DNA from: Burkholderia ubonensis
GTDB lineage: Bacteria; Pseudomonadota; Gammaproteobacteria; Burkholderiales; Burkholderiaceae
DNA: 64,000 nt
Direction of reading: 5' to 3'
Assembly (NCBI RefSeq): GCF_001718695.1
Contig: NZ_CP013422.1
Location: forward strand, 1,984,001-2,048,000
Both the position numbers and the translations under genes were made by a program. Positions 1 to 64,000 of the stretch are shown piece after piece; the stretch's first letter is position 1, and every line of letters starts with the position of its first letter. The notes beneath the pieces are model-generated. The model was given only the letters and a program-made list of their open reading frames with translations. It did not search any database and was not told where the DNA came from.

Positions 1-61
1 TCAGCGTCGCGTCATCGGGAAACTCGAATTCGCGTTGCGTGACAGGCTGGTTATTGCGCAT
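1..61 (-). CDS. Aer-like PAS chemoreceptor, N-terminal fragment (runs off window)
   Basis: Only the first 20 or so codons are present, because the gene runs off the left edge on the minus strand. The visible N-terminus ([20 protein letters not shown]) is almost identical to that of the complete receptor starting at 2005, so this is a second, tandem copy of an aerotaxis-receptor-like methyl-accepting protein with an N-terminal PAS domain. The ATG is at 61-59. A FliA-type promoter lies about 100 bases upstream at 162-188. Identity of the C-terminal part cannot be judged from here. Confidence 0.8.
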   Translation of the reverse strand, partial: MRNNQPVTQREFEFPDDATL

Positions 62-460
62 GGTATGAGGTTCCTGGTGGCGGATCTTGCGTCCGCTCGT
101 GAATAGGATCGAGGCCGGATGCAGCGCGCTCGCGCCGCATTCGGTCAATCAGACTCCTGCGCTTTCGGCAAATCTGGCGAAAACCTTATGCCGCCCAAGG
201 GTAAATTCGCATTAATTCCGCTTCACGCGCCTTTGCCGAATCCTTGATTCATACGTAAATCGAAAAATTCGTCAGGCAAATCGTTCGGAGCCCAATCATC
301 CGATTATTCGATAATCGCCGGTCACGCGAATCGACGAATCGATTCGATATCCAGAATGCGAATTTCTCTCATTTTTTGCACTGGATCGAATCGCATGACC
401 GCGGCCTGAGCGGGCCGACGGCCATACGATGCACATGCACCGGCAAGCGCGCCTGCGCGA
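62..460. other. Intergenic region between two chemoreceptor genes
   Basis: About 400 bases with no supported gene. It contains the leader and sigma-28 promoter of the left-hand receptor and an AT-richer stretch (about 200-370) with no recognisable terminator hairpin. Confidence 0.6.
162..188 (-). promoter_or_regulatory. FliA (sigma-28)-type promoter of the first Aer-like receptor
   Basis: Read on the minus strand, TAAGGTTT, 11 bases, then GCCGAAAG. This fits the flagellar sigma-28 consensus (TAAAGTTT-N11-GCCGATAA) at 7 of 8 and 6 of 8 positions. The same layout occurs upstream of the second receptor (2110-2136), which makes chance unlikely. Confidence 0.65.
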
Positions 461-2005
461 TCAGCGGAACACGTTCACCGCGTCGACCAGCCGCATCGCC
501 TGCTGCTTCAGGCTCTCCGACGCCGCCGCGCTCTGCTCGACCAGCGCCGCGTTCTGCTGCGTGATGTTGTCCAGATGCACGACCGCCTGATCGACCTGCG
601 CGACGCCCGTGCTTTGCTCGGCCGTCGACGAGCTGATCTCCGCGATCAGATCCGACACGCGTTTGACCTGCGCGACGATGTCTTCCATCGTCTTGCCCGC
701 GCCGTCTACGATGCGCGAGCCCGACTCGACGCGCTCGACGCTCGCGCCGATCAGCGTCTTGATCTCCTTCGCCGCATTCGCGCTGCGCTGCGCGAGCGAG
801 CGCACCTCGCCCGCGACCACCGCGAAACCGCGCCCCTGATCGCCCGCGCGCGCCGCCTCGACCGCTGCGTTCAGCGCCAGGATGTTGGTCTGGAATGCGA
901 TCCCGTCGATCACGCCGATGATGTCCGAAATCCGGCGCGAGCTGTCCGTGATGTCGTTCATCGTATTGACGATCTCGGACATCGCGTGCCCGCCGCGTTC
1001 CGCCGCCTCGCTCGCAGAGACCGACAACTGGTTCGCCTGCTGCGCGGTCTGCGCGTTGCTGTCGACGGTCGCCGTCATCTCCGCCATCGACGCGGCCGTC
1101 TGCTGCACGCTCGACGCGGCCTGCTCGGTGCGCGCGCTCAGGTCGTTGTTGCCCTGCGCGATCTCGTTGCTCGCGCGCTGCACGTTGAGCACCTGCTCGC
1201 TGACGTCGTCGACCAGCCAGCGGAACATCAGCCCGAGCTGGTTGATCGTGCGCAGCGTCATGCCGATCTCGTCGACGCGGTCCATGCCGGCGCCGCCGCG
1301 GCGATCGCCGGTCGCGACGTTCAGCGCCTGGTCGCGCAACTGCTTCAGCGGGCGGGCGATCTGCGCATCGAGCCACATGCCGGCCGCCGCGGCGGCGCCG
1401 GCCGTCACCGCGGCGAACGCCGCGAGCCCGCCGCCGTCGAGACCGCACGCCCAGCCCGTGCCGATCACGACCGGCGCCAGCACGGCCAACGCCGAGTGAA
1501 CGCGCGCGCGCACCGACATCGTTTGCGGCAGCGAGACGATGCGCATCAGCCCGGTGCGCACGACCAGCCCCTTGTGGAAACGCCGCTTGCCGGCGCGGCC
1601 TTCGCGAAAGTCGCGATACAGCGCCTCGGCGCCCGCGATCTGGTCGCGCGGCGCCTTCGTGCGCACCGACAGGTAGCCCTCCGTGCGGCCGTTGCGCATC
1701 ACCGGCACCGCGTTCGCGCGCACCCAGTAATGGTCGCCGTCCTTGCGGCGGTTCTTGACGAGCGCGGTCCATGGTTCGCCGCCCTTGAGCGTCGCCCACA
1801 TGTCGGCGAACGCCTCCTTCGGCATGTCCGGGTGCCGCACGAGGTTGTGCGGCTGGCCGACGAGTTCGTCGGTGGAGAAACCGCTCACATACGCAAACGT
1901 TGTGTTCGCATAGGTGATGATGCTGTCGGCGTCAGTGGTCGACATCAGCGTCGCATCGTCGGGGAATTCGAATTCGTGTTGGGTAACGGGCTGGTTGTTG
2001 CGCAT
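461..2005 (-). CDS. Aer-like PAS-domain methyl-accepting chemotaxis protein
   Basis: A 514-residue chemoreceptor resembling E. coli Aer, which senses redox or oxygen through a PAS-bound flavin and controls CheA/CheW. The N-terminal PAS domain covers roughly residues 10-125 and includes the Aer-like HPDMP segment. A hydrophobic membrane stretch follows at about 165-205. The C-terminal half is an MCP signalling coiled coil with the hallmark hairpin tip ([20 protein letters not shown]). No periplasmic sensor domain and no C-terminal CheR/CheB pentapeptide are visible. The ATG at 2005 is chosen over an upstream in-frame start at 2119 because the tandem copy to the left begins at the same MRNNQPVTQ, a GGAG lies just upstream, and the FliA promoter sits at 2110-2136. 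Confidence 0.9.
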
Positions 2006-2331
2006 GGAGGGCTCCGAAGAGCGGGTCCGGGTTGGGGGCCCGCGCGGGCGCGGAATCGCGCTCAGTAGCCGGAAAACGGTTGATCGCTTTACGACGGTAT
2101 CGTCCCCTGCTGACGGCAACTAGCGGCAAAACCTTAGGCCTGATCGACACAAAATATCGAATTCGACGCTAAATATGATTTCAATCAAACAATCTGGAAA
2201 TAACCGGCGCCGAGGCGATGCCTAAACGGTGTGCACGCAGCGCCGTCAATGCAGCGATCCCATCGACCGTTGCAAACCGCAAAACGATGCGGACGTGCGC
2301 GCAGCGCTCGACGCGAACCTGGAGAACGACC
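2006..2331. other. Divergent intergenic region, receptor / TudS-like gene
   Basis: About 325 bases. It holds the sigma-28 promoter of the receptor on the minus strand and the leader of the TudS-like gene on the plus strand. No other gene or clear hairpin is seen. Confidence 0.5.
2110..2136 (-). promoter_or_regulatory. FliA (sigma-28)-type promoter of the second Aer-like receptor
   Basis: Minus-strand TAAGGTTT, 11 bases, GCCGTCAG. The -35 half is identical to that at 162-188 and the spacing is the same. It lies about 105 bases before the chosen ATG and rules out the longer start at 2119. Confidence 0.6.
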
Positions 2332-2859
2332 GTGCAGCACACGGAGCAACAAGCGGCCACGCCGAAGATCCTCGTCAGCATGTGCCTGCTCGGGCATCCC
2401 GTCCGCTACGACGGCGCAGCCAGGCGCAGCGCGCATGACGCGCTCGCGCGCTGGCAGCGCGACGGGCGGCTGGTGCTCGTCTGCCCGGAGCTCGCCGGCG
2501 GGCTGGGCGTGCCGCGGCCGCCCGCCGAGATCGCCAGCGGCGCATCGGGCCAGCGCGTGCTCGCCGGCGCCGCACGGATCGTCGACGTGCATGGGACCGA
2601 TCTGACCGCGCAGTTCGTCTGCGGCGCACAAGCCGCGCTCGCGCTGGCCCGCGCGCACGATTGCCGCTTCGCGCTGCTCGCGGACGGCAGTCCGTCGTGC
2701 GGCAGCCGCTTCATTCATGACGGGAATTTTGCGGGGCGTCGGCATCCGGGCGCCGGCGTGACGGCGGCCTTGCTGCGCGAGCATGGCATCGAGGTATTCG
2801 CGGACACCGAGATCGACGCGCTCGCCGCGCGTATCGCGCAGCATTCGCCGGCCGAATGA
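2332..2859 (+). CDS. DUF523 / TudS-like thiouracil desulfurase family protein
   Basis: A 175-residue protein of the DUF523 (YbbK-like) family. Characterised members (TudS) carry a [4Fe-4S] cluster on three cysteines and remove sulfur from thiouracil. Three conserved cysteines are visible at C18 (SMCLLG), C51 (LVCPE) and C123 (SPSCG), together with the family start MCLLGHPVRYDG. The start chosen is GTG at 2332, with GGAGA 7 bases upstream. An ATG 38 codons earlier would add a basic, low-complexity extension with no family counterpart. Substrate in this organism is unproven. Confidence 0.8.
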   Translation: MQHTEQQAATPKILVSMCLLGHPVRYDGAARRSAHDALARWQRDGRLVLVCPELAGGLGVPRPPAEIASGASGQRVLAGAARIVDVHGTDLTAQFVCGAQAALALARAHDCRFALLADGSPSCGSRFIHDGNFAGRRHPGAGVTAALLREHGIEVFADTEIDALAARIAQHSPAE

Positions 2860-2948
2860 CGATGTGGCCGGCACGCGCGCGTCGTGCCGGCCACATCGTC
2901 GAGGAAAGGCTACGCGCGCGGCGGGCCGCGCCGCGCCGCATTGCGCGC

Positions 2949-4151
<1,203 letters not shown>

Positions 4152-4215
4152 CAGTGTCTCCGGGAGAGAAATGATATGGGCGCCCCCATTGCATTGCCCG
4201 CCGGGATGCGCTTAA

Positions 4216-4258
4216 ATGTTCTATATACGAACATAAGATCGTGTATCGAACGTTCGAT
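4216..4258. promoter_or_regulatory. Palindromic operator region between pcaF and the IclR regulator gene
   Basis: Two inverted repeats lie close together: ATGTTC-7 nt-GAACAT (4216-4234) and the perfect 14-bp palindrome ATCGAACGTTCGAT (4245-4258). Both contain GTTC/GAAC half-sites like those bound by PcaU/PobR-type IclR regulators. They sit in the divergent promoter region, suiting joint autoregulation and pcaF control. Confidence 0.55.
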
Positions 4259-4367
4259 GCATCATAGGGAGTGCGGGGACGGCCTGTCAAGCGCCGGCGG
4301 CGGCCGCGCGGTTGGCGTGTCAGGCCCCATGCGCTATCTTCTCGGCTGCACGATATTCCGACAGGTC

Positions 4368-5156
4368 ATGACTACCGAAGACATCCAGGCCAAACCCGGC
4401 GACTCCTACGTCCAGTCGTTCGCGCGCGGGCTCGCGGTGATCCGCGCGTTCGACGCGGACCGTCCCGAACAGACCCTCACCGAGGTCGCGTCGGCCACCG
4501 GCCTGACGCGCGCCGGCGCGCGCCGGATCCTGCTCACGCTGCAGACGCTCGGCTACGTCGAGGCGGACGGACGGCTGTTCCGGCTCACGCCGAAGATTCT
4601 CGAGCTCGGCTTCGCGTACCTGACGTCGATGCCGTTCTGGAATCTCGCGGAGCCGGTGATGGAGCAGTTGTCCGCGCAGATCCACGAGAGCTGCTCGGCG
4701 GCCGTGCTCGACCGCACCGAGATCGTCTACGTGCTGCGCGTGCCGACGCACAAGATCATGACGATCAACCTGTCGATCGGCAGCCGGCTGCCCGCGTACT
4801 GCACGTCGATGGGCCGCGTGCTGCTGTCCGCGCTCGACGACGCGACGCTCGACGCCACGCTCGCGCAGAGCGGCATCCGCGCGCACACGCCGCGCACGGT
4901 CACGGACCTCGGCGAACTGAAGGCCGCGATCGCGCTCGTGCGCCAGCAGGGCTGGGCGATCGTCGACCAGGAGCTGGAAGTGGGGCTGCTGTCGATCTCG
5001 GCGCCGATCCGCAACCGGCGCGGGCAGATCATCGCGGCGATGAACGTGAGCGGCAATGCGCAGCGGCATACCGCGAAGCAGATGGTGAAGGAGTTTCTCG
5101 GGCCGCTGCAGCAGGCGGCGCAGACGGTGTCGGAGCTGGTTGCGCGGCGGGGGTGA
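4368..5156 (+). CDS. pcaR: IclR-family regulator of the pca (beta-ketoadipate) genes, PcaR-like
   Basis: A 262-residue IclR-family protein with an N-terminal winged helix-turn-helix (about residues 15-75) and a C-terminal IclR effector domain. The sequence SYVQSFARGLAVIRAF at its start is typical of PcaR/PcaU/PobR. Its divergent position to pcaF and the intervening GTTC/GAAC palindromes support control of protocatechuate/beta-ketoadipate catabolism. The ATG at 4368 matches the usual family N-terminus. An in-frame ATG at 4329 and a very long upstream open frame are rejected because they would overlap the operators. The effector (beta-ketoadipate in Pseudomonas PcaR) is not deducible here. Confidence 0.82.
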   Translation: MTTEDIQAKPGDSYVQSFARGLAVIRAFDADRPEQTLTEVASATGLTRAGARRILLTLQTLGYVEADGRLFRLTPKILELGFAYLTSMPFWNLAEPVMEQLSAQIHESCSAAVLDRTEIVYVLRVPTHKIMTINLSIGSRLPAYCTSMGRVLLSALDDATLDATLAQSGIRAHTPRTVTDLGELKAAIALVRQQGWAIVDQELEVGLLSISAPIRNRRGQIIAAMNVSGNAQRHTAKQMVKEFLGPLQQAAQTVSELVARRG

Positions 5157-5195
5157 CGCGCCGGCAACCGGCAAATCGGACGCGCCGTTGCGCCG

Positions 5196-6530
5196 TCAGT
5201 CGCCCCGCTCCCCCGCCGTCTCCCGCAGCATCGCCACCGCCGCCAGCGACACCAGCACGCACACCGCGACGTAACCCGCCGGCGCGAGCTTGCTGCCGGT
5301 CGTCTGCACGAGCCACGTCGCGACGAGCTGCGACGTGCCGCCGAAGATCGTCACCGCGAGCGCATACGCGATCGAGATCCCGGTCGCGCGCACGCGGCGC
5401 GGAAAGGATTCGCACATCAGCGCGAATTCCGATGCGGAACCCATCGAATAGAACAGCAGCATCAGCGCGGTCAGCGGCATGACGACCGACAGCGACGGAT
5501 GACGGTTCATCAGCCAGAATGCCGGGAACAGCAGCACGACGAGCACGCCGCGCCCGACGAAGATCGGCAGGCGCCGGCTGCCGATCCGGTCCGACAGCCA
5601 GCCGAACAGCGGGCACGTCAGCAGCATCACGCATCCCGACGCGACGCCGACGAACATCGACAGCTTCATCGGCAGGCCGAGCGTATGGATCGCATAGGTC
5701 GGCATGTAGAAGGTCAGGATGTAGGTCGACACCGTGCCGCCCATCACCGTCAGCGCCAGCAGCAGCACCGTGCGCGCATGCTGCGTGAACAGCTCGCGCA
5801 GCACGCCGCCGTCGATGCCGTGGTGACTGTCGCCCGGTGCATCGTCGGCGAGGCGCCGGCGCAGGATCATGCCGACCGGCGCGATCAGCACGCCCACGAA
5901 GAACGGAATCCGCCAGCCCCAGCTTTCGAGCGCGCCCTTCGTCAGCGTGTTCGACAGCAGCGCCGCGAAGCCCGAGCCCATCAGCGCCGCGCCGCCCTGC
6001 GTCGCGAGCTGCCAGCTCGCGCGCAAGCCGCGCCGCGACACGCCGCCTTGTTCGAGCAGCGTCGACGTCGCCGCGCCGAACTCGCCGCCTTGTGAGAAGC
6101 CCTGCATCAGCCGCGCGCAGACGACGAGCAGCGGCGCGGCCACGCCGATCTGCGCATAGGTCGGCGCGATCGCGATCAGGCCCGTGCCGAGCGCCATCAG
6201 CGTGATCGTCAGGTTCAGCGCGGCCTTGCGGCCGTTGCGGTCCGCGTAGACGCCGAGCACGATGCTGCCGAGCGGCCGCGTGAAGAAGCCCGCCGCGAAC
6301 GTCGCGACCGACAGCAGCAGCGACGTCGTCGGATCGCCCGACGGGAAATACAGCTTGCCGATCAGCACCGCGAAGAAACCGTACACGGTGAAATCGAAGA
6401 ATTCCAGCCAGTTGCCGATCACGGCCGCCGCGATCGCGCCGCGCCGGGTGACCGCAGGAGAATCGGGCGGGGCGTCGGCCGCGACGGCGGCAGACGCGGC
6501 GGCGGGCAATGCGAGAGGATCTTTCTGCAT
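5196..6530 (-). CDS. MFS transporter, metabolite:H+ symporter (MHS) family
   Basis: A 444-residue inner-membrane protein with 12 predicted hydrophobic segments. The MHS hallmark NWLEFFDFTVYGFF is in the first helix and the MFS loop-2 motif GVYADRNGRKAAL follows. MHS carriers bring in organic acids or betaines with protons. It lies 53 bases downstream of the M20 amidohydrolase on the same strand, so the two are probably one operon in which the carrier imports the hydrolase's substrate. That substrate (an N-acyl amino acid or hippurate-like compound) is inferred only. Confidence 0.85.
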   Translation of the reverse strand: MQKDPLALPAAASAAVAADAPPDSPAVTRRGAIAAAVIGNWLEFFDFTVYGFFAVLIGKLYFPSGDPTTSLLLSVATFAAGFFTRPLGSIVLGVYADRNGRKAALNLTITLMALGTGLIAIAPTYAQIGVAAPLLVVCARLMQGFSQGGEFGAATSTLLEQGGVSRRGLRASWQLATQGGAALMGSGFAALLSNTLTKGALESWGWRIPFFVGVLIAPVGMILRRRLADDAPGDSHHGIDGGVLRELFTQHARTVLLLALTVMGGTVSTYILTFYMPTYAIHTLGLPMKLSMFVGVASGCVMLLTCPLFGWLSDRIGSRRLPIFVGRGVLVVLLFPAFWLMNRHPSLSVVMPLTALMLLFYSMGSASEFALMCESFPRRVRATGISIAYALAVTIFGGTSQLVATWLVQTTGSKLAPAGYVAVCVLVSLAAVAMLRETAGERGD

Positions 6531-6583
6531 CGTTCAGGTCTCCGATCGAATCGGCCGGAACCGCCGGCCGCGCGCCGCCGGTG

Positions 6584-7774
6584 TCAGCGGCCCAGAAAAC
6601 GCTCCACGAGGCGCGTCCAGAACGCCGCGCCGATCGGCAGGTTGCGATCGTTGAAGTCGTATTTCGGGTTGTGCACCATGCAGCCGTCCTCGCCCGCGCC
6701 GTTGCCGAGGCGCACGAACGAACCGGGGCGCCGCTGCAGCATGAACGCGAAATCCTCGCTGCCCATCAGCAGGTCGGCCTGCTCGACGACGTTCGCGTCG
6801 CCGACCAGCTCGCGCGCGACCCGCGCGGCGAAATCGGTTTCGGCATCCGAATTGACGACGACCGGATAGCCTTCGATGTACTCGACGTGCGCGGTCGCGC
6901 CGTAGCTCGCGGCCTGCGACTCGGCGAGCTCGGCGATGCGGCGCTTGAGCAGCGCGCGCACGTCCGGGCTGAACGAGCGCACGCTCAGCTCGAGCCGCGC
7001 GCCGTGCGGAATCACGTTGTTCGCGGTGCCCGCGTGCATCGAGCCGACCGTGACCACGGCGGGCTGCGCGGGATCGACGTTGCGCGCGACGATCGTCTGC
7101 AGCGCCATCACGATGCTCGCCGCGACGACGACCGGATCGACCGCCAGGTGCGGCCGCGCCGCGTGCCCGCCGACGCCGTCGATCGAGATGATCGCCTTGT
7201 CGCCCGCCGACATGAACGGGCCGCGCCGCGTCAGGAACACGCCGGGCGCCGCGCCCGGATGGTTGTGCATGCCGAACACCGCGTCGCACGGGAAGCGCTC
7301 GAACAGGCCGTCGTCGATCATCTTCTTCGCGCCGCTGTCGACGCCGTGCTCTTCGGCCGGCTGGAAATACAGGTGCACGGTGCCGGAGAAGTTGCGGGTC
7401 TTCGCGAGATGCTGCGCGGCGCCAAGCAGCATCGTCGTGTGGCCGTCGTGCCCGCACGCGTGCATCTTGCCGTGCGTCGCGCTGGCGTACGGCAGGCCCG
7501 TCGCCTCGACGATCGGCAGCGCGTCCATGTCCGCGCGGATGCCGATGCTGCGCGCGCCGTCGCCAACCCGCAGCGTGCCGACCACGCCGGTCCTGCCGAC
7601 GCCGCGCGTGACCTGCCAGCCCCATTGCGCGAGCCTGTCGGCGACGAGCCCGGCGGTTTCGACTTCCTCGTACGCGAGTTCGGGATGGCGGTGGATGTGA
7701 TGGCGGATCTCGCGCAGGCCGTCGGCGGCAGGCAGCAGATCGTCGATTTCGGTAAAGCGGACATCGGTGGTCAT
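6584..7774 (-). CDS. M20-family amidohydrolase (hippurate hydrolase-like)
   Basis: A 396-residue M20D metallo-aminoacylase. These enzymes hydrolyse N-acyl amino acids such as hippurate with a di-metal centre. Visible landmarks are HHIHRHPELAYEE (about 26-37), ADMDALP (81-87), CGHDGHT (107-113) and FQPAEE (137-142, catalytic Glu pair). The ATG at 7774 has AGGAG at an ideal distance; an upstream in-frame start at 7828 lacks support. It is the first gene of a probable operon with the MHS transporter. Substrate is not resolved by sequence. Confidence 0.85.
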   Translation of the reverse strand: MTTDVRFTEIDDLLPAADGLREIRHHIHRHPELAYEEVETAGLVADRLAQWGWQVTRGVGRTGVVGTLRVGDGARSIGIRADMDALPIVEATGLPYASATHGKMHACGHDGHTTMLLGAAQHLAKTRNFSGTVHLYFQPAEEHGVDSGAKKMIDDGLFERFPCDAVFGMHNHPGAAPGVFLTRRGPFMSAGDKAIISIDGVGGHAARPHLAVDPVVVAASIVMALQTIVARNVDPAQPAVVTVGSMHAGTANNVIPHGARLELSVRSFSPDVRALLKRRIAELAESQAASYGATAHVEYIEGYPVVVNSDAETDFAARVARELVGDANVVEQADLLMGSEDFAFMLQRRPGSFVRLGNGAGEDGCMVHNPKYDFNDRNLPIGAAFWTRLVERFLGR

Positions 7775-8037
7775 CAAGCGGGCTCCTGCTGAGCGTCTGC
7801 GTGTCAGCCCGCACGCGGCGAGCGGCATGCGGGAAAGCGAGCCACTATAACGAGCCGATATCGGTTCAATAAGATGCGGAATTTTTCACCGCGATAAGGT
7901 TTTTTAATCAGGGTAAACACGGCTCCCGACGGCCGACACGTGCACGCCGTTGACGCCGCGGCCCAACGGTTTATCGTTCACGTTCCGGCCGGCGGCACGC
8001 GCAGCGCGCCCGACCGCGCCACTATCAAGGAGACCCC

Positions 8038-8616
8038 ATGACCGCTGCCGACCACGCGCCCATCAGCCGCTTCCCCGTGCCCGCGCTCGACGATCTGCCC
8101 GACGACATTCGCGCACGCATCGCCGCCGTTCAGGAGAAGTCGGGCTTCATCCCGAACGTGTTCGTCACGCTCGCGCATCGCCCGGACGAATTTCGCGCGT
8201 TCTTCGCGTACCACAACGCACTGATGGACAAGCCCGGCAATCTCACCAAGGCCGACCGGGAGATGATCGTCGTCGCGACCAGCAGCGCGAACCAGTGCCA
8301 GTATTGCGTGATCGCGCACGGCGCGATCCTGCGCATCCGCGCGAAGGATCCGCTGATCGCCGACCAGATCGCGACGAACTACCGCAAGGCCGACATCACC
8401 GCGCGGCAGAAGGCGATGCTCGACTTCGCGATGAAGGTCTCGCAGGCCGCGCATGAAGTGGGCGAAGCGGACTTCGACACGCTGAAGTCGCACGGCTTCA
8501 GCGACGACGACGCGTGGGACATCGCGGCGATCGCCGCGTTCTTCGGCATGTCGAACCGCCTCGCGAACGTGACCAACATGCGCCCGAACGCGCAGTTCTA
8601 CGCGCTCGGGCGTTGA
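8038..8616 (+). CDS. AhpD-like peroxidase-related protein
   Basis: A 192-residue protein of the carboxymuconolactone decarboxylase/AhpD fold, in the 'uncharacterised peroxidase-related enzyme' branch. The AhpD redox motif is intact: C87-Q-Y-C90 followed by H94. Such proteins act as thiol peroxidases or disulfide reductases. The start is preceded by AAGGAG. It stands alone between a divergent M20 gene and a convergent SDR, so no partner is indicated. Confidence 0.85.
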   Translation: MTAADHAPISRFPVPALDDLPDDIRARIAAVQEKSGFIPNVFVTLAHRPDEFRAFFAYHNALMDKPGNLTKADREMIVVATSSANQCQYCVIAHGAILRIRAKDPLIADQIATNYRKADITARQKAMLDFAMKVSQAAHEVGEADFDTLKSHGFSDDDAWDIAAIAAFFGMSNRLANVTNMRPNAQFYALGR

Positions 8617-8730
8617 CGGCGCGGGCCGTCGCGGGCGCAGCCTGCCTCGTGCTGCCGCGCCGTTCGCCGCATGCGCCGGCCGGCAGCGGCGCAGCCGCAG
8701 AACGCGCGGCCGAAACCCGCGCTTGCCCGC

Positions 8731-9606
8731 CTACCCGACCTGCTTCAACGTGTGCAGCCCCTCTGGCAGCTTCGCGTCGGGGAACATCGTCGACAACGTC
8801 GTATCGCGCCACCGCGCCGCCTCCTGTGCGCGCTGCGCTTCGGCCTGCTCGCAGACGAACACCGCATCGCCGCCCAGCAACAGCCGCATCGGCACATCAT
8901 CGCGACGCGACAGCTCGACGATCAGCGCGGCGATCCGCGCCGGATCGCCGATCTCGTGGCCGCCATACGCGCCGAGCATGTCGAGCATGCGTCCGACCGA
9001 CGGCTGGTAGTCCGGCAGCATGCCGTCGACGCCGCGCTTCGCCTCGGCGGCCCAGCCGGTGCGCATCCCGCCCGGCTCGAGCGTGCACACGCGCACGCCG
9101 AACGGCGCGACCTCCTTCGCCAGCACGTCGCTGAATCCGCCGACCGCCCATTTCGCCGCCTGATACGCGGACAGGCCGGGCGTCGACGTCCGCCCGCCCA
9201 CCGACGACACCTGGAAGATATGGCCCGCGCGCTGCGCGCGCATCGTCGGCAGCACCGCGCGCGTCACGTTCACCACGCCGAACAGGTTCGTCTCGATCTG
9301 CGCGCGGAAATCGTCGGCGCTCATCTGCTCGAACGGCGCCGTATGGCCGTAGCCCGCGTTATTCACGAGCACATCGATGCGCCCGAATGCGTCCCGCGCG
9401 GCAGCGACGGCGCGCGTCGCCGCCGCTGCATCGGTGACGTCGAGCGCGACCGGCAGCAGCCGGTCGCCGTAACGCCCGGCCAGATCCGCGAGCCGCGCGG
9501 GATCACGCGCACCGGCCACGAGCCGGTCGCCCGCCGCGAGCACCGCCTCCGAAATCGACCGCCCCAGGCCGCGTGCGGCCCCTGTGACAAACCAGACTTT
9601 CGACAT
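8731..9606 (-). CDS. SDR-family oxidoreductase
   Basis: A 291-residue classical short-chain dehydrogenase. It has the nucleotide-binding TGAARGLG (8-15), NNAG, and the catalytic YQAAK. The ATG at 9606 has GAGG upstream. It lies 95 bases downstream of a TetR-family gene on the same strand, and the gap contains a copy of the operator also found upstream of that regulator, so the SDR is very likely the regulator's target. Substrate unknown. Confidence 0.87.
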   Translation of the reverse strand: MSKVWFVTGAARGLGRSISEAVLAAGDRLVAGARDPARLADLAGRYGDRLLPVALDVTDAAAATRAVAAARDAFGRIDVLVNNAGYGHTAPFEQMSADDFRAQIETNLFGVVNVTRAVLPTMRAQRAGHIFQVSSVGGRTSTPGLSAYQAAKWAVGGFSDVLAKEVAPFGVRVCTLEPGGMRTGWAAEAKRGVDGMLPDYQPSVGRMLDMLGAYGGHEIGDPARIAALIVELSRRDDVPMRLLLGGDAVFVCEQAEAQRAQEAARWRDTTLSTMFPDAKLPEGLHTLKQVG

Positions 9607-9637
9607 GTTCCACTCCTCGAGAATGACATCACACAAA

Positions 9638-9657
9638 ATGAATGATTACTCACTCAT
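9638..9657. promoter_or_regulatory. TetR-family operator, copy 1 (upstream of SDR)
   Basis: ATGAATGATTACTCACTCAT is a perfect inverted repeat of the form ATGA-N-TGA-N4-TCA-N-TCAT. It lies 32 bases before the SDR start codon. The same pattern occurs at 10296-10315 before the TetR gene. Confidence 0.7.
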
Positions 9658-9701
9658 TAATAAAGACGATGCATCGATGACTCGACCGACGCACCGCACG
9701 T

Positions 9702-10280
9702 TCATAGCGTGTGCAACACCGCCCACAGCGCCCGAAAGCCGGCTTCGCGGTAGGCATCGGCCCGCGCCGGATCGCGCGCGACCGATTCCATCGTCGTTTC
9801 CGCGATCGACGTGAACAACGCGCCGCAGAACGCGAGTGCCTCGTCGGGCCGCAATGTGCCCGATGCGGCGATCCGCTCGCGCAGCACCGCCCGGATCGGA
9901 CCGAATCCTTCGGCGCCCGCGTCGCGATGCGCGCCGTCGATGCGTCCGCTGACCTCGAGCTGCCGCAGCGCGCGCCGCCCGTCCGGATTCGCGACGCCCC
10001 ACGACACGTAGCCGTTCCACGCGTGGCGCATCGCCGGCTCGGCGGGGCCGTCCTCCGGGAAGCCCGTCATCATCGCGCGCCGCAGGTCGGCCTTCAGATG
10101 CAGGTACAGCGCGTTCAGCAGCGCATCCTTGGTGTCGAAATACGTGAACACCGTCCCCTCGGCCACGCCCGCGAGCCGCGCAATGCGCGCGGTGGTCGCG
10201 GCCGCGCCATGTTCGGCGAGCGCGCCGGCCGCCGCGGCGAGAATCGCTTCGTGCTTGTCGAGACTGCGGGGTCGTGCCAA
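9702..10280 (-). CDS. TetR/AcrR-family transcriptional regulator
   Basis: A 192-residue repressor with an N-terminal TetR helix-turn-helix. The recognition region ARLAGVAEGTVFTYFDTKDALL is canonical. The C-terminal ligand domain is unassigned. It is co-oriented with the SDR gene downstream. Matching 20-bp operators before both genes indicate autoregulation plus control of the SDR. Confidence 0.88.
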   Translation of the reverse strand: MARPRSLDKHEAILAAAAGALAEHGAAATTARIARLAGVAEGTVFTYFDTKDALLNALYLHLKADLRRAMMTGFPEDGPAEPAMRHAWNGYVSWGVANPDGRRALRQLEVSGRIDGAHRDAGAEGFGPIRAVLRERIAASGTLRPDEALAFCGALFTSIAETTMESVARDPARADAYREAGFRALWAVLHTL

Positions 10281-10295
10281 GATTTGCCGCCTTAA

Positions 10296-10315
10296 ATGAG
10301 TGATTGCTCAATCAT
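10296..10315. promoter_or_regulatory. TetR-family operator, copy 2 (upstream of tetR)
   Basis: ATGAGTGATTGCTCAATCAT fits ATGA-N-TGA-N4-TCA-N-TCAT exactly, as does the site at 9638-9657. It begins 16 bases upstream of the regulator's start codon, placed for autorepression. Confidence 0.7.
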
Positions 10316-10473
10316 AATCGAGCCCGCCGGGATCGCGCAAGCGGCGTCGCGGATCGATGACGAGCGCACACGCGATTCGGCAAAACCGTGCACTATTAGG
10401 GTTTTCGTTGCACCGCCGCACCGGCGCCTTCGACGTTCGTTCAACGCCCACCGTTTCAGACAGCGAACCACCC

Positions 10474-11949
10474 ATGACGAATCAGCCTACCCAGACTGCA
10501 GCCGATCAGCCCGTCGACATGATCATCTTCGGCGGCGGCGGCGACCTCGCCGCCCGCAAGCTGCTGCCCGCGCTGTACATGGCGCATCTGCACCGCAACC
10601 TCCCCCCCGAAACGCGGATCATCGCGGTCGGCCGCCGCGACTGGGGCATCGACGGCTACCTGAAGTTCATGGAGGAGCAGTCGCGGCCGTTCATCGACGA
10701 GAAGGCGTTCGACCCGCAGGCGTGGCATCGCTTCCTCGACCTGTTCCGCTACGTGCTGATCGACGTGCACGACGCGGCCGACTACGCGCGCCTCACGGAA
10801 GCAACCCGCCGCGACGCGATTCGCGTGTTCTACCTGTCGACGTCGCCGGAGCTGTTCACGACGATCTGCGACAACCTCTCGTCGGCCGACCTCGTCGACG
10901 CCCGCTCGCGGGTCGTGCTGGAGAAGCCGCTCGGCCACGATCTTGCATCCGCGAAGGCCATCAACGACGCGGTCGGCAAGCACTTCGAGGAATCGCAGAT
11001 CTACCGGATCGACCACTATCTCGGCAAGGAAACCGTGCAGAACCTGATGGTGCTGCGCTTCGGCAATCCGATCTTCGGGCCGCTGTGGCAGGCGCCCTGC
11101 ATCCGCAGCGTGCAGATCACCGTCGCGGAAACGGTCGGCGTCGGCAGCCGCGCGGGCTTCTACGACCATACCGGCGCGCTGCGCGACATGGTGCAGAACC
11201 ATCTGCTGCAGCTGCTGTGCATCGTCGCGATGGAGCCGCCCGTGTCGCTCGATCCGGATGCGGTTCGCGACGAGAAGCTGAAGGTGCTGCGCTCGCTGCG
11301 GCCGATGTCGCCGTCGGACATCGCGCGCGACACGGTGCGCGGCCAGTACACGGCGGGCGCGATCGACGGCCAGCCGGTCAAGGGCTACCTCGAGGAAGAC
11401 AACGTGCCGCCGGACAGCCGCGCGGAAACCTTCGTCGCGCTGCGCGCGCACATCAACAACTGGCGCTGGGCGAACGTGCCGTTCTTCCTGCGCACCGGCA
11501 AGCGGCTGCAGAAGCGCCAGTCGGAAATCGTGATCGAGTTCGCGGACATGCCGTTCTCGATCATCCCGAGCGGCCCGCGCCACTACAGCAACCGGCTCGT
11601 GATCCAGCTTCAGCCGGAAGAATCGATCCAGCTGCAGATGCTCGCGAAGGAGCCGGGCAGCGGCATGAACATGGTGCCGGTGAGCCTCAACCTCGACCTG
11701 CAGCAGGCCATTCCGGAGCGGCGCGCGGAAGCGTACGAGCGGCTGCTGATCGACGTGATCCGCGGGCGCCTCACGCACTTCATGCGCCGCGACGAACTCG
11801 AGGCCGCGTGGAAGTGGGTCGAGCCGATCCTCGACGGCTGGCAGCAGATCGGCGACCGGCCGCGGCTGTATACGTCGGGCACGTTCGGGCCGGCCGCATC
11901 GTCCGCGCTGCTCGCGCGGAACAACATGTCGTGGTCCGAAGAGGCGTAA
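10474..11949 (+). CDS. zwf: Glucose-6-phosphate 1-dehydrogenase
   Basis: A 491-residue Zwf, oxidising glucose 6-phosphate to 6-phosphogluconolactone with NAD(P)+. The dinucleotide site GGGGDLAARKLLPAL is near residue 20. The substrate-binding RIDHYLGKE is at 178-186, with the catalytic His nearby. Length is normal for the family. The ATG at 10474 is preferred to an upstream ATG at 10357, which would add 39 residues of non-family sequence before the Rossmann strand. It is monocistronic here: no pgl, glk or hexR lies beside it, so it may be a second zwf copy. Confidence 0.95.
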   Translation: MTNQPTQTAADQPVDMIIFGGGGDLAARKLLPALYMAHLHRNLPPETRIIAVGRRDWGIDGYLKFMEEQSRPFIDEKAFDPQAWHRFLDLFRYVLIDVHDAADYARLTEATRRDAIRVFYLSTSPELFTTICDNLSSADLVDARSRVVLEKPLGHDLASAKAINDAVGKHFEESQIYRIDHYLGKETVQNLMVLRFGNPIFGPLWQAPCIRSVQITVAETVGVGSRAGFYDHTGALRDMVQNHLLQLLCIVAMEPPVSLDPDAVRDEKLKVLRSLRPMSPSDIARDTVRGQYTAGAIDGQPVKGYLEEDNVPPDSRAETFVALRAHINNWRWANVPFFLRTGKRLQKRQSEIVIEFADMPFSIIPSGPRHYSNRLVIQLQPEESIQLQMLAKEPGSGMNMVPVSLNLDLQQAIPERRAEAYERLLIDVIRGRLTHFMRRDELEAAWKWVEPILDGWQQIGDRPRLYTSGTFGPAASSALLARNNMSWSEEA

Positions 11950-11992
11950 GCGGCCCGCCGGCAGGCCCGCCGCGCACGCGCGCGGCGCGCCG

Positions 11993-12940
11993 TCACAGCG
12001 GCCCCATCCAGGCGGCCTTGCGCCGCGCGGGCGCTTCGCTGCCGGTGCCGCTGCCGCCGCGCAGCGCATCGATCAGGTAATCGACGAACGATGCGATCCG
12101 CGACGAAATCGCCGTGTTCCGGTAATAGACCGCATTGATCGGCTGCCGCACGTCCTGCGTCTGGCGCGCGAGGAGCTGCACGAGCCGCCCCGCTTCGCGA
12201 TCGTGGACGGTCATGAAGTCCGACAGGCAGACGATGCCCGCGCCGTCGAGCGCGAGTTGCCTGAGCGTCTCGCCGCTCGACGACCAGATCGCCGGCGCGA
12301 TCCGGTACGGCTCGCCGTCCGTGCCGAGGATCGGCCACACGTTCAGCGACTCCGGCTGATTGAAGCCCAGCAGCGCATGCTTCGCGAGATCCTCGACCTT
12401 GCGCGGGTGTCCGTGCGCCTCGAGATAGGCCGGGCTCGCAAGCAGGCGCAACCGGCTGTTGCCGATGTGCCGGCTGTGCAGCGTCGAATCCTTGAGCCGG
12501 CCGATCCGGATCGCGACGTCGGTGCGCTTTTCGAGCAGGTCGATGATCCCTTCGTTGCTGTTCAGCTCCAGCTCGACCTGCGGAAACCGCTCGCGATAGC
12601 CGCGCACGAGCGGCACGATCACGTGCAGCATGAACGGCGACGCGGCATCGACCCGCAAGCGCCCCGACGGCTTCTCGCGCCGCGCCGTCATCTGCTCTTC
12701 GGCGCTCTCGACCGATTCGATGATCGCGCGCGCATTCTGCAGGAACGCCTGCCCCTCCTCGGTCAGTTCGAGCCGCCGCGTGGTCCGACGCAGCAGCGTG
12801 GTCTTCAGCTTTTCCTCGAGCCGCGCGAGCGTGCGGCTCGTCGCCGACACGGTGAGGTCGAGCTGCTGCGCGGCCGACGTGATCGATCCGGTGTCGACCA
12901 CGGTCGCGAATGCCTGGAGTTCGTCGAGCGTGACTTTCAT
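11993..12940 (-). CDS. LysR-family transcriptional regulator
   Basis: A 315-residue LTTR with an N-terminal winged HTH (TLDELQAFATVVDTGSITSAAQQL) and a LysR substrate-binding domain. It is divergent from an MFS transporter 101 bases away. The shared promoter holds AAATCAAA-N4-TTTGGTTT, and a near-identical AAATCAAA palindrome lies before dkgB. The regulator therefore plausibly controls the transporter and the dkgB-OYE genes beyond it. The ATG at 12940 follows GAGAT; a TTG at 12952 lies inside the operator and is rejected. Confidence 0.87.
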   Translation of the reverse strand: MKVTLDELQAFATVVDTGSITSAAQQLDLTVSATSRTLARLEEKLKTTLLRRTTRRLELTEEGQAFLQNARAIIESVESAEEQMTARREKPSGRLRVDAASPFMLHVIVPLVRGYRERFPQVELELNSNEGIIDLLEKRTDVAIRIGRLKDSTLHSRHIGNSRLRLLASPAYLEAHGHPRKVEDLAKHALLGFNQPESLNVWPILGTDGEPYRIAPAIWSSSGETLRQLALDGAGIVCLSDFMTVHDREAGRLVQLLARQTQDVRQPINAVYYRNTAISSRIASFVDYLIDALRGGSGTGSEAPARRKAAWMGPL

Positions 12941-12950
12941 TGTTGATCTC

Positions 12951-12970
12951 AAATCAAAACAATTTGGTTT
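12951..12970. promoter_or_regulatory. Candidate LysR operator in the lysR-MFS intergenic region
   Basis: AAATCAAAacaaTTTGGTTT is an interrupted palindrome with 7 of 8 arm positions pairing. Its left arm is identical to the arm of the perfect palindrome at 14352-14370. Confidence 0.55.
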
Positions 12971-13041
12971 ATAGACGAGTTTTTCCGCAAAAGTAAAGCC
13001 GGCACACTGCGATCCGTCCTCACCGGAACCAGGATCCCGTC

Positions 13042-14253
13042 ATGCCACTCGCCCTGCTCGCGCTGACGATCAGCGCATTCGCCATCGGCACGACCGAATT
13101 CGTGATCGTCGGGCTGATCCCGACGATCGCCGCCGATCTCGCCGTCACCCTGCCCTCCGCGGGCCTGCTCGTCAGTCTCTATGCGCTCAGCGTCGCGATC
13201 GGCGCGCCGCTGCTCACCGCGCTGACCGGCCGCGTGCCGCGCAAGACGCTGCTCGCCGGGCTGATGGCGCTGTTCACCGTCGGCAACCTCATCGCGTGGC
13301 AAGCGCCCGGCTACGAATCGCTGATCGTCGCGCGCATCCTCACCGGCCTCGCGCACGGCGTGTTCTTCTCGGTCGGCTCGATCATCGCGACGACGCTCGT
13401 GCCGAAGGACAAGGCCGCGAGCGCGATCGCGACGATGTTCAGCGGGATGACCGTCGCGTTCGTCGCCGGCATTCCGCTCGGCACCTTCATCGGCCAGCAC
13501 TTCGGCTGGCGCGCGACGTTCCTGATCGTCGCGCTGTTCGGACTCGTCGCGTTCCTCGGCGCGGTCGCGTTCGTGCCGCGCCGGCTGCCGCAAACGGAAC
13601 CCGCGCCGCTCGCCCGGCAGTTCCGCGTGCTGGCGCAGCCGCGCCTGTTGCTCGTGTTCGCGATGACGGCGGTCGGCTACGGCGGCTCGCTGATCGCGTT
13701 CACGTACATGGCCCCGCTGCTCGAGCAGATTGCCGGCTTCACGCCGTCGCAGGTGAGCCTCGTGCTCGTCGGCTACGGCGTGTCGGTCGCGTTCGGCAAC
13801 GTGTGGGGCGGCAAGCTCGCGGATCGCGTCGGGCCCGTCAAGGCGCTCAAGCGGATCTTCCTGCTGCTCGCCGTCGTGCTGCTCGCGCTGACGTTCACCG
13901 TCCACTACGCATGGCTCGCGGTGCTGACGATGCTCGCGTGGGGCGCGGTCGCGTTCGGCAACGTGCCGGGCCTGCAGGTCTACGTCGTCAAGCAGGCGCG
14001 GCATTTCGCGCCGGACGCCGCCGACGTCGCGTCGGGCTTCAACATCGCCGCCTTCAACCTGGGCGTCGCGGGCGGCTCGTCGCTCGGCGGCCTGATCGTC
14101 GCGCACGTCGGCCTCGGCCATACGCCGTGGATCGCCGCGGTCGTCACGCTCGGCGCGTTCGCGCTCACCGCGCTGAGCGGCCGTCTCGACCAGCGCGCCG
14201 GCCTGCCCGAGCGCACGGCCGAACCCGCCGAAGCCGCGGAATTCGCCCACTGA
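13042..14253 (+). CDS. MFS transporter, DHA1-like (drug/sugar efflux)
   Basis: A 403-residue, 12-helix major facilitator with the efflux-family opening [18 protein letters not shown], typical of the YdhP/AraJ-like DHA1 branch. It likely exports drugs or sugars in exchange for protons. It is divergent from the LysR gene and is followed in the same orientation by dkgB and an OYE reductase. Substrate unknown. Confidence 0.87.
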
Positions 14254-14351
14254 GCCCTTTCGCTACCCGCCGGAGATCACCAACATGAATGCACCGGCCC
14301 GACGTCCGCCACGTGACAGGAAGCCGACCGCGCGACCGTCGCATGAGCCAC

Positions 14352-14370
14352 ATTTGATTTCAAATCAAAT
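14352..14370. promoter_or_regulatory. Perfect palindrome upstream of dkgB, candidate LysR operator
   Basis: ATTTGATTT-C-AAATCAAAT has 9-bp perfect arms and lies 95 bases before the dkgB start. It shares the AAATCAAA element with the lysR-MFS intergenic site. The spacing suits control of a separate dkgB promoter. Confidence 0.6.
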
Positions 14371-14464
14371 ATGTTTGCCGTCTAGAGGCGTTTATTTCAT
14401 CAGTGGCAAGCGCCAGAATGCCTCTCGGGCCAACCCGGCCCACATACACTCAAGGAAGCCCATC

Positions 14465-15271
14465 ATGAGCAAGATCCCCGCTTTCGGCCTCGGCACGTTT
14501 CGCCTGCAAGACCAGGTCGTCATCGATTCGGTCCGCAACGGCCTCGAGCTCGGCTACCGCGCGATCGACACGGCGCAGATCTACGGCAACGAAGCGCAAG
14601 TGGGCGAAGCGATCGCCGCATCCGGCGTGCGCCGCGACGAGCTGTTCCTGACCACGAAGATCTGGGTCGACAACTACGCGAAGGACAAGCTCGTGCCGAG
14701 CCTTCAGGAAAGCCTCGACAAGCTGCGCACCGACTACGTCGACCTGACGCTGATTCACTGGCCGGCGCCCGGCAACGGCGTGTCGATCGAGGCATTCATG
14801 ACCGCGCTCGCCGACGCGAAGGCGAAGGGCCTGACGCGCCGGATCGGCATCTCGAACTTCAACATCGAACTGACGAAGCAGGCGATCGCCGCCGTCGGCA
14901 AGGGCGAGATCGCGACCAACCAGATCGAGCTGAGCCCGTACCTGCAGAACCGCAAGCTGGTCGCGTTCCTGCAGCGCGAGGACATCCACGTCACGTCGTA
15001 CATGACGCTCGCGTACGGCAAGGTGCTCGGCAACGCGGTGATCGGCGCGATCGCGCAGAAACACCAGGCCACGCCGGCCCAGGTCGCGCTCGCGTGGGCG
15101 CTGCAGCTCGGCTACTCGGTGATCCCGTCGTCGACGAAGCGCGAGCACCTCGCGAGCAACCTGCTCGCGCAGACGCTGCGGCTGACCGACGAAGACATGG
15201 CGCAGATCGCCGCGCTCGAGCGCAACGGCCGCGAAGTCGACCCCGCCGGCCTCGCGCCGGAGTGGGACTGA
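14465..15271 (+). CDS. dkgB: 2,5-didehydrogluconate reductase B (aldo/keto reductase)
   Basis: A 268-residue aldo/keto reductase whose sequence closely follows E. coli DkgB from end to end (opening [16 protein letters not shown], middle [17 protein letters not shown], ending GLAPEWD). It reduces 2,5-diketo-gluconate, methylglyoxal and other aldehydes with NADPH. The catalytic tetrad region is present ([15 protein letters not shown] with Asp and Tyr; LIHWP with His). The ATG at 14465 has AGGAAG upstream. An earlier ATG at 14285 is rejected because that frame would read through the palindrome at 14352. It is followed 66 bases on by an OYE-family reductase. Confidence 0.9.
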
Positions 15272-15337
15272 TCGCCCCGGCACTTTCTCATACCCGTCCG
15301 CGGCCCGCAGGCCGCGGGCCTGACAGGACACCCCATC

Positions 15338-16453
15338 ATGACCCAGGACCCCTTGTTTCAACCGCTGCAACTCGGCGCGCTGATGCTGCCGAACCGCATC
15401 GTGATGCCGCCGATGACCCGCTCGCGCGCGAGCCAGCCCGGCGACGTCGCCAACGACCTGATGGCCGCGTACTACGCGCAGCGCGCGAGCGCCGGCCTCA
15501 TCGTCAGTGAAGGCACCTACATCGCGCCGCTCGGCAAGGGCTATGCGTGGACGCCCGGCATTCATGCGCCCGAGCACGTCGCCGGCTGGCGCAAGGTGAC
15601 CGACGCCGTGCACGCCGCCGACGGCCGCATCTTCGCGCAGCTCTGGCACGTCGGCCGGCTGAGCCATACGAGCCTGCTCGGCGGCAAGCAGCCGGTGTCG
15701 TCGTCGCCGCTGCAGGCGACAGGCGTGAACGTGTTCATCGCGGGCGAGGACGGCAGCACGCCCGGCTTCGTGCAGGCCTCCGAGCCGCGCGCGTTGACGG
15801 TCGAGGAAATCCGCGACGTCGTCGGCCAGTATCGCGCCGCCGCCCGCAACGCGATCGACGCGGGCTTCGACGGCGTCGAGCTGCACGGCGCGAACGGCTA
15901 TCTCGTCAACCAGTTCATCGACTCGAACGCCAACACGCGCACGGATGAATACGGCGGCTCGCTCGAGAACCGGCTGCGCTTCCTCGGCGAAGTCACGCAG
16001 GCGCTGATCGAAGGCGCCGGCGACGCATCGCGCGTCGGCATCCGCCTCGCGCCGCTGACCACGCTGAACGGCTGCGTCGACGACGATCCCGAAACGACGT
16101 ATCTCGCCGCCGCGAAACTGCTCGCCGGTCTCGGCGTCGGCTACCTGCACATCGCGGAAGCGGACTGGGACGATGCGCCGCTGATGCCGGTCGAATTCAA
16201 GCAGAAGCTGCGCGCCGCGTACCCCGGCGTGCTGATCTATGCGGGCAAGTACACCGCGGAGCGCGCGCGCGAAGCGATCGCCGCCGGCTGGGCCGACCTG
16301 ATCGCGTTCGGCCGCCCGTTCGTCGCGAACCCCGACCTGCCCGAACGCCTGCGCATCGGCGCCGAGCTCGCGCCGCACGACCGCAACACGCTGTTCGGCG
16401 GCGGCGCCAAGGGCCTCACCGACTACCCGGCGCTCGCGCAGGCTTGCGCGTGA
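15338..16453 (+). CDS. nemA: Old Yellow Enzyme family NADH:flavin oxidoreductase (NemA-like)
   Basis: A 371-residue FMN ene-reductase of the N-ethylmaleimide/xenobiotic reductase group. It has LGALMLPNRIVMPPMTRSRA at the N-terminus, the conserved FDGVELHGANGYLVNQF segment, and AFGRPFVANPDL at the FMN phosphate site. NemA-type enzymes reduce electrophilic alkenes and nitro compounds. It follows dkgB in the same direction, consistent with a reactive-carbonyl/electrophile response operon under the nearby LysR regulator (inference). Confidence 0.87.
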   Translation: MTQDPLFQPLQLGALMLPNRIVMPPMTRSRASQPGDVANDLMAAYYAQRASAGLIVSEGTYIAPLGKGYAWTPGIHAPEHVAGWRKVTDAVHAADGRIFAQLWHVGRLSHTSLLGGKQPVSSSPLQATGVNVFIAGEDGSTPGFVQASEPRALTVEEIRDVVGQYRAAARNAIDAGFDGVELHGANGYLVNQFIDSNANTRTDEYGGSLENRLRFLGEVTQALIEGAGDASRVGIRLAPLTTLNGCVDDDPETTYLAAAKLLAGLGVGYLHIAEADWDDAPLMPVEFKQKLRAAYPGVLIYAGKYTAERAREAIAAGWADLIAFGRPFVANPDLPERLRIGAELAPHDRNTLFGGGAKGLTDYPALAQACA

Positions 16454-16490
16454 ACGTGAAAGTGAGCGCCCGCGCGATGGCGCGCCGATG

Positions 16491-17156
16491 TCAGACGAGC
16501 CGCATCGACAGCTCGACGTCGGCGCCGAACGGCACCGACAGGTAGCCGTTCGCCGGCGCGCGCACGTAGTCGAGGTAGTCGGGGCTGTGCTCGGCGTTGT
16601 CGGCGACGATGAATGCGCCGCGCCGCAGCCGCGGCTCGACGCGCGCGAGTATCTCCGGATACAGCGCCTTCGCGCCGTCGAGCAGCAGCAGGTCGACGGT
16701 GGCCGGCAGGTCGGTCGCGAGCGTCTGCAGCGCATCGCCTGCGCGGATCTCGACCAGATCCGCGAGCCCGGCCGCCGCGAGGTTCGCGCTCGCGCGCGCC
16801 ACCTTCGACGCCTCGAATTCGCTCGTGATCACGCGGCCGCCGCCGTTGTCGCGCAGCGCGGCCGCCAGATGCAGCGTCGAGATGCCGAACGACGTGCCGA
16901 ACTCGACGATCGAGCGCGCGCCGCAACCGCGCGCGAGCATGTACAGCAGCGCGCCCGTCTCGCGCGACACCGCGAGCGGATAGTCCTTCAGACCTGCATA
17001 GAAATCGGCGTAATCGGTCTTGCTGCGCATCAGCCGCGCCAGCTCGTCGCGCGACACGCCGGCGAACGCCGGGTCCGACGCGGGCGACGACGCGTCGGCT
17101 TCGTCGAACAGGCGCGCGAGCAGCGATGCGAGCGGATCTTGAATCAGGGTGGTCAT
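16491..17156 (-). CDS. Class I SAM-dependent O-methyltransferase family protein
   Basis: A 221-residue Rossmann-fold methyltransferase of the caffeoyl-CoA OMT/YrrM-like type. SAM motif I is SIVEFGTSFGISTLHLAAAL. An acidic loop GRVITSEFE and the metal-site-like LLLLDGAKALYP follow. It is divergent from a TetR regulator 92 bases away, suggesting that regulator controls it. Substrate unknown. Confidence 0.82.
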   Translation of the reverse strand: MTTLIQDPLASLLARLFDEADASSPASDPAFAGVSRDELARLMRSKTDYADFYAGLKDYPLAVSRETGALLYMLARGCGARSIVEFGTSFGISTLHLAAALRDNGGGRVITSEFEASKVARASANLAAAGLADLVEIRAGDALQTLATDLPATVDLLLLDGAKALYPEILARVEPRLRRGAFIVADNAEHSPDYLDYVRAPANGYLSVPFGADVELSMRLV

Positions 17157-17210
17157 GCAAATCTCCGGGTCAGGTTGAGCGCGTCAGGGCGCCCGACTAG
17201 AATATGACGA

Positions 17211-17231
17211 ACTATTCACGTTTTACTATTC
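17211..17231. promoter_or_regulatory. Direct repeat in the OMT-TetR divergent promoter
   Basis: ACTATTC occurs twice, 14 bases apart (17211-17217 and 17225-17231), upstream of the TetR start. It could be the regulator's binding site; no good palindrome is present, so this is tentative. Confidence 0.3.
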
Positions 17232-17248
17232 GCATTCCCGGAGCCGCC

Positions 17249-17899
17249 ATGACCGACCGCCGCACCACCCGGATCGCCTCACGCAGACTGCCTCGGCAGG
17301 CCCGCTCGACCCAACTCGTCGACGCCGTGCTGCAGGCCGCTGTTCAGGTTCTGGCGGCCGAAGGCGCGCAGCGCTTCACGATGGCGCGCGTCGCCGAGCG
17401 GGCCGGCGTGAGCGTCGGCTCGCTGTATCAGTACTTCCCGAACAAGGCCGCCGTGCTGTTCCGCCTGCAGCACGACGAATGGCGGCAAACCTCCGGCATG
17501 CTGTGCGCGATGCTGCAGGACGGCGCGAAGACGCCGCTCGAGCGCCTGCGCACTGCCGTCCATGCGTTCGTGCGCTCGGAGTGCGACGAGGCGCCGATGC
17601 GCACCGCACTCGACGACGCCGCGCCGCTCTATCGCGATGCGCCCGAGGCGCGCGAACTGAAAGCCGAAAGCGAGCGCGTGTTCGGCGCGTTCATGCGCGA
17701 AGCGCTGCCCGACGTGCCGGACGCCGCGCGCACGCTCGCGGGCGACCTGATCGTGACCACGCTCACGGCGGGCGGCAAGGCGTTTTCCGAGACCGAACGC
17801 AGCGCGGCCGAGATCGACGCGTACTCGAACGCGATGGCCGACATGTTCTGCGCATATCTCGAGCATCTGGTCCGTGGCGCGCATCCCGCGCGCGACTGA
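17249..17899 (+). CDS. TetR-family transcriptional regulator
   Basis: A 216-residue TetR-like protein. The HTH reads RVAERAGVSVGSLYQYFPNKAAVLF, and the C-terminal domain resembles the AefR-like group. The ATG at 17249 follows CCGGAG; an upstream ATG at 17204 would place the direct repeat inside the gene. It is divergent from the O-methyltransferase gene, its probable target. Confidence 0.86.
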   Translation: MTDRRTTRIASRRLPRQARSTQLVDAVLQAAVQVLAAEGAQRFTMARVAERAGVSVGSLYQYFPNKAAVLFRLQHDEWRQTSGMLCAMLQDGAKTPLERLRTAVHAFVRSECDEAPMRTALDDAAPLYRDAPEARELKAESERVFGAFMREALPDVPDAARTLAGDLIVTTLTAGGKAFSETERSAAEIDAYSNAMADMFCAYLEHLVRGAHPARD

Positions 17900-18081
17900 G
17901 GCAGCGCGGCCGCGCTGCGCTGCCGCTGCAGTGCCACTGCCGCCCATCCCGCCTACGAATAGTCGCCTTAACGGATTCCCACTAGGCGTATACACGCGTT
18001 CCTCGTCGACGAAGCCCCGCGGCACGCGGATATAAGCGCGCCGACATGCGCTGCATGCCGTTCCTCCAATGGGACGCGCCG

Positions 18082-18121
18082 GGCCGTTCGCCTAACCTTC
18101 GCTACGGCAAAGCACGCGGCC
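18082..18121 (+). ncRNA. Candidate xanthine riboswitch (NMT1-type RNA) in the NCS2 permease leader
   Basis: A 40-nt element is closed by a 5-bp stem (GGCCG 18082-18086 with CGGCC 18117-18121). Inside, GCC/GGC can pair around UAACC...CUAC, and a non-pairing CUACGGCAAAG segment follows. The compact size, the loop sequences as I remember them, and the position upstream of a purine-type NCS2 permease suit the NMT1 (xanthine/urate) class. I recognise it by pattern only; the covariance match has not been tested. Confidence 0.45.
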
Positions 18122-18157
18122 GAGTCCGCCTCGCCGCGCGTGGTACGACGCGACGCA

Positions 18158-18177
18158 CGCGCGCCGGTTGGCGCGCG
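18158..18177 (+). promoter_or_regulatory. GC-rich hairpin, possible riboswitch expression platform
   Basis: CGCGCGCC-GGTT-GGCGCGCG forms a perfect 8-bp stem with a 4-nt loop, 37 nt downstream of the candidate riboswitch and about 120 nt before the start codon. No T run follows, so if it is functional it would act other than as a simple terminator. Confidence 0.35.
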
Positions 18178-18300
18178 GCCGGCGACACCCGCCGCGCATC
18201 ATGCGTGCGCACGACGATGCCGATCATTCCAACCAGATTCGAGACACCCTGACGACGGTCCACGTCGACCGTTTCAGCATGCTGATAAAGGAGCAAGCTC

Positions 18301-19686
18301 ATGAGCGATACCCCGGTGCAGCCGGCAGCCGGCGTCGGCGCGCAAGCGGCGTTCGGCGCGAACGGCGCCATCGACCGATACTTCGGGATTTCGGCGCGCG
18401 GCAGCACGCGGCGCCGCGAAATCGTCGCGGGCGTCACCACCTTCCTGGCGATGGTCTATTCGGTGTTCGTCGTGCCCGGCATGTTCGGCAAGGCCGGCTT
18501 CGACGCGAGCGCCGTGTTCGTCGCCGTGTGCGTGACGACGGCGTTCGGCTCGCTGCTGATGGGCCTGTGGGCGAAGCTGCCGATCGCGATCGGCTGCGCG
18601 ATCTCGCTGACCGCCTTCACCGCGTTCGGCCTCGTGCTCGGCAAGGGCTTGCCGCCAACGGTCGCGCTCGGCGCCGTGTTCCTGATGGGGCTCGTGTTCA
18701 CCGGCATTTCCGTCACCGGCGTGCGTTCGTGGATCCTGCGCAACCTGCCCGCGGGCGTCGCGCACGGCACCGGGATCGGCATCGGCCTGTTCCTGCTGCT
18801 GATCGCGTCGAACGACGTCGGCCTCGTCGTCAAGAACCCCGGCGCCGGCCTGCCGGTGTCGCTCGGCCACGTCACCGCGCTGCCGGTGATCATGTCGGTG
18901 ATCGGGCTCGCCGCGATCTTCGGGCTGGAAAGGCGCCGCGTGCCGGGCGGGATCCTGCTCGTCGTGATCGCGATCTCGGCGTTCGGCCTCGCGTTCGATC
19001 CGGCCGTGAAGTTCCGCGGCGTGTTCGCGCTGCCTTCGCTGAGCGCGCCGGGCCACGCGTCGCTGATCGGCGCGATGGACATCAAGGGCGCGCTGTCGCT
19101 CGCGGTGCTGCCGAGCGTGCTGGCGCTCGTGATGACCGCCGTGTTCGACGCGACCGGCACGATTCGCGCGGTGGCCGGGCAGGCGGGCCTGCTCGACGAG
19201 AACGGCCGCATCATCAACGGCGGCCGCGCGCTGACCGCGGACTCGGTGAGCTCGATCTTCTCCGGCTTCCTCGGCGGCGCGCCGGCGGCAGCCTACATCG
19301 AATCGAGCGTCGGCGTGGCCGCCGGCGCGAAGACGGGCCTCGCGGCCGCGGTGGTCGGGCTGCTGTTCCTGGTCGTGATGTTCTTCTCGCCGATCGCGGC
19401 GCTCGTGCCGTCGTATGCGACCGCGCCCGCGCTGATGTACGTCGGCCTGCTGATGCTCGGCAGCGTCAGCAAGCTGCACATGGACGACATGGTCGACGCG
19501 ATGTCCGGCCTCGTGTGCGCGGTCTTCATCGTGCTGACCGCGAACATCGTGACGGGCATCATGCTCGGCTTCTCGACGCTCGTGATCGGACGCATCGCGA
19601 GCGGCGAGTTCCGCAGGCTCAACGTCGGCACGGTGAGCATCGCGGCCGTGCTCGTCGTGTTCTATCTCGGCGGCTGGGCGATCTGA
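18301..19686 (+). CDS. NCS2-family purine permease (AzgA/GhxP-like)
   Basis: A 461-residue inner-membrane transporter with many hydrophobic helices. The N-terminal [24 protein letters not shown] is the hallmark of the AzgA/PbuG/GhxP branch, which carries hypoxanthine, guanine or adenine by proton symport. The conserved substrate-site stretch [16 protein letters not shown] is present. The leader RNA (18082-18121) may tie expression to xanthine. RBS AAGGAG precedes the ATG. Confidence 0.87.
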
Positions 19687-19882
19687 AGCCGGTGCGCAGC
19701 GGGACGGGAATGTTTGCGTTCACGCTCAGCGGCGAGCGCTCTGCAGGCCCGGAAGCGGATGTTTCCAGGCTTTTTTGCCCGTACGGGCGTGGTGCTTCGC
19801 AGATGCGGCGAGCGCGTGCTGGCGCGTCGAATCACGATTGCGCACGCGGTGCTACGATCGCGCTTTGTGTTCCGGAACCGTC

Positions 19883-20476
19883 ATGAATCCGTTCGGTATC
19901 GTCTCCGAATCAGATACGCGGACCGCGCCGCGCAAGCCGCCGTTCATCCCGTCGTTCGGCTTCGTCGAAACGCACGAATCGCAGCCGATCGACGCGCCGT
20001 CGGCTCGCATCATCGATGCCGTCGCCGCGCTCGACATGCGCGCCGATCCGGTGATCGATGCGCTGCTCGCCGTGCGCGAAGCGCCGGCGGCCGTCGCTCG
20101 TTTGGTGGGCCGCCGCAGCGGCGGCGCTGCGCGTGAACGCTTCGGCTTCGATACGTTCACGCTGCTGCATCGCGACGATACGTCGCTGTCGCTTGGCCTC
20201 GTCGGCCGCTTCTGGCGTCCGACGCCCGACGTCCGGCCAATCGACGACGCCGCGGCGTTCGTGCGGCACGCCGATCCCCACGACGCGAAGCTGGTGCTCA
20301 GGTTCGAGGTCGTCGGGCTGCCGAGCGGCGCGCGGTTCTTGCGCACGGAAACCTTCGTTCATTGCCCGAGCAAGCGCACGCGCGCGCTGTTCGTGCCGTA
20401 CTGGCTCGCGATCCGGCTCGCGAGCGGCTGGATTCGGCGGCGGACGCTCGCGGCTGTGGAGCTTGCGGTGGGGTGA
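19883..20476 (+). CDS. Uncharacterised protein, SRPBCC-like
   Basis: A 197-residue protein with no signal peptide or membrane segment. The spacing of strands and the C-terminal helix (FVPYWLAIRLASGWIRRRTLAAVE) resemble lipid-binding SRPBCC/START-like proteins. This is a fold-level impression only. The ATG at 19883 is preferred to an upstream frame start at 19775 because the added N-terminus is cysteine/arginine-rich and not protein-like. No obvious operon partner. Confidence 0.6.
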   Translation: MNPFGIVSESDTRTAPRKPPFIPSFGFVETHESQPIDAPSARIIDAVAALDMRADPVIDALLAVREAPAAVARLVGRRSGGAARERFGFDTFTLLHRDDTSLSLGLVGRFWRPTPDVRPIDDAAAFVRHADPHDAKLVLRFEVVGLPSGARFLRTETFVHCPSKRTRALFVPYWLAIRLASGWIRRRTLAAVELAVG

Positions 20477-20559
20477 GGGGTGAGGTGGATAGATAGCGTT
20501 GGATCGATTGAATCGGAGCCGCCACGACCGGTCGGCCACCACGTTCGCGGGACCCAGTA

Positions 20560-21123
20560 CTATTCGTCAAGCAACTGCAAGATCCTGTTGAGCAAATGAA
20601 GTTGCTGCCCATACAACACTGAAGCCGTTCCACCGCGAGCATGGCCAGATGACTTCGATTCGATTCGCCGTATCGACTCCGCCGTCAGGCTGCGTATCGC
20701 GTTGATGCGTTTGTATGCATTCGCGCAGCTGCGATCGGCACCGAGATACCATTCGTAGACCAAATCCAACTCCTTACGCAGCTCATCCTGGTTCAGTCTG
20801 TCGTAGCTCACCGTGAGCGCAGTCGCATTCATCGAAAGCAAAGCGCCCGCGTCAGCCGTAGCGGTAAGTGTCTTCTCATCAAGCTCAAGGTAAATCGGCT
20901 TGGTGTACTGGCGGTCGCGAAAAAACTCGACGCAAGTCGAGACATTGCGCAGCCCTTCAAGGGATATCTGCAGGACTTGCTCGTTGCGCGGAGACGTCGG
21001 ATGAAAGTCATGTACAAAACGAAGCTGCAACGCCGAGCCGGCGTGCTCGCATTGAGTGACGTACATGTCTTCAGCTGGTATAGCGATATTGACTTTTAAT
21101 GACCCTGAATCAGAATTAGTCAC
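20560..21123 (-). CDS. Uncharacterised protein at the edge of the accessory region
   Basis: An open frame of 187 residues. I do not recognise a family. It is mixed alpha/beta, with no signal peptide or membrane segment, and has lower G+C than the core genes on its left. The frame opens with GTG at 21123, directly abutting the remnant of an IS3-type transposase, with no convincing ribosome-binding site. A later ATG at 21066 (DMYVTQCEH) is possible. Its native 5' end may have been replaced by the IS. Confidence 0.5.
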   Translation of the reverse strand: MTNSDSGSLKVNIAIPAEDMYVTQCEHAGSALQLRFVHDFHPTSPRNEQVLQISLEGLRNVSTCVEFFRDRQYTKPIYLELDEKTLTATADAGALLSMNATALTVSYDRLNQDELRKELDLVYEWYLGADRSCANAYKRINAIRSLTAESIRRIESKSSGHARGGTASVLYGQQLHLLNRILQLLDE

Positions 21124-21129
21124 GACCGG

Positions 21130-21700
21130 AAGCGGATATTTTCAGCGTGGTTGAGTTGTCAGGCGAGTCGGATTTCCTTTCCAGACGGCCGAATTCGGTG
21201 GATGTCATCCACGGCAATGCGAGTGGGGATGAGCCTCGTTATAGTACGTGCGCCAATCACTTATTTTGCTGCGCGCCCGCCAATGACAAGAGCCGATGCG
21301 CATTCAGACCTTCCTGACGGAAGCGCCCGTTGAAGCTTTCGACCTTGACGTTTTCAGTTGGCGTGCCCGGCAGCCTGAAATCCAGTTCAATGCCAGGTTC
21401 ATACGCACACCAGTCCACCACCTTTGAGATGAACTCGTTGCCATTGTCAACTTTGGTGGTGGCAGGGTACCCGCGCGTGGCAGTAATACGCGCCAACACT
21501 TCGACCACATGCTGCACTTCAGACTTCGTCGGACCTCGATGGCCAGGCGTTCCCGTGTGCAGTTGTCGACGATGGTCGGAGCGCGAAGGCGTCGCCCATC
21601 GAACGCTATATCTACAACAAAATCCATGCTCCACTTTTGAACCGGACTATTTCTCGGATCAGGGTCAAGAATCACTTCTCTAGCAAGTTGCACAGCGCGC
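21130..21700 (-). pseudogene. IS3-family transposase OrfB remnant (frameshifted)
   Basis: Pieces of an IS3 OrfB (DDE integrase) occur in order but in different frames. On the minus strand they are WSMDFVVDIAFDGRRLRAPTI, then DNGNEFISKVVDWCAYEPGI and GTPTENVKVESFNGRFRQEGL, then SDWRTYYNEAHPHS, then LPWMTSTEFGRLE. At least two frameshifts and a stop break the reading, and the N-terminal OrfA and first catalytic region are missing. It is a dead relic of an IS407-like element. It lies between the patatin gene and the unknown gene at 20560. Confidence 0.85.
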
Positions 21701-21737
21701 TTATAGGTTTTCTGGTGAGCACTTCGCCGCTAACCTT

Positions 21738-22814
21738 TCAGTAGCGGCGCAAGCGCGCCATCGAATCGGCAAGGCGCGCCTCATTTCCAATGTGTTGGGT
21801 CCGTTTCGCCTCCAATATCCTCTCCGACTCGCGCAGCATGCGCCGGGCTTCGCCGGCCCGCATAACGCGTTCGGCGCACGCGAGTGTGTCCTCGTAACCC
21901 TGTTCGACCCAAGACGGAATCCGCTTCGGATCGAAGCCGAGCAGATCGCGATGATCGAGCAGGCTCGGGTCACGCGATATCGCGCGCTGCGGACGAATTT
22001 CCAGTACGGTCGCTTGCGGCAACTCGCGGCGCGACCACGGCGAGTCGTCGGACAGATGCGAGACGATCAGCATGTTGCAGCCCGCGTCGAGCAGCGCCCC
22101 TGCAGGCGTGTTGCCCTGCATCTTGCGCCAACCGCCGATGCCACCATCGGAATAGCGCTCACCGTTGACCGTTTTCGCCGCGTAGATCGCCGGAATCGCG
22201 GCGGAGGCGAGCAATGCGGCCTTCTGCTCCGCCTCCGGCAAGCCTTGCACGTGCACGTAGGTTGATGCTGGCGTGTCCTCGATCCCTACTTCTGCGGCGG
22301 CGATGCGAAGCAGGTCGTCGAAGGGGGTCTGCGAGCGGAACAGCGAAACGTACAGTGGCAAGCCGGCGTTCAGCGCTGCCGGATCGAGATACTCGTCCAT
22401 CAACGCCTTGAGCGGCTTGTCGCTCGCAAGGCCATTTGCCAGCATGTCGAGCGACTTCGGCAGAGTGACGTCCAGCATTGCGGCGGCAACGCGAGCCGCC
22501 TTGAGTACACGACCAAGCGCGCGGGTGGGCGCCAGCACGGCACCAGCAGAGGACAGGAGCGTGAGGTAGCCAAAAGCCTGAAACTCCACCGGCGATGTCT
22601 GCGCGAGCCGGTCCCAAAGCAGGGCGAGGTGCGCATGCGCCTTCTGCGGAGTGACAGCCGACGCCACGATCGCACCATTGAGCGCGCCGATGCTCGCGCC
22701 CGCAACCATGTCGATCTGCGCGCCGACCTCCGCTAGCGCACGCATGACACCGACCTGATAGGCACCCTTCGCGCCCCCGCCCGAGAGCACCAGACCTACC
22801 TTCAGTTCATCCAC
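21738..22814 (-). CDS. Patatin-like phospholipase, third gene of the dynamin operon
   Basis: A 358-residue patatin-family lipid acyl hydrolase. The oxyanion motif LVLSGGGAKGAYQVG is near the N-terminus. The nucleophile elbow GASIGA carries the catalytic Ser, and the dyad Asp lies in YSDGGIGG. It uses a Ser-Asp dyad to cleave membrane phospholipids. The start is GTG at 22814 (VDELKVGLVL) with GGAGG 8 bases upstream. It overlaps the RdcB-like gene's stop by 8 bases (GTGGATGA), so translation is probably coupled. A start at 22874 would add a non-conserved tail. No signal peptide is present, so it is cytoplasmic or membrane-peripheral. Confidence 0.88.
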   Translation of the reverse strand: MDELKVGLVLSGGGAKGAYQVGVMRALAEVGAQIDMVAGASIGALNGAIVASAVTPQKAHAHLALLWDRLAQTSPVEFQAFGYLTLLSSAGAVLAPTRALGRVLKAARVAAAMLDVTLPKSLDMLANGLASDKPLKALMDEYLDPAALNAGLPLYVSLFRSQTPFDDLLRIAAAEVGIEDTPASTYVHVQGLPEAEQKAALLASAAIPAIYAAKTVNGERYSDGGIGGWRKMQGNTPAGALLDAGCNMLIVSHLSDDSPWSRRELPQATVLEIRPQRAISRDPSLLDHRDLLGFDPKRIPSWVEQGYEDTLACAERVMRAGEARRMLRESERILEAKRTQHIGNEARLADSMARLRRY

Positions 22815-23709
22815 GTATAGCCCCTCCGAAAAGTTCACGCACCAAGGCCTCGCCGATGCGCCGCGGCGTGGCACGCAATGGCATTTCGAGCGGCAGGCGG
22901 GTGGGAGTCTGCGAGACGGAGAATGCGACCGGAGCGCGCGCCGGGTTCAGCGTAGCGCCGAGATACGAGAGTGCCGCCGCGCCGTCCCGCTGCTCTGCAG
23001 TGCTGCCCGCCGCGAGCCACCACGACGTATCGATCCGCTCGCTCGTCGCACATCGCGCGTCGTCAGCGAGTTGCGCCGTCACGCGGTTCATCGCGTCCTC
23101 GACGAATGCATGGCGCTGCGGTCCCTCCTGATAGCGGCAATAGTCGCCGAACGCGCCCCACCACAGGCATTCGAGCGCCGCATAGGCTCGGCCCGCCGGC
23201 GAAAGGCCAGCGAAACGGCCGGCACGCCAGCGGTTGAACACCTGGTCCAGATTCAACTGCACGCGCTGAATGAAGTCCACGCGCGCCAGATCGTCAGCCA
23301 GCGCGTCAAGCCGCTTTTCCAGGCGCAACGTACTCGCCAGCAGTTCGTTCTTGACACTCATCGAGAAGTCCGCCACATCCGCGACGTCGAGCATCATGCG
23401 GTTGACCGTGTCATGCACGAGGCCGACCGCAAGATTGCTCTGGGTGACAGATTCGGTAAGCTCCGTCAACCATTGCAGTGTCACCTCGAGACCTTCGGCG
23501 AAATTCTGGTTCAGGGCACCTTGGCGCTCGGCGCTGCGGCCCGTGAATCCCTCCCAGCAGCGAGAAAAGAATCCGTTGCGGCTGAACTGACCGGCCAGTC
23601 GCCCCTTGGACTCCGCCACGCAATTGGCGAAGTCGACCACCAACTTCTCGGGCAGACAGGTCAGCGTCTTGCAGACCGCCGACTCCGCACTGATGGGCGC
23701 TTCGCTCAT
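22807..23709 (-). CDS. RdcB-like (YjcZ-type) partner protein of the dynamin GTPase
   Basis: A 300-residue, mostly helical soluble protein. The opening (LPEKLVVDFANCV, FSRNGFFSRCWEGFTGRSAERQ) and the repeated TLQWLTELTES/SNLAVGLV pattern resemble the diguanylate-cyclase-regulator RdcB family (E. coli YjcZ), recognised from memory. In E. coli the YjdA GTPase and YjcZ together activate diguanylate cyclase DgcE. Its ATG overlaps the dynamin gene's stop as ATGA (23709-23706), and its own stop overlaps the patatin start, so three products are made as a coupled set. Confidence 0.7.
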   Translation of the reverse strand: MSEAPISAESAVCKTLTCLPEKLVVDFANCVAESKGRLAGQFSRNGFFSRCWEGFTGRSAERQGALNQNFAEGLEVTLQWLTELTESVTQSNLAVGLVHDTVNRMMLDVADVADFSMSVKNELLASTLRLEKRLDALADDLARVDFIQRVQLNLDQVFNRWRAGRFAGLSPAGRAYAALECLWWGAFGDYCRYQEGPQRHAFVEDAMNRVTAQLADDARCATSERIDTSWWLAAGSTAEQRDGAAALSYLGATLNPARAPVAFSVSQTPTRLPLEMPLRATPRRIGEALVRELFGGAIRG

Positions 23710-26156
23710 GCCTGCTCTTCCAGAGCATCCGACAGCCAGTGCTGCGTTTCGCGATACAGCTCCTCGCTGTCCTCGCGTGCGGCTGGCACGTTCCGCATCA
23801 ACAGGACCAGATCTTCGATCAATCGGTCCTTCTCCGCCTTGCTGCGCTGCTGATCGCGCTCGCTCTGCATCAGAGTGCCACGAATCTTCTGGACTTCGTC
23901 CTTGAACGCAGCGAAGAATTTGTCAGTGGCCATGGTAACCGGCTCCTTGACCGATTCGTGGATACGCGCCGCGAGACCATTGAAGCTGTCCTTGATACGC
24001 TCGCCGACCATACCCTTCACTGTTTTGAGGCTGATCTCCGCGTATTCGACCGAAACGCTATAGTCTTCCCAACCCCAATCGCTCGTGTTGAACCAGCTGC
24101 AGACGGTGCCCCACGCGCCGGACGAACGCCGCTGGCGCGTAACTCGGCGCGTCTTGTGCTGGATAGCGTCGGCCAGCATCTCTCCGCTCGAAAACTCGAT
24201 GGTGTCGAGCGCGATCATCGGAATTTCCAGCTTCACCACGAAACCGTCGTCGCCGAGGCGCTTGTTGATGTCACCGATAATCATATGAGCCGGTGCCTCG
24301 ACGTGGTCGGAAAAGCGCTTCTTGAAATCCTCGATTAGTTGCATCAGATCGTCCTGCATGTCTTGTTCAGCATGCGCCATGACTTCTTCCACGCGCGCGC
24401 GGATGGTCTCCATCAACTCCTGCGCCTTGCTCGCGTCGTCGAACTGGATCGTCTCCTTGTCTGGATTGAAGTCAGTATTCCCACCGCGATCGGACTCAAA
24501 CCCCAACATTGCCCTGAACCAGTTGCGTGTGGCCGGCTTCGCCTCCTCCGGCGCACGGGCGGGCTGCATCAGCCTGTTACGTGCCCGCCGCGCACGCGGC
24601 CCGCGTGCTTCGGCCTCCTCGCGCTCGGCCATCTTGCCTTCCTGGAAGTACTTTTCGATAACTGCTCCGACGTCCTTCTCGCTCATGATGAATCGCTCGT
24701 CGACCGTGCCAGCCATATTGGCCAGTGCATCATCCGTCGCCTTTTGTGCGTTCTGTTCGAGCTTCCCGATCTTTTCGATGTCCTCGACGATGGCGTTGAT
24801 CTGCGCGTGCAACTTCTCCGCGTCCTGCGCAAGGCCGGTCTTCCGAATGTCGAGGAAGTTCGAGACGTCGCCAGTTAGCTTGATCAGCTTCTGCGAGGCC
24901 GAGTCGATCGCCAGCGCAGCCGCGCGCGCGTGCGCGTATTCAATCACGTCCGTGAGCAAGGTTTGGAAATTCGACTTCTTCCAGAGCTTTTCAGCGGCGC
25001 TCTCAACCTTTTCGGAATCCGCCAAGTCGTCTTCGTCCCAACTGCTGCCCATTGCCTCGGTGGCGAAGTCCTCGACCCAGCCCTCCTTCTTATGGTCCGG
25101 CAAGCGGCCCTTGGCGACCAGTTCGGTTCGCGCGCGGTTCGCCAGATAGCCCCGCTTCGAGGAAACCGGGAACACGTCATCCAACCGCACCAACTCGGGC
25201 AGTAGCTTGCCGGCCACGAGCGCACGGACGTCGTCCTCGGTATCGCCGTTGCGGTCGCGCTGGTCGAACTTGTTCACGAGCGCATATGTGCGCGCGCCAT
25301 CGATATCCACCAGTTCCTTGCGCAGTTCGGCGTCAGCGTCGGACTTGAGCTGCGTGAAGTCGAGCACCGCAAGAATCGCCGATGCATTGCGCAACTGCTC
25401 GCGCAGCATCTTGCGCAGATGAGTTTGACCCGCCTCGTTCGGTCCCGGCGTATCGAGCAACGCGAGACGCCCCTGGAAGTCTGCCTTGCCGCGCAAGTGG
25501 CCGAACTCCACCTCAATCACGGGAATCGCTTCGATGCGGCTGTAGCTGCCGAACGGAAAGTCGATGCCGAATTCGCCGGCAAGACGCACGAGATCGTTCA
25601 AGCTTTTAAGAAAGCGGAATATCTCGTCAGCGCCTTCGTAACACTGCTGGAACTCGTCGCCGGTCTTCACGAATTGCAGCAGGGCCGTCATGTCCTTGTC
25701 ATCCTGCAGCCCTCGGATGGCCTCGCGATAGTCGGAATGCGCAGCCGCTTCGGCAAGCGTGTGCATCAACGTGTTGATCGGCCCCGTATGGTTGAGCCGC
25801 AGGACCGGCACGGCTTGGCCGGGCGTGTGGCGGATCAGCGTGGGCAGCGCGGTCATCGGGCGATTGCGGTTGGGCAGCACTTCCGCGCCAACTATTGCAT
25901 TAATCGTCGTGGACTTGCCGGCCTTCATAGTGCCGACTACGGCAAGCACCATTTCGAGCTGTTCCACCTTGCCTTGCTCGCTGTGCATTTCATCGATGCG
26001 AACGCGCGTCGATTCGAGGTCGAAGATTTGCGGCTCGTCGCGCTTCGGCTCCACGACAATGCCTCGGTTCCGTTCCATTGCCTCCAGCAGCTCGCCGCCG
26101 TACTGGAGCAAACGCGTAGCCTCTTCCCGAAGTGTTTCAATGTTCTTTTCGTGCAT
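23706..26156 (-). CDS. crfC: Dynamin-like GTPase, CrfC/RdcA (YjdA) family
   Basis: An 816-residue large GTPase. The G1 P-loop is GTMKAGKST (about 75-83), the G2 region NRPMTALPT follows, G3 is DTPGPNEAG (about 235-243) and G4 is NKFD (about 295-298). A long helical region with coiled coils follows, as in dynamins. The stretch around the P-loop (LEMVLAVVGTMKAGKSTTIN) and the ones around G3 closely follow E. coli CrfC/YjdA. The E. coli clamp-binding motif region is not conserved (PQIFDLES here). A TTG at 26180 is an alternative start; the ATG at 26156 fits the family start better, but neither has a strong ribosome-binding site. It is the first gene of a three-gene overlapping operon. Confidence 0.88.
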   Translation of the reverse strand: MHEKNIETLREEATRLLQYGGELLEAMERNRGIVVEPKRDEPQIFDLESTRVRIDEMHSEQGKVEQLEMVLAVVGTMKAGKSTTINAIVGAEVLPNRNRPMTALPTLIRHTPGQAVPVLRLNHTGPINTLMHTLAEAAAHSDYREAIRGLQDDKDMTALLQFVKTGDEFQQCYEGADEIFRFLKSLNDLVRLAGEFGIDFPFGSYSRIEAIPVIEVEFGHLRGKADFQGRLALLDTPGPNEAGQTHLRKMLREQLRNASAILAVLDFTQLKSDADAELRKELVDIDGARTYALVNKFDQRDRNGDTEDDVRALVAGKLLPELVRLDDVFPVSSKRGYLANRARTELVAKGRLPDHKKEGWVEDFATEAMGSSWDEDDLADSEKVESAAEKLWKKSNFQTLLTDVIEYAHARAAALAIDSASQKLIKLTGDVSNFLDIRKTGLAQDAEKLHAQINAIVEDIEKIGKLEQNAQKATDDALANMAGTVDERFIMSEKDVGAVIEKYFQEGKMAEREEAEARGPRARRARNRLMQPARAPEEAKPATRNWFRAMLGFESDRGGNTDFNPDKETIQFDDASKAQELMETIRARVEEVMAHAEQDMQDDLMQLIEDFKKRFSDHVEAPAHMIIGDINKRLGDDGFVVKLEIPMIALDTIEFSSGEMLADAIQHKTRRVTRQRRSSGAWGTVCSWFNTSDWGWEDYSVSVEYAEISLKTVKGMVGERIKDSFNGLAARIHESVKEPVTMATDKFFAAFKDEVQKIRGTLMQSERDQQRSKAEKDRLIEDLVLLMRNVPAAREDSEELYRETQHWLSDALEEQA

Positions 26157-27273
26157 ATCCGTGGCGATGGTTATAGGCAACAGTGAAATGGAATGCCTGC
26201 ATTGCGCTCTTCCGCTCGATGCCTGTGGGCTCTTATTTCGGCGATGTCGTCGCCCGTGCTCGAATCCGAAGAACGGCCGACTGCTTTTTATTACATTTCG
26301 CGTTTACGGACAATAAAGAAAAAACTTGAGTATCTGAGAAAGCAACCAAGTGAATTTTTTCGATATAGCGGCTGACCAGCAAACCGATGCACAGAGCGTC
26401 ATCAACGGCGTCCGCCGTGAGCCGAGAGCCGTGAGCACAAAGTACCGCTTCACCTCTAAACCGACCGTTGGTTTGGGCATCACAGATGGTCCATTCCGTA
26501 TCGGATTGCGTCCGTCAAAAAAGGAGCACACTGAATTTACGTCCGGTTGAGAGGGAATTGTTACAAAATCAGTAAATGTCGCCATTAGAGCCCGCGTGCC
26601 ACGGAACAAGGGCAAGCTCACCGGGGCAGAAGCCGCCGCTAAAGCTCTGCAAAATGGGCGCGAGCCGGACCGGACTGCAGATGGCGTCGAACCCTCGCGG
26701 ACTCGCGCCGTTCAATCTCGCGATTGGTAGCAGTCTCGGAGCGGGTGATCTTACGTGGTTGCTGGTTCAGGATGTCCGCGAGGGAAACCACGTGGCATCC
26801 AGAGCGACATCATGCAGCAGAAAGCCAAGCGGCCAGTGCAACTGGAGACCACAGAACAGACCCGCGAGAACCTCGAAGCGTGAATCGGAGCGCGAGGTTT
26901 GATGGCCGCGGGATTTTCTGTTCCGGAGCTCGTTGCATATGTCACTTCATCTATCAACGCGGCAATACGTCCGGCCGGTACATCGCTGGGTTGCATCAAC
27001 CGGCCTTGACGACGCCGCATACGGAACCACACGATACGCCGCACAACGGCTTCACTGACCTACCGGCCAACGAAGAACCTTACGGCGACGCAGTTGCTGC
27101 TCGGACAACGTCCCCAACACCAAAGCCGCCCCCCAAGCCCTGACTACCACCCGCCACAGGCCGTCCGACGAGAGCACAAACGACGCCTCTTCCCCACGAC
27201 GAACCGCACGACGCGATTCGAGGGTTTTCTATAAACTAAGCCCTCCCTTGAATCTTCGACCACCGACTTCGTC
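26157..27273. other. Large non-coding or degraded interval in the accessory region
   Basis: About 1.1 kb without a supportable gene. Short open frames on both strands (for example 26304-26621 minus and 26576-26902 plus) show no family resemblance, no ribosome-binding sites and no consistent codon bias. The first 150 bases presumably carry the dynamin operon promoter. The last 60 carry the leader of the GlxA-type regulator. The rest looks like eroded insertion DNA. Confidence 0.55.
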
Positions 27274-28221
27274 ATGCATCGAATTGGATTTTTCGTTTGC
27301 CGCGGCCATGATGCTCTCGATCTCGGTGGCCCACTTTCCGCCTTTAATCAAGTAGCCACAGCCGCTGGCCATACTCCGTACGATCTCCATGTCGTCTCGC
27401 AGTCTGGAGGTCCGGTTCCCGGTAATACGGGCATTGCGATCGAGACAAAGCCGATCGGAAAGCGCACATTCGATACCGTCGTTTTCGTGGGCGGCGATTT
27501 AGATCCGATGCAGACACCGGAGAACATCGCAGCTGCCACGAAATTGGCCGCCCGGGCCTCGCGAGTGGCAAGCGTGTGCACAGGAGCGTTTCTGCTGGCG
27601 GAAACCGGCTTGCTGGACGGATTGAAAGCAACGACACACTGGCGATACGCTGCTCTATTGCAGTCGCGCTTCCCCCGCACCAGGGTCGAGGGCAATAGCA
27701 TCTATGTCGTGGACGGCCGTATTTGGACGTCGGCGGGAATCGCCTCCGGAATAGATCTGGCGCTCGGCATGATCGATAGAGATCTGGGTTCGAATGTTGC
27801 GCGCGCTGTCTCCAGGCTTTTGGTCGTCCCGTATCGTCGACCAGGCGGGCAGTCCCAGTTTTCCGCCATGTCGCAAATGGAGCCGGAATCGGATCGTATC
27901 CGCATCGCCCTGAACTTTGCCCGGGAACATCTGGCTGAAGCGTTACCTGTGGAACGACTCGCCGATGCAGCGAGATTAAGCCTGCGACAGTTCGGACGAG
28001 CATTTCGCCGGGAAACGGGTGAAACGCCTGCCAAGGCCGTCGAACGTTTGCGGGTCGAAGCTGCGAGGCTGCGCCTGCAGGAGGGCAGCGAACCGATCGA
28101 ACAAATTGCTCTGGCGGTAGGGTTCACTGATCCGGAAAGAATGCGGAGGGCCTTCATCAAACTGCATGGCCACCCTCCGCAGGCGATCCGACGCGAGAGC
28201 AGATTGAATAAAGCGCGCTGA
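27274..28221 (+). CDS. GlxA-family transcriptional regulator (DJ-1/PfpI + AraC)
   Basis: A 315-residue protein with an N-terminal DJ-1/PfpI-like amidotransferase domain (about 1-190, nucleophile-elbow-like SVCTGAFLLAETGLL) and a C-terminal AraC/XylS double HTH (about 210-310, ADAARLSLRQFGRAFRRETG and IALAVGFTDPERMRRAF). GlxA-type proteins usually activate catabolic genes, often in response to amine or amino-acid-derived compounds. The DUF4440, DJ-1/PfpI and SDR genes to the right (31.2-33.5 kb) were its neighbours before the IS insertions and are plausible targets. Confidence 0.87.
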   Translation: MHRIGFFVCRGHDALDLGGPLSAFNQVATAAGHTPYDLHVVSQSGGPVPGNTGIAIETKPIGKRTFDTVVFVGGDLDPMQTPENIAAATKLAARASRVASVCTGAFLLAETGLLDGLKATTHWRYAALLQSRFPRTRVEGNSIYVVDGRIWTSAGIASGIDLALGMIDRDLGSNVARAVSRLLVVPYRRPGGQSQFSAMSQMEPESDRIRIALNFAREHLAEALPVERLADAARLSLRQFGRAFRRETGETPAKAVERLRVEAARLRLQEGSEPIEQIALAVGFTDPERMRRAFIKLHGHPPQAIRRESRLNKAR

Positions 28222-28295
28222 TCGAGCGCCGGCCGGATAGCGCTTGCGGTCGGTGTTTGCCTATATCACCCGCGCTCAACGGCTATCGGATTTCT

Positions 28296-28303
28296 GGGTA
28301 GCG
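28296..28303. repeat. IS256 target-site duplication, left copy
   Basis: GGGTAGCG immediately precedes the left inverted repeat and is repeated exactly at 31205-31212 after the right end. An 8-bp duplication is what IS256-family transposition generates. Confidence 0.85.
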
Positions 28304-28331
28304 GGACCTATCCGTGATTTCGTGGGCGGGG
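28304..28331 (+). repeat. IS256 left inverted repeat
   Basis: The sequence starts GGACCTATCCGTGATTTC and pairs with the right end GAACCTGTCCGCATTTTT read on the minus strand. Both then share GTGGGCG. Confidence 0.82.
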
Positions 28332-28353
28332 CATATCATGAGGTGTAAAAGTC

Positions 28354-29427
28354 ATGGATATGCCAATGAAGAAGAAAAGGCAAACTGTAGCGCGTCAGGC
28401 AGCGGCCCGCGGGCCGCTGCCTGAACTGCCCAAGGAACTGCTGGACCAGTTGGTCAAGGGGCCGATGACGCCGGCCGAGGTTCAGGACCTGATGCTGGCG
28501 TTCAACAAGGCAGTCATCGAGCGCGCGATGGGCGCCGAGATGAATCTGCATTTGGGCTACCGACCAGGCCAGTCCAAGCCGCCCGGTCAGGCCAACGAGC
28601 GCAATGGCGCCAGCGGCAAGACGGTCATCACCGATCGTGGCCCGGTTCGGGTCGAAGTCCCCCGCGATCGCGACGGCAGCTTCGAGCCGATCCTGATTCC
28701 CAAGCACGAGCGCCGCTTCACCGGCTTCGACGAACGCATCATCGCGATGTACGCTCGCGGCATGAGTGTGCGCGAGATTCAGGCCTTTCTGGCCGAGAGT
28801 TACGGCACCGAGGTATCTCCCGATTTCATCAGCTCGGTCACCGACGAGGTGATGGCCGAAGCGCTGACTTGGCAGAGCCGCCCGCTCGAAACGATGTATC
28901 CGGTGGTGTTCTTCGATGCCCTGCGGGTCAAGATCCGTGACGATGGTGTGGTCAGCAACAAAGCCGTCTATCTGGCCCTGGGCATCCAGGCCGACGGCCA
29001 GCGCGACGTGCTGGGCCTCTGGATCGAGCAGACCGAGGGCGCCAAGTTCTGGCTCAAGGTGTTCAACGAACTCAAGACGCGTGGCTGTCAGGACATCCTG
29101 ATCGCCGTGGTCGATGGCCTGAAGGGGCTGGCCGAGGCCATCAGCGCAGCCTATCCCCGCACGACCGTTCAGACCTGCATCGTGCATCTGATCCGCAACA
29201 GTCTCGAGTACGCCAGCTACAAGGACCGTAAGGCGCTCGCCGCAGCGCTGCGCCCGATCTACGCGGCCGCCAGCGAGGAGGCGGCAAGGCAGGCACTGCA
29301 AGACTTCGCTGACGGCCCTTGGGGCGCGAAGTACCCGACCATCGTGCAGTCGTGGCAGCGTGCATGGGAGCACGTCATACCGTTCTTCGTGTTTCCGCCG
29401 GAGATTCGACGAGTTGTCTACACAACG
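28354..29427 (+). pseudogene. IS256 transposase, 5' fragment
   Basis: The first 358 codons of a mutator-type (MULE/IS256) DDE transposase. The segments VVFFDALRVKIRDDG and IAVVDGLKGLAEAI carry catalytic Asp residues, and TCIVHLIRNSLEYASYKD is the family signature. The frame is intact up to ACG at 29425-29427, where the IS110 element interrupts RRVVYTT|NAIESLN. Read-through continues 37 codons into the IS110 before a stop. Confidence 0.9.
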
Positions 29428-29467
29428 GATGAAATGCACAAGTCCCGCACCGCGCTTCGCTCGTTCG

Positions 29468-30703
29468 CTATGTTCGCGCCTGCGGCCACCGTATCGGCGC
29501 GCTGTCTGATTTGGGGCGCGACTGTTTCCACCGGTTAAACAGTCTCTGATAGGTTCGCTCAGACTGCTCGGCCACGGCTCGCTCTTGCTGACGCACACTC
29601 TTCAGACTGTAGGCCGCAGCCGAACCTTTGCGCGGGCCATGCTGCGCCGGCATTCCAGCCTGCAGTTCCAGCGCACGCAGTTTGTGCGCAGTCAACGCCG
29701 GGCGATCCCACGCGAACGGTTCACCGCGTGTCAGCACATACCATACGATTACTGCGAGTTTGCGAGCAGTCGCGACGGCGGCAATTTGCTGGCCGCGGCG
29801 ATCGCGCACGCGCAGGAAGAAGGCGCGCAGCGGCCCGGGCGCTTGCGTTGCACCCCAAGCGGCTTCGACCAGCATCGCCCGAGCATAAGAGCGCCCGCGC
29901 TTGGTGATGTGACCATGCCTGGCCGGTGCCGGACCGGATTGATAGACTGATGGATTGAGACCGAAGTAGCTCACCAACTTCTCCGGATTCGGAAACCGCG
30001 CGATGTCGCCGATGGCCGATAGCAGTCCGATCGCCACTGTGGTGTTCACGCCAGTGATCGTTAGCATCACGCGCAATCGCGCATCGTCGATGGTCGCTTG
30101 CGCGAGCGCTTGCTCCACCTCGCGCAGATCGTCGCCGAGGCGGTCCAGTTCGCGCAGTCGCTGCTCAACACCCAGTCGTTCATCCAGTGGCAGCGGTTGA
30201 ACACCGAGCCACGCACGCCCCTTCTTGCCAAAAAGATCGGTGGCGGGACACCGCTCGATCAGGTGTGCAATCAGGACTGCGTGAATCTCGTTCTTCAGCC
30301 GTGTACGTTGCCGCACCAGCTGTGAGCGGCGCGCGATCTGTCGACGCAACGCCAGCGTGTGCTCGTCCGGCATCCATACTTCCGGCAGAAAACCGCTCGC
30401 ATACAGCTGTGCCAGCACGGCTGCATCGATCTTGTCCGTCTTGACGCGAGCCTCCGCGATCAGCCTAACTTGCAGCGGATTGGCAATCGCCACACGCGCG
30501 ACATGCGCGCGCAAGACGTTGACGATGGCAGTGGTATTGCCGGTCGCTTCGAGTACCACATGATCGGTGGCACGCAGCTTTGCCGCAAAGCGCTCCAGTT
30601 CATCGCGTCGCAACCCGGTGCGGCCGCCTGCATGCAGCGTGCCATCCTCCAGGTACGCGATCTCGGCCACGGAGCGCGACACATCTAACCCTACGATTCG
30701 CAT
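29468..30703 (-). CDS. IS110-family transposase (DEDD recombinase)
   Basis: A 411-residue intact transposase. The RuvC-like N-terminal DEDD domain is visible: IVGLDVS (first Asp), VVLEATGN (Glu), then RVKTDKIDAAVLAQLY (two Asp). The C-terminal Tnp_20 domain with the catalytic Ser region holds HGHITKRGRSYARAMLVEAAW. The ATG at 30703 has GGGAGA upstream; a start at 30805 would lie in the non-coding end. This copy may be active. Confidence 0.92.
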   Translation of the reverse strand: MRIVGLDVSRSVAEIAYLEDGTLHAGGRTGLRRDELERFAAKLRATDHVVLEATGNTTAIVNVLRAHVARVAIANPLQVRLIAEARVKTDKIDAAVLAQLYASGFLPEVWMPDEHTLALRRQIARRSQLVRQRTRLKNEIHAVLIAHLIERCPATDLFGKKGRAWLGVQPLPLDERLGVEQRLRELDRLGDDLREVEQALAQATIDDARLRVMLTITGVNTTVAIGLLSAIGDIARFPNPEKLVSYFGLNPSVYQSGPAPARHGHITKRGRSYARAMLVEAAWGATQAPGPLRAFFLRVRDRRGQQIAAVATARKLAVIVWYVLTRGEPFAWDRPALTAHKLRALELQAGMPAQHGPRKGSAAAYSLKSVRQQERAVAEQSERTYQRLFNRWKQSRPKSDSAPIRWPQART

Positions 30704-30950
30704 AACCGTCTCCCGTTTCAGATCACTGTTGGGAGCCGGTGGGACAGCACGACAACTACGGATTCGCGCTCGCAGCGCAACCGGGCGGGTCGCAGGGGCG
30801 GCCAACTACTAACACGAGCTCGCGGCTCATCGTATAGGAACGGCCTGCCCACCCGAAGTGCTCCCCAGTGCCCCATGTCCCGGATGGTCACACCATACGC
30901 TCAAACCGCTCGGCGCGGGAACGCGAGGCACCGGCTATATCATGCCGGTT
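30704..30950 (-). ncRNA. Candidate IS110 bridge-RNA region (5' non-coding end)
   Basis: IS110-group elements encode a structured bridge RNA in the non-coding end upstream of the transposase. That RNA pairs with both the donor and the target DNA. Here the only long non-coding segment (247 bp) is 5' of the transposase, as in the IS110 (not IS1111) subgroup. The loops and guides have not been folded, so the exact RNA limits are unknown. Confidence 0.5.
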
Positions 30951-31160
30951 ACGAACGCCATTGAAAGTCTGAACATGCAGTTGCGCAAGATCATCAAGAC
31001 TCGTGGTCACTTCCCGAATGACGAGGCCGCGATCAAGCTGCTCTGGCTGGCGCTGCGCAACGTGCTGGCCAAGACCGTGCGGGCCGCCTTCGACTGGAAA
31101 TCAGCGATGAACCAGTTTGCTATCCTGTTTGGCGAGCGATTCACGCAGGCGCGCGGATAA
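30951..31160 (+). pseudogene. IS256 transposase, 3' fragment
   Basis: The last 69 residues of the same transposase (NAIESLNMQLRKIIKTRGHF onward), in the frame that joins exactly to the 5' fragment at ACG. The reconstructed protein is about 426 residues, which is full length. No mutation other than the IS110 insertion is needed to explain the split. Confidence 0.9.
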
Positions 31161-31168
31161 CGCGCTGT

Positions 31169-31666
31169 TCAACCGCCTCGCCCACAAAAATGCGGACAGG
31201 TTCGGGTAGCGTAATCATTCCAGATATCGCGATGCAATTTCCACGCACCGCCCTCCTTCAGAAAAAGGAGGATCTGCTTGCCACGGTATTTGACGGCCCC
31301 AGCATGGTCACGGATTTCCGCATCCGAAACCTCCGTCACGGCCCGGTCGTTACCGTAGAACTCATAATTGCTGAACGATACGGTGTCGGGCTTTGCCCCG
31401 GCATACTGCTTGGCGAAGTATGCGGCAATCGCGCTGCCACCCGTCACCCTGTTGCCGCCGGGCGGCAGCAGTGCGCCGTCGTGCGTATACAAGCGGCCTA
31501 TCGCCTCGTAATCCCCTCGCGCAAAGGCATCGGCCCACCGCGCGTTTTCGGTATTGATGGCCGCTTCGATTCGAGGCTGCGGGCCACTGGCAACTGCCGG
31601 CACGGCAAAGGCGAAAAAAGCAAAGCAGGCCGCAACGGGTGCGGCAAGACGACGAATCTGTTGCAT
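31169..31666 (-). CDS. DUF4440/SnoaL-like secreted protein with IS-altered C-terminus
   Basis: 165 residues as it now stands. A Sec-type signal peptide (MQQIRRLAAPVAACFAFFAF, cleaved near AVASG) precedes an NTF2/SnoaL-like domain (DUF4440: INTENARWADAFARGDYEAI and WKLHRDIWNDY). The IS256 insertion cut the gene just before its end. Joining the flanks across one duplication restores an ending AT-QKSDSR-stop, whereas the present frame runs into the IS as RTCPHFCGRGG-stop. The domain itself is intact, so the protein may still work. It was probably the last gene of the DJ-1/SDR cluster. Confidence 0.75.
   Translation of the reverse strand: MQQIRRLAAPVAACFAFFAFAVPAVASGPQPRIEAAINTENARWADAFARGDYEAIGRLYTHDGALLPPGGNRVTGGSAIAAYFAKQYAGAKPDTVSFSNYEFYGNDRAVTEVSDAEIRDHAGAVKYRGKQILLFLKEGGAWKLHRDIWNDYATRTCPHFCGRGG
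31177..31204 (-). repeat. IS256 right inverted repeat
   Basis: On the minus strand this reads GAACCTGTCCGCATTTTTGT and so on, matching the left end. The first codons after it belong to the interrupted DUF4440 gene. Confidence 0.82.
31205..31212. repeat. IS256 target-site duplication, right copy
   Basis: GGGTAGCG is an exact match to 28296-28303. Confidence 0.85.
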
Positions 31667-31793
31667 TTGAGATTTTTCCGATCAGATTTCAAATAGACGG
31701 GCCTGCGCCAGATCGCGCAGGTGAGGCAAGCAATGTTGGTTGCGGCTTCATCGAGAGCCGTGCGAGTCCTCGCAGACATTGCCCGCGGGAATT

Positions 31794-32648
31794 TCAGCGA
31801 ACGCCCGGGATTCGTGCGAGTCCCTTGGATGCACCGGGCAGTTCTTTGTCGACCATCGCGATGACTTCCTGCCGTGCGTCTCTGGGGTGGCCGGAATGGA
31901 ACGGCGGAGCGGGATCGTATTCGATTACGAGTTGCGTGAATTCGGCAGCCTGTTGACCGCGCAGCTTCGCCGCGACGCGAAGTGCGAAATCGATGCCGGC
32001 CGTCACGCCGCCGCCGCTCATGAAGCGGCCGTTGTCGTCTTCGACGAATCGATCCGGCACGGGGATGGCGCCATATTCGGACAGCTTGTTGACGAACGCC
32101 CAATGGCAGGCGCTACGCTTGCCATTGAGAATGCCCGTCGCAGCGAGCACCAACGATCCGTTGCAAACCGAGGTCACATGTTTGGCACTTTGGGCCAAAC
32201 GCCGGATCTGCGCCTGATACTCGGGCCGCATCGGCGCCGTCAAATCGGAGCCACCGGGCACCAGAATCAGATCGGTTCGCTCGATATCGGCCAGCCGTTC
32301 GGTCTTGCCGTACACGACTCCGAATTCGAGCGTCACGTTGCCCCCATTGAGGCTCGCATAGCGAACGTTCGTATTCGGTAACCGGTGGAAAATCTCGCTG
32401 GGGCCGGCGAAGTCGAGCAGCGTCCCGCCGTCGTAATTGACAATCAAAATGTCGAGCGGGTCATTCGGAGCGAGTTCTCCTTTGCTGGCTGCCTGCGCAA
32501 GAGCAGGCGCGGTATGGCCAAGCAGTGCTCCGCCACCCAGTACGGCGCCGAGCGTGACGATGCTTCCGAATTTGAGAATATCGCGGCGCGAACGACCGGC
32601 TTCGGTGAGTGGCTTCCCGGTGCGATTGTTTTCGCTAGTGTCGGTCAA
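31794..32648 (-). CDS. Tat-exported DJ-1/PfpI family protein
   Basis: A 284-residue protein with a twin-arginine signal (SRRDILKFG, about 20-28, followed by a hydrophobic stretch to about 52 ending APALAQA) and a DJ-1/PfpI domain. The cysteine elbow is SVCNGSLVLAATGIL. Periplasmic location is therefore likely, which is uncommon for this family. The start is taken as TTG at 32648, 7 bases after AAGGAG; no suitable ATG exists upstream in frame. It lies between an SDR and a DUF4440 gene, all minus strand. Isonitrile hydratase-like activity is possible but unproven. Confidence 0.8.
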   Translation of the reverse strand: MTDTSENNRTGKPLTEAGRSRRDILKFGSIVTLGAVLGGGALLGHTAPALAQAASKGELAPNDPLDILIVNYDGGTLLDFAGPSEIFHRLPNTNVRYASLNGGNVTLEFGVVYGKTERLADIERTDLILVPGGSDLTAPMRPEYQAQIRRLAQSAKHVTSVCNGSLVLAATGILNGKRSACHWAFVNKLSEYGAIPVPDRFVEDDNGRFMSGGGVTAGIDFALRVAAKLRGQQAAEFTQLVIEYDPAPPFHSGHPRDARQEVIAMVDKELPGASKGLARIPGVR

Positions 32649-32799
32649 GATCGTTTCTCCTTGCGCTTCGGCCGCTCCACTTTTGCAACGAGGCTGGGCC
32701 GGATTGAACACCACCGCGCGAATAACGCGCAGTGGACATGTGATCAGGTGTGGATGAATCGGAAGGTCGTGCCGGGCTCGTGAACCGGTGTGCTCCCGC

Positions 32800-33546
32800 T
32801 TAAAGCTGCGACGCTCCGCCATCGACAACCAGTTCGCTGCCGACCACGTAGGAGGATTCGTCGCTGGCGAGATAGAGCGCTGCGTAGGCAATGTCCTCTG
32901 CCTTTGCCAGACGGCCAACCGGGATGGTCTTCGCGAACTCGCTTTTGAAGTTGCGGACGTCCTCGTCCGACATCCCCCACTTGCTGAGCAGGGGCGTGTC
33001 CGTGCCACCGGGCGCGATCGCGTTGAACCGGATCTTGCGATCGAGAAACTCGTAGGACCAACTACGGGCAAGCGATCGCACGGCGGCCTTGGCTGCCGCG
33101 GTCAACGATATGCCGTGCTTGCCGGTCTGGGCGACGAACGAGGTGTTGAGGATGACCGAGGCGCCCTCTCGCAACTCCGGCAGCATCGCCTGAAGCGTGT
33201 AGACCACGCCCTTGACGTTGATGTCCATGATCTCGTTGTAGAGGTCATCGTCGATGTCATTCACTGCGGACGGGAAAGCCCAGCCAGCGTTGGCGAATAC
33301 GACATCCAGGCCGCCGAACCGTTCTTTTAACTGGGCGGCAACGGCACGCATGTCGTCGATCGAACGCACATCGGCCCTGAAAACCAATGCATCGTCGCCA
33401 AGCTCGGCCTTCACACGCTCGAATGCAGCGACATCGCGACCGGTCACCGCGACCCGAGCGCCTTCTGCAATAAAGAGCTTCGCGGTCGCGAGACCGATTC
33501 CGCTAGTGCCGCCGGTAATCAAAGCCGATTTGTTCTTAAGCCTCAT
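32800..33546 (-). CDS. SDR-family protein lacking the usual catalytic Tyr
   Basis: A 248-residue short-chain dehydrogenase fold. It has GGTSGIG near residue 12, the ANAG-type motif (VFANAGW) and the expected Ser (ILNTSFV). At the YxxxK position the sequence reads SLTAAAKAAVRSLARSW, so the Lys is kept and the Tyr is replaced by Thr. It may be a degenerate or altered-mechanism SDR. It is the first gene of the minus-strand cluster with the Tat DJ-1/PfpI and DUF4440 genes. Confidence 0.83.
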   Translation of the reverse strand: MRLKNKSALITGGTSGIGLATAKLFIAEGARVAVTGRDVAAFERVKAELGDDALVFRADVRSIDDMRAVAAQLKERFGGLDVVFANAGWAFPSAVNDIDDDLYNEIMDINVKGVVYTLQAMLPELREGASVILNTSFVAQTGKHGISLTAAAKAAVRSLARSWSYEFLDRKIRFNAIAPGGTDTPLLSKWGMSDEDVRNFKSEFAKTIPVGRLAKAEDIAYAALYLASDESSYVVGSELVVDGGASQL

Positions 33547-33984
33547 TCTCTGTTCCTTTCGTTTGCGCGAAATTGATCAAACCGGGAGCTCAATGGGCAA
33601 TCGCATTTGTGCTCTTGATCCGGCTTGATTGCTGCGCAAATTATGGAACTGGAGCCGAATGGCTCAAAGGTCGTATAACCCTCACAATACGCCACACGAC
33701 CCAGCTTGATGAATGACGCATTTCGGCGCTTACTGGCGGGCCGCGCGCAAGGAAGACGCGCTCGCGGCTAACCCTCGGCTCACGAGGCAGCGTGCTCGTA
33801 CCAGTTGCTGGCTAAAACGGATGGATCACGGGCCTCGATGAAGTAACGGCGAGCAAACGAAGCCACCCCCGCGGCCCCGGCGTTTTTTGTCCACCCCACC
33901 ACCGCCCCCACCCCCGCGCTACCCTATCGATCCCCGCGTCAACGCCACCGCGCCACCGCGCCGCCACCAGCCTCGAACCGATCG
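33547..33984. other. Intergenic region at the right edge of the accessory region
   Basis: 438 bases with no supportable gene. It carries the leader of the SDR gene on the minus strand and of the LysR gene on the plus strand. The composition shifts back to core G+C near 33880. No tRNA or attachment repeat was seen. Confidence 0.5.
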
Positions 33985-34905
33985 ATGACCCGCATCCGCA
34001 GCCCCCTGAACATCGCGCAGCTCCAGGCCTTCGTCTGCGCCGCGCGCCACCGCAGCCTGCGCGCCGCCGCGCGCGAACTCGGCGTCACGCAGCCCGCGAT
34101 CACGCACACGATCCGCGAGCTCGAAACGGCGCTCAACGCGGAGCTGCTGGTGCGCACCGTGCGCGGCGTCGAGCTGACCGCGTGCGGCCATGCGCTGCTG
34201 CCGCGCGCCGAGCAGCTGCTCGGCGACATGCGCCGCACCGTCGAGGCGGTCGAGCAGGTGAAGGGAGAAATGGCGGGGCGCGTCGCCGTCGGCACGATGC
34301 CGTCGATCGCGCTGACCGCGCTGCCGCACGCGGTCACGGCATTCCGCCGCGCGATGCCGCGCGTGAGCCTGCATCTCGAGGAGGTGACGGTGCCGGAAGC
34401 GCTCGCGCAACTGCGCAACGGCACGCTCGACATCGCTGCGATGCACCATGTCCCGGCGCTGGACCGCGATTTCACGCAGACGCCGCTGCTGTCCACCGAG
34501 TTCACCGTCGTGATGCGCGACGGCCACCCGCTCGCGCACGCGCGCCGTTTAGAGGATTTACTCGACGCGGAATGGATCGTCACGGTCGGCCCCGACGAGT
34601 TCCCGCACAGCGTGATGATCGCGATGTTCGGCGCGCACGGCCTGCCGCCGCCGCAGCGCCTGCTGCACTCGCCGATGTCGTTCGCGGTGACGCTCGGGCT
34701 CGTCGCGCGCTCGGACGTGATCGGCTGCTTCACGCGCCCGCTCGCGGCGATGGTCGCGCCGCTCGGCATCCGCACGGCCGAGCTCGAGGAACGCCTGCCG
34801 CGCTTCGACCTGTCGATCATCGCGCGGCGCGACCTGCTGCCGACGCCGGCCGTCACCCAGTTCGTCACGTGCCTGCAGCGCGCCGTCAACGAAACGCTGG
34901 GCTGA
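33985..34905 (+). CDS. LysR-family transcriptional regulator
   Basis: A 306-residue LTTR. The HTH is NIAQLQAFVCAARHRSLRAAARELGVTQPAI (residues 9-39), followed by the LysR substrate-binding domain. It resembles the GbpR/CbbR-like group with a short N-terminus. The gene to its right in the same orientation is an amino-acid-binding protein; nothing in the sequence proves it is the target. Confidence 0.86.
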   Translation: MTRIRSPLNIAQLQAFVCAARHRSLRAAARELGVTQPAITHTIRELETALNAELLVRTVRGVELTACGHALLPRAEQLLGDMRRTVEAVEQVKGEMAGRVAVGTMPSIALTALPHAVTAFRRAMPRVSLHLEEVTVPEALAQLRNGTLDIAAMHHVPALDRDFTQTPLLSTEFTVVMRDGHPLAHARRLEDLLDAEWIVTVGPDEFPHSVMIAMFGAHGLPPPQRLLHSPMSFAVTLGLVARSDVIGCFTRPLAAMVAPLGIRTAELEERLPRFDLSIIARRDLLPTPAVTQFVTCLQRAVNETLG

Positions 34906-35140
34906 ATCGTTCCTTGCTTTGAAACGGCCGCATCGCGCGAGCGCGGCCGTCCGGGCCGGTATCGGGGCATGTCCTAGGCGCCCCGCCGGTATTTTGTCTT
35001 GATAATCTGCGCACGTCGTGCGCCTTGATCGGGCGGGCGAATTGAACAGTCCGGGACAGTCCGGCGCGAAGCCGCGCCGGGCCGAAGGCTTACGGCGCGG
35101 CACAACCGCGCACCCATCGAACAAAACGAGGAGTCACCGA

Positions 35141-35923
35141 GTGAAAAAAATTCTTGCGGCTGTGACGGTTGCCCTGCTCGCCGTATCGGCCGGCAGCGCG
35201 TACGCGAAGGACTGGACCACCGTGCGTTTCGGCGTCGACGCAAGCTACCCGCCTTTCGAATCGAAAGGCCCGGACGGCAAGGTCGTCGGCTTCGACGTGG
35301 ATCTCGGCAACGAAATCTGCCGCCGCCTGAGCGCGAAGTGCGTGTGGATCGAGAATGATTTCGACGGCATGATCCCGGCGCTGAAGGCGCGCAAGTTCGA
35401 CGGCGTGCTGTCGTCGATGTCGATGACGCCGGCGCGCGAGGAGCAGATCGCGTTCTCGGCGAAGCTGTTCAATACGCCGACGCGCCTCGTCGCGAAGAAG
35501 GGTTCGTCGCTGATGCCGGACGTGAAGTCGGTGAAGGGCCACCGCATCGGCGTCGAGCAGGGCACGATCCAGGAAACGTACGCGAAGACCTACTGGGCGC
35601 CGGCCGGCGCGACGGTCGTGCCGTACCAGAACCAGGACCAGGTCTATGCGGACCTGATCGCCGGCCGCCTCGACGGCGCGCTGCAGGACGCGGTGCAGGC
35701 CGACATCGGCTTCCTGAAGACCCCGCGCGGCAAGGACTTCCAGTTCGTCGGCACGGATCTCGACGATCCGAAGACGCTCGGCAACGGCGCGGGCATCGGC
35801 CTGCGCAAGGAAGACACCGACCTGAAGGCGAAGATCGACAAGGCGATCGGCGACATGCGCAAGGACGGCACGTACGACAAGATCGCGAAGAAGTACTTCG
35901 ACTTCGACGTGTACGGCAAGTAA
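35141..35923 (+). CDS. ABC transporter periplasmic amino-acid-binding protein (ArgT/HisJ-like)
   Basis: A 260-residue solute-binding protein. The Sec signal peptide (KKILAAVTVALLAVSAGSAYA) is followed by a family-3 domain (FGVDASYPPFESKGPDGKVVGFDVDLGNEI), typical for lysine/arginine/ornithine/histidine binding. The start is GTG at 35141 with GAGGAG upstream. No permease or ATPase genes are adjacent, so it is an orphan binding protein or serves a distant importer. A strong terminator follows at 35951-35978. Confidence 0.9.
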   Translation: MKKILAAVTVALLAVSAGSAYAKDWTTVRFGVDASYPPFESKGPDGKVVGFDVDLGNEICRRLSAKCVWIENDFDGMIPALKARKFDGVLSSMSMTPAREEQIAFSAKLFNTPTRLVAKKGSSLMPDVKSVKGHRIGVEQGTIQETYAKTYWAPAGATVVPYQNQDQVYADLIAGRLDGALQDAVQADIGFLKTPRGKDFQFVGTDLDDPKTLGNGAGIGLRKEDTDLKAKIDKAIGDMRKDGTYDKIAKKYFDFDVYGK

Positions 35924-35950
35924 GCAGCGCGCGATTTGCGCGCACGCAGA

Positions 35951-35978
35951 CGGGCTCCGCGAGGAGCCCGTTTTTTTT
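35951..35978 (+). terminator. Rho-independent terminator of the binding-protein gene
   Basis: CGGGCTCC-GCGA-GGAGCCCG is a perfect 8-bp stem followed by eight T, 27 bases after the stop codon. Confidence 0.9.
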
Positions 35979-36176
35979 ATGCGCGCGCGCAACGAATCGC
36001 GCGAAACATGCAGGCGCAGGTGGCGGAGTGCACGTTTTTTTTTTCGCATTAAACGGATGATTCGCAACGGAAAAACCAGCGCGGCGGAAGCGGTTTGATG
36101 GGTTCGCGTAAGGCAACGTACAATCGATCTTCCCCGCACACCGGATCATTCGCGGCTGCGCCGCACTCTTCTCATC

Positions 36177-37292
36177 ATGCAAACGCAGACCCATCCGCTG
36201 ATTTCCCCCGCCGTCGGCACCGAGCGCCACATCACGAGCTTCCACTACGGCCCGCGCGGCGGCACCAAGATCTACATCCAGTCGTCGCTGCACGCCGACG
36301 AGCTGCCCGGCATGCTGGTCGCCGCGCTGCTGCGCCGCAAGATCGCCGCGCTCGAGACGGCCGGCAAGCTGCGCGGCGAAATCGTCATCGTCCCGGTGCC
36401 GAACCCGATCGGCCTCGCGCAGCATGTGTTCGGCGATCACCTCGGCCGCTTCGAGCTCGGCTCGATGCAGAACTTCAACCGCAATTTCTACGACCTCGCG
36501 GCGCTCGTGCTGCCGCGCGTCGAAGCGCGCCTGACGAAGGACGGGGCGCGCAACGTCGCGGCCGTGCGCGCGGCGATGCGCGAGGCGCTCGACGAGCAGG
36601 CGCCGCGCACCGAGCTCGAATCGCAGCGCCTCGCGCTGCAGAAGCTGTCGTACGACGCCGACATCGTGCTCGACCTGCATTGCGACAACGACGCGGTGAT
36701 GCACCTGTATACGAACCCCGACCTGTGGGAAGACGTCGAGCCGCTCGCGCGCTACCTCGACGCGCAGGCGTCGCTGCTCGCGCTGAACTCGGTCGGCAAT
36801 CCGTTCGACGAGATCCACAGCTTCTGCTGGTCGGACCTGCGCGAGCGCTTCGGCGACCGCTTCCCGATCCCGAACGGCGCGATCTCGGTCACCGTCGAGC
36901 TGCGCAGCGAACGCGACGTGTCGTATGAATTCGCGGAAAAGGACGCGCAGGCGATCGTCGAATACCTGACCGCGCGCGGCGTGATCGAAGGCACGCCCGC
37001 GCCGCTGCCGCCGCTCGCGTATCCGGCGACGCCGCTCGCGGGCACCGATCCGCTCGTCGCGCCGGTGTCGGGCGTGATCGTGTTCCGCACGCCGGTCGGC
37101 GCGTGGATCGAGGTGGGGCAGGAAGTGGCCGACATCGTCGATCCGCTGACCGATCGCGTCGTGACGCTGAAGAGCAGCGTGTCGGGCGTGCTGTACGCGC
37201 GCCAGGTGGTGCGCTTCGCGACGGCCGGCATGGAAGTCGCGCGCATCGCCGGCGCGACGCCGATCCGCACGGGCTCGCTGCTGTCGGCCTGA
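36177..37292 (+). CDS. Succinylglutamate desuccinylase/aspartoacylase-family deacylase
   Basis: A 371-residue zinc hydrolase of the M14-like AstE/AspA family. The first zinc motif is H39-ADE42-L (SSLHADELPG), VLDLHCDN provides the later His, and the conserved Asn-Arg pair is in FNRNFYD. The C-terminal domain (from about 285, APVSGVIVFRTPVGAWIEVGQ) is a biotinyl-lipoyl-like barrel seen in this subfamily. It removes acyl groups from N-acyl amino acids or peptides; the substrate is unknown. It follows the amino-acid-binding protein but is separated from it by a strong terminator. Confidence 0.85.
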   Translation: MQTQTHPLISPAVGTERHITSFHYGPRGGTKIYIQSSLHADELPGMLVAALLRRKIAALETAGKLRGEIVIVPVPNPIGLAQHVFGDHLGRFELGSMQNFNRNFYDLAALVLPRVEARLTKDGARNVAAVRAAMREALDEQAPRTELESQRLALQKLSYDADIVLDLHCDNDAVMHLYTNPDLWEDVEPLARYLDAQASLLALNSVGNPFDEIHSFCWSDLRERFGDRFPIPNGAISVTVELRSERDVSYEFAEKDAQAIVEYLTARGVIEGTPAPLPPLAYPATPLAGTDPLVAPVSGVIVFRTPVGAWIEVGQEVADIVDPLTDRVVTLKSSVSGVLYARQVVRFATAGMEVARIAGATPIRTGSLLSA

Positions 37293-37312
37293 TCACCCCG
37301 ACGGTCTTCTTC

Positions 37313-37348
37313 AAACGACATCGCCCGCTTGCGCGGGCGATGTCGTTT
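37313..37348. terminator. Bidirectional terminator between deacylase and metQ-like genes
   Basis: AAACGACATCGCCCGC-TTGC-GCGGGCGATGTCGTTT is a perfect 16-bp stem with A and T ends, so it works on both strands. It lies between two convergent genes. Confidence 0.9.
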
Positions 37349-37386
37349 TCACGGGGCGGCCACGTTACGTGCGTGGACCGTTTGCG

Positions 37387-38196
37387 TCAGAACGCCGGCA
37401 CGATCGCACCGCCGAACTTCGTCTCGATGAACCGGCGCACGTCGTTCGACTCGTAGGCGGCGACGAGCTTCTTCACCCACGGCTTGTCCCGGTCCTGCGC
37501 GCGCACCGCGATCAGGTTCGCGTACGGGCCTTTCAGGTCCTCGATCGCGATCGCGTCCTTCACCGGCGTGAGCCCGGCCTTCACTGCGTAATCGGTGTTG
37601 ATCGACGCGGCGTCGAGGTCGGGCAGCGCGCGCGGCAACTGCGCGGCGTCGAGCTCGACGAGCTTGATCTTCTTCGGGTTCTCGGCGACGTCGAGCGGCG
37701 TCGCGTTCACGCCGTTCGTGCCGGCGCCCGGCTTCAGCTTGATCACGCCGTATTTCTGCAGCAGCAGCAGCGCGCGGTTGCCGTTCGACGGGTCATTCTG
37801 GATGCCGACCTTCGCGCCTACCGGCAAATCCTTGATCGACTTGATCTTTTTCGAATAGAAGGCCATCGGCATCGTGTAGGTCAGGCCGACGCTGACGATC
37901 TTGTAGCCGCGCTGCTTGATCTGGCTGTCGAGGAACGGCTGGTGCTGGAAGCCGTTCGCTTCGAGATCGCCGGCGTCGAGCGCGGCGTTCGGCTGCACGT
38001 AGTCGTTGAATTCGATGACCTTGATCGCGAGGCCGTCGCGCGCGGCCACTTTCGTCACCACGGCCCAGATGTCCGCGTCGGGGCCGCTCATCGTGCCGAT
38101 CTTCAGCGCCTGCGGGTCGGCGTGCGCGCCGGGCGCCGCGAACATCAGGGCCGCGCCGAGCGCGGCAAAGCCGGTCAACCAGTTCGAGCGTCGCAT
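37387..38196 (-). CDS. metQ: MetQ/NlpA-family methionine-type binding protein
   Basis: A 269-residue periplasmic binding protein of the NlpA family, which delivers methionine to MetNI. A signal peptide (AALGAALMFAAPGAHA) is visible, but there is no cysteine at its end, so the protein seems not to be a lipoprotein, unlike E. coli MetQ. Family stretches such as KVGIQNDPSNGNRALLLLQK are intact. metN and metI are not adjacent. The ATG at 38196 is preceded by GGAGAA. Confidence 0.87.
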   Translation of the reverse strand: MRRSNWLTGFAALGAALMFAAPGAHADPQALKIGTMSGPDADIWAVVTKVAARDGLAIKVIEFNDYVQPNAALDAGDLEANGFQHQPFLDSQIKQRGYKIVSVGLTYTMPMAFYSKKIKSIKDLPVGAKVGIQNDPSNGNRALLLLQKYGVIKLKPGAGTNGVNATPLDVAENPKKIKLVELDAAQLPRALPDLDAASINTDYAVKAGLTPVKDAIAIEDLKGPYANLIAVRAQDRDKPWVKKLVAAYESNDVRRFIETKFGGAIVPAF

Positions 38197-38512
38197 GTGG
38201 GTGTTCTCCGTCGCGTGTCGTTGTAAGAGCGCGCATCGTCGCACGGGGCCAGACCGGCGCCAAATAAGCATATTTCATGTGCATATTCCCGATCCGGGGC
38301 GAACCTCAGCCGAAATCGGCATAACCGCTGCGATCGCAACCGGGCATGATTAGGTGTCGTATCGGCACCACATATTCTTCATATGACAGAAACTGTCACA
38401 TTCATTACGTTGCCTGCCGGTAAAGTTGCCGCCGGTCCGCAAACGCGCCTGAAGAGCGCCGGAACCGCAACTGGACACGCAAATTACTCGCCTTACTCGC
38501 TCGGAGATTCCT
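38197..38512. other. Divergent metQ-porin intergenic region
   Basis: 316 bases with no gene. It holds the porin leader and a perfect inverted repeat TGACAG-AAA-CTGTCA at 38384-38398, a likely regulator site for the porin. Confidence 0.5.
38384..38398. promoter_or_regulatory. Perfect inverted repeat upstream of the porin gene
   Basis: TGACAG-AAA-CTGTCA, 115 bases before the porin start. The binding protein is unknown. Confidence 0.45.
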
Positions 38513-39661
38513 TTGAACAAGAAACTGTTGACCGCCGCCATCCTGGCAGCCACGGCCGGCGCGGCCCAAGCACAAAGCAGCGTCACGCTGTATGGCTTGA
38601 TCGATGCTGGTATCAGCTTCGCAAACCATTCGAAGACGGCAACCGGCAATGACCGGCTGTTCAAGTACGACGACGGCGTTGCCCAGGGCAGCCGTTGGGG
38701 CCTGCGTGGCACCGAAGACCTCGGTGGCGGCCTGAAGGCGATCTTCGTGCTCGAAAACGGGTTCAACAGCGGCACCGGCGCGCTCGGCCAGGGCGGCGCG
38801 ATCTTCGGCCGTCAGGCGTATGTCGGCCTGAGCACGGCCCAGTACGGCACGGTGACGTTCGGCCGTCAGTACTCGTTCTCGACCGACATCCTCGGCGCGA
38901 ACTACTCGACGGGCGGCAACACGGTCGCGGGCAACTATGCGTACCACGTGAACGACGTCGACCAGCTCACGTCGAGCCGCATCAACAACGCGGTGAAGTT
39001 CCAGAGCGCGAACTACGCCGGCTTCACGTTCGGCGCGTTGTACGGCTTCTCGAATTCGACGGACTTCGCCGGCTCGGCGGGCACGGGCACCCCGGCCACG
39101 GGCGGCTCGTCGCGCGCGTACAGCTTCGGCCTGAACTACGCTAACGGCCCGTTCTCGCTCGGCGCCGCGTACACGGACATCCGCTTCCCGGGCCAGTCGG
39201 CGCCGGCGTTCTCGACGACGATCGCGAACCTCGCGCTGTCGAACATCCGCGACCTGCGCTCGTATGGCGTCGGCGGCCGCTACATCTGGGGCCCGGCGAC
39301 GGCATGGCTGCTCTGGACGCGCACGCAGTTCACGCCGGTCTCCGGCTCGGGCAGCTTCTACAACGCGTATGAAGCGGGCGTGAAGTACGCAATCACGCCG
39401 GCCCTGTCGGCAGCGGCGGGCTACACGTACACCAATGCGACGCTGCCCGGCCAGTCGGCTCACTGGAACCAGGGCGATCTCGCGCTCGACTACGCGCTCA
39501 GCAAGCGTACGGACGTGTACGGCCTGGTGATCTACCAGGACGCGTCGGGCGACGGCGCGCAAGCGGCGATCGGCTCGAGCACGAGCAGCTACTTCGGCAC
39601 GTCGGGCACGAACTCGCAGAACCAGCTCGCGGTGCGCGTCGGTATCCGCCACAAGTTCTAA
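38513..39661 (+). CDS. Outer-membrane general porin (Gram-negative porin, OmpC-like)
   Basis: A 382-residue trimeric beta-barrel porin of the Burkholderia/Neisseria type. The signal peptide is MNKKLLTAAILAATAGAAQA, the mature start QSSVTLYGLIDAGISF is typical, and the protein ends in the terminal Phe (VGIRHKF) needed for outer-membrane assembly. The start is TTG at 38513 with GGAG 8 bases upstream; no ATG fits the signal peptide. A terminator follows. Confidence 0.93.
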   Translation: MNKKLLTAAILAATAGAAQAQSSVTLYGLIDAGISFANHSKTATGNDRLFKYDDGVAQGSRWGLRGTEDLGGGLKAIFVLENGFNSGTGALGQGGAIFGRQAYVGLSTAQYGTVTFGRQYSFSTDILGANYSTGGNTVAGNYAYHVNDVDQLTSSRINNAVKFQSANYAGFTFGALYGFSNSTDFAGSAGTGTPATGGSSRAYSFGLNYANGPFSLGAAYTDIRFPGQSAPAFSTTIANLALSNIRDLRSYGVGGRYIWGPATAWLLWTRTQFTPVSGSGSFYNAYEAGVKYAITPALSAAAGYTYTNATLPGQSAHWNQGDLALDYALSKRTDVYGLVIYQDASGDGAQAAIGSSTSSYFGTSGTNSQNQLAVRVGIRHKF

Positions 39662-39709
39662 GGCACCCGGCCGACGGTCCGCGCGGTTCGCGGACCCCGC
39701 CGGCAAGCA

Positions 39710-39735
39710 GCGCCCCGCGTGCGGGGCGCTTTTTT
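39710..39735 (+). terminator. Rho-independent terminator of the porin gene
   Basis: GCGCCCCGC-GT-GCGGGGCGC stem followed by six T, 49 bases after the porin stop. Confidence 0.88.
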
Positions 39736-39794
39736 ATGGGCTTTTAAGTTTCGCTTAATTCTGGGCTGAGACGATGCGCTCACCCCCCCTGTTG

Positions 39795-39823
39795 GCCGCC
39801 TGAGCATCGGCGGCTTTTTTTTT
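39795..39823 (+). terminator. Terminator-like hairpin before the small unknown gene
   Basis: GCCGCC-TGAGCATC-GGCGGC followed by nine T. It lies 51 bases before the next start codon, so it could be an attenuator or the end of an unseen transcript. Confidence 0.6.
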
Positions 39824-39874
39824 GATTCCGGCGGCGCGACTGCCGGCCACCACGAGACAGGATCGGAGGCCACG

Positions 39875-40135
39875 ATGATCGAAGATACCGTTTTCAGCCA
39901 TCTGCATGCGATTCTGACGCGCGAGCACTCGCTGCCCGTCCAGAGTTGCCGCGTGTCGGTCGAGATGCAGCGCCCGTGGGGGCGCCCGTACCGGCTCGTC
40001 GAATGGACGATGCATCTCGACGCGCCCGCGCGGCGCCAGGTCGTGCCGGCCGAATCGACCGATGCGGAGATCGCCGAAGTGGTCGCGTCGCACGTGCCGG
40101 GCCGGCTCTACGGCGACGGCCGGCTGCAGTTCTGA
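39875..40135 (+). CDS. Small uncharacterised protein
   Basis: 86 residues, soluble, with no signal peptide. MIEDTVFSHLHAILTREHSL opens the protein, and a strand-rich centre (RVSVEMQRPWGRPYRLVEWTM) follows. Family not recognised. The start at 39875 has CGGAGG upstream. It is followed by two further small genes in the same direction. Confidence 0.6.
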   Translation: MIEDTVFSHLHAILTREHSLPVQSCRVSVEMQRPWGRPYRLVEWTMHLDAPARRQVVPAESTDAEIAEVVASHVPGRLYGDGRLQF

Positions 40136-40221
40136 CGCGCTGCCGCCTCGCGTGCGGCACTCGGCCCCGTTTGACGCGGCATTGAAGTCTGCTACGCTGC
40201 GCGTTTTCGTCCACGCCACAC

Positions 40222-40602
40222 ATGATGGAAAACGCTTTCAACGAACGGGGCGTGACGGTCACGCGCAACGGCCTGTCGGCCGCCGGGCAGGTCTTTCCCT
40301 TGCGTGACATTCGTCGCGTCGATGTCGTCAAGATCCCGAAAAACAAACTCGTGCCGTCACTGATCTCGCTGATCGGCGCGGCTGTCGCGGGCGGCCTTTT
40401 CGGGTCGACCGCCGCGCTCGTCGTCGGCGTGATGCTGGTGGTCGTCGGCTACTTGGCGTGGACGACGCAGGACGTCACGTACCGGCTCATCGTCGAGATG
40501 CCCGACGGCAAGCGCGAAGCGCTGTCGAGCGTCGATGTCGAATTCGTCGAGCGCGTCGCCCGCACGGTGCGCGACGCACGCGCCGCCACGGCCGCCGGCT
40601 GA
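40222..40602 (+). CDS. DUF6232-like small membrane protein
   Basis: 126 residues. An N-terminal beta-rich part (VTVTRNGLSAAGQVFPLRDIRRVDVV) precedes a two-helix membrane hairpin (about 45-80), and another beta segment follows (VTYRLIVEMPDGKREALSS). The layout fits the DUF6232 family of unknown function. The start may be 40222 or 40225. Confidence 0.65.
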   Translation: MMENAFNERGVTVTRNGLSAAGQVFPLRDIRRVDVVKIPKNKLVPSLISLIGAAVAGGLFGSTAALVVGVMLVVVGYLAWTTQDVTYRLIVEMPDGKREALSSVDVEFVERVARTVRDARAATAAG

Positions 40603-40673
40603 TTTCCGTTGGGCGCGCCGAGCGCCTACTATGAAACGAGCGGCACGCCGCCGCATCGTTCGAGGAGGTCGGC

Positions 40674-40901
40674 ATGAACGCTCAATCGCTGTCCGGCATG
40701 CTCCGCGCGCAGGAATTGCTGCTCGTCTCGATGATCCGTGCGCTGCCGCCGGATACACGCAGCGCCGTCGTCGATCTCTATGCGGAGCAGCTCGCGTTCG
40801 CCGAGCAAGGCGGGTTCGAAGGTCATGGGGATCGTGCGACGCACGACGCGTTCATCGCCCATGCGCGCAACCTGTTGATTCGGATCGAATCGTTGGCGTA
40901 G
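40674..40901 (+). CDS. Small uncharacterised helical protein
   Basis: 75 residues, predicted mostly helical, with no membrane segment. GAGG lies 7 bases upstream of the ATG. Family not recognised. The tandem-repeat tract begins shortly after its stop. Confidence 0.5.
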   Translation: MNAQSLSGMLRAQELLLVSMIRALPPDTRSAVVDLYAEQLAFAEQGGFEGHGDRATHDAFIAHARNLLIRIESLA

Positions 40902-40958
40902 TGGGGCGGGCGGATGGTGGGGCAGGCTTCGTGCGGGGCGGTTGGGCCGTGGGGGCGG

Positions 40959-41045
40959 GTTCGCCCGGTTCGCCCGGTTCGCCTCGTTCGCCTCGTTCGC
41001 CTCGTTCGCCTCGTTCGCCTCGTTCTCCCCGTTCTCCCGGTTTGC
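40959..41045. repeat. 9-bp tandem repeat (GTTCGCCTC-type), about 9 imperfect copies
   Basis: The unit is GTTCGCC plus two variable bases (CG, then TC); the last copies drift to GTTCTCC and GTTTGCC. It runs directly into the 8-bp array. Confidence 0.85.
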
Positions 41046-41059
41046 CGGCCCCCGGTCCG

Positions 41060-41175
41060 CCGGGTTGCCGGGTTGCCGGGTTGCCGGGTTGCCGGGTTGC
41101 CGGGTTGCCGGGTTGCCGGGTTGCCGGGTTGCCGGGTTGCCGGGTTGCCGGGTTGCCGGGTTGCCGGGTTGCCGG
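41060..41175. repeat. 8-bp tandem repeat (CCGGGTTG), about 14.5 perfect copies
   Basis: CCGGGTTG is repeated without mismatch for 116 bases. Perfect identity implies recent slippage, so copy number probably varies between strains. Confidence 0.92.
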
Positions 41176-41448
41176 TGCGAGCCAAGCGAACCCCGCCGCC
41201 TATGCAGCACGCCGGCGAATCGGCCGTTTTCCGTCCATTTGTCGTGAACGCTCCTCATCTGTAGCGATGTAGGCCATCGTTCGCCGCCTGTTGCGTCGAT
41301 GGCCGCATGTCCAGGGCGCTCGCCATGCCCTCCCCGTATTCAGGCTCCGGCGTGTGACCGGCACGACCGGCACCACCAGCGCGCCGCATCTCCGCATGTC
41401 AGCCCCGCTGCCCGAGCAGCGCGCCAAGGTTCGCGCCGGCACGATTGC

Positions 41449-42060
41449 TCAGCGCTCGACATCCGCGACGGCGAAAGTCCGCAATTTCCATCCGAGTCGC
41501 ACCGCGAGCATCCGCATCGCGAAGCCGGCCGCGAGCGCGACCACGGTCGCCACGTCGGCGCCGATGCCCAGGTACTGCATCCCGACATAGAGCGCGCCCG
41601 TGCAGAACGCGACGCTCGCATACAGCTCCTCGCGCAGGATCAGCGGCATTTCGTTGCACAGCAGGTCGCGCAGCATCCCGCCGCACACGCCGGTGATCGC
41701 GCCGGCCAGCACGACGATGACCGGCGCGCTGCCGGTCGTCGCGCCGATGTCGCAGCCGATGATCGTGAACGCCGCGAGGCCGACCGCATCGACCGTGACG
41801 AACAGCGTCTTCATCCGCGCGAGACGGCGCGCCGCCCACGACGCGAAGGTCGCCGCGGCCAGCGTGATGACGAGATACTCGGGATGCGCGATCCAGCCGA
41901 GCGGATAGTGGCCGAGCAGCACGTCGCGCACCGTGCCGCCGCCGAGCGCCGTCACCGCGCCGACGAGCGCGAGGCCGAAGCGGTCCATCCCGCGCCGCAT
42001 GCCCATCAGCGCCCCCGACATCGCCTCCGCGACGATCGCGATCAGGTACAGCGTATGCAT
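41449..42060 (-). CDS. TRIC/UPF0126-family cation channel protein (YadS-like)
   Basis: A 203-residue inner-membrane protein with two tandem three-helix repeats, each ending in the glycine-rich GGGTVRDVLLG (first) and CGGMLRDLLCNEMP (second). This is the signature of bacterial TRIC/UPF0126 proteins, potassium channels or glycine-related carriers. The ATG at 42060 gives the standard length. Confidence 0.87.
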   Translation of the reverse strand: MHTLYLIAIVAEAMSGALMGMRRGMDRFGLALVGAVTALGGGTVRDVLLGHYPLGWIAHPEYLVITLAAATFASWAARRLARMKTLFVTVDAVGLAAFTIIGCDIGATTGSAPVIVVLAGAITGVCGGMLRDLLCNEMPLILREELYASVAFCTGALYVGMQYLGIGADVATVVALAAGFAMRMLAVRLGWKLRTFAVADVER

Positions 42061-42070
42061 CGTGCGCGCC

Positions 42071-42442
42071 TCAGCTTTCGATACGAAACAGGCCGCGCAC
42101 ACGCGCGCGCCCGGCTGCGTCGATCGCGGGCAGCGGCGTTGCCGGCTTGCGTTGCGCGTGGCGCTCGATGGTTCCCGAAGCGCCGAGCGCGACGACGCGG
42201 CGGATCAAAGGCGCGAAGTCGTCGCTGCGCGTACTGCGCGCGGATCGGGCATGGGCGAAATCGCGTCGGTCGACGCGCGCCATGCGCGGCGGCTTCACGG
42301 CCACCGATAGGGTTCCGTCGTCGGTAGTCTTCATGTAGTCGGGCGAGACGGTCACCGCGAGCGGGATGCGCCGAACACAGCGGCGCGGCAATGCCGCACA
42401 CACGGGTGGTCGCGACGATGGGTCGGCGGTGCGATGGATCAT
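42071..42442 (-). CDS. Small uncharacterised basic protein (tentative)
   Basis: 123 residues from an ATG at 42440-42442, with AGGAG 5 bases upstream. It includes a plausible globular stretch (LAVTVSPDYMKTTDDGTLSVAVKPPRMARV) and then a basic tail. It ends 11 bases before the TRIC gene start on the same strand. I recognise no family. Confidence 0.35.
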   Translation of the reverse strand: MIHRTADPSSRPPVCAALPRRCVRRIPLAVTVSPDYMKTTDDGTLSVAVKPPRMARVDRRDFAHARSARSTRSDDFAPLIRRVVALGASGTIERHAQRKPATPLPAIDAAGRARVRGLFRIES

Positions 42443-42660
42443 GCAGGCTCCTGATTCGATGTGGCGACCGCGCCCGCCGCAGCGGCGTTCGTCGATTGCG
42501 AAACGCGCGCATTGTCGAAGGGATGCCGCGATACCGGAACATTCTTTAGCCAAACTTTGACTGGCTAAATTTTATTTAGGAAAGGCCGATGCACGGGCCT
42601 CAGCCCCGGGCGCCGCGCCGCGCCCCGCGCGCGGGCGGCTTCGCCTGTACCATCGTCTGC

Positions 42661-43464
42661 ATGTTCGACACTTATCTGCGCCGATGGGATCTCGTTCCCG
42701 ACGGCGGCCCGATCCTCAGCGCGAGCGGCGGCGTGCTGCCGGTCACCCGGCATGCGCAGCCCGCGATGCTGAAGGTCGCGACCTGCGACGAAGAGCGGCG
42801 CGGCAACGCGCTGATGACGTGGTGGAACGGCAACGGCGCCGCGCGGGTGTGGCTGCACGATCGCGACGCGGTGCTGCTCGAACGCGCATGCGCGACGCCG
42901 ACGCTGGGCGAGCTGTCGGCCGCCGGCCATGACGACGATGCGATCCGCATCGCGTGCGACGCCGTCGCGCGGCTGCATGCGCATCGCGCGCCGCAGCCGC
43001 CCGCGACGGTGCCGCTGCGCGACTGGTTCCACGCATTGCTCGCGCACGCGCACGACGACGGCCACGACGAAGTGCTGCGCGTGTCGGCCGAGATAGCCCA
43101 GCGGCTGCTGGCCGCCCCCGTCGACGAAGCCGTGCTGCACGGCGACATCCATCACGGCAACGTGCTGAACTTCGGCGATCGCGGCTGGCTCGCGATCGAC
43201 CCGAAGGGCCTGCACGGCGAGCGCGCATTCGACTATGCGAACCTGTTCTGCAATCCCGCGCACGACCTCGCGGTCGATCGCGCGCGCTTCGAGCGCCGTG
43301 TGGCGCTCGTCGCCGACGCCGCGCAGATCGACCGGCAACGGCTGCTGCAATGGATCGTCGCGTGGGCCGGGCTATCCGCGGTGTGGTCGATCGACGACGG
43401 ACGAACGGCCGATACGCCGCTGCAGGTCGCGATGCTGGCCGCCGGTTCCCTCGGCCTGAAGTAG
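42661..43464 (+). CDS. APH(6)-like aminoglycoside/hydroxyurea phosphotransferase
   Basis: A 267-residue kinase of the APH(6)/HUR1 (streptomycin 6-phosphotransferase-like) family. Brenner's motif HGDIHHGNVL is at 160-169 with catalytic D162. The Mg-binding D180 is in WLAIDPKGLHGERAFDYANLF. Such chromosomal genes may or may not confer streptomycin resistance. The ATG at 42661 matches the family N-terminus (RRWDLVPDG). Confidence 0.85.
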   Translation: MFDTYLRRWDLVPDGGPILSASGGVLPVTRHAQPAMLKVATCDEERRGNALMTWWNGNGAARVWLHDRDAVLLERACATPTLGELSAAGHDDDAIRIACDAVARLHAHRAPQPPATVPLRDWFHALLAHAHDDGHDEVLRVSAEIAQRLLAAPVDEAVLHGDIHHGNVLNFGDRGWLAIDPKGLHGERAFDYANLFCNPAHDLAVDRARFERRVALVADAAQIDRQRLLQWIVAWAGLSAVWSIDDGRTADTPLQVAMLAAGSLGLK

Positions 43465-43492
43465 CACGCGACGCACACGCCCCGTATCACCC

Positions 43493-43518
43493 AAAAAGAC
43501 GCCGGCATGCGCCGGCGT
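43493..43518 (-). terminator. Rho-independent terminator of the ureidoglycine aminohydrolase gene
   Basis: On the minus strand, ACGCCGGC-GCAT-GCCGGCGT is followed within one base by five T, 25 bases after the stop of the cupin gene. Confidence 0.75.
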
Positions 43519-43542
43519 TTCCTCCGATCCAACGCGCGATGC

Positions 43543-44379
<837 letters not shown>

Positions 44380-44981
44380 AGGCATCCAGGCAATGGGTGG
44401 GTCCAACGTCCGCAGCGCAACGCGGCCGCGTCGCACGACAGCGCCTTCGTTCGGTCGGACAGGCTTCGCGACGGGGCCGCGCGCGGATCCGGGCGCGCGC
44501 CGATGCTTGCCGCTCCGCACACGCTCGGCGTCACGCGGGACGGGATCGGGACGGCAACGCTCGATTCCGTACGCGGGCAGCGCTGACGATAGCGAAGTCG
44601 ATTGCGACCGACCAATTAAATGTTGCGATGCCTTTCATTCGATTCCGCACTACCGGTGCCGAGGCTCGGCGAGCGTGAGTTGTGCGCGTCGGGGGGAATC
44701 GTGACGGTGTCGGCGGACATCGGGCTCTGTGCCGAGCAGTTGCATGGATGTACGCGCGTATGCCGAACGGCTACAAGGGAACGTAGCGCGCGATGTCGTC
44801 GAAGAGGAGAAGGTACGGCAGGAGGGAATGCGCCGGCCAATCGAGCGTAGCCGGGGAAGGACTGCGGAGGAACGACAAGACTGCAGGTTTCGTCGGCGAC
44901 GGCGGCCTCTGCGAGGCCGCCGCGCCTGCCGGATCGGGCGCGCCGGTGCGCGCGTCGCGCACCGTGCGAGGCCCGTCGCGA
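44380..44981. other. Intergenic region
   Basis: 602 bases with no supportable gene; long open frames here are G+C artefacts. The right-hand part (44870-44980) is the 3' flank of the glycine-zipper gene. An AT-richer patch near 44590-44630 may hold the allE promoter. Confidence 0.5.
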
Positions 44982-45419
44982 TCAGTCCCAGTCGCGGCGA
45001 TGACGGTGCTTGCGGTGGCGATAGCCGCGATCGCCATGGTCGCGGTCGTACGAGCTGCGCGACATGTTGCCGCCCAGCGCCGCGCCCGCGCCGCCGCCGA
45101 CGGCCGCGCCGAGGAGGCCGCCCGTGCGGCCGCCCATCGCGTTGCCCGCCGCGGTGCCTGCGCCGCCGCCGAGCGCGCCGCCGATGATCGCGCCGGTGCG
45201 CTCGCGACGGTTCGACGTGACCGCGCCGCCTGCGCCGCCGCCGATCGCGCCGCCGATCACCGAGCCGGTGCTGCCGCCGACGGCGCCGCCGACTGCCGCG
45301 CCGGCAACCCCGCCGAGCGCGCCGCCAAGCGCGTTGTTCAAATCACTCGCTGCTGCCGGCAGCGCAGTCGCGCCGGCAAGAGCGGCGACGACGAGGGTGG
45401 GGGCGATCTTCTTCCACAT
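44982..45419 (-). CDS. Glycine-zipper envelope protein
   Basis: 145 residues: a signal peptide (MWKKIAPTLVVAALAGATAL, cut near AAASD), then a long run of GxxxG repeats (ALGGALGGVAGAAVGGAVGG and so on) typical of glycine-zipper membrane-inserting proteins, and a His/Arg-rich tail. It probably sits in the outer membrane or periplasm. AAGGAAG precedes the ATG at 45419. Confidence 0.75.
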   Translation of the reverse strand: MWKKIAPTLVVAALAGATALPAAASDLNNALGGALGGVAGAAVGGAVGGSTGSVIGGAIGGGAGGAVTSNRRERTGAIIGGALGGGAGTAAGNAMGGRTGGLLGAAVGGGAGAALGGNMSRSSYDRDHGDRGYRHRKHRHRRDWD

Positions 45420-46045
45420 GCCCGGTTCTTCCTTGTTCGCAATCTGGTTATTGAAGGTCCGCTCGCTACCACGATCCGAACCGGTCGGCGTCGACTCCGG
45501 CATTGTGCGGAACCGCGACCAATTCATTTCAACGAGCTTGCGGCGAAGAATAGCACCGCTCGCAGGTCCTTGCCGCCGTCATTCGGTAACAAGTTGTTCG
45601 CCGAAACGGAACCGGAAAAGCTTGCCGGAAATCGGCCGCGAAGGCCCGTCGGCCGGGGCTCCGCCGGCGGCCGCCCACGGTTTCCGCGCGGGCCGGAACG
45701 GGCGCGAGGCATCGCTTCGGACACACGTGGCAACACATCGGCGCAGCCGCACGCGGCGGCAACGATCGCGCGACACGCGGAGTCCGATCGACGCGCGCGA
45801 TGCGCTACGCATGCATTGCGGGTTCGTCGCAGCGGCTGCCTGCGGCGGGCGGAATCACCGTGAAGAATAGGACGAGGCGCAGCCGGCTCAATGAACGAGC
45901 AAGCCGTCGATGGCTCGGGCGACAGAGTTGGGATGGATGGCGCGACGTACGGAGAACGCGGCGTCACGACGCGCAGCAATACGAATGCGCCGGCTCGACA
46001 CGGCCGCGCGGCGCGCATGCTGGACGCGCCGCGCGTACCGCGCGA
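45420..46045. other. Intergenic region between two small envelope protein genes
   Basis: 626 bases in which I see no credible gene, terminator or repeat. It contains the promoter of the glycine-zipper gene at its left. Confidence 0.5.
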
Positions 46046-46234
46046 TCAGCGGATGCGGAAGTGGCCGCCGATACCGACGCTGACCGGCGGCGCGTAATAG
46101 GCCGGTGCATAGCCGTAGTAGGCCGGCGCGGGCGCATAGCCGTACGCGGGCGCGGGTGCGTAGCCGTAAGGCGGCGCGACATAGCAGCCGGACAGGCCCG
46201 CGATCAGCGCAAACGAGATGAGGACTTTGTACAT
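46046..46234 (-). CDS. Small Tyr/Pro/Ala-rich lipoprotein
   Basis: 62 residues. The lipoprotein signal MYKVLISFALIAGLSGC has the lipobox LSGC. The mature part is a low-complexity YGYAPAPA repeat ending VGIGGHFRIR. Function unknown; similar small tyrosine-rich lipoproteins are common in Burkholderia. The ATG at 46234 has GGAG upstream. Confidence 0.7.
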   Translation of the reverse strand: MYKVLISFALIAGLSGCYVAPPYGYAPAPAYGYAPAPAYYGYAPAYYAPPVSVGIGGHFRIR

Positions 46235-46488
46235 GGCTCGACTCCGGCGAAAAGAACGCATCGCACCGTGCGAGCGCCGTGCCGTCGCGGCGTGCGACCG
46301 TACGGCCGCATGCGCCGATCCGCGTTGCCGTCGCCCGGTGTAGCGATGCGCGGAGTCTAGCGCCGGCCTCCGCGGGAGGCGTTTCGCTGGCCGTTACAGG
46401 TGTTACCGGGCGTCACCGCGGAAACAGCCGCGGCGGGCGCCGCGGCGCGCGCGTGCTGGCGCCCTGGCCGGAGCGAGCCGCGCGGCCG

Positions 46489-46908
46489 TTACACGAAACG
46501 TGCGCGGATGCGCTGCGCGAGGGCTTCCAGCGTCGCCGCGTCGGCGACGTCGCGCGCGTGCATCCGCAACTCGACGCCTTCCCAGCGCGGGATCACATGG
46601 AAGTGCACGTGCGCGACCGTCTGGCCCGCGGCGCGACCGTTGAACTGGCCGATGAACATGCCGTCCGGCCGCAGCGCATCGCGCACGGCGGCCGCGACGC
46701 GCTGCGTCATGCGAATGCACGCGGCCGCGGCATCGGCGGACAGGTCGAAGATTTCCGCTGCGGGCTCCTTCGGGATCACGAGCACGTGACCGTCCGCCTG
46801 CGGCATCAGGTCCATGATCACGAGCGTGGCGTCGTCTTCCGCAACCTTGACGCACGGCAGGTCGCCGCGAAGGATTTTTGCGAACGGGTTGTTGGTGTCG
46901 TAGGACAT
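46489..46908 (-). CDS. HIT-family nucleotide hydrolase/transferase
   Basis: A 139-residue histidine-triad protein. The active site is H100-V-H102-F-H104-VIP, and the N-terminal NNPFAKILRGDLPCVKV is typical. It hydrolyses nucleoside phosphoramidates or dinucleotides. Monocistronic. Confidence 0.9.
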   Translation of the reverse strand: MSYDTNNPFAKILRGDLPCVKVAEDDATLVIMDLMPQADGHVLVIPKEPAAEIFDLSADAAAACIRMTQRVAAAVRDALRPDGMFIGQFNGRAAGQTVAHVHFHVIPRWEGVELRMHARDVADAATLEALAQRIRARFV

Positions 46909-47160
46909 GGCGTTTTCCGGTTTCTGGATTGGGTTCGAGGGGTAACGATGCCGGTCGATTATCGACCGGCCGCCGTCCGCAGTTCAACCTGCGCATCTCC
47001 GGCGCGCGTTTGCCGGCTTGCCGGTCGCGCCATCGCACGTGCAGCGACGCGCGATGCACGCTGCCGCCGTTCGTCACGCGCGCGCGATTGCACCGCGTCG
47101 CCCGAACCTGCGACACTGCCGGATCGTTGCCGGCCGGCACGCCACCGAGGACGCTCGCGC

Positions 47161-48567
47161 ATGACGCTCCCGTTCAAATCGCTGATCCTGCGCGGCGCCG
47201 CCGTCGCAGTCGCCGTCACGCTCGGCTACGCCGGCTACACGCTGTCCCGGCTCGCGCCGATCGCGACCGGCTACGCGGCCAAGACGCTGTGCTCGGGCGT
47301 GTTCGTATCCGGCCGCCCGGCGGCGTCGGTGATCGACGTGGACATCATGGCGGGCGTGCATCCGCTGCTCAAGCTCGTGCGTCCGTCGCTCGATCCGGAG
47401 CATCGGCGCGCGGTCGCGACGTTCGCCGGTTTCGCGCGACGCGAGGCCGACTTCCGGCCGGGGCTCGGGTGCACGCTCGCGCTCGGCCCGGCGCACGATG
47501 TGCTGCCGGCCGCGCTGCCGCCCGTTGCCGATCCGCCGCACGCCGTGGCCGTAGCCGCGCCGGCCGCCCTATCGGGCATCGACACCGGCAAGCTGCAGCA
47601 CGCGCTCGACCGCGCGTTCGACGAGCCCGATCCCGCGCGGCCGCGGCGCACGCGCGCGGTGGTCGTGCTCCATCGCGGCCGGGTGATCGCCGAGCGCTAC
47701 GCGCCGGGCTTTTCGGCGGACATGCCGCTGCCCGGCTGGTCGATGACCAAGAGCGTGACCGCCGCGCTGATCGGCATGCTCGTCGCGCAGCACAAGCTCT
47801 CGCCGGACGCGTCGGCGCTGCTGCCCGAATGGCGCGACGCCGGCGATCCGCGCGCGCGCATCACGCTCGACGAACTGCTGCGGATGACGAGCGGCCTGCG
47901 ATTCAACGAAGACTATGACGACCCGCTGTCCGACGTCGCCGTGATGCTGTTCACGCAGCCCGACACCGCGCGCTTCGCGTCGGCCATGCCGCTCGCGGCG
48001 CCGCCGGGCACGCGCTGGCATTATTCGAGCGGCACGAGCGCGATTCTCGCGCGCGTGATGCGCGACGCGATGGGCGGCACGGAAACCGACTACCTCGCGT
48101 TCCCCCAACACGCGCTGTTCGCGCCGCTCGGCATGCGCAATGCGTTCTTCGAGCCGGATGCGTCGGGCACGCTCGCGAGCGCGTCGTTCATGTATGCCAG
48201 CGCGCGCGACTGGGCGCAGTTCGGGCAGCTGCTCCTCCAGGACGGCGTGTGGGACGGCAAGCGCCTGCTGCCCGAAGGCTGGGTGCGCTACATGGCGCGC
48301 GCGACGCCGCAAGCGCCGCGCCGGGAATTCGGCGCGCATCTGTGGGTGAAGGTGCCCGAGCCGTTCAACGACCCCGATCCGCACGCGCCGGCGCTGCCGG
48401 CGGACGCGTTCCATGCGGTCGGGCACGAAGGCCAGTTCGTGAGCGTGGTGCCGAGCAGGCAGCTGGTGATCGTGCGGCTCGGTGTGTCGCGGCCGGAAGC
48501 CGCGTGGAATCACGAAGCGTTCCTCGCGCGCGTGCTCGACGCGGTGCCGGCGGCGGCGGCCCGGTGA
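47161..48567 (+). CDS. Serine hydrolase, beta-lactamase/penicillin-binding (class C-like) family
   Basis: A 468-residue protein with an N-terminal signal anchor (LRGAAVAVAVTLGYAGYTLS, residues 10-29) and a class C beta-lactamase-like domain from about 140. The catalytic S194-M-T-K197 is present. WHYSSG near residue 286 is the second motif (YxS/N), and GHEGQFVSVVP near 430 is the KTG-equivalent (H-x-G). It resembles 6-aminohexanoate-dimer hydrolase/EstB-like esterases more than true beta-lactamases. Confidence 0.86.
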   Translation: MTLPFKSLILRGAAVAVAVTLGYAGYTLSRLAPIATGYAAKTLCSGVFVSGRPAASVIDVDIMAGVHPLLKLVRPSLDPEHRRAVATFAGFARREADFRPGLGCTLALGPAHDVLPAALPPVADPPHAVAVAAPAALSGIDTGKLQHALDRAFDEPDPARPRRTRAVVVLHRGRVIAERYAPGFSADMPLPGWSMTKSVTAALIGMLVAQHKLSPDASALLPEWRDAGDPRARITLDELLRMTSGLRFNEDYDDPLSDVAVMLFTQPDTARFASAMPLAAPPGTRWHYSSGTSAILARVMRDAMGGTETDYLAFPQHALFAPLGMRNAFFEPDASGTLASASFMYASARDWAQFGQLLLQDGVWDGKRLLPEGWVRYMARATPQAPRREFGAHLWVKVPEPFNDPDPHAPALPADAFHAVGHEGQFVSVVPSRQLVIVRLGVSRPEAAWNHEAFLARVLDAVPAAAAR

Positions 48568-48619
48568 CGATGCAATGCCGCAGCGCCGGCCGCGCACGCG
48601 CGCGACGCCGCGTGCATCG

Positions 48620-49243
48620 TTACGGGTTCGCGCTGCCCGCGTACTTCTTGAAGCCCTCGCGCGTCGCCAGACGCTCGACGTAGCGCTGCACCGCCGGCAG
48701 ATCGGGACGCTCGAACGGCGTGCCGAGCCAGCGGTTCACCGACAGCCCGATCGGAATGTCGGCGAGCGTGAAGCGGTCGCCGGCCACGAACGCGCCGGTC
48801 GCGTCGAGTTGCGCGTTCAGCACGCGCATGTGCTTCGTCCAGTCCGCGATCGACTTTGCAATGCCGTCCGGGTCCTGATGATCGGGCGACTTTCTCACGA
48901 GGCCCTGAAACGCGAACACCCACGAACGGTTCAGGTCCGAGGCCTGCCAGTCGAGCCACTGGTCGATCCGCGCGCGGGCCTGCGGCTCGGCCGGATAAAG
49001 CGACTCGCCGCCGTAGCGGTTCGCGAGGTAGCGGATGATCGTGTTCGATTCCCAGAGCACGAAATCGCCGTCCTTGATGACCGGCACGAGGCCGTGCGGA
49101 TTCAGCGCGAGGTAGGCCGGATCGTCGGTCGAACGAAAGCCGGCGCCCCAGTCTTCGCGTTCGAACGGCAGGTCGAGTTCCGCGCACAGCCACAACACCT
49201 TGCGCACGTTGATGGACGGGATCTTGCCGAGGATGTGCAGCAT
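48620..49243 (-). CDS. Glutathione S-transferase family protein
   Basis: A 207-residue GST: an N-terminal thioredoxin-like domain ([44 protein letters not shown]) and a C-terminal helical domain ([16 protein letters not shown]). A Ser/Asn near residue 11-12 could activate glutathione. Substrate unknown. Confidence 0.88.
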
Positions 49244-49555
49244 GCAGGCTCCTTGTGAGGGTCGAGAGCGGAGCGGTCGGCCGGCACGGCGCGGCCGAAC
49301 GCGGTCATGTCGGATTTATACACGAGCGCGCGGAAATCGACAGCGCGCGCTCGTGAAATCGGCGTTTCCGCCGCCGTCGCGCCGCCCGCATCGGCCCGGC
49401 TACGCGCCGCGGCACGCACGCGCCGCGGCGGTCCGACCCGACGCTCGCAAGCGCCGCCCTGTTCCCACCGCGCCCGCCGCGCCCGCCGCTTCCTTTACAA
49501 TGCGCGGGATTTTTCCGTTTTCAGGCCGTCCCTGCCTTTCTGACAAGAGGATTTC
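49244..49555. other. Divergent GST-fabV intergenic region
   Basis: 312 bases without a gene. An AT-richer patch just before 49510-49550 should carry the fabV promoter. Nothing else is recognised. Confidence 0.5.
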
Positions 49556-50758
49556 ATGATCATCAAACCGCGCGTGCGTGGCTTCATCTGCGTGACGACT
49601 CATCCCGTCGGCTGCGAAGCCAACGTCAAGGAACAGATCGACTATGTGACTTCGCACGGCCCGATTGCCGGCGGCCCGAAAAAGGTGCTCGTGATCGGCG
49701 CATCGACCGGCTACGGCCTCGCCGCTCGCATCACGGCCGCGTTCGGCTCGGGCGCGGACACGCTCGGCGTGTTCTTCGAGCGCGCCGGCAGCGAAACGAA
49801 GCCCGGCACGGCCGGCTGGTACAACAGCGCGGCATTCGAGAAATTCGCGGCCGCGAAGGGCCTGTATGCGCGCAGCATCAACGGCGACGCGTTCTCCGAC
49901 GCGGTCAAGCAGGTCACGATCGACACCATCAAGCGCGACCTCGGCAAGGTCGACCTCGTCGTCTACAGCCTCGCCGCGCCGCGCCGCACGCATCCGAAGA
50001 CGGGCGAGACGATCAGCTCGACGCTCAAGCCGATCGGCAAGTCGGTCAGCTTCCGCGGCCTCGACACCGACAAGGAAGTGATCCGCGAAACGGTGCTCGA
50101 GCCGGCGACGCAGGAAGAAATCGACGGCACCGTCGCGGTGATGGGCGGCGAGGACTGGCAGATGTGGATCGACGCGCTGCACGACGCCGGCGTGCTGGCC
50201 GACGGCGCGAAGACCACCGCGTTCACGTACCTCGGCGAGCAGATCACGCACGACATCTACTGGAACGGCTCGATCGGCGCGGCGAAGAAGGATCTCGACA
50301 AGAAGGTGCTCGCGATCCGCGACACGCTCTCCCCGACCGGCGGCGATGCGCGCGTGTCGGTGCTGAAGGCGGTCGTCACGCAGGCGAGCTCGGCGATCCC
50401 GATGATGCCGCTCTACCTGTCGCTGCTGTTCAAGGTCATGAAGGAACAAGGCACGCACGAGGGCTGCATCGAGCAGGTCTACGGGCTGCTCAAGGACAGC
50501 CTGTACGGCGCGACGCCGCACGTGGACGACGAAGGCCGCCTGCGCGCGGACTACAAGGAGCTCGATCCGCAGGTGCAGGCGAAAGTCGCCGCGCTGTGGG
50601 ATCAGGTCACGAACGAGAACCTGTACGAGCTGACCGATTTCGCCGGCTACAAGACGGAGTTCCTGCGCCTGTTCGGCTTCGCGATCGCCGGTGTCGACTA
50701 CGAGGCGGACGTGAATCCGGACGTGCAGATTCCCGGCATCATCGACACGACGGCCTGA
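49556..50758 (+). CDS. fabV: Trans-2-enoyl-ACP/CoA reductase FabV
   Basis: A 400-residue enoyl reductase of the FabV type. It catalyses the last, NADH-dependent step of fatty-acid elongation and is largely insensitive to triclosan. The cofactor loop is GASTGYG (48-54). The catalytic pair Y235-x8-K244 is in [11 protein letters not shown], the spacing unique to Fab[21 protein letters not shown] is the standard start. AAGAGG precedes the ATG. Confidence 0.95.
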
Positions 50759-50766
50759 CGGCCGAT

Positions 50767-50796
50767 GCCCGCCGCGTGCGCATGCGTGCGGCGGGC
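50767..50796 (+). terminator. GC-rich hairpin after fabV
   Basis: GCCCGCCGC ... GCGGCGGGC, 9-bp stem with a 12-nt, itself partly self-complementary loop, 8 bases after the stop. No T run, so termination efficiency is uncertain. Confidence 0.4.
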
Positions 50797-50843
50797 CGTG
50801 TCGGCGCGGACGTCATCGCGTTCGCCGCCGCAGCGCGGTCGCT

Positions 50844-51422
50844 TCACTGGACGGCCGCTGCGGCATCCCACAGCGGCTGCCGGCCGAGCGCCGCATGCCA
50901 TGCATCGAAACGCGTGCGCCACGATTCGAACGGCTCGGTCAGCGGGTGACGCGGATCGCCGCTGAGCGAATACGCCATTCCCTCGATCAGCCAGCGCGGC
51001 TTGGTCGCGACCGCCAGATTGCCGAGCGCTTCCGCCTGCCGATGGTGGATCAGCTCGTGCGCCACGAAGTAGGTCTGCCAGCCGCGCGGCGCGAAGACCA
51101 CGCCGAAGTCTCCCAGCGTCAATGCCGCGCGTTCGCCGAGGCCGAACCGGTCGGCACACGCGCGCGTCGAGCAGAACACGACGCGCGGCGCCGAGCGGAA
51201 TGCGCCGGTCACCGCCGCCGCGCGCGCGTAACCGTCGCGATAGAGCTGCCGCGCCTCGCCGAGCTTCGCGGGATCGTCGATGCAGATGTCGGCGCCCGCG
51301 CACGACACGCCGGGAACCAGCGCGGGCGCGATCACGCGCAACGGCTTGACGAGCGCCCATGCGGCGACGGGCAACGCGACGAGCAGGCCCGCGAGGGCAA
51401 CGGCGATGGGGGTGCGTTTCAT
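50844..51422 (-). CDS. Membrane-anchored HExxH metalloprotease-like protein
   Basis: A 192-residue protein with an N-terminal signal anchor (PIAVALAGLLVALPVAAWAL) and a zincin-like core. The core has HELIHH at 122-127 and E148 in WLIEGMAYSLSGD as the likely third zinc ligand (gluzincin layout). Cys pairs C41/C47 and C84/C89 could form disulfides, which fits a periplasmic site. No characterised family is recognised. The next gene on this strand (51535-52320) is also a membrane protease-like protein. Confidence 0.7.
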   Translation of the reverse strand: MKRTPIAVALAGLLVALPVAAWALVKPLRVIAPALVPGVSCAGADICIDDPAKLGEARQLYRDGYARAAAVTGAFRSAPRVVFCSTRACADRFGLGERAALTLGDFGVVFAPRGWQTYFVAHELIHHRQAEALGNLAVATKPRWLIEGMAYSLSGDPRHPLTEPFESWRTRFDAWHAALGRQPLWDAAAAVQ

Positions 51423-51534
51423 CGGGGCGGGGTTCCTTGGTGGGAAGGAGGATGTTGCGGCATCGATCGATCGGACGGTCGGGCGGCGCGGCCTGCGCAG
51501 CTTTTTGCGCCGTCGCGCGCCAGCGGCGGCGCGA

Positions 51535-52320
51535 TCACGTCGCCTGCCCGCCCCGCAGCCCGTCGGCCGCGGCGCCCCATCGACTCGACCGGATCCCGAG
51601 CCACAGAATCGCGACGCTGCATCCTAGCAGGAGCGCCTCGAGCAGCGTCGAGTCGAGGTGCCAATAGCGCGACAGCAGCACGACGACGAGATCGATCGCG
51701 AAATGAACCGCGATCGCGCCGAGCAGCCAGCGCTTCGTGCCGCGCACGAACGTCTGCATCACCATCAGCGACATCCCGACATGCGCGGCAACCGCGCTCA
51801 CGCGCTCGAGCACCGCGAGGAACGGCGACGCGAGCGTCATGCCGGCGAACTGCGACGCGATCAGCGTTTGCACGCCCGCGCTGGTCACGAGCCCGGCGCG
51901 CGCGAGCAGATAGCCGCCGCAGAGCGCGACGAAGCCGACGCCGACCAGCAGCATCGCCTCCAGCCCGCCGTGGCCGAGCCCGTACATCACCGCGGTGCGC
52001 GGATCGCGTTGCCCGGCCAGCAGATAGCGGAACGCGACCCAGCGCCCGCACTCCTCGAACAGTGCCGCGGTGAGCGCCGCGAATACGAGCATCGGCATAT
52101 GCCAGCGCGGATCGTCGCCGAGCCAGCGAAACAGCGGAATCTGCCAAGACAGCCGCAGCACCGGCTGGAATACGAAGAAGATCAGCATCCCGCAGAAAAA
52201 CGCGCGCCACGGCACGCCCGCGCGATGCCGCCACACGAGCGCGAGCAGCGGCGGGCCGGCCAACGCGGTGACGCCCGCGCAGAACGTGGCGAACAGCAGA
52301 ACCGGATCGATGATGTGCAT
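51535..52320 (-). CDS. YhfC-family putative intramembrane metalloprotease
   Basis: A 261-residue polytopic protein of about seven helices. ALFEECGRWVAF and YGLGHGGLEAMLLVG are the YhfC/CPBP-like Glu-Glu and His motifs, and GAIAVHFAIDLVVV contributes another His. CPBP-type proteins are intramembrane proteases; YhfC itself is uncharacterised. It lies upstream of, and co-directional with, the HExxH gene. Confidence 0.8.
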   Translation of the reverse strand: MHIIDPVLLFATFCAGVTALAGPPLLALVWRHRAGVPWRAFFCGMLIFFVFQPVLRLSWQIPLFRWLGDDPRWHMPMLVFAALTAALFEECGRWVAFRYLLAGQRDPRTAVMYGLGHGGLEAMLLVGVGFVALCGGYLLARAGLVTSAGVQTLIASQFAGMTLASPFLAVLERVSAVAAHVGMSLMVMQTFVRGTKRWLLGAIAVHFAIDLVVVLLSRYWHLDSTLLEALLLGCSVAILWLGIRSSRWGAAADGLRGGQAT

Positions 52321-52377
52321 GGGAACGGAACGGGATGAAAGGGCGAGTGGACGTGCGCGGCGCCGATCGTGCGTGCA

Positions 52378-52911
52378 TCACGACACAAGCTGCTTGTGAA
52401 AATACGTGGTCGCGCACGGCGTGCCGTCCGGCATCAGCGCGTAGTTTGGCACGTCCCCGACCCGTTGCCACCCTGCCCGCTCATACAGTCTCGCGGCATC
52501 GCTGCCGGTCACCGTGTCTAGCACGAGGACGGCCTTGCCGGCTTCGCGTGCGGCGTGGTCGGCGGCGGCCAGCAGCTTCGCGGCGATGCCCTGCCGACGC
52601 GCGCGGCGGGACACGAGCATCTTCGCGACGTCGGCGCGATGCGGCTGGTTCTCCGCTTGCGCGGTCACGATCTGCACGGTGCCGACGATGCGCGCGGCCG
52701 CGTCCTCGGCGACGAGCAGGATGCGCTCGCCGCGCGCCACGCCTTCGGCAACCTGCTTCCAGAATGCAACGGCCGTCGCGCGCGCGATCGGCAGCATGAA
52801 GCTGACGGATGCGCCGCCCTCGACGCAGTCGATGAGCACGTCGGCCAGCGCATCGGCGCACGCATGTGCTTCGCGCGCGTCGACGCGACGCACGGTGACA
52901 GGTTCGGTCAT
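52378..52911 (-). CDS. GNAT-family N-acetyltransferase
   Basis: A 177-residue GNAT protein. The acetyl-CoA loop VSRRARRQGIAAKLLAAADHA is canonical and VLDTVTGSDAARLYERAGWQR follows in the usual position. Substrate unknown. It is co-directional with the YhfC-type gene, with a 57-base gap. Confidence 0.87.
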   Translation of the reverse strand: MTEPVTVRRVDAREAHACADALADVLIDCVEGGASVSFMLPIARATAVAFWKQVAEGVARGERILLVAEDAAARIVGTVQIVTAQAENQPHRADVAKMLVSRRARRQGIAAKLLAAADHAAREAGKAVLVLDTVTGSDAARLYERAGWQRVGDVPNYALMPDGTPCATTYFHKQLVS

Positions 52912-53392
52912 TCCTTCTCTCTCCGGAAGTCAGGCGGGCGGCATGCGCCCGATCGAAGCCGACGACGGCATGCGCGCGAAGGCGCGCACGGGACGGCCCG
53001 CGTCCGCCAATACGGCGCCGAGCCGGGCCGCCGAGTGATGCCGCCCCGTCATGCTACGCGAACCGACGATGCATCGCCTATGCTCGCTGCACGGCCCACT
53101 TTCAGCGATGTATCGCAGGCGCCGGCCGCCAGGTCGATGCGTTGAGCGTTGCTGCGCCGACAACGGCGCGCGGACCATTCCGGCGCTGGCCGCACCGTTC
53201 GATATGACGCGACCGTCGTCCTGAAGCGTGTCGCAGCGCCCCCGTCCTGGCGCGATCCGCGAATCGGAACGCTCGCGGCCCTGCAAGCGACTCGTCATTG
53301 CGAGACGCCTGCCGCGCGCCTACGATGCGTGAAAGAAGCACGACGACACGCCGTCGCCGGCGTGCACCGTCACGCGCTTCGCAGGAGGCGAC
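52912..53392. other. Intergenic region
   Basis: 481 bases between the divergent GNAT and SRPBCC genes. Open frames here (for example 52930-53298 minus) have no protein-like features. No hairpin with a T run is seen. Confidence 0.5.
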
Positions 53393-53869
53393 ATGCTGCA
53401 CATGCACACGCATTCGACCCGCGTCAGCCGGCATCTGAACGCACCGCGCGGACGCGTCTACCGCGCATTGCTCGATCCGCACGCGATCGAGCAGTGGAAA
53501 GCGCCGGACGGCATGACTTGCCGCGTGGATGCGTTCGATGCGCGCGAAGGCGGTGCGCTGCGCGTGTCGCTCAGCTACGACGCGCCGTCGGACGGCACCG
53601 GCAAGACCACCGCGCACACCGACACTTATCACGGCCGCTTCGTGACCCTTGTGCCGAATGAGCTCGTCGTCGAGATCGACGCATTCGAAACCGACGATCC
53701 CGCGCTGCGCGGCGCGATGACGATCACGATCACGCTGTCCGACGACGCCGGCAGCACGCGCATCGACGCGGTCCACGACGGCCTGCCGCCCGGCGTGCCG
53801 GCCGCCGACAACGAGACGGGCTGGCGCATGGCGCTGGCGAAGCTCGCGGCGCTGGTCGAGCACGGGTGA
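53393..53869 (+). CDS. SRPBCC (AHSA1-type) domain protein
   Basis: A 158-residue protein of the AHSA1/SRPBCC fold. The typical opening is TRVSRHLNAPRGRVYRALLD followed by WKAPDGMTCRVDAFDAREGG. The ending WRMALAKLAALVE is the family's closing helix. Members bind hydrophobic ligands or stimulate partner proteins. GGAGG precedes the ATG at 53393. Confidence 0.85.
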   Translation: MLHMHTHSTRVSRHLNAPRGRVYRALLDPHAIEQWKAPDGMTCRVDAFDAREGGALRVSLSYDAPSDGTGKTTAHTDTYHGRFVTLVPNELVVEIDAFETDDPALRGAMTITITLSDDAGSTRIDAVHDGLPPGVPAADNETGWRMALAKLAALVEHG

Positions 53870-54005
53870 GCCGGCCCGCAGCACACACTGCCAGCCGGCA
53901 GCGCGAAAGCCCGCCGCATGCGACACTGGCCGCCGCTGCGTGCATCGCGCCGGCCGCCGGCGCGATGCCCGTGACCGCCTTCCGACTCCGCACAAGGGAC
54001 CGACG

Positions 54006-54644
54006 ATGAACGCCACGCGCACCGCCACCTGGTATTTCGATTTCGTTTCGCCGTTCGCCTATCTGCAGCTGGAACGCTTCGACACGTTGCCGCCCGACAT
54101 CGCGTTCGAGCCCAAGCCGATCGTGCTCGGCGCGCTGCTCGCGCACTGGGGCCAAAAGGCGCCCGCCGAGATCGCGGCGAAGCGCGTGTTCACCTACCGC
54201 CACGCGCAGTACCGCGCCGACAAGCTCGGCATCGCGTTCCGGATGCCGCCCGCGCATCCGTTCAATCCGATCCGGCCGCTGCGCCTCGCGATCGCGATGG
54301 GCGGCTCGCTCGATGCGATCCGGCGCATCTTCCGCCATATCTGGCGCGACGGGCATGACGTCGCGTCGCCGGAAGGCTTCGCCGCGCTGTGCGACGCCGT
54401 CGGCTTCCCCGAAGGCGTGACCGCCGTCGATGCGCAGGAAGTGAAGGACGCGCTGCGCGCGCATACCGACCACGCGATCGCGCACGGCGTGTTCGGCGTG
54501 CCGACGTTCGAACTCGACGGCGACCTGTTCTGGGGCGAGGATGCGACCGCGATGTTCGTCGATTGCGTCGCGTCGCGCGCGTGGCTCGACTCGCCCGAAG
54601 TGCGCCGCATCAGCGCGCTGCCGGACGGCATCCGGCGCGGCTGA
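54006..54644 (+). CDS. 2-hydroxychromene-2-carboxylate isomerase family (DsbA/kappa-GST fold)
   Basis: A 212-residue protein. The start WYFDFVSPFAYLQLERF holds the glutathione-activating Ser region of HCCA isomerases. The GVFGVPTFELDGDLFWGEDA ending is diagnostic for the family. HCCA isomerase acts in naphthalene-type degradation, but isolated genes such as this one usually have unknown substrates. Confidence 0.87.
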   Translation: MNATRTATWYFDFVSPFAYLQLERFDTLPPDIAFEPKPIVLGALLAHWGQKAPAEIAAKRVFTYRHAQYRADKLGIAFRMPPAHPFNPIRPLRLAIAMGGSLDAIRRIFRHIWRDGHDVASPEGFAALCDAVGFPEGVTAVDAQEVKDALRAHTDHAIAHGVFGVPTFELDGDLFWGEDATAMFVDCVASRAWLDSPEVRRISALPDGIRRG

Positions 54645-54659
54645 CGGCGCGCCCGGCGC

Positions 54660-55643
54660 CTACGCGCCGCGGTCTTCGACGAGCGGCGGCACCGCCTCCC
54701 GCATCAGCGCGGCGAACCGCACGAGCCGCGACGGATAGAACTGCGCATACGGATAGGTCAGGTAGACCGGCAGCGGCGCGGCCTCCCATTGCGGCGCGAG
54801 ATGCACGAGGCGCCCGTGCGCCAGGTCGTCCGCCAGCAGCCATGACGAGCCGACGCACGCGCCGGCGCCGAGCAGCGCGGCGCTGCGCAGCGCATACAGG
54901 TTCGCGGTGCTGATGCGCGGCCGGATCGCGATGCGCCGCGTCTCGCCCGTGACCGCATGCGTGAGCGCCAGTTCGTTGCGATAGTAAGTGCTCAGCGACA
55001 GCCACGGCAGCGCGGCGAGCGCGTCGGGCTCGGCCGGCACGGGGGCGCCGTTCAGCACCGACGGCGCGGCAACCACGAAGCGCGGCACCTTCGACAGCCG
55101 GATCGCGACGACGCCCGGATCGGTCGGCTCGCCGACCTGGATCGCGCAGTCGATGCCGCTGCCGATGAAATCCCGCACCTCGTCCTGCAGCAGCCACTCC
55201 ACCGACACGCGCGGATAGTCGCGCAGGAACCGCGCCAGCGGCCCGACGAAGCGCTCCTGCCCGAACGCGTGCGGCACCGCGACCCGCAGCAGCCCCTCGG
55301 GCTCCTCCTGCGCGCCGCGCAGGTCGGCTTCGAACGCAGCCCAGCTCGCCAGCAGTTCCTTCGCGCGCTTGAAGCAGCGCTCGCCGTCGACGGTCAGCCG
55401 CATCGTGTGCGTCGTGCGCTGCAGCAGCCGCACGCCGAGCGAGCGCTCGAGCGCCTGCAGCCGGCGGCTGATCGTCGGCTGGGTCGTGTTCAGTTGCGCG
55501 GCGGCGGCCGACAGGCTGCCCGATTCGACTATGCGCACGAAGGTTTCCATCAGCTCGAAACGATAGCCGGCGCCCTCCACCGGAACCGTGCGATGACGCG
55601 TAGACCCGCCAGCAGCGGACTTGACAGGGATTTTCTCTTTCAT
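54660..55643 (-). CDS. LysR-family transcriptional regulator
   Basis: A 327-residue LTTR with an N-terminal extension of about 30 residues before the HTH (RFELMETFVRIVESGSLSAAAAQLNTTQPTI). The effector domain follows. It is divergent from an MFS gene 101 bases away, which is its likely target. The ATG at 55643 is used; a shorter start inside the extension is possible. Confidence 0.84.
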   Translation of the reverse strand: MKEKIPVKSAAGGSTRHRTVPVEGAGYRFELMETFVRIVESGSLSAAAAQLNTTQPTISRRLQALERSLGVRLLQRTTHTMRLTVDGERCFKRAKELLASWAAFEADLRGAQEEPEGLLRVAVPHAFGQERFVGPLARFLRDYPRVSVEWLLQDEVRDFIGSGIDCAIQVGEPTDPGVVAIRLSKVPRFVVAAPSVLNGAPVPAEPDALAALPWLSLSTYYRNELALTHAVTGETRRIAIRPRISTANLYALRSAALLGAGACVGSSWLLADDLAHGRLVHLAPQWEAAPLPVYLTYPYAQFYPSRLVRFAALMREAVPPLVEDRGA

Positions 55644-55744
55644 ACGCCAAGCGTATAACAAATCTGCGCCGCACGGTACTACCGTCGCCCGCGCCGCGCC
55701 GGCACACTCGCATCCATTCCTTCACCCCACACAGGATGCCCATC

Positions 55745-56980
55745 ATGTCCACCCCGACGAACCTCGACGCCGCGACCCGCGCGCCGCTTGCCCCGCCGCA
55801 CGCGGCCACCACCGCCGCCCCGCTCGACGGCCGCCTCGTGCTGCTGCTCGCCGCCGCGGCCGGCCTCGCGGTCGCGCCGCTCTACTACAGCCAACCGATG
55901 CTCGGCGTGCTCGGGCCCGATCTCGGCGCGTCCGAGCGGGCGGTCGGCCTCGTGCCGACGCTGACGCAGCTCGGCTATGCGCTCGGCATCCTGCTGCTCG
56001 CGCCGCTCGGCGACCGCTTCGACCGCCGCCGCGTGATCGTGACCAAGGCGGCCGCGCTGGTCGGCGCGCTGCTGCTGGCCGCGGCCGCGCCGTCGATCGG
56101 CCTGCTGCTGGCCGCGAGCTTCGCGATCGGCCTGTCCGCGACGATGGCGCAGGACGTCGTGCCGGCCGCGGCCACGCTCGCGCACGACGCGCATCGCGGC
56201 CGGACGGTCGGCACCGTGATGACCGGCCTGCTGATGGGCATCCTGCTGTCGCGGGTGGTCAGCGGCTTCGTCGCCGAGAACCTCGGCTGGCGCACGATGT
56301 TCGTGATCGCCGCCGCGAGCGTCGCGGCGATCGGCGTCGTGGCCGCGCGCGGCCTGCCGCGCTTCGAACCGACGACGCGCCTGTCGTATCGCGCGCTGAT
56401 GGGCTCGCTCGGCGAGCTGTGGCGCCGCCATCCCGCGCTGCGGCGCGCGGCGCTGGCGCAAGGCCTGCTGTCGGTCGGCTTCAGCGCGTTCTGGTCGACG
56501 CTCGCGGTGATGCTGCACGGTGCGCCGTTCCATCTCGGCAGCGCGGCGGCCGGCGCGTTCGGCCTCGCAGGCGCGGCCGGCGCACTGGCCGCACCGGTCG
56601 CCGGCCGGCTCGCCGACCGTCATGGGCCGGAGCGGGTCACGCGGCTCGGCATCGGCATCGCCACACTGTCGTTCGCGGTCATGGCGCTCGCGCCGCTGCT
56701 GTCGGCGCACGCGCAGCTCGCGCTGCTCGCGGCGGGCACGATCGGCTTCGACCTCGGCGTGCAGGCGACGCTGATCGCGCACCAGTCGATCGTGTACCGC
56801 ATCGATCCCGCGTCGCGCAGCCGCCTCAACGCGGTGCTGTTCGTCGGCATGTTCATCGGCATGGCGGCCGGCGCCGCGATCGGCAGTCAACTGCTCGCGC
56901 AGTTCGGCTGGACCGCGGTGCTCGCGCTCGCCGTCGCGGCGTCGCTCGCGGCGCTCGCCGTGCGGATGTGGCGCCGGTAA
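55745..56980 (+). CDS. MFS transporter (DHA1-like efflux)
   Basis: A 411-residue 12-helix carrier. The loop-2 motif LAPLGDRFDRRRVIVTKA and AAPLYYSQPMLGVLGPDLG are typical of the YgaY/YbcL-like sugar/drug exporters. The start at 55745 is preferred to 55736 by spacing from the upstream purine-rich site. Divergent LysR gene; a strong terminator follows. Confidence 0.86.
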   Translation: MSTPTNLDAATRAPLAPPHAATTAAPLDGRLVLLLAAAAGLAVAPLYYSQPMLGVLGPDLGASERAVGLVPTLTQLGYALGILLLAPLGDRFDRRRVIVTKAAALVGALLLAAAAPSIGLLLAASFAIGLSATMAQDVVPAAATLAHDAHRGRTVGTVMTGLLMGILLSRVVSGFVAENLGWRTMFVIAAASVAAIGVVAARGLPRFEPTTRLSYRALMGSLGELWRRHPALRRAALAQGLLSVGFSAFWSTLAVMLHGAPFHLGSAAAGAFGLAGAAGALAAPVAGRLADRHGPERVTRLGIGIATLSFAVMALAPLLSAHAQLALLAAGTIGFDLGVQATLIAHQSIVYRIDPASRSRLNAVLFVGMFIGMAAGAAIGSQLLAQFGWTAVLALAVAASLAALAVRMWRR

Positions 56981-57005
56981 TTCTTCCGCGCAGCGCGGAT
57001 ATGAA

Positions 57006-57038
57006 GCGGGCAGGCTCGACGGCCTGCCCGCTTTTTTT
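57006..57038 (+). terminator. Rho-independent terminator of the MFS gene
   Basis: GCGGGCAGGC-6 nt-GCCTGCCCGC, 10-bp perfect stem followed by seven T. Confidence 0.92.
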
Positions 57039-57039
57039 A

Positions 57040-57406
57040 TTTTCTTTCGCGGGTCGCACGGGGCGCCGCCGCGCGACAGCCGGGCGCGGCCGGCGCCCCC
57101 GGTCCGCTCATCCGGTGCAAGGTCGACGGCACGTCGCCCGCTCGGCAGTCCGGCCAATTATTTTTCCGCACGCCCCGATGGTTGCTCCTGCAACCGTATG
57201 ACGATTTCGCGGAGCCGCGCCGCACGGCGTCGAGCAATCCGGCCCCATCGAAAAACCGCATTTTCTCCGGGAATTCCCGGTATTTTTTCGCATTTTCTTC
57301 AACATTACCGATGACATACTTGCCCCCCGTCGTGCTCGGTTGCGAGCGCGCTTTCTGATTCCGCCGGTCGCAGCCGATGGGTTGCCGTGCCGTCGGGCCG
57401 CATGAC
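57040..57406. other. Leader region of the PAP2 phosphatase gene
   Basis: 367 bases, no gene. An AT-richer stretch 57230-57310 carries a perfect 14-bp palindrome CCGGGAATTCCCGG (57267-57280) followed by TATTTTTT. This could be a terminator-like element or an operator. Confidence 0.45.
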
Positions 57407-58102
57407 ATGAATGATTTCGACACCACGATCCAGGTCTTCCTCACGCACATCACGTTCGGGCCGCTGCTGAATCATGCGATCCGCGTCGTCGCCGGCCTGT
57501 ACACGTTCAAGGGCTTCGTGCTCGTGCCCGTGCTGTGCTGGCTGTGGTTCCAGCCGGGCCCGCACAGCGAGCGGCGGCGGGAGATGATCGTCGCGACGAT
57601 CGCGAGCGGCCTCGTCGCGCTCGCGGCCGGCCGACTGCTCGCGAAGACCCTGCCGTTCCGCCTGCGGCCGATCTACAACCCGGAGCTGCACCTGCACTTT
57701 CCGTCCTCGGAACTGCGCGCGGCGACGCTGCAGACGTGGAGTTCGTTTCCGAGCGACCACGCGATGCTGTGGATGGCGATCTCGACCGGCATCTTCCTGA
57801 TGTCGCGCCGCGTCGGCGTGCTCGCGCTGCTGTATACGATCGTGTTCATCTGCGTGCCGCGCGCGTATCTCGGCTTTCACTATCCGACCGACCTGCTGGC
57901 GGGCGCCGCGATCGGCGTCGCGATCACGTGGCTGATGACGCGCGACGCGATCCGCGCGCACTACGCGCCGCCGGTGCTGCGGCTGATCGGGCGCTTTCCG
58001 GCGCCGGCGTACACGCTTGCGTTCCTGCTGTGCTTCGAGCTGATCACGCAGTTCGACGAAGTGCTGACGCTCGCGCTGTCGGTCACGCATACGACGTTGT
58101 AA
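57407..58102 (+). CDS. PAP2-family membrane phosphatase
   Basis: A 231-residue six-helix membrane protein with the three acid-phosphatase motifs: KTLPFRLRP, SSFPSDHAM, and RAYLGFHYPTDLLAG (residues about 80-165). Such enzymes dephosphorylate undecaprenyl pyrophosphate or phosphatidic/phosphatidylglycerol phosphates on the periplasmic side. The ATG at 57407 is chosen over 57377, which adds a short non-family extension. Confidence 0.86.
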   Translation: MNDFDTTIQVFLTHITFGPLLNHAIRVVAGLYTFKGFVLVPVLCWLWFQPGPHSERRREMIVATIASGLVALAAGRLLAKTLPFRLRPIYNPELHLHFPSSELRAATLQTWSSFPSDHAMLWMAISTGIFLMSRRVGVLALLYTIVFICVPRAYLGFHYPTDLLAGAAIGVAITWLMTRDAIRAHYAPPVLRLIGRFPAPAYTLAFLLCFELITQFDEVLTLALSVTHTTL

Positions 58103-58394
58103 CGGCGTGGTCGGCGGATGCGTTCGGTGCGGTCGTCGCGACGCGCGCGCATACGCTGTGGGCCGCGGGCGATCGCATCGCGCAGCTCGCATGGAGGTGG
58201 ATGCGGTGCCGATGCCGATGCCGAGCCGGTGCCGGCGCGAGTAAGGCTGCGTCCACGTGCGTCAGTCGCGATCGGACGCGCCGAGCGGAAAGGACGCACG
58301 ATACGATCGTGCTTCATCAACCGCGCATGCAAACGACGAACGCGCAAGCAACCGCGTGCGCGTCCGGCCAATTCGACATCGGCCCGCGATGTTC

Positions 58395-59465
58395 TTACGC
58401 TCGCCCGTCCGCCACGATGCGCCCTTCGCTGCGCCAGCGCAGCATGCCGCCGCCGAGATTCGCGATCGCGTCGAAACCCGCCTGCCGCAGGATCACGGTC
58501 GCCTGCGCGGACCGTCCGCCCGCGCGGCACACGGTCACGATCGGCCGGTCGCGCGTGAGCTCGGCCGCGCGCGCGGCCAGTTCGCCGAGCGGAATCGGCG
58601 TCGCGTCCGGAATGTGCCCGAGCGGCCCGGTGAATTCGGCGGGCTCGCGCACGTCGACGATCTGCACCGCGTTCAGATGATCCTCGAGCCACTGCGGATC
58701 GATTTCCCAGAAGCCGGCGAACGTATAGACGAGCGGCGCCCAGCCGGGCTCGTCCTGCCGCTCCGGCGCGCTCGCCGCGATCCCGCATTTCAGGTTCGCG
58801 GGCACCGCGACGTCGATCCGGCGCGGGTGCGGCAGCCCGAGGTTCGTCATGTAGCCAGCGAAATCGTCCTCGCTGAGATCGCCGCCGAGGCGCGGATTGA
58901 AGCGCCGCTCCTCGCCGACGCTCGTCACGGTCAGCCCGCGGTAGTCGTGCGCCGGGTACAGCAGGCAGCTTTCCGGCAGCGTGAAGAGCCGGCCGTGCAC
59001 CGCGCGATACATCGCGCGCGGGTCGCCCTGCTGGAAATCGGTGCGGCCGGTGCCGCGGATCAGCAGGCAATCGCCGATGAACGCCATCGATTCGTCGTCG
59101 AGCACGAGGCTGATGCAGCCGTTCGTGTGGCCCGGCGTCGCGCGCACGGTCAGGTAGCGCTCGCCGAACGCGCAATGGTCGCCGTCGCGCAGATAGCGGT
59201 CCGCGCCCGCCGCGCCGCTCGCCGCGGAAATGGCGATGGCGCTGCCGGTGCGCTGCTTCAGCAGCCACGCGCCCGTCACGTGATCGGCGTGCACGTGCGT
59301 GTCGATCGTCGCGCCAAGCCGCAGGCCGAGTTCGTCGATCAGCGCCGCATCGCGGCGCACCTGCTCGAACACCGGATCGATCAGCACCGCTTCGCGCGAT
59401 GCCGGGTCGGCGAGCAGATAGGTGTAGGTCGACGATTGCGGGTCGAACAGTTGGCGGAAGATCAT
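58395..59465 (-). CDS. Persulfide dioxygenase-rhodanese fusion protein
   Basis: 356 residues in two parts. The N-terminal metallo-beta-lactamase fold (about 1-240) is of the ETHE1 persulfide-dioxygenase type, with the metal motif H57-V-H59-A-D61-H62 and TPGHTNGCI. The C-terminal rhodanese domain (about 255-356) has the active-site loop C313-RAGGRS. The fusion matches the PRF enzymes of Burkholderia: oxidation of glutathione persulfide to sulfite, with sulfur transfer by the rhodanese part. The ATG at 59465 is the standard family start; an upstream frame start at 59558 is rejected. Divergent from an ArgP-like LysR gene. Confidence 0.9.
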   Translation of the reverse strand: MIFRQLFDPQSSTYTYLLADPASREAVLIDPVFEQVRRDAALIDELGLRLGATIDTHVHADHVTGAWLLKQRTGSAIAISAASGAAGADRYLRDGDHCAFGERYLTVRATPGHTNGCISLVLDDESMAFIGDCLLIRGTGRTDFQQGDPRAMYRAVHGRLFTLPESCLLYPAHDYRGLTVTSVGEERRFNPRLGGDLSEDDFAGYMTNLGLPHPRRIDVAVPANLKCGIAASAPERQDEPGWAPLVYTFAGFWEIDPQWLEDHLNAVQIVDVREPAEFTGPLGHIPDATPIPLGELAARAAELTRDRPIVTVCRAGGRSAQATVILRQAGFDAIANLGGGMLRWRSEGRIVADGRA

Positions 59466-59677
59466 GGCGATGTTGCTCCGTCGGCGGAGTGTGGCGGTCG
59501 CGCGGAAGGCGGCATGGATGCCGCCGATGCGGGGCGATATGCGCACGTGTACCCACAAGCGTAGTGCAAAACGCGGCGGCCATTGGCGGCTTCGTACGGG
59601 AGACGCGTGACGCTGCGGGCAGTCGCATGCGGCCTTACACTGGCGGGCCTCATCTCACGTCACCGGAGTTGCGTCGC

Positions 59678-60586
59678 ATGTCGCTGACGATTGATCCGAA
59701 GCAGGCCGCCGCGCTGCTGGCCGTCGCCGACACGGGCAGCTTCGAGCAGGCGGCGGTGCGCCTGCACGTGACCGCGTCCGCCGTCACGCAGCGGGTGCGC
59801 GCGCTGGAGGCGAGCCTCGGCACGCCGCTCGTGCTGCGCACGCGGCCGTGCCGGCCGACCGTCGCCGGGCAGCGCGTGCTGCAGCACCTGCGCCGCGTCG
59901 CGCTGCTGCAGGCCGATCTGCAGAGCGCGCTCGCGATCGAGCGCGAATCGCCGATCTCCGTCACGATCGCGCTCAATTCCGACAGCCTCGGCACGTGGTT
60001 CCTGCCCGCGCTGACGTCGGTGCTTGCCGGCGAGCGCATCCTGTTCGAGCTGATCGTCGAGGACCAGGACCATACGTTCGCGCTGCTCGAAAGCGGGATG
60101 GCGGTCGGCTGCGTGACGACCGAGCCGAAGCCGATGCGCGGCTGCGTCGCGACGCCGCTCGGCACGATGCGCTACCGGCTGCTCGCCGCGTCCGCGTTCG
60201 CCGCGCGCTGGTTTCCGCGCGGCCTCAATCGCGCGAGCGCGCGCCGCGCGCCGGTCGTCGCGTATTCGCGGCGCGACACGCTGCAATCGTCGTTTCTGGA
60301 AGAAAAGTTCGGGCTGCCCGTCGGCGCCTACCCGTGCCACTACGTGCCGGGCACGCACGCGCATTTCGCGGCGGTGAAGCACGGGCTCGGCTATGCGATG
60401 GTGCCGGCGCCGCTGCTCGGCGACACGCCGCTCGACGCGCAGGGCCTCGTCGATCTCGCGCCCGCGCATCCGACCGACGTCACGCTGTACTGGCACGCGT
60501 GGACCGTGCAGTCGCCGGCGATGGCGTCGTTGTCCGCGCGCGTCGTCGAAGCGGCGCGGCGGCTGCTCGCGCCGCTCGCGCGCTGA
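59678..60586 (+). CDS. ArgP-family LysR regulator
   Basis: A 302-residue LTTR. Its opening, IDPKQAAALLAVADTGSFEQAAVRLHVTASAVTQRVRALE, is typical of the ArgP/IciA group. The family usually controls the LysE/ArgO lysine/arginine exporter. No lysE gene is adjacent here; the next genes are the persulfide dioxygenase (divergent) and threonine aldolase (convergent). Target uncertain. Confidence 0.84.
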   Translation: MSLTIDPKQAAALLAVADTGSFEQAAVRLHVTASAVTQRVRALEASLGTPLVLRTRPCRPTVAGQRVLQHLRRVALLQADLQSALAIERESPISVTIALNSDSLGTWFLPALTSVLAGERILFELIVEDQDHTFALLESGMAVGCVTTEPKPMRGCVATPLGTMRYRLLAASAFAARWFPRGLNRASARRAPVVAYSRRDTLQSSFLEEKFGLPVGAYPCHYVPGTHAHFAAVKHGLGYAMVPAPLLGDTPLDAQGLVDLAPAHPTDVTLYWHAWTVQSPAMASLSARVVEAARRLLAPLAR

Positions 60587-60616
60587 TCGCTTCGACGGCG
60601 CAGCGCCGCCGCCCGG

Positions 60617-61630
60617 TTACGCGCGCCGCTGCGCGAAATACGCGCCGACCGCGGCGACGAACGTGTCGATGTCGTCGCGCGACACGTCGCAGTGCGTGAC
60701 GAAACGCGATGCGTACAGCATCTGCGTGAGAATCCCGCGTTCCTTGAGCCACGCTTCGAGCGGCGCGCAGTCGGCTTCGGGGAACTGCGCGAACACCATG
60801 TTCGTCGCGTGCGACAGCACCTTCACCTCATCGATGCGCGCGAGCCCCGCGGCAAGGCGCGCGGCGTTCTCGTGATCGTCCGCGAGCCGCTCGACGTTGT
60901 GCTCGAGCGCATACAGGCACGCGGCCGCGAGCAGCCCCGACTGCCGCATCGCGCCGCCGAGCATCTTGCGCCAGCGCCTTGCGCGCTCGATCAGCGGCCG
61001 GCTGCCGACCAGCACCGAGCCGACCGGCGCGCCGAGCCCCTTCGAGAAGCAGATCGACACCGTGTCGAACGGCGCGCACAGGTCCGCGATCGCGCGGCCC
61101 GACGCGACGGCCGCGTTGCACACGCGCGCGCCGTCGAGGTGCGTGGACAGCCCGCGGCTGCGCGCGAGCGCGGCGGCCTCTTCCACGTAGCCGGCCGGCA
61201 GCACGCGGCCGCCGATCGTGTTTTCGAGCGCGAGCAGCCGCGAGCGCGCGAAGTGGTCGTCGAGCGGCTTGATCGCGGCGACGATCCTGTCGATCGGCAG
61301 CGTGCCGTCGGGCGCGTTGTCGATCGGCTGCGGCTGGATGCTGCCGAGCACCGCCGCGCCGCCGCCTTCGTATTTGTAGGTGTGCGCCTGCTGGCCGACG
61401 ATGTATTCGTCGCCGCGTTCGCAATGCGCCATCAGCGCGGCGAGATTGCTCTGCGTGCCGCTCGGCAGGTACAGGCCCGCCTCCTTGCCCGCGCGCTCGG
61501 CCGTCGCGGCCTGCAGGCGCTTGACGGTCGGGTCGTCGCCCCACACGTCGTCGCCGACTTCGGCGGCTGTCATTGCGGCCAGCATCGCGGGGCTGGGGCG
61601 CGTCACGGTATCGCTGCGTAGATCGATCAT
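60617..61630 (-). CDS. ltaE: Low-specificity L-threonine aldolase
   Basis: A 337-residue PLP enzyme that cleaves threonine and allo-threonine to glycine and acetaldehyde. [17 protein letters not shown] is the family start, and the PLP lysine is K197 in [14 protein letters not shown]. The ATG at 61630 is chosen over an in-frame start 51 codons upstream that lacks similarity. Confidence 0.92.
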
Positions 61631-62018
61631 CGGTGGTCCCTGAGTGAGCGCGGGCCGGCACGGGCGTGCCCGAGCCGGCCTGCCGAAAGGAGACTCAGAG
61701 TGTACGCAATTCGCCGGGCGGCTGCCGGCCGCGCGGGCGTGACGGGCAGCGGGCATCGCGCGCCCGATGATGCGACGCGCCATATTGACGCAGGTGCGGC
61801 GGGCCGCCGCGCCCCGCCCGCCGCAGGCCGCGCCGCGATCTTGATACGAATCAACGATTTAACGCGGCGGCGCCGCACCGGGTCTGGACATCTGCGACGA
61901 GTTGGCGCATTTCGCAGCGCAATATCGCGTCCCATACTCCAGCCAACCCTGCAACCGCCCTCGGCCAGGGTCCGCCGGCAGGCCCGCCGGCGGGTATCGA
62001 CAGCTTCGGTCAACTGGT
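61631..62018. other. Divergent ltaE-cydA intergenic region
   Basis: 388 bases. It contains a perfect FNR/ANR-type box at 61841-61854 and otherwise no gene or terminator. Confidence 0.6.
61841..61854. promoter_or_regulatory. FNR/ANR-type box upstream of cydA
   Basis: TTGAT-ACGA-ATCAA, an exact match to the Fnr/Anr consensus TTGAT-N4-ATCAA, 164 bases before the cydA start. It is likely to activate or repress the oxidase operon under low oxygen. Confidence 0.75.
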
Positions 62019-63431
62019 ATGGATACCGCATTTTCGGCCCTCGATCTGGCCCGCCTGCAATTCGCGTTCACCGTCTCGTTTCACATCGTCTTTCCGGCGC
62101 TCAGCATCGGCCTCGCGAGCTTCATCGCGGTGCTCGAATACCGCTGGCTCAAGACCGGCAAGCCGTACTACAAAACCCTCTGCCTCTTCTGGTCGAAGAT
62201 CTTCGCCGTCGCGTTCGGGATGGGCGTCGTCTCCGGCGTGGTGATGAGCTATCAGTTCGGCACCAACTGGGCCGGCTTCTCGAGCTTCGCCGGCTCGGTC
62301 ACCGGCCCGCTGCTGATGTACGAAGTGATGACCGCGTTCTTCCTCGAAGCCGGCTTCCTCGGCATCATGCTGTTCGGCTGGAACCGCGTCAGCCCGCGCG
62401 CGCACTTCGGCGCGACGCTGATGGTCGCGATCGGCACGATCATCTCGACGTTCTGGATCCTCGCGTCGAACAGCTGGATGCAGACGCCGCAGGGCTTCGA
62501 GATCGTCGACGGCCGCGTCGTGCCGACCGACTGGTTCGCGATCATCTTCAACCCGTCGTTCCCGTACCGCCTCTTCCACATGGCGATCGCCGCGTTCATC
62601 GTGGCCGCACTGGTGGTCGCCGCGACCGGCGCATGGCACCTGCTGAAGGGCCGCCGCGACCAGGGCGTGAAGAAGATGTTCTCGATGGCGCTGTGGCTGC
62701 TGCTGGTGCTCGCGCCGGTGCAGGCGCTGATCGGCGACCAGCACGGCATCAACACGCTGAAGCACCAGCCGGCGAAGATCGCCGCGATCGAGGGCCTGTG
62801 GGAAACCGAGAAGGGCGGCACGCCGCTCAACCTGTTCGGCATTCCCGACATGCAGGCCGAAACGACGCGTTACGCGGTGAAGGTCCCGCACCTCGGCAGC
62901 CTGATCCTCACGCACAGCTGGGACGGCGAGATCCGCGGCCTGAAGGAATTCCCGCCGGAAGACCGGCCGAACTCGACGGTCGTGTTCTGGAGCTTCCGGA
63001 TCATGGTCGGCCTCGGCTTCGCGATGATCGCGCTCGCCGCGCTCGCATGGCTGCTGCGCCGCCGCGACCGCCTGTATGAATCGAAGGGGTTCCAGCGCTT
63101 CGCGCTCGCGATGGGCCCGACCGGTTTCGTGTCGCTGCTCGCGGGCTGGGTGACGACCGAGGCGGGCCGCCAGCCGTGGGTCGTGTACGGCGTGATGCGC
63201 ACCGCGCAGGCCGTGTCGCCGCTCTCCGCGCAGCAGGTCAGCATTTCGATGATGGCGTTCGTGGTCGTGTACTTCCTCGTGTTCGGCACCGGCGTCTACT
63301 ACATGCTCAAGCTGATGAAGGCCGGCCCCGCGCTGCCCGACGTCCCGCACGACGACAAGCCGGACACGCGCCCCGACCACACCGCGCGCCGCCCGATGTC
63401 GGCCGTCGAAGAGCTGATCGAGACCGTCTGA
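62019..63431 (+). CDS. cydA: Cytochrome bd-type ubiquinol oxidase subunit I
   Basis: A 470-residue integral membrane subunit of a bd-type quinol oxidase, which reduces oxygen with ubiquinol. LARLQFAFTVSFHIVFPALS carries the first haem ligand H22. FLEAGFLGIMLFGWNRVSPR and TEAGRQPWVVYGVMRT are conserved. The quinol (Q) loop is short, as in the cyanide-insensitive CIO/CioA branch rather than E. coli CydA. The ATG at 62019 replaces a longer frame start at 61902. The cydB gene follows after 32 bases. Confidence 0.93.
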   Translation: MDTAFSALDLARLQFAFTVSFHIVFPALSIGLASFIAVLEYRWLKTGKPYYKTLCLFWSKIFAVAFGMGVVSGVVMSYQFGTNWAGFSSFAGSVTGPLLMYEVMTAFFLEAGFLGIMLFGWNRVSPRAHFGATLMVAIGTIISTFWILASNSWMQTPQGFEIVDGRVVPTDWFAIIFNPSFPYRLFHMAIAAFIVAALVVAATGAWHLLKGRRDQGVKKMFSMALWLLLVLAPVQALIGDQHGINTLKHQPAKIAAIEGLWETEKGGTPLNLFGIPDMQAETTRYAVKVPHLGSLILTHSWDGEIRGLKEFPPEDRPNSTVVFWSFRIMVGLGFAMIALAALAWLLRRRDRLYESKGFQRFALAMGPTGFVSLLAGWVTTEAGRQPWVVYGVMRTAQAVSPLSAQQVSISMMAFVVVYFLVFGTGVYYMLKLMKAGPALPDVPHDDKPDTRPDHTARRPMSAVEELIETV

Positions 63432-63463
63432 ACGGCCCGACACATACGCATACGAGGATATTC

Positions 63464-64000
63464 ATGGACGTCACCGTAATCTGGGCCGCGATCATCGCAT
63501 TGGGGCTCTTCATGTACGTCGTGCTCGACGGTTTCGACCTCGGCATCGGCATCGTCTTCCCGTTCTTCCCGGACGAGAAGGAACGCGACCTGATGATGAA
63601 CACGGTCGCGCCCGTGTGGGACGGCAACGAGACGTGGCTCGTGCTCGGCGGCGCCGGCCTGTTCGCGGTGTTTCCGGTCGTCTATTCGACCGTGCTGTCG
63701 GCGCTGTACCTGCCGCTGATCTTCATGCTGATCTGCCTGATCTTCCGCGGCGTGTCGTTCGAGATCCGCGCGAAGGCGCGCCGCACCAAGCAGCTGTGGG
63801 ACCTCGCGTTCATCGGCGGCTCGGCCGGCGCGACGCTGTTCCAGGGCATCGCGCTCGGCGCGTTCCTGCAGGGCATCGACGTGAAGGACGGCGTGTTCGC
63901 CGGCGACGCGTTCGACTGGCTCACGCCGTTCAGCCTGCTGACGGGCCTCGGCCTCGTCGCCACCTACGCGCTGCTCGGCTGCTGCTGGCTCGTCGCGAAG
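63464..64000 (+). CDS. cydB: Cytochrome bd-type oxidase subunit II, N-terminal part (runs off window)
   Basis: The first 179 residues of CydB/CioB are present and the gene continues past the right edge. The start MDVTVIWAAIIALGLFMYVV, LDGFDLGIG and WDGNETWLVLGGAGLFAVFP are hallmark CydB sequences. The frame has no stop within the window. GAGG lies 7 bases upstream of the ATG, and the 32-base gap to cydA indicates one operon. Confidence 0.93.
   Translation, partial: MDVTVIWAAIIALGLFMYVVLDGFDLGIGIVFPFFPDEKERDLMMNTVAPVWDGNETWLVLGGAGLFAVFPVVYSTVLSALYLPLIFMLICLIFRGVSFEIRAKARRTKQLWDLAFIGGSAGATLFQGIALGAFLQGIDVKDGVFAGDAFDWLTPFSLLTGLGLVATYALLGCCWLVAK

Follow-up and report, generated by a model that had tools for sequence, protein, structure and literature searches.

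In E. coli, the dynamin-like GTPase RdcA and its partner RdcB (YjdA-YjcZ, CrfC) act as a regulator of DgcE (PMC6510439). In the 64,000-nucleotide stretch of Burkholderia ubonensis DNA analysed here (the window), homologues of both are encoded together with a patatin-like phospholipase. Is the phospholipase a true component of this system, and does the resulting set act in c-di-GMP signalling, in defence or elsewhere at the membrane?

Organisation of the locus

The cassette (positions 21738-26156) consists of three intact, overlapping genes on the minus strand, dynamin, then RdcB, then patatin (Table 1). The overlapping operon described in the first-pass annotation was confirmed: its open reading frames are present, and the overlaps are ATGA at 23706-23709 (dynamin/rdcB junction) and GTGGATGA at 22807-22814 (rdcB/patatin junction). 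Both junctions were checked in 18 three-gene loci and each overlaps in 17, a count with a bias towards overlap in that the script preferred whichever start codon came closest to a 4-base overlap; given this frequency at each junction, we regard the gene overlap as more than chance. Transposase genes lie on both sides of the cassette, in agreement with the insertion sequence-marked setting noted earlier. When compared with PADLOC, the three cassette genes and a 187-aa ORF of the window gave weak matches only. Ten further window genes that were scanned were metabolic, transport, regulatory or unmatched, with no defence gene found close to the cassette, and none of the scanned window genes in its vicinity encoded a WYL regulator.

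Table 1. Coordinates of the cassette, its genes and neighbouring features in the window
Feature	Position	Strand	Remarks
Dynamin gene (RdcA/CrfC-like GTPase)	23706..26156	-	816 aa, ATG start; first in cassette
Predicted dynamin tip (about residues 668-700)	24057..24155	-	Polybasic run then W-G-x-[VIL]-C; candidate membrane-binding element
rdcB gene (RdcB/YjcZ-family)	22807..23709	-	300 aa; start overlaps dynamin stop
Patatin gene (patatin-like phospholipase)	21738..22814	-	358 aa, GTG start overlapping rdcB stop
Integrase-core transposase remnant	21257..21693	-	Internal stop; directly downstream of patatin gene; rve_3 34.9 bits on open piece 21257-21634
Mutator-type transposase gene	28354..29538		Flanks cassette on the other side from the integrase-core remnant
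Segment carrying the cassette	20506..27136		Unmatched, among the matches listed, in a DNA scan of 64 other genomes of the genus

The three proteins

The dynamin matches Pfam Dynamin_N with 71.9 bits (cut-off 27), and its match to the NCBIfam CrfC model spans residues 1-798 with 615 bits against a cut-off of 1146; it is therefore CrfC-like but below the CrfC equivalog. Thus, of two features of an RdcA/RdcB pair, a YjcZ-family protein encoded directly after a CrfC-like dynamin is present in the window, while the CrfC equivalog score is not reached. As in other bacterial dynamin-like proteins, a GTPase domain with P-loop (GTMKAGKS at residue 75), G2 Thr (T102), DxxG (DTPG, 235) and NKxD (NKFD, 295) is combined with a long helical stalk, and the GTPase motifs are kept across 26 aligned dynamin sequences. 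The top PDB matches of its AF2 model (pLDDT 77.8) are SynDLP, BDLP and IniA, which are membrane-remodelling proteins. The predicted tip, modelled with strands at 666-677 and 696-709 (pLDDT 62-76 there), carries a polybasic W-G-x-x-C motif that is found in 17/17 three-gene dynamins vs 0/65 two-gene RdcA proteins; it was absent from both K-12 RdcA and the Nostoc dynamin when these were searched.

RdcB matches Pfam YjcZ with 168.5 bits (cut-off 27) and is modelled as nearly all helix (AF2 pLDDT 83.9, pTM 0.85); between the three-gene and two-gene clades its N-terminal half is 24% and its C-terminal half 37% identical. The patatin (Pfam Patatin, PF01734, 103.4 bits, cut-off 27.7) has the oxyanion GGGxxG (G12GGAKG17), the GxSxG nucleophile (S41 in GASIG) and the catalytic DG(G/A) (D223GG) of patatin-like phospholipases, with G12-G14, S41 and D223-G225 invariant in 15/15 aligned proteins.

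Linkage and co-inheritance

From a scan of named genomes 80 RdcB loci were kept, and a patatin gene is located directly downstream of RdcB in 14 of these, which span five families. The other 66 are all Enterobacteriaceae core loci and have patatin in none, with at least 3.2 kb of downstream sequence available at 62 and the remaining four ending too soon to tell. In a 45-protein tree of RdcB, the members linked to patatin make up one side of a single branch (support 100/100), such that the patatin label needs one change, and 0/500 shuffles gave a number as low. Moreover, the pairwise distances of dynamin, RdcB and patatin correlate at 0.92-0.95 (16 loci; 0/2000 permutations as high for each), which is a sign of joint inheritance of the three proteins and not of physical contact. 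Three pairs of copies, drawn from E. coli, K. oxytoca and E. albertii, gave dN/dS ratios between 0.10 and 0.25, a sign that these copies evolve under purifying selection. The triad (dynamin, YjcZ, patatin) is also found on a plasmid of Nostoc, where an integrase gene follows it.

Dynamin, RdcB and patatin genes thus form one conserved three-gene cassette and their linkage is not incidental. The patatin gene, proposed in the first-pass annotation as a coupled third gene, is a real and conserved component, present at 14/14 loci of its clade; the accompanying proposal, that rarity of patatin genes beside RdcA/RdcB would speak against the linkage, had a divided outcome, as this clade stands against the 66 core loci. 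The E. coli RdcA/RdcB pair, whose members reportedly bind each other, shares with the cassette a homologous dynamin and RdcB, the gene order with a 4-base overlap and the GTPase motifs; it differs in having no patatin, in its chromosomal site before proP, in its place on the opposite side of the RdcB tree and in a dynamin without the polybasic W-G-x-x-C tip. In databases these proteins carry the name "diguanylate cyclase regulator RdcB family protein", which for the three-gene clade probably gives a wrong impression.

Distribution and genomic neighbourhoods

The cassette is rare in the genus of the window (YjcZ gene in 1/65 genomes) and common in E. coli, where RdcB-patatin DNA is present in 2466 of 5426 complete genomes at a cover of at least 80%; for comparison, core rdcB is present in 5356 of these 5426. 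It is also carried on plasmids of Klebsiella, Enterobacter and E. coli, and in MG1655 it is found neither at the CP4-44 island nor at rdcAB. This patchy distribution, together with island or plasmid carriage, suggests that the cassette has spread horizontally.

The cassette recurs in distant bacteria, often adjoining anti-phage genes. With PADLOC at 1e-10, 84 ORFs around 14 three-gene loci match 138 families vs five for 141 ORFs around 14 two-gene loci; the family counts are inflated by several models matching one ORF, the 84 ORFs were hand-picked (the rule used for the control admits 98, of which 18 were left out), and the two-gene controls are core-genome loci, so the contrast in part shows only that the three-gene set is mobile. 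At least one known defence-gene neighbour is present at 10 of the 14 three-gene loci, while the remaining four (L016, L018, L021 and L022) have no clear defence neighbour among the ORFs scanned one by one. These neighbours include BrxC of BREX (L025), JukA-JukB (L028) and JukA (L024), restriction-modification methyltransferases of type I (L017) and type III (L026), and WYL regulators beside the cassette at L015, L017, L019 and L020 (the pooled scan gave seven WYL matches, three of which were not located). The Aliarcobacter copy has a Shedu gene at a distance of about 4.5 kb. CbeA/YeeU-type island genes are present in all seven E. coli-type contexts read, and these mark an accessory setting that is not specifically anti-phage.

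Comparison with known defence systems

CapV-type patatin effectors belong to CBASS and resemble the cassette patatin in being patatin-like phospholipases in a defence-like setting. The cassette patatin, however, scores 24.7 bits against NCBIfam CBASS_lipase (cut-off 200), and CBASS was rejected: the cassette has no cyclase gene and no cyclase match was obtained among the four window proteins scanned. Control would instead come from a GTPase, not from a cyclic nucleotide. Eleos (LeoA/LeoBC, with a model in PADLOC) is a defence that involves a dynamin-family GTPase, and a weak LeoBC match covers residues 70-514; with only 26.4 bits for LeoBC and no LeoA match among the four window proteins, Eleos was also rejected, the cassette having RdcB and a phospholipase instead. 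WYL regulators adjoin the cassette at the four loci given above, as in BrxR/WYL-regulated defence islands (PMC9122601), although a WYL protein is no part of the cassette. The main text of DefensePredictor names no dynamin or patatin system.

Discussion

We consider the cassette to be mobile and likely to serve in defence against phages or mobile elements, with a dynamin-RdcB complex that would control a membrane-attacking patatin (probability roughly 0.55). The polybasic tip may place the dynamin on membranes, where the GTP-driven dynamin-RdcB complex would sense infection and then release the patatin for phospholipid digestion. RdcB would be the adaptor that couples dynamin to patatin, patatin binding being a candidate function, and lipid hydrolysis would stop the cell or the phage. 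The first-pass annotation thus stands with respect to the patatin and to an accessory, defence-like setting in many other loci (BREX, Juk, restriction-modification, WYL), albeit with no defence gene seen near the cassette in the window, and it is not supported in offering c-di-GMP control as the shared function.

That function would make the dynamin-RdcB pair an activator of a diguanylate cyclase, as in E. coli, with the patatin as an added output, and the clear RdcB and CrfC-family homology is in its favour. However, MASE1, for which an interaction with RdcA is published (PMC6510439), gave no match in the genome of the window (99.99% complete; the E. coli control was positive). MASE1 proteins are present in 14/14 sampled two-gene hosts and in 8/14 other three-gene hosts, where a cyclase target is possible, but are absent from the remaining 6/14. 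Since, in addition, the two forms are separated by one branch of the RdcB tree, differ in the dynamin tip and diverge more in the N-terminal half of RdcB, we find this explanation very improbable.

Resemblance of the dynamin model to SynDLP, BDLP and IniA, the polybasic tip and the general accessory nature of the E. coli islands with CbeA/YeeU would also suit stress-driven membrane remodelling or repair, where dynamin and RdcB would mark sites of membrane damage for the patatin to trim or recycle the lipids there, and defence genes are neighbours through shared island travel. We regard this as unlikely: WYL, BREX, Juk and restriction-modification genes recur beside the cassette in several bacterial families, and its patchy distribution in the genus fits defence better than housekeeping. 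Plasmid carriage, location on islands with CbeA/YeeU modules in the E. coli-type contexts read and the overlap of all three genes might finally indicate a toxin-antitoxin-like or addiction module, in which a toxic patatin is kept in check by dynamin-RdcB and the cassette helps its island or plasmid to persist. An 816-aa GTPase would be an unusual antitoxin and we hold this to be improbable; it is, however, hard to set apart from defence, as many modules of this type have anti-phage activity as well.

The tree, with weak support on this point, suggests that the two-gene RdcA/RdcB of Enterobacteriaceae may derive from a three-gene ancestor that lost its patatin and acquired a new role as the switch of DgcE. 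We propose, tentatively and at somewhat less than even odds, that the defence cassette represents a new type of immune effector, a dynamin-gated phospholipase found in cyanobacteria as well as in nearly half of the complete E. coli genomes, of which RdcA/RdcB would be a domesticated remnant without membrane-binding tip and patatin. If true, an immune cassette that attacks membranes has gone unrecognised in almost half of the complete E. coli genomes, and its absence from the two MG1655 sites would help to explain why it was overlooked. One bacterial defence would couple a dynamin to a phospholipase, both of them ancient membrane machines, and how a GTPase oddly came to regulate c-di-GMP would become testable as the re-use of a defence system for signalling.

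The three-gene cassette of Burkholderia ubonensis

The first-pass annotation had proposed an overlapping operon of three genes in the window, and our analysis bears out both the order, i.e. dynamin, rdcB and patatin, and the overlaps of 4 and 8 bases (for coordinates see the table). The CrfC model of NCBIfam covers most of the dynamin (615 bits vs a cut-off of 1146), which has GTPase sequence motifs, and the motifs of the patatin include the serine-aspartate dyad. Third-position GC of the three genes (76-77%) falls between that of the left-hand permease gene (96%) and that of the right-hand AraC-type gene (60%). The approximately 6.6 kb cassette segment was unmatched in 64 other genomes of the genus, among the matches listed in a DNA scan, and only one of 65 genomes of the genus has a YjcZ gene; this host has probably acquired the segment recently. 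Nearby, a 187-aa ORF had neither a family match nor a relative among the loci compared, and a block with a Mutator transposase is present at two more places in the same genome and at three in a relative (G022).

Coordinates of the cassette, nearby features and neighbours of the compared loci
Feature	Locus	Position	Strand	Remark
Dynamin gene	window	23706-26156	minus	Pfam Dynamin_N, well above cut-off
rdcB	window	22807-23709	minus	Pfam YjcZ, well above cut-off
Patatin gene	window	21738-22814	minus	Pfam Patatin, well above cut-off
187-aa ORF	window	20560-21123	minus	low GC (52.7%)
Mutator transposase block	window	28303-31000		2.7 kb
Shortened dynamin ORF	L005	8826-9971		Klebsiella plasmid
Stretch with patatin, RdcB piece, integrase and Shedu genes	L112	832-9408		Aliarcobacter cryaerophilus plasmid
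Four-gene cluster	L024	700-7462		Erwiniaceae
Four-gene cluster	L027	899-7608		Erwiniaceae
Four-gene cluster	L028	691-7453		Erwiniaceae
470-aa protein	L016	6039-7451		Pseudomonas
470-aa protein	L018	6039-7451		Pseudomonas
BrxC	L025			cassette neighbour
JukA + JukB	L028			cassette neighbours
JukA	L024			cassette neighbour
Type I methyltransferase	L017			cassette neighbour
Type III methyltransferase	L026			cassette neighbour
HEC-06/SspE-like pair	L020			cassette neighbours
WYL regulators	L015, L017, L019, L020			cassette neighbours
SNF2-type helicase	L028			cassette neighbour; relatives in L024, L027
mad2-like + Fic-like matches	L023			cassette neighbours

Linkage of patatin to RdcB

The RdcB scan covered one genome per species (84,980 species) with a single peptide pattern, and 80 of the 90 relatives were analysed. 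A homologous patatin ORF directly follows rdcB in 14 loci (L015-L028), which belong to Pseudomonadaceae (6), Erwiniaceae (4), Chromatiaceae (2), Alcaligenaceae (1) and Enterobacteriaceae (1, Escherichia albertii). In the other 66 (L029-L094), without exception from Enterobacteriaceae, dynamin and RdcB are present and patatin was not found; four of these (L040, L076, L081 and L085) stop <320 bases past rdcB and are uninformative on patatin, and the remaining 62 extend at least 3.2 kb downstream. The RdcB proteins of the two kinds of loci are separated by a single branch (support 100/100; tree of 45 proteins) with all 14 patatin-linked loci on one side; the search for adjoining RdcB and patatin genes suggested in the first-pass annotation has a split outcome, with patatin in one clade and none found in the other. 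The linkage is real and clade-specific.

Overlaps occur at each of the two junctions in 17 of 18 three-gene loci, the junction script favouring whichever start codon came closest to giving a 4-base overlap. Dynamin, RdcB and patatin diverge in step: over 16 loci their pairwise distances show correlations of 0.92 to 0.95 (0/2000 permutations as high), as would be expected for jointly inherited genes. Three pairs among the E. coli, Klebsiella oxytoca and E. albertii copies gave dN/dS values of 0.24-0.25 (dynamin), 0.10 (RdcB) and 0.13 (patatin), and the patatin catalytic residues are unchanged in 15/15 proteins; judged from these sequence comparisons the cassette is under selection.

Distribution and mobility

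The cassette is widespread and mobile. Of 5426 complete E. coli genomes searched with an E. coli copy, 2583 contain RdcB-patatin DNA (2466 of them at 80% cover or more), at places of which 3362/3363 are chromosomal, and 2470 contain the dynamin part (2416 at 80% cover); core rdcB is present in 5364. Downstream of the cassette a CbeA/YeeU gene is present in all seven E. coli-type contexts examined (six E. coli records and one Klebsiella oxytoca plasmid), together with a DUF932 gene in six and a DUF945 gene at that place in one. In MG1655 CP4-44 contains flu-yeeR-yeeS, and no patatin follows rdcA-rdcB. Another cassette lineage resides on Klebsiella, Enterobacter and E. coli plasmids; on one Klebsiella plasmid the dynamin ORF is shortened beside an IS5-like element while the rdcB and patatin ORFs are full length.

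A plasmid of Nostoc sp. MS1 (L111) carries dynamin, YjcZ (45.6 bits, cut-off 27) and patatin, with an integrase gene on the opposite strand. Cyanobacteria have a large YjcZ branch: the Nostoc protein has 191 relatives, and all named organisms, a minority of the 120 listed, are cyanobacteria. On the Aliarcobacter plasmid patatin adjoins an RdcB piece, no dynamin was recognised at the locus, and genes for a site-specific integrase and a Shedu nuclease lie ~1.2 kb on and ~4.5 kb away, respectively. Phage records and viral contigs yielded no RdcB. Two genomes of the phylum (L013, L014) gave weak, sub-threshold YjcZ matches, possibly distant RdcB relatives or chance.

Defence genes near the cassette

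We compared 84 hand-picked ORFs near 14 cassettes (80 of the 98 meeting the control rule, i.e. at least 115 aa and at most 5.5 kb away, plus four shorter) with 141 script-picked ORFs around 14 two-gene loci. At E 1e-10 these matched 138 and 5 PADLOC (defence-system model) families, respectively, totals that do not equal numbers of systems because the families overlap; the commonest control matches were mad3 and mad8 (ten ORFs each). At least one defence-type neighbour of the kinds tabulated is present at 10 of 14 three-gene loci. At L016 the sole match is to mad3, a kind that control ORFs also gave; no defence-type neighbour turned up at L018, L021 or L022 among the singly scanned ORFs (40 of the 84). 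WYL-domain regulators are known beside defence systems (PMC9122601). The cassette neighbourhood is defence-like. The first-pass annotation had leaned towards defence from the setting, and a defence-like setting holds at many of the other loci but not in the window, where the genes scanned included no such neighbour.

The conserved Erwiniaceae four-gene cluster, with the helicase gene last, lies directly upstream of the dynamin gene and may be a separate defence system. In Pseudomonas, related 470-aa proteins are encoded just before the dynamin gene; the L016 protein had no match in Pfam or PADLOC.

Comparison with the RdcA/RdcB switch

In the predicted structure of the window dynamin (mean pLDDT 77.8, 62-76 around the tip) the GTPase is accompanied by long helices and, at residues 666-709, by a pair of strands; among solved structures SynDLP, BDLP and IniA come closest. 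Comparable tips of other dynamins contact the membrane. Three-gene dynamins differ here from two-gene RdcA: all 17 have W-G-x-[VIL]-C at the tip, preceded by 4 to 8 lysines/arginines per 13 residues, whereas none of 65 RdcA has the motif and 0 to 3 basic residues occupy that place. The Nostoc dynamin lacks the motif.

According to PMC6510439, RdcA is reportedly soluble and in E. coli binds the MASE1 domain of DgcE, RdcA being bound by RdcB. MASE1 was found in 14/14 two-gene hosts vs 8/14 three-gene hosts (28 other hosts, genome completeness not given), and the genome of the window has none. On these grounds we consider an E. coli-type c-di-GMP switch unlikely to be at work, and the c-di-GMP-controlled membrane remodelling offered as one option in the first-pass annotation would lack, in the genome of the window, the domain that RdcA binds in E. 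coli. Between the clades RdcB identity is 24% in the N-terminal and 37% in the C-terminal half, which would fit a shared dynamin-binding half joined to a clade-specific half. Under the model proposed below, the two-gene regulator is most plausibly a derived, patatin-less form, and rooting with Nostoc points weakly the same way (91/67, long branch).

Proposed function

Each part of the cassette is of a known kind. We found no description of the triad as one system in the literature searched, and within that scope the novelty lies in the combination of the parts, in how widely it has spread and in its link to RdcA/RdcB. Around the observed gene set, conservation and context we propose a model of sensing, coupling and lipid attack: the dynamin would assemble at the membrane and be coupled to the patatin through RdcB, infection would alter its GTP state and release the phospholipase activity, and this activity may then disable the cell or the phage.
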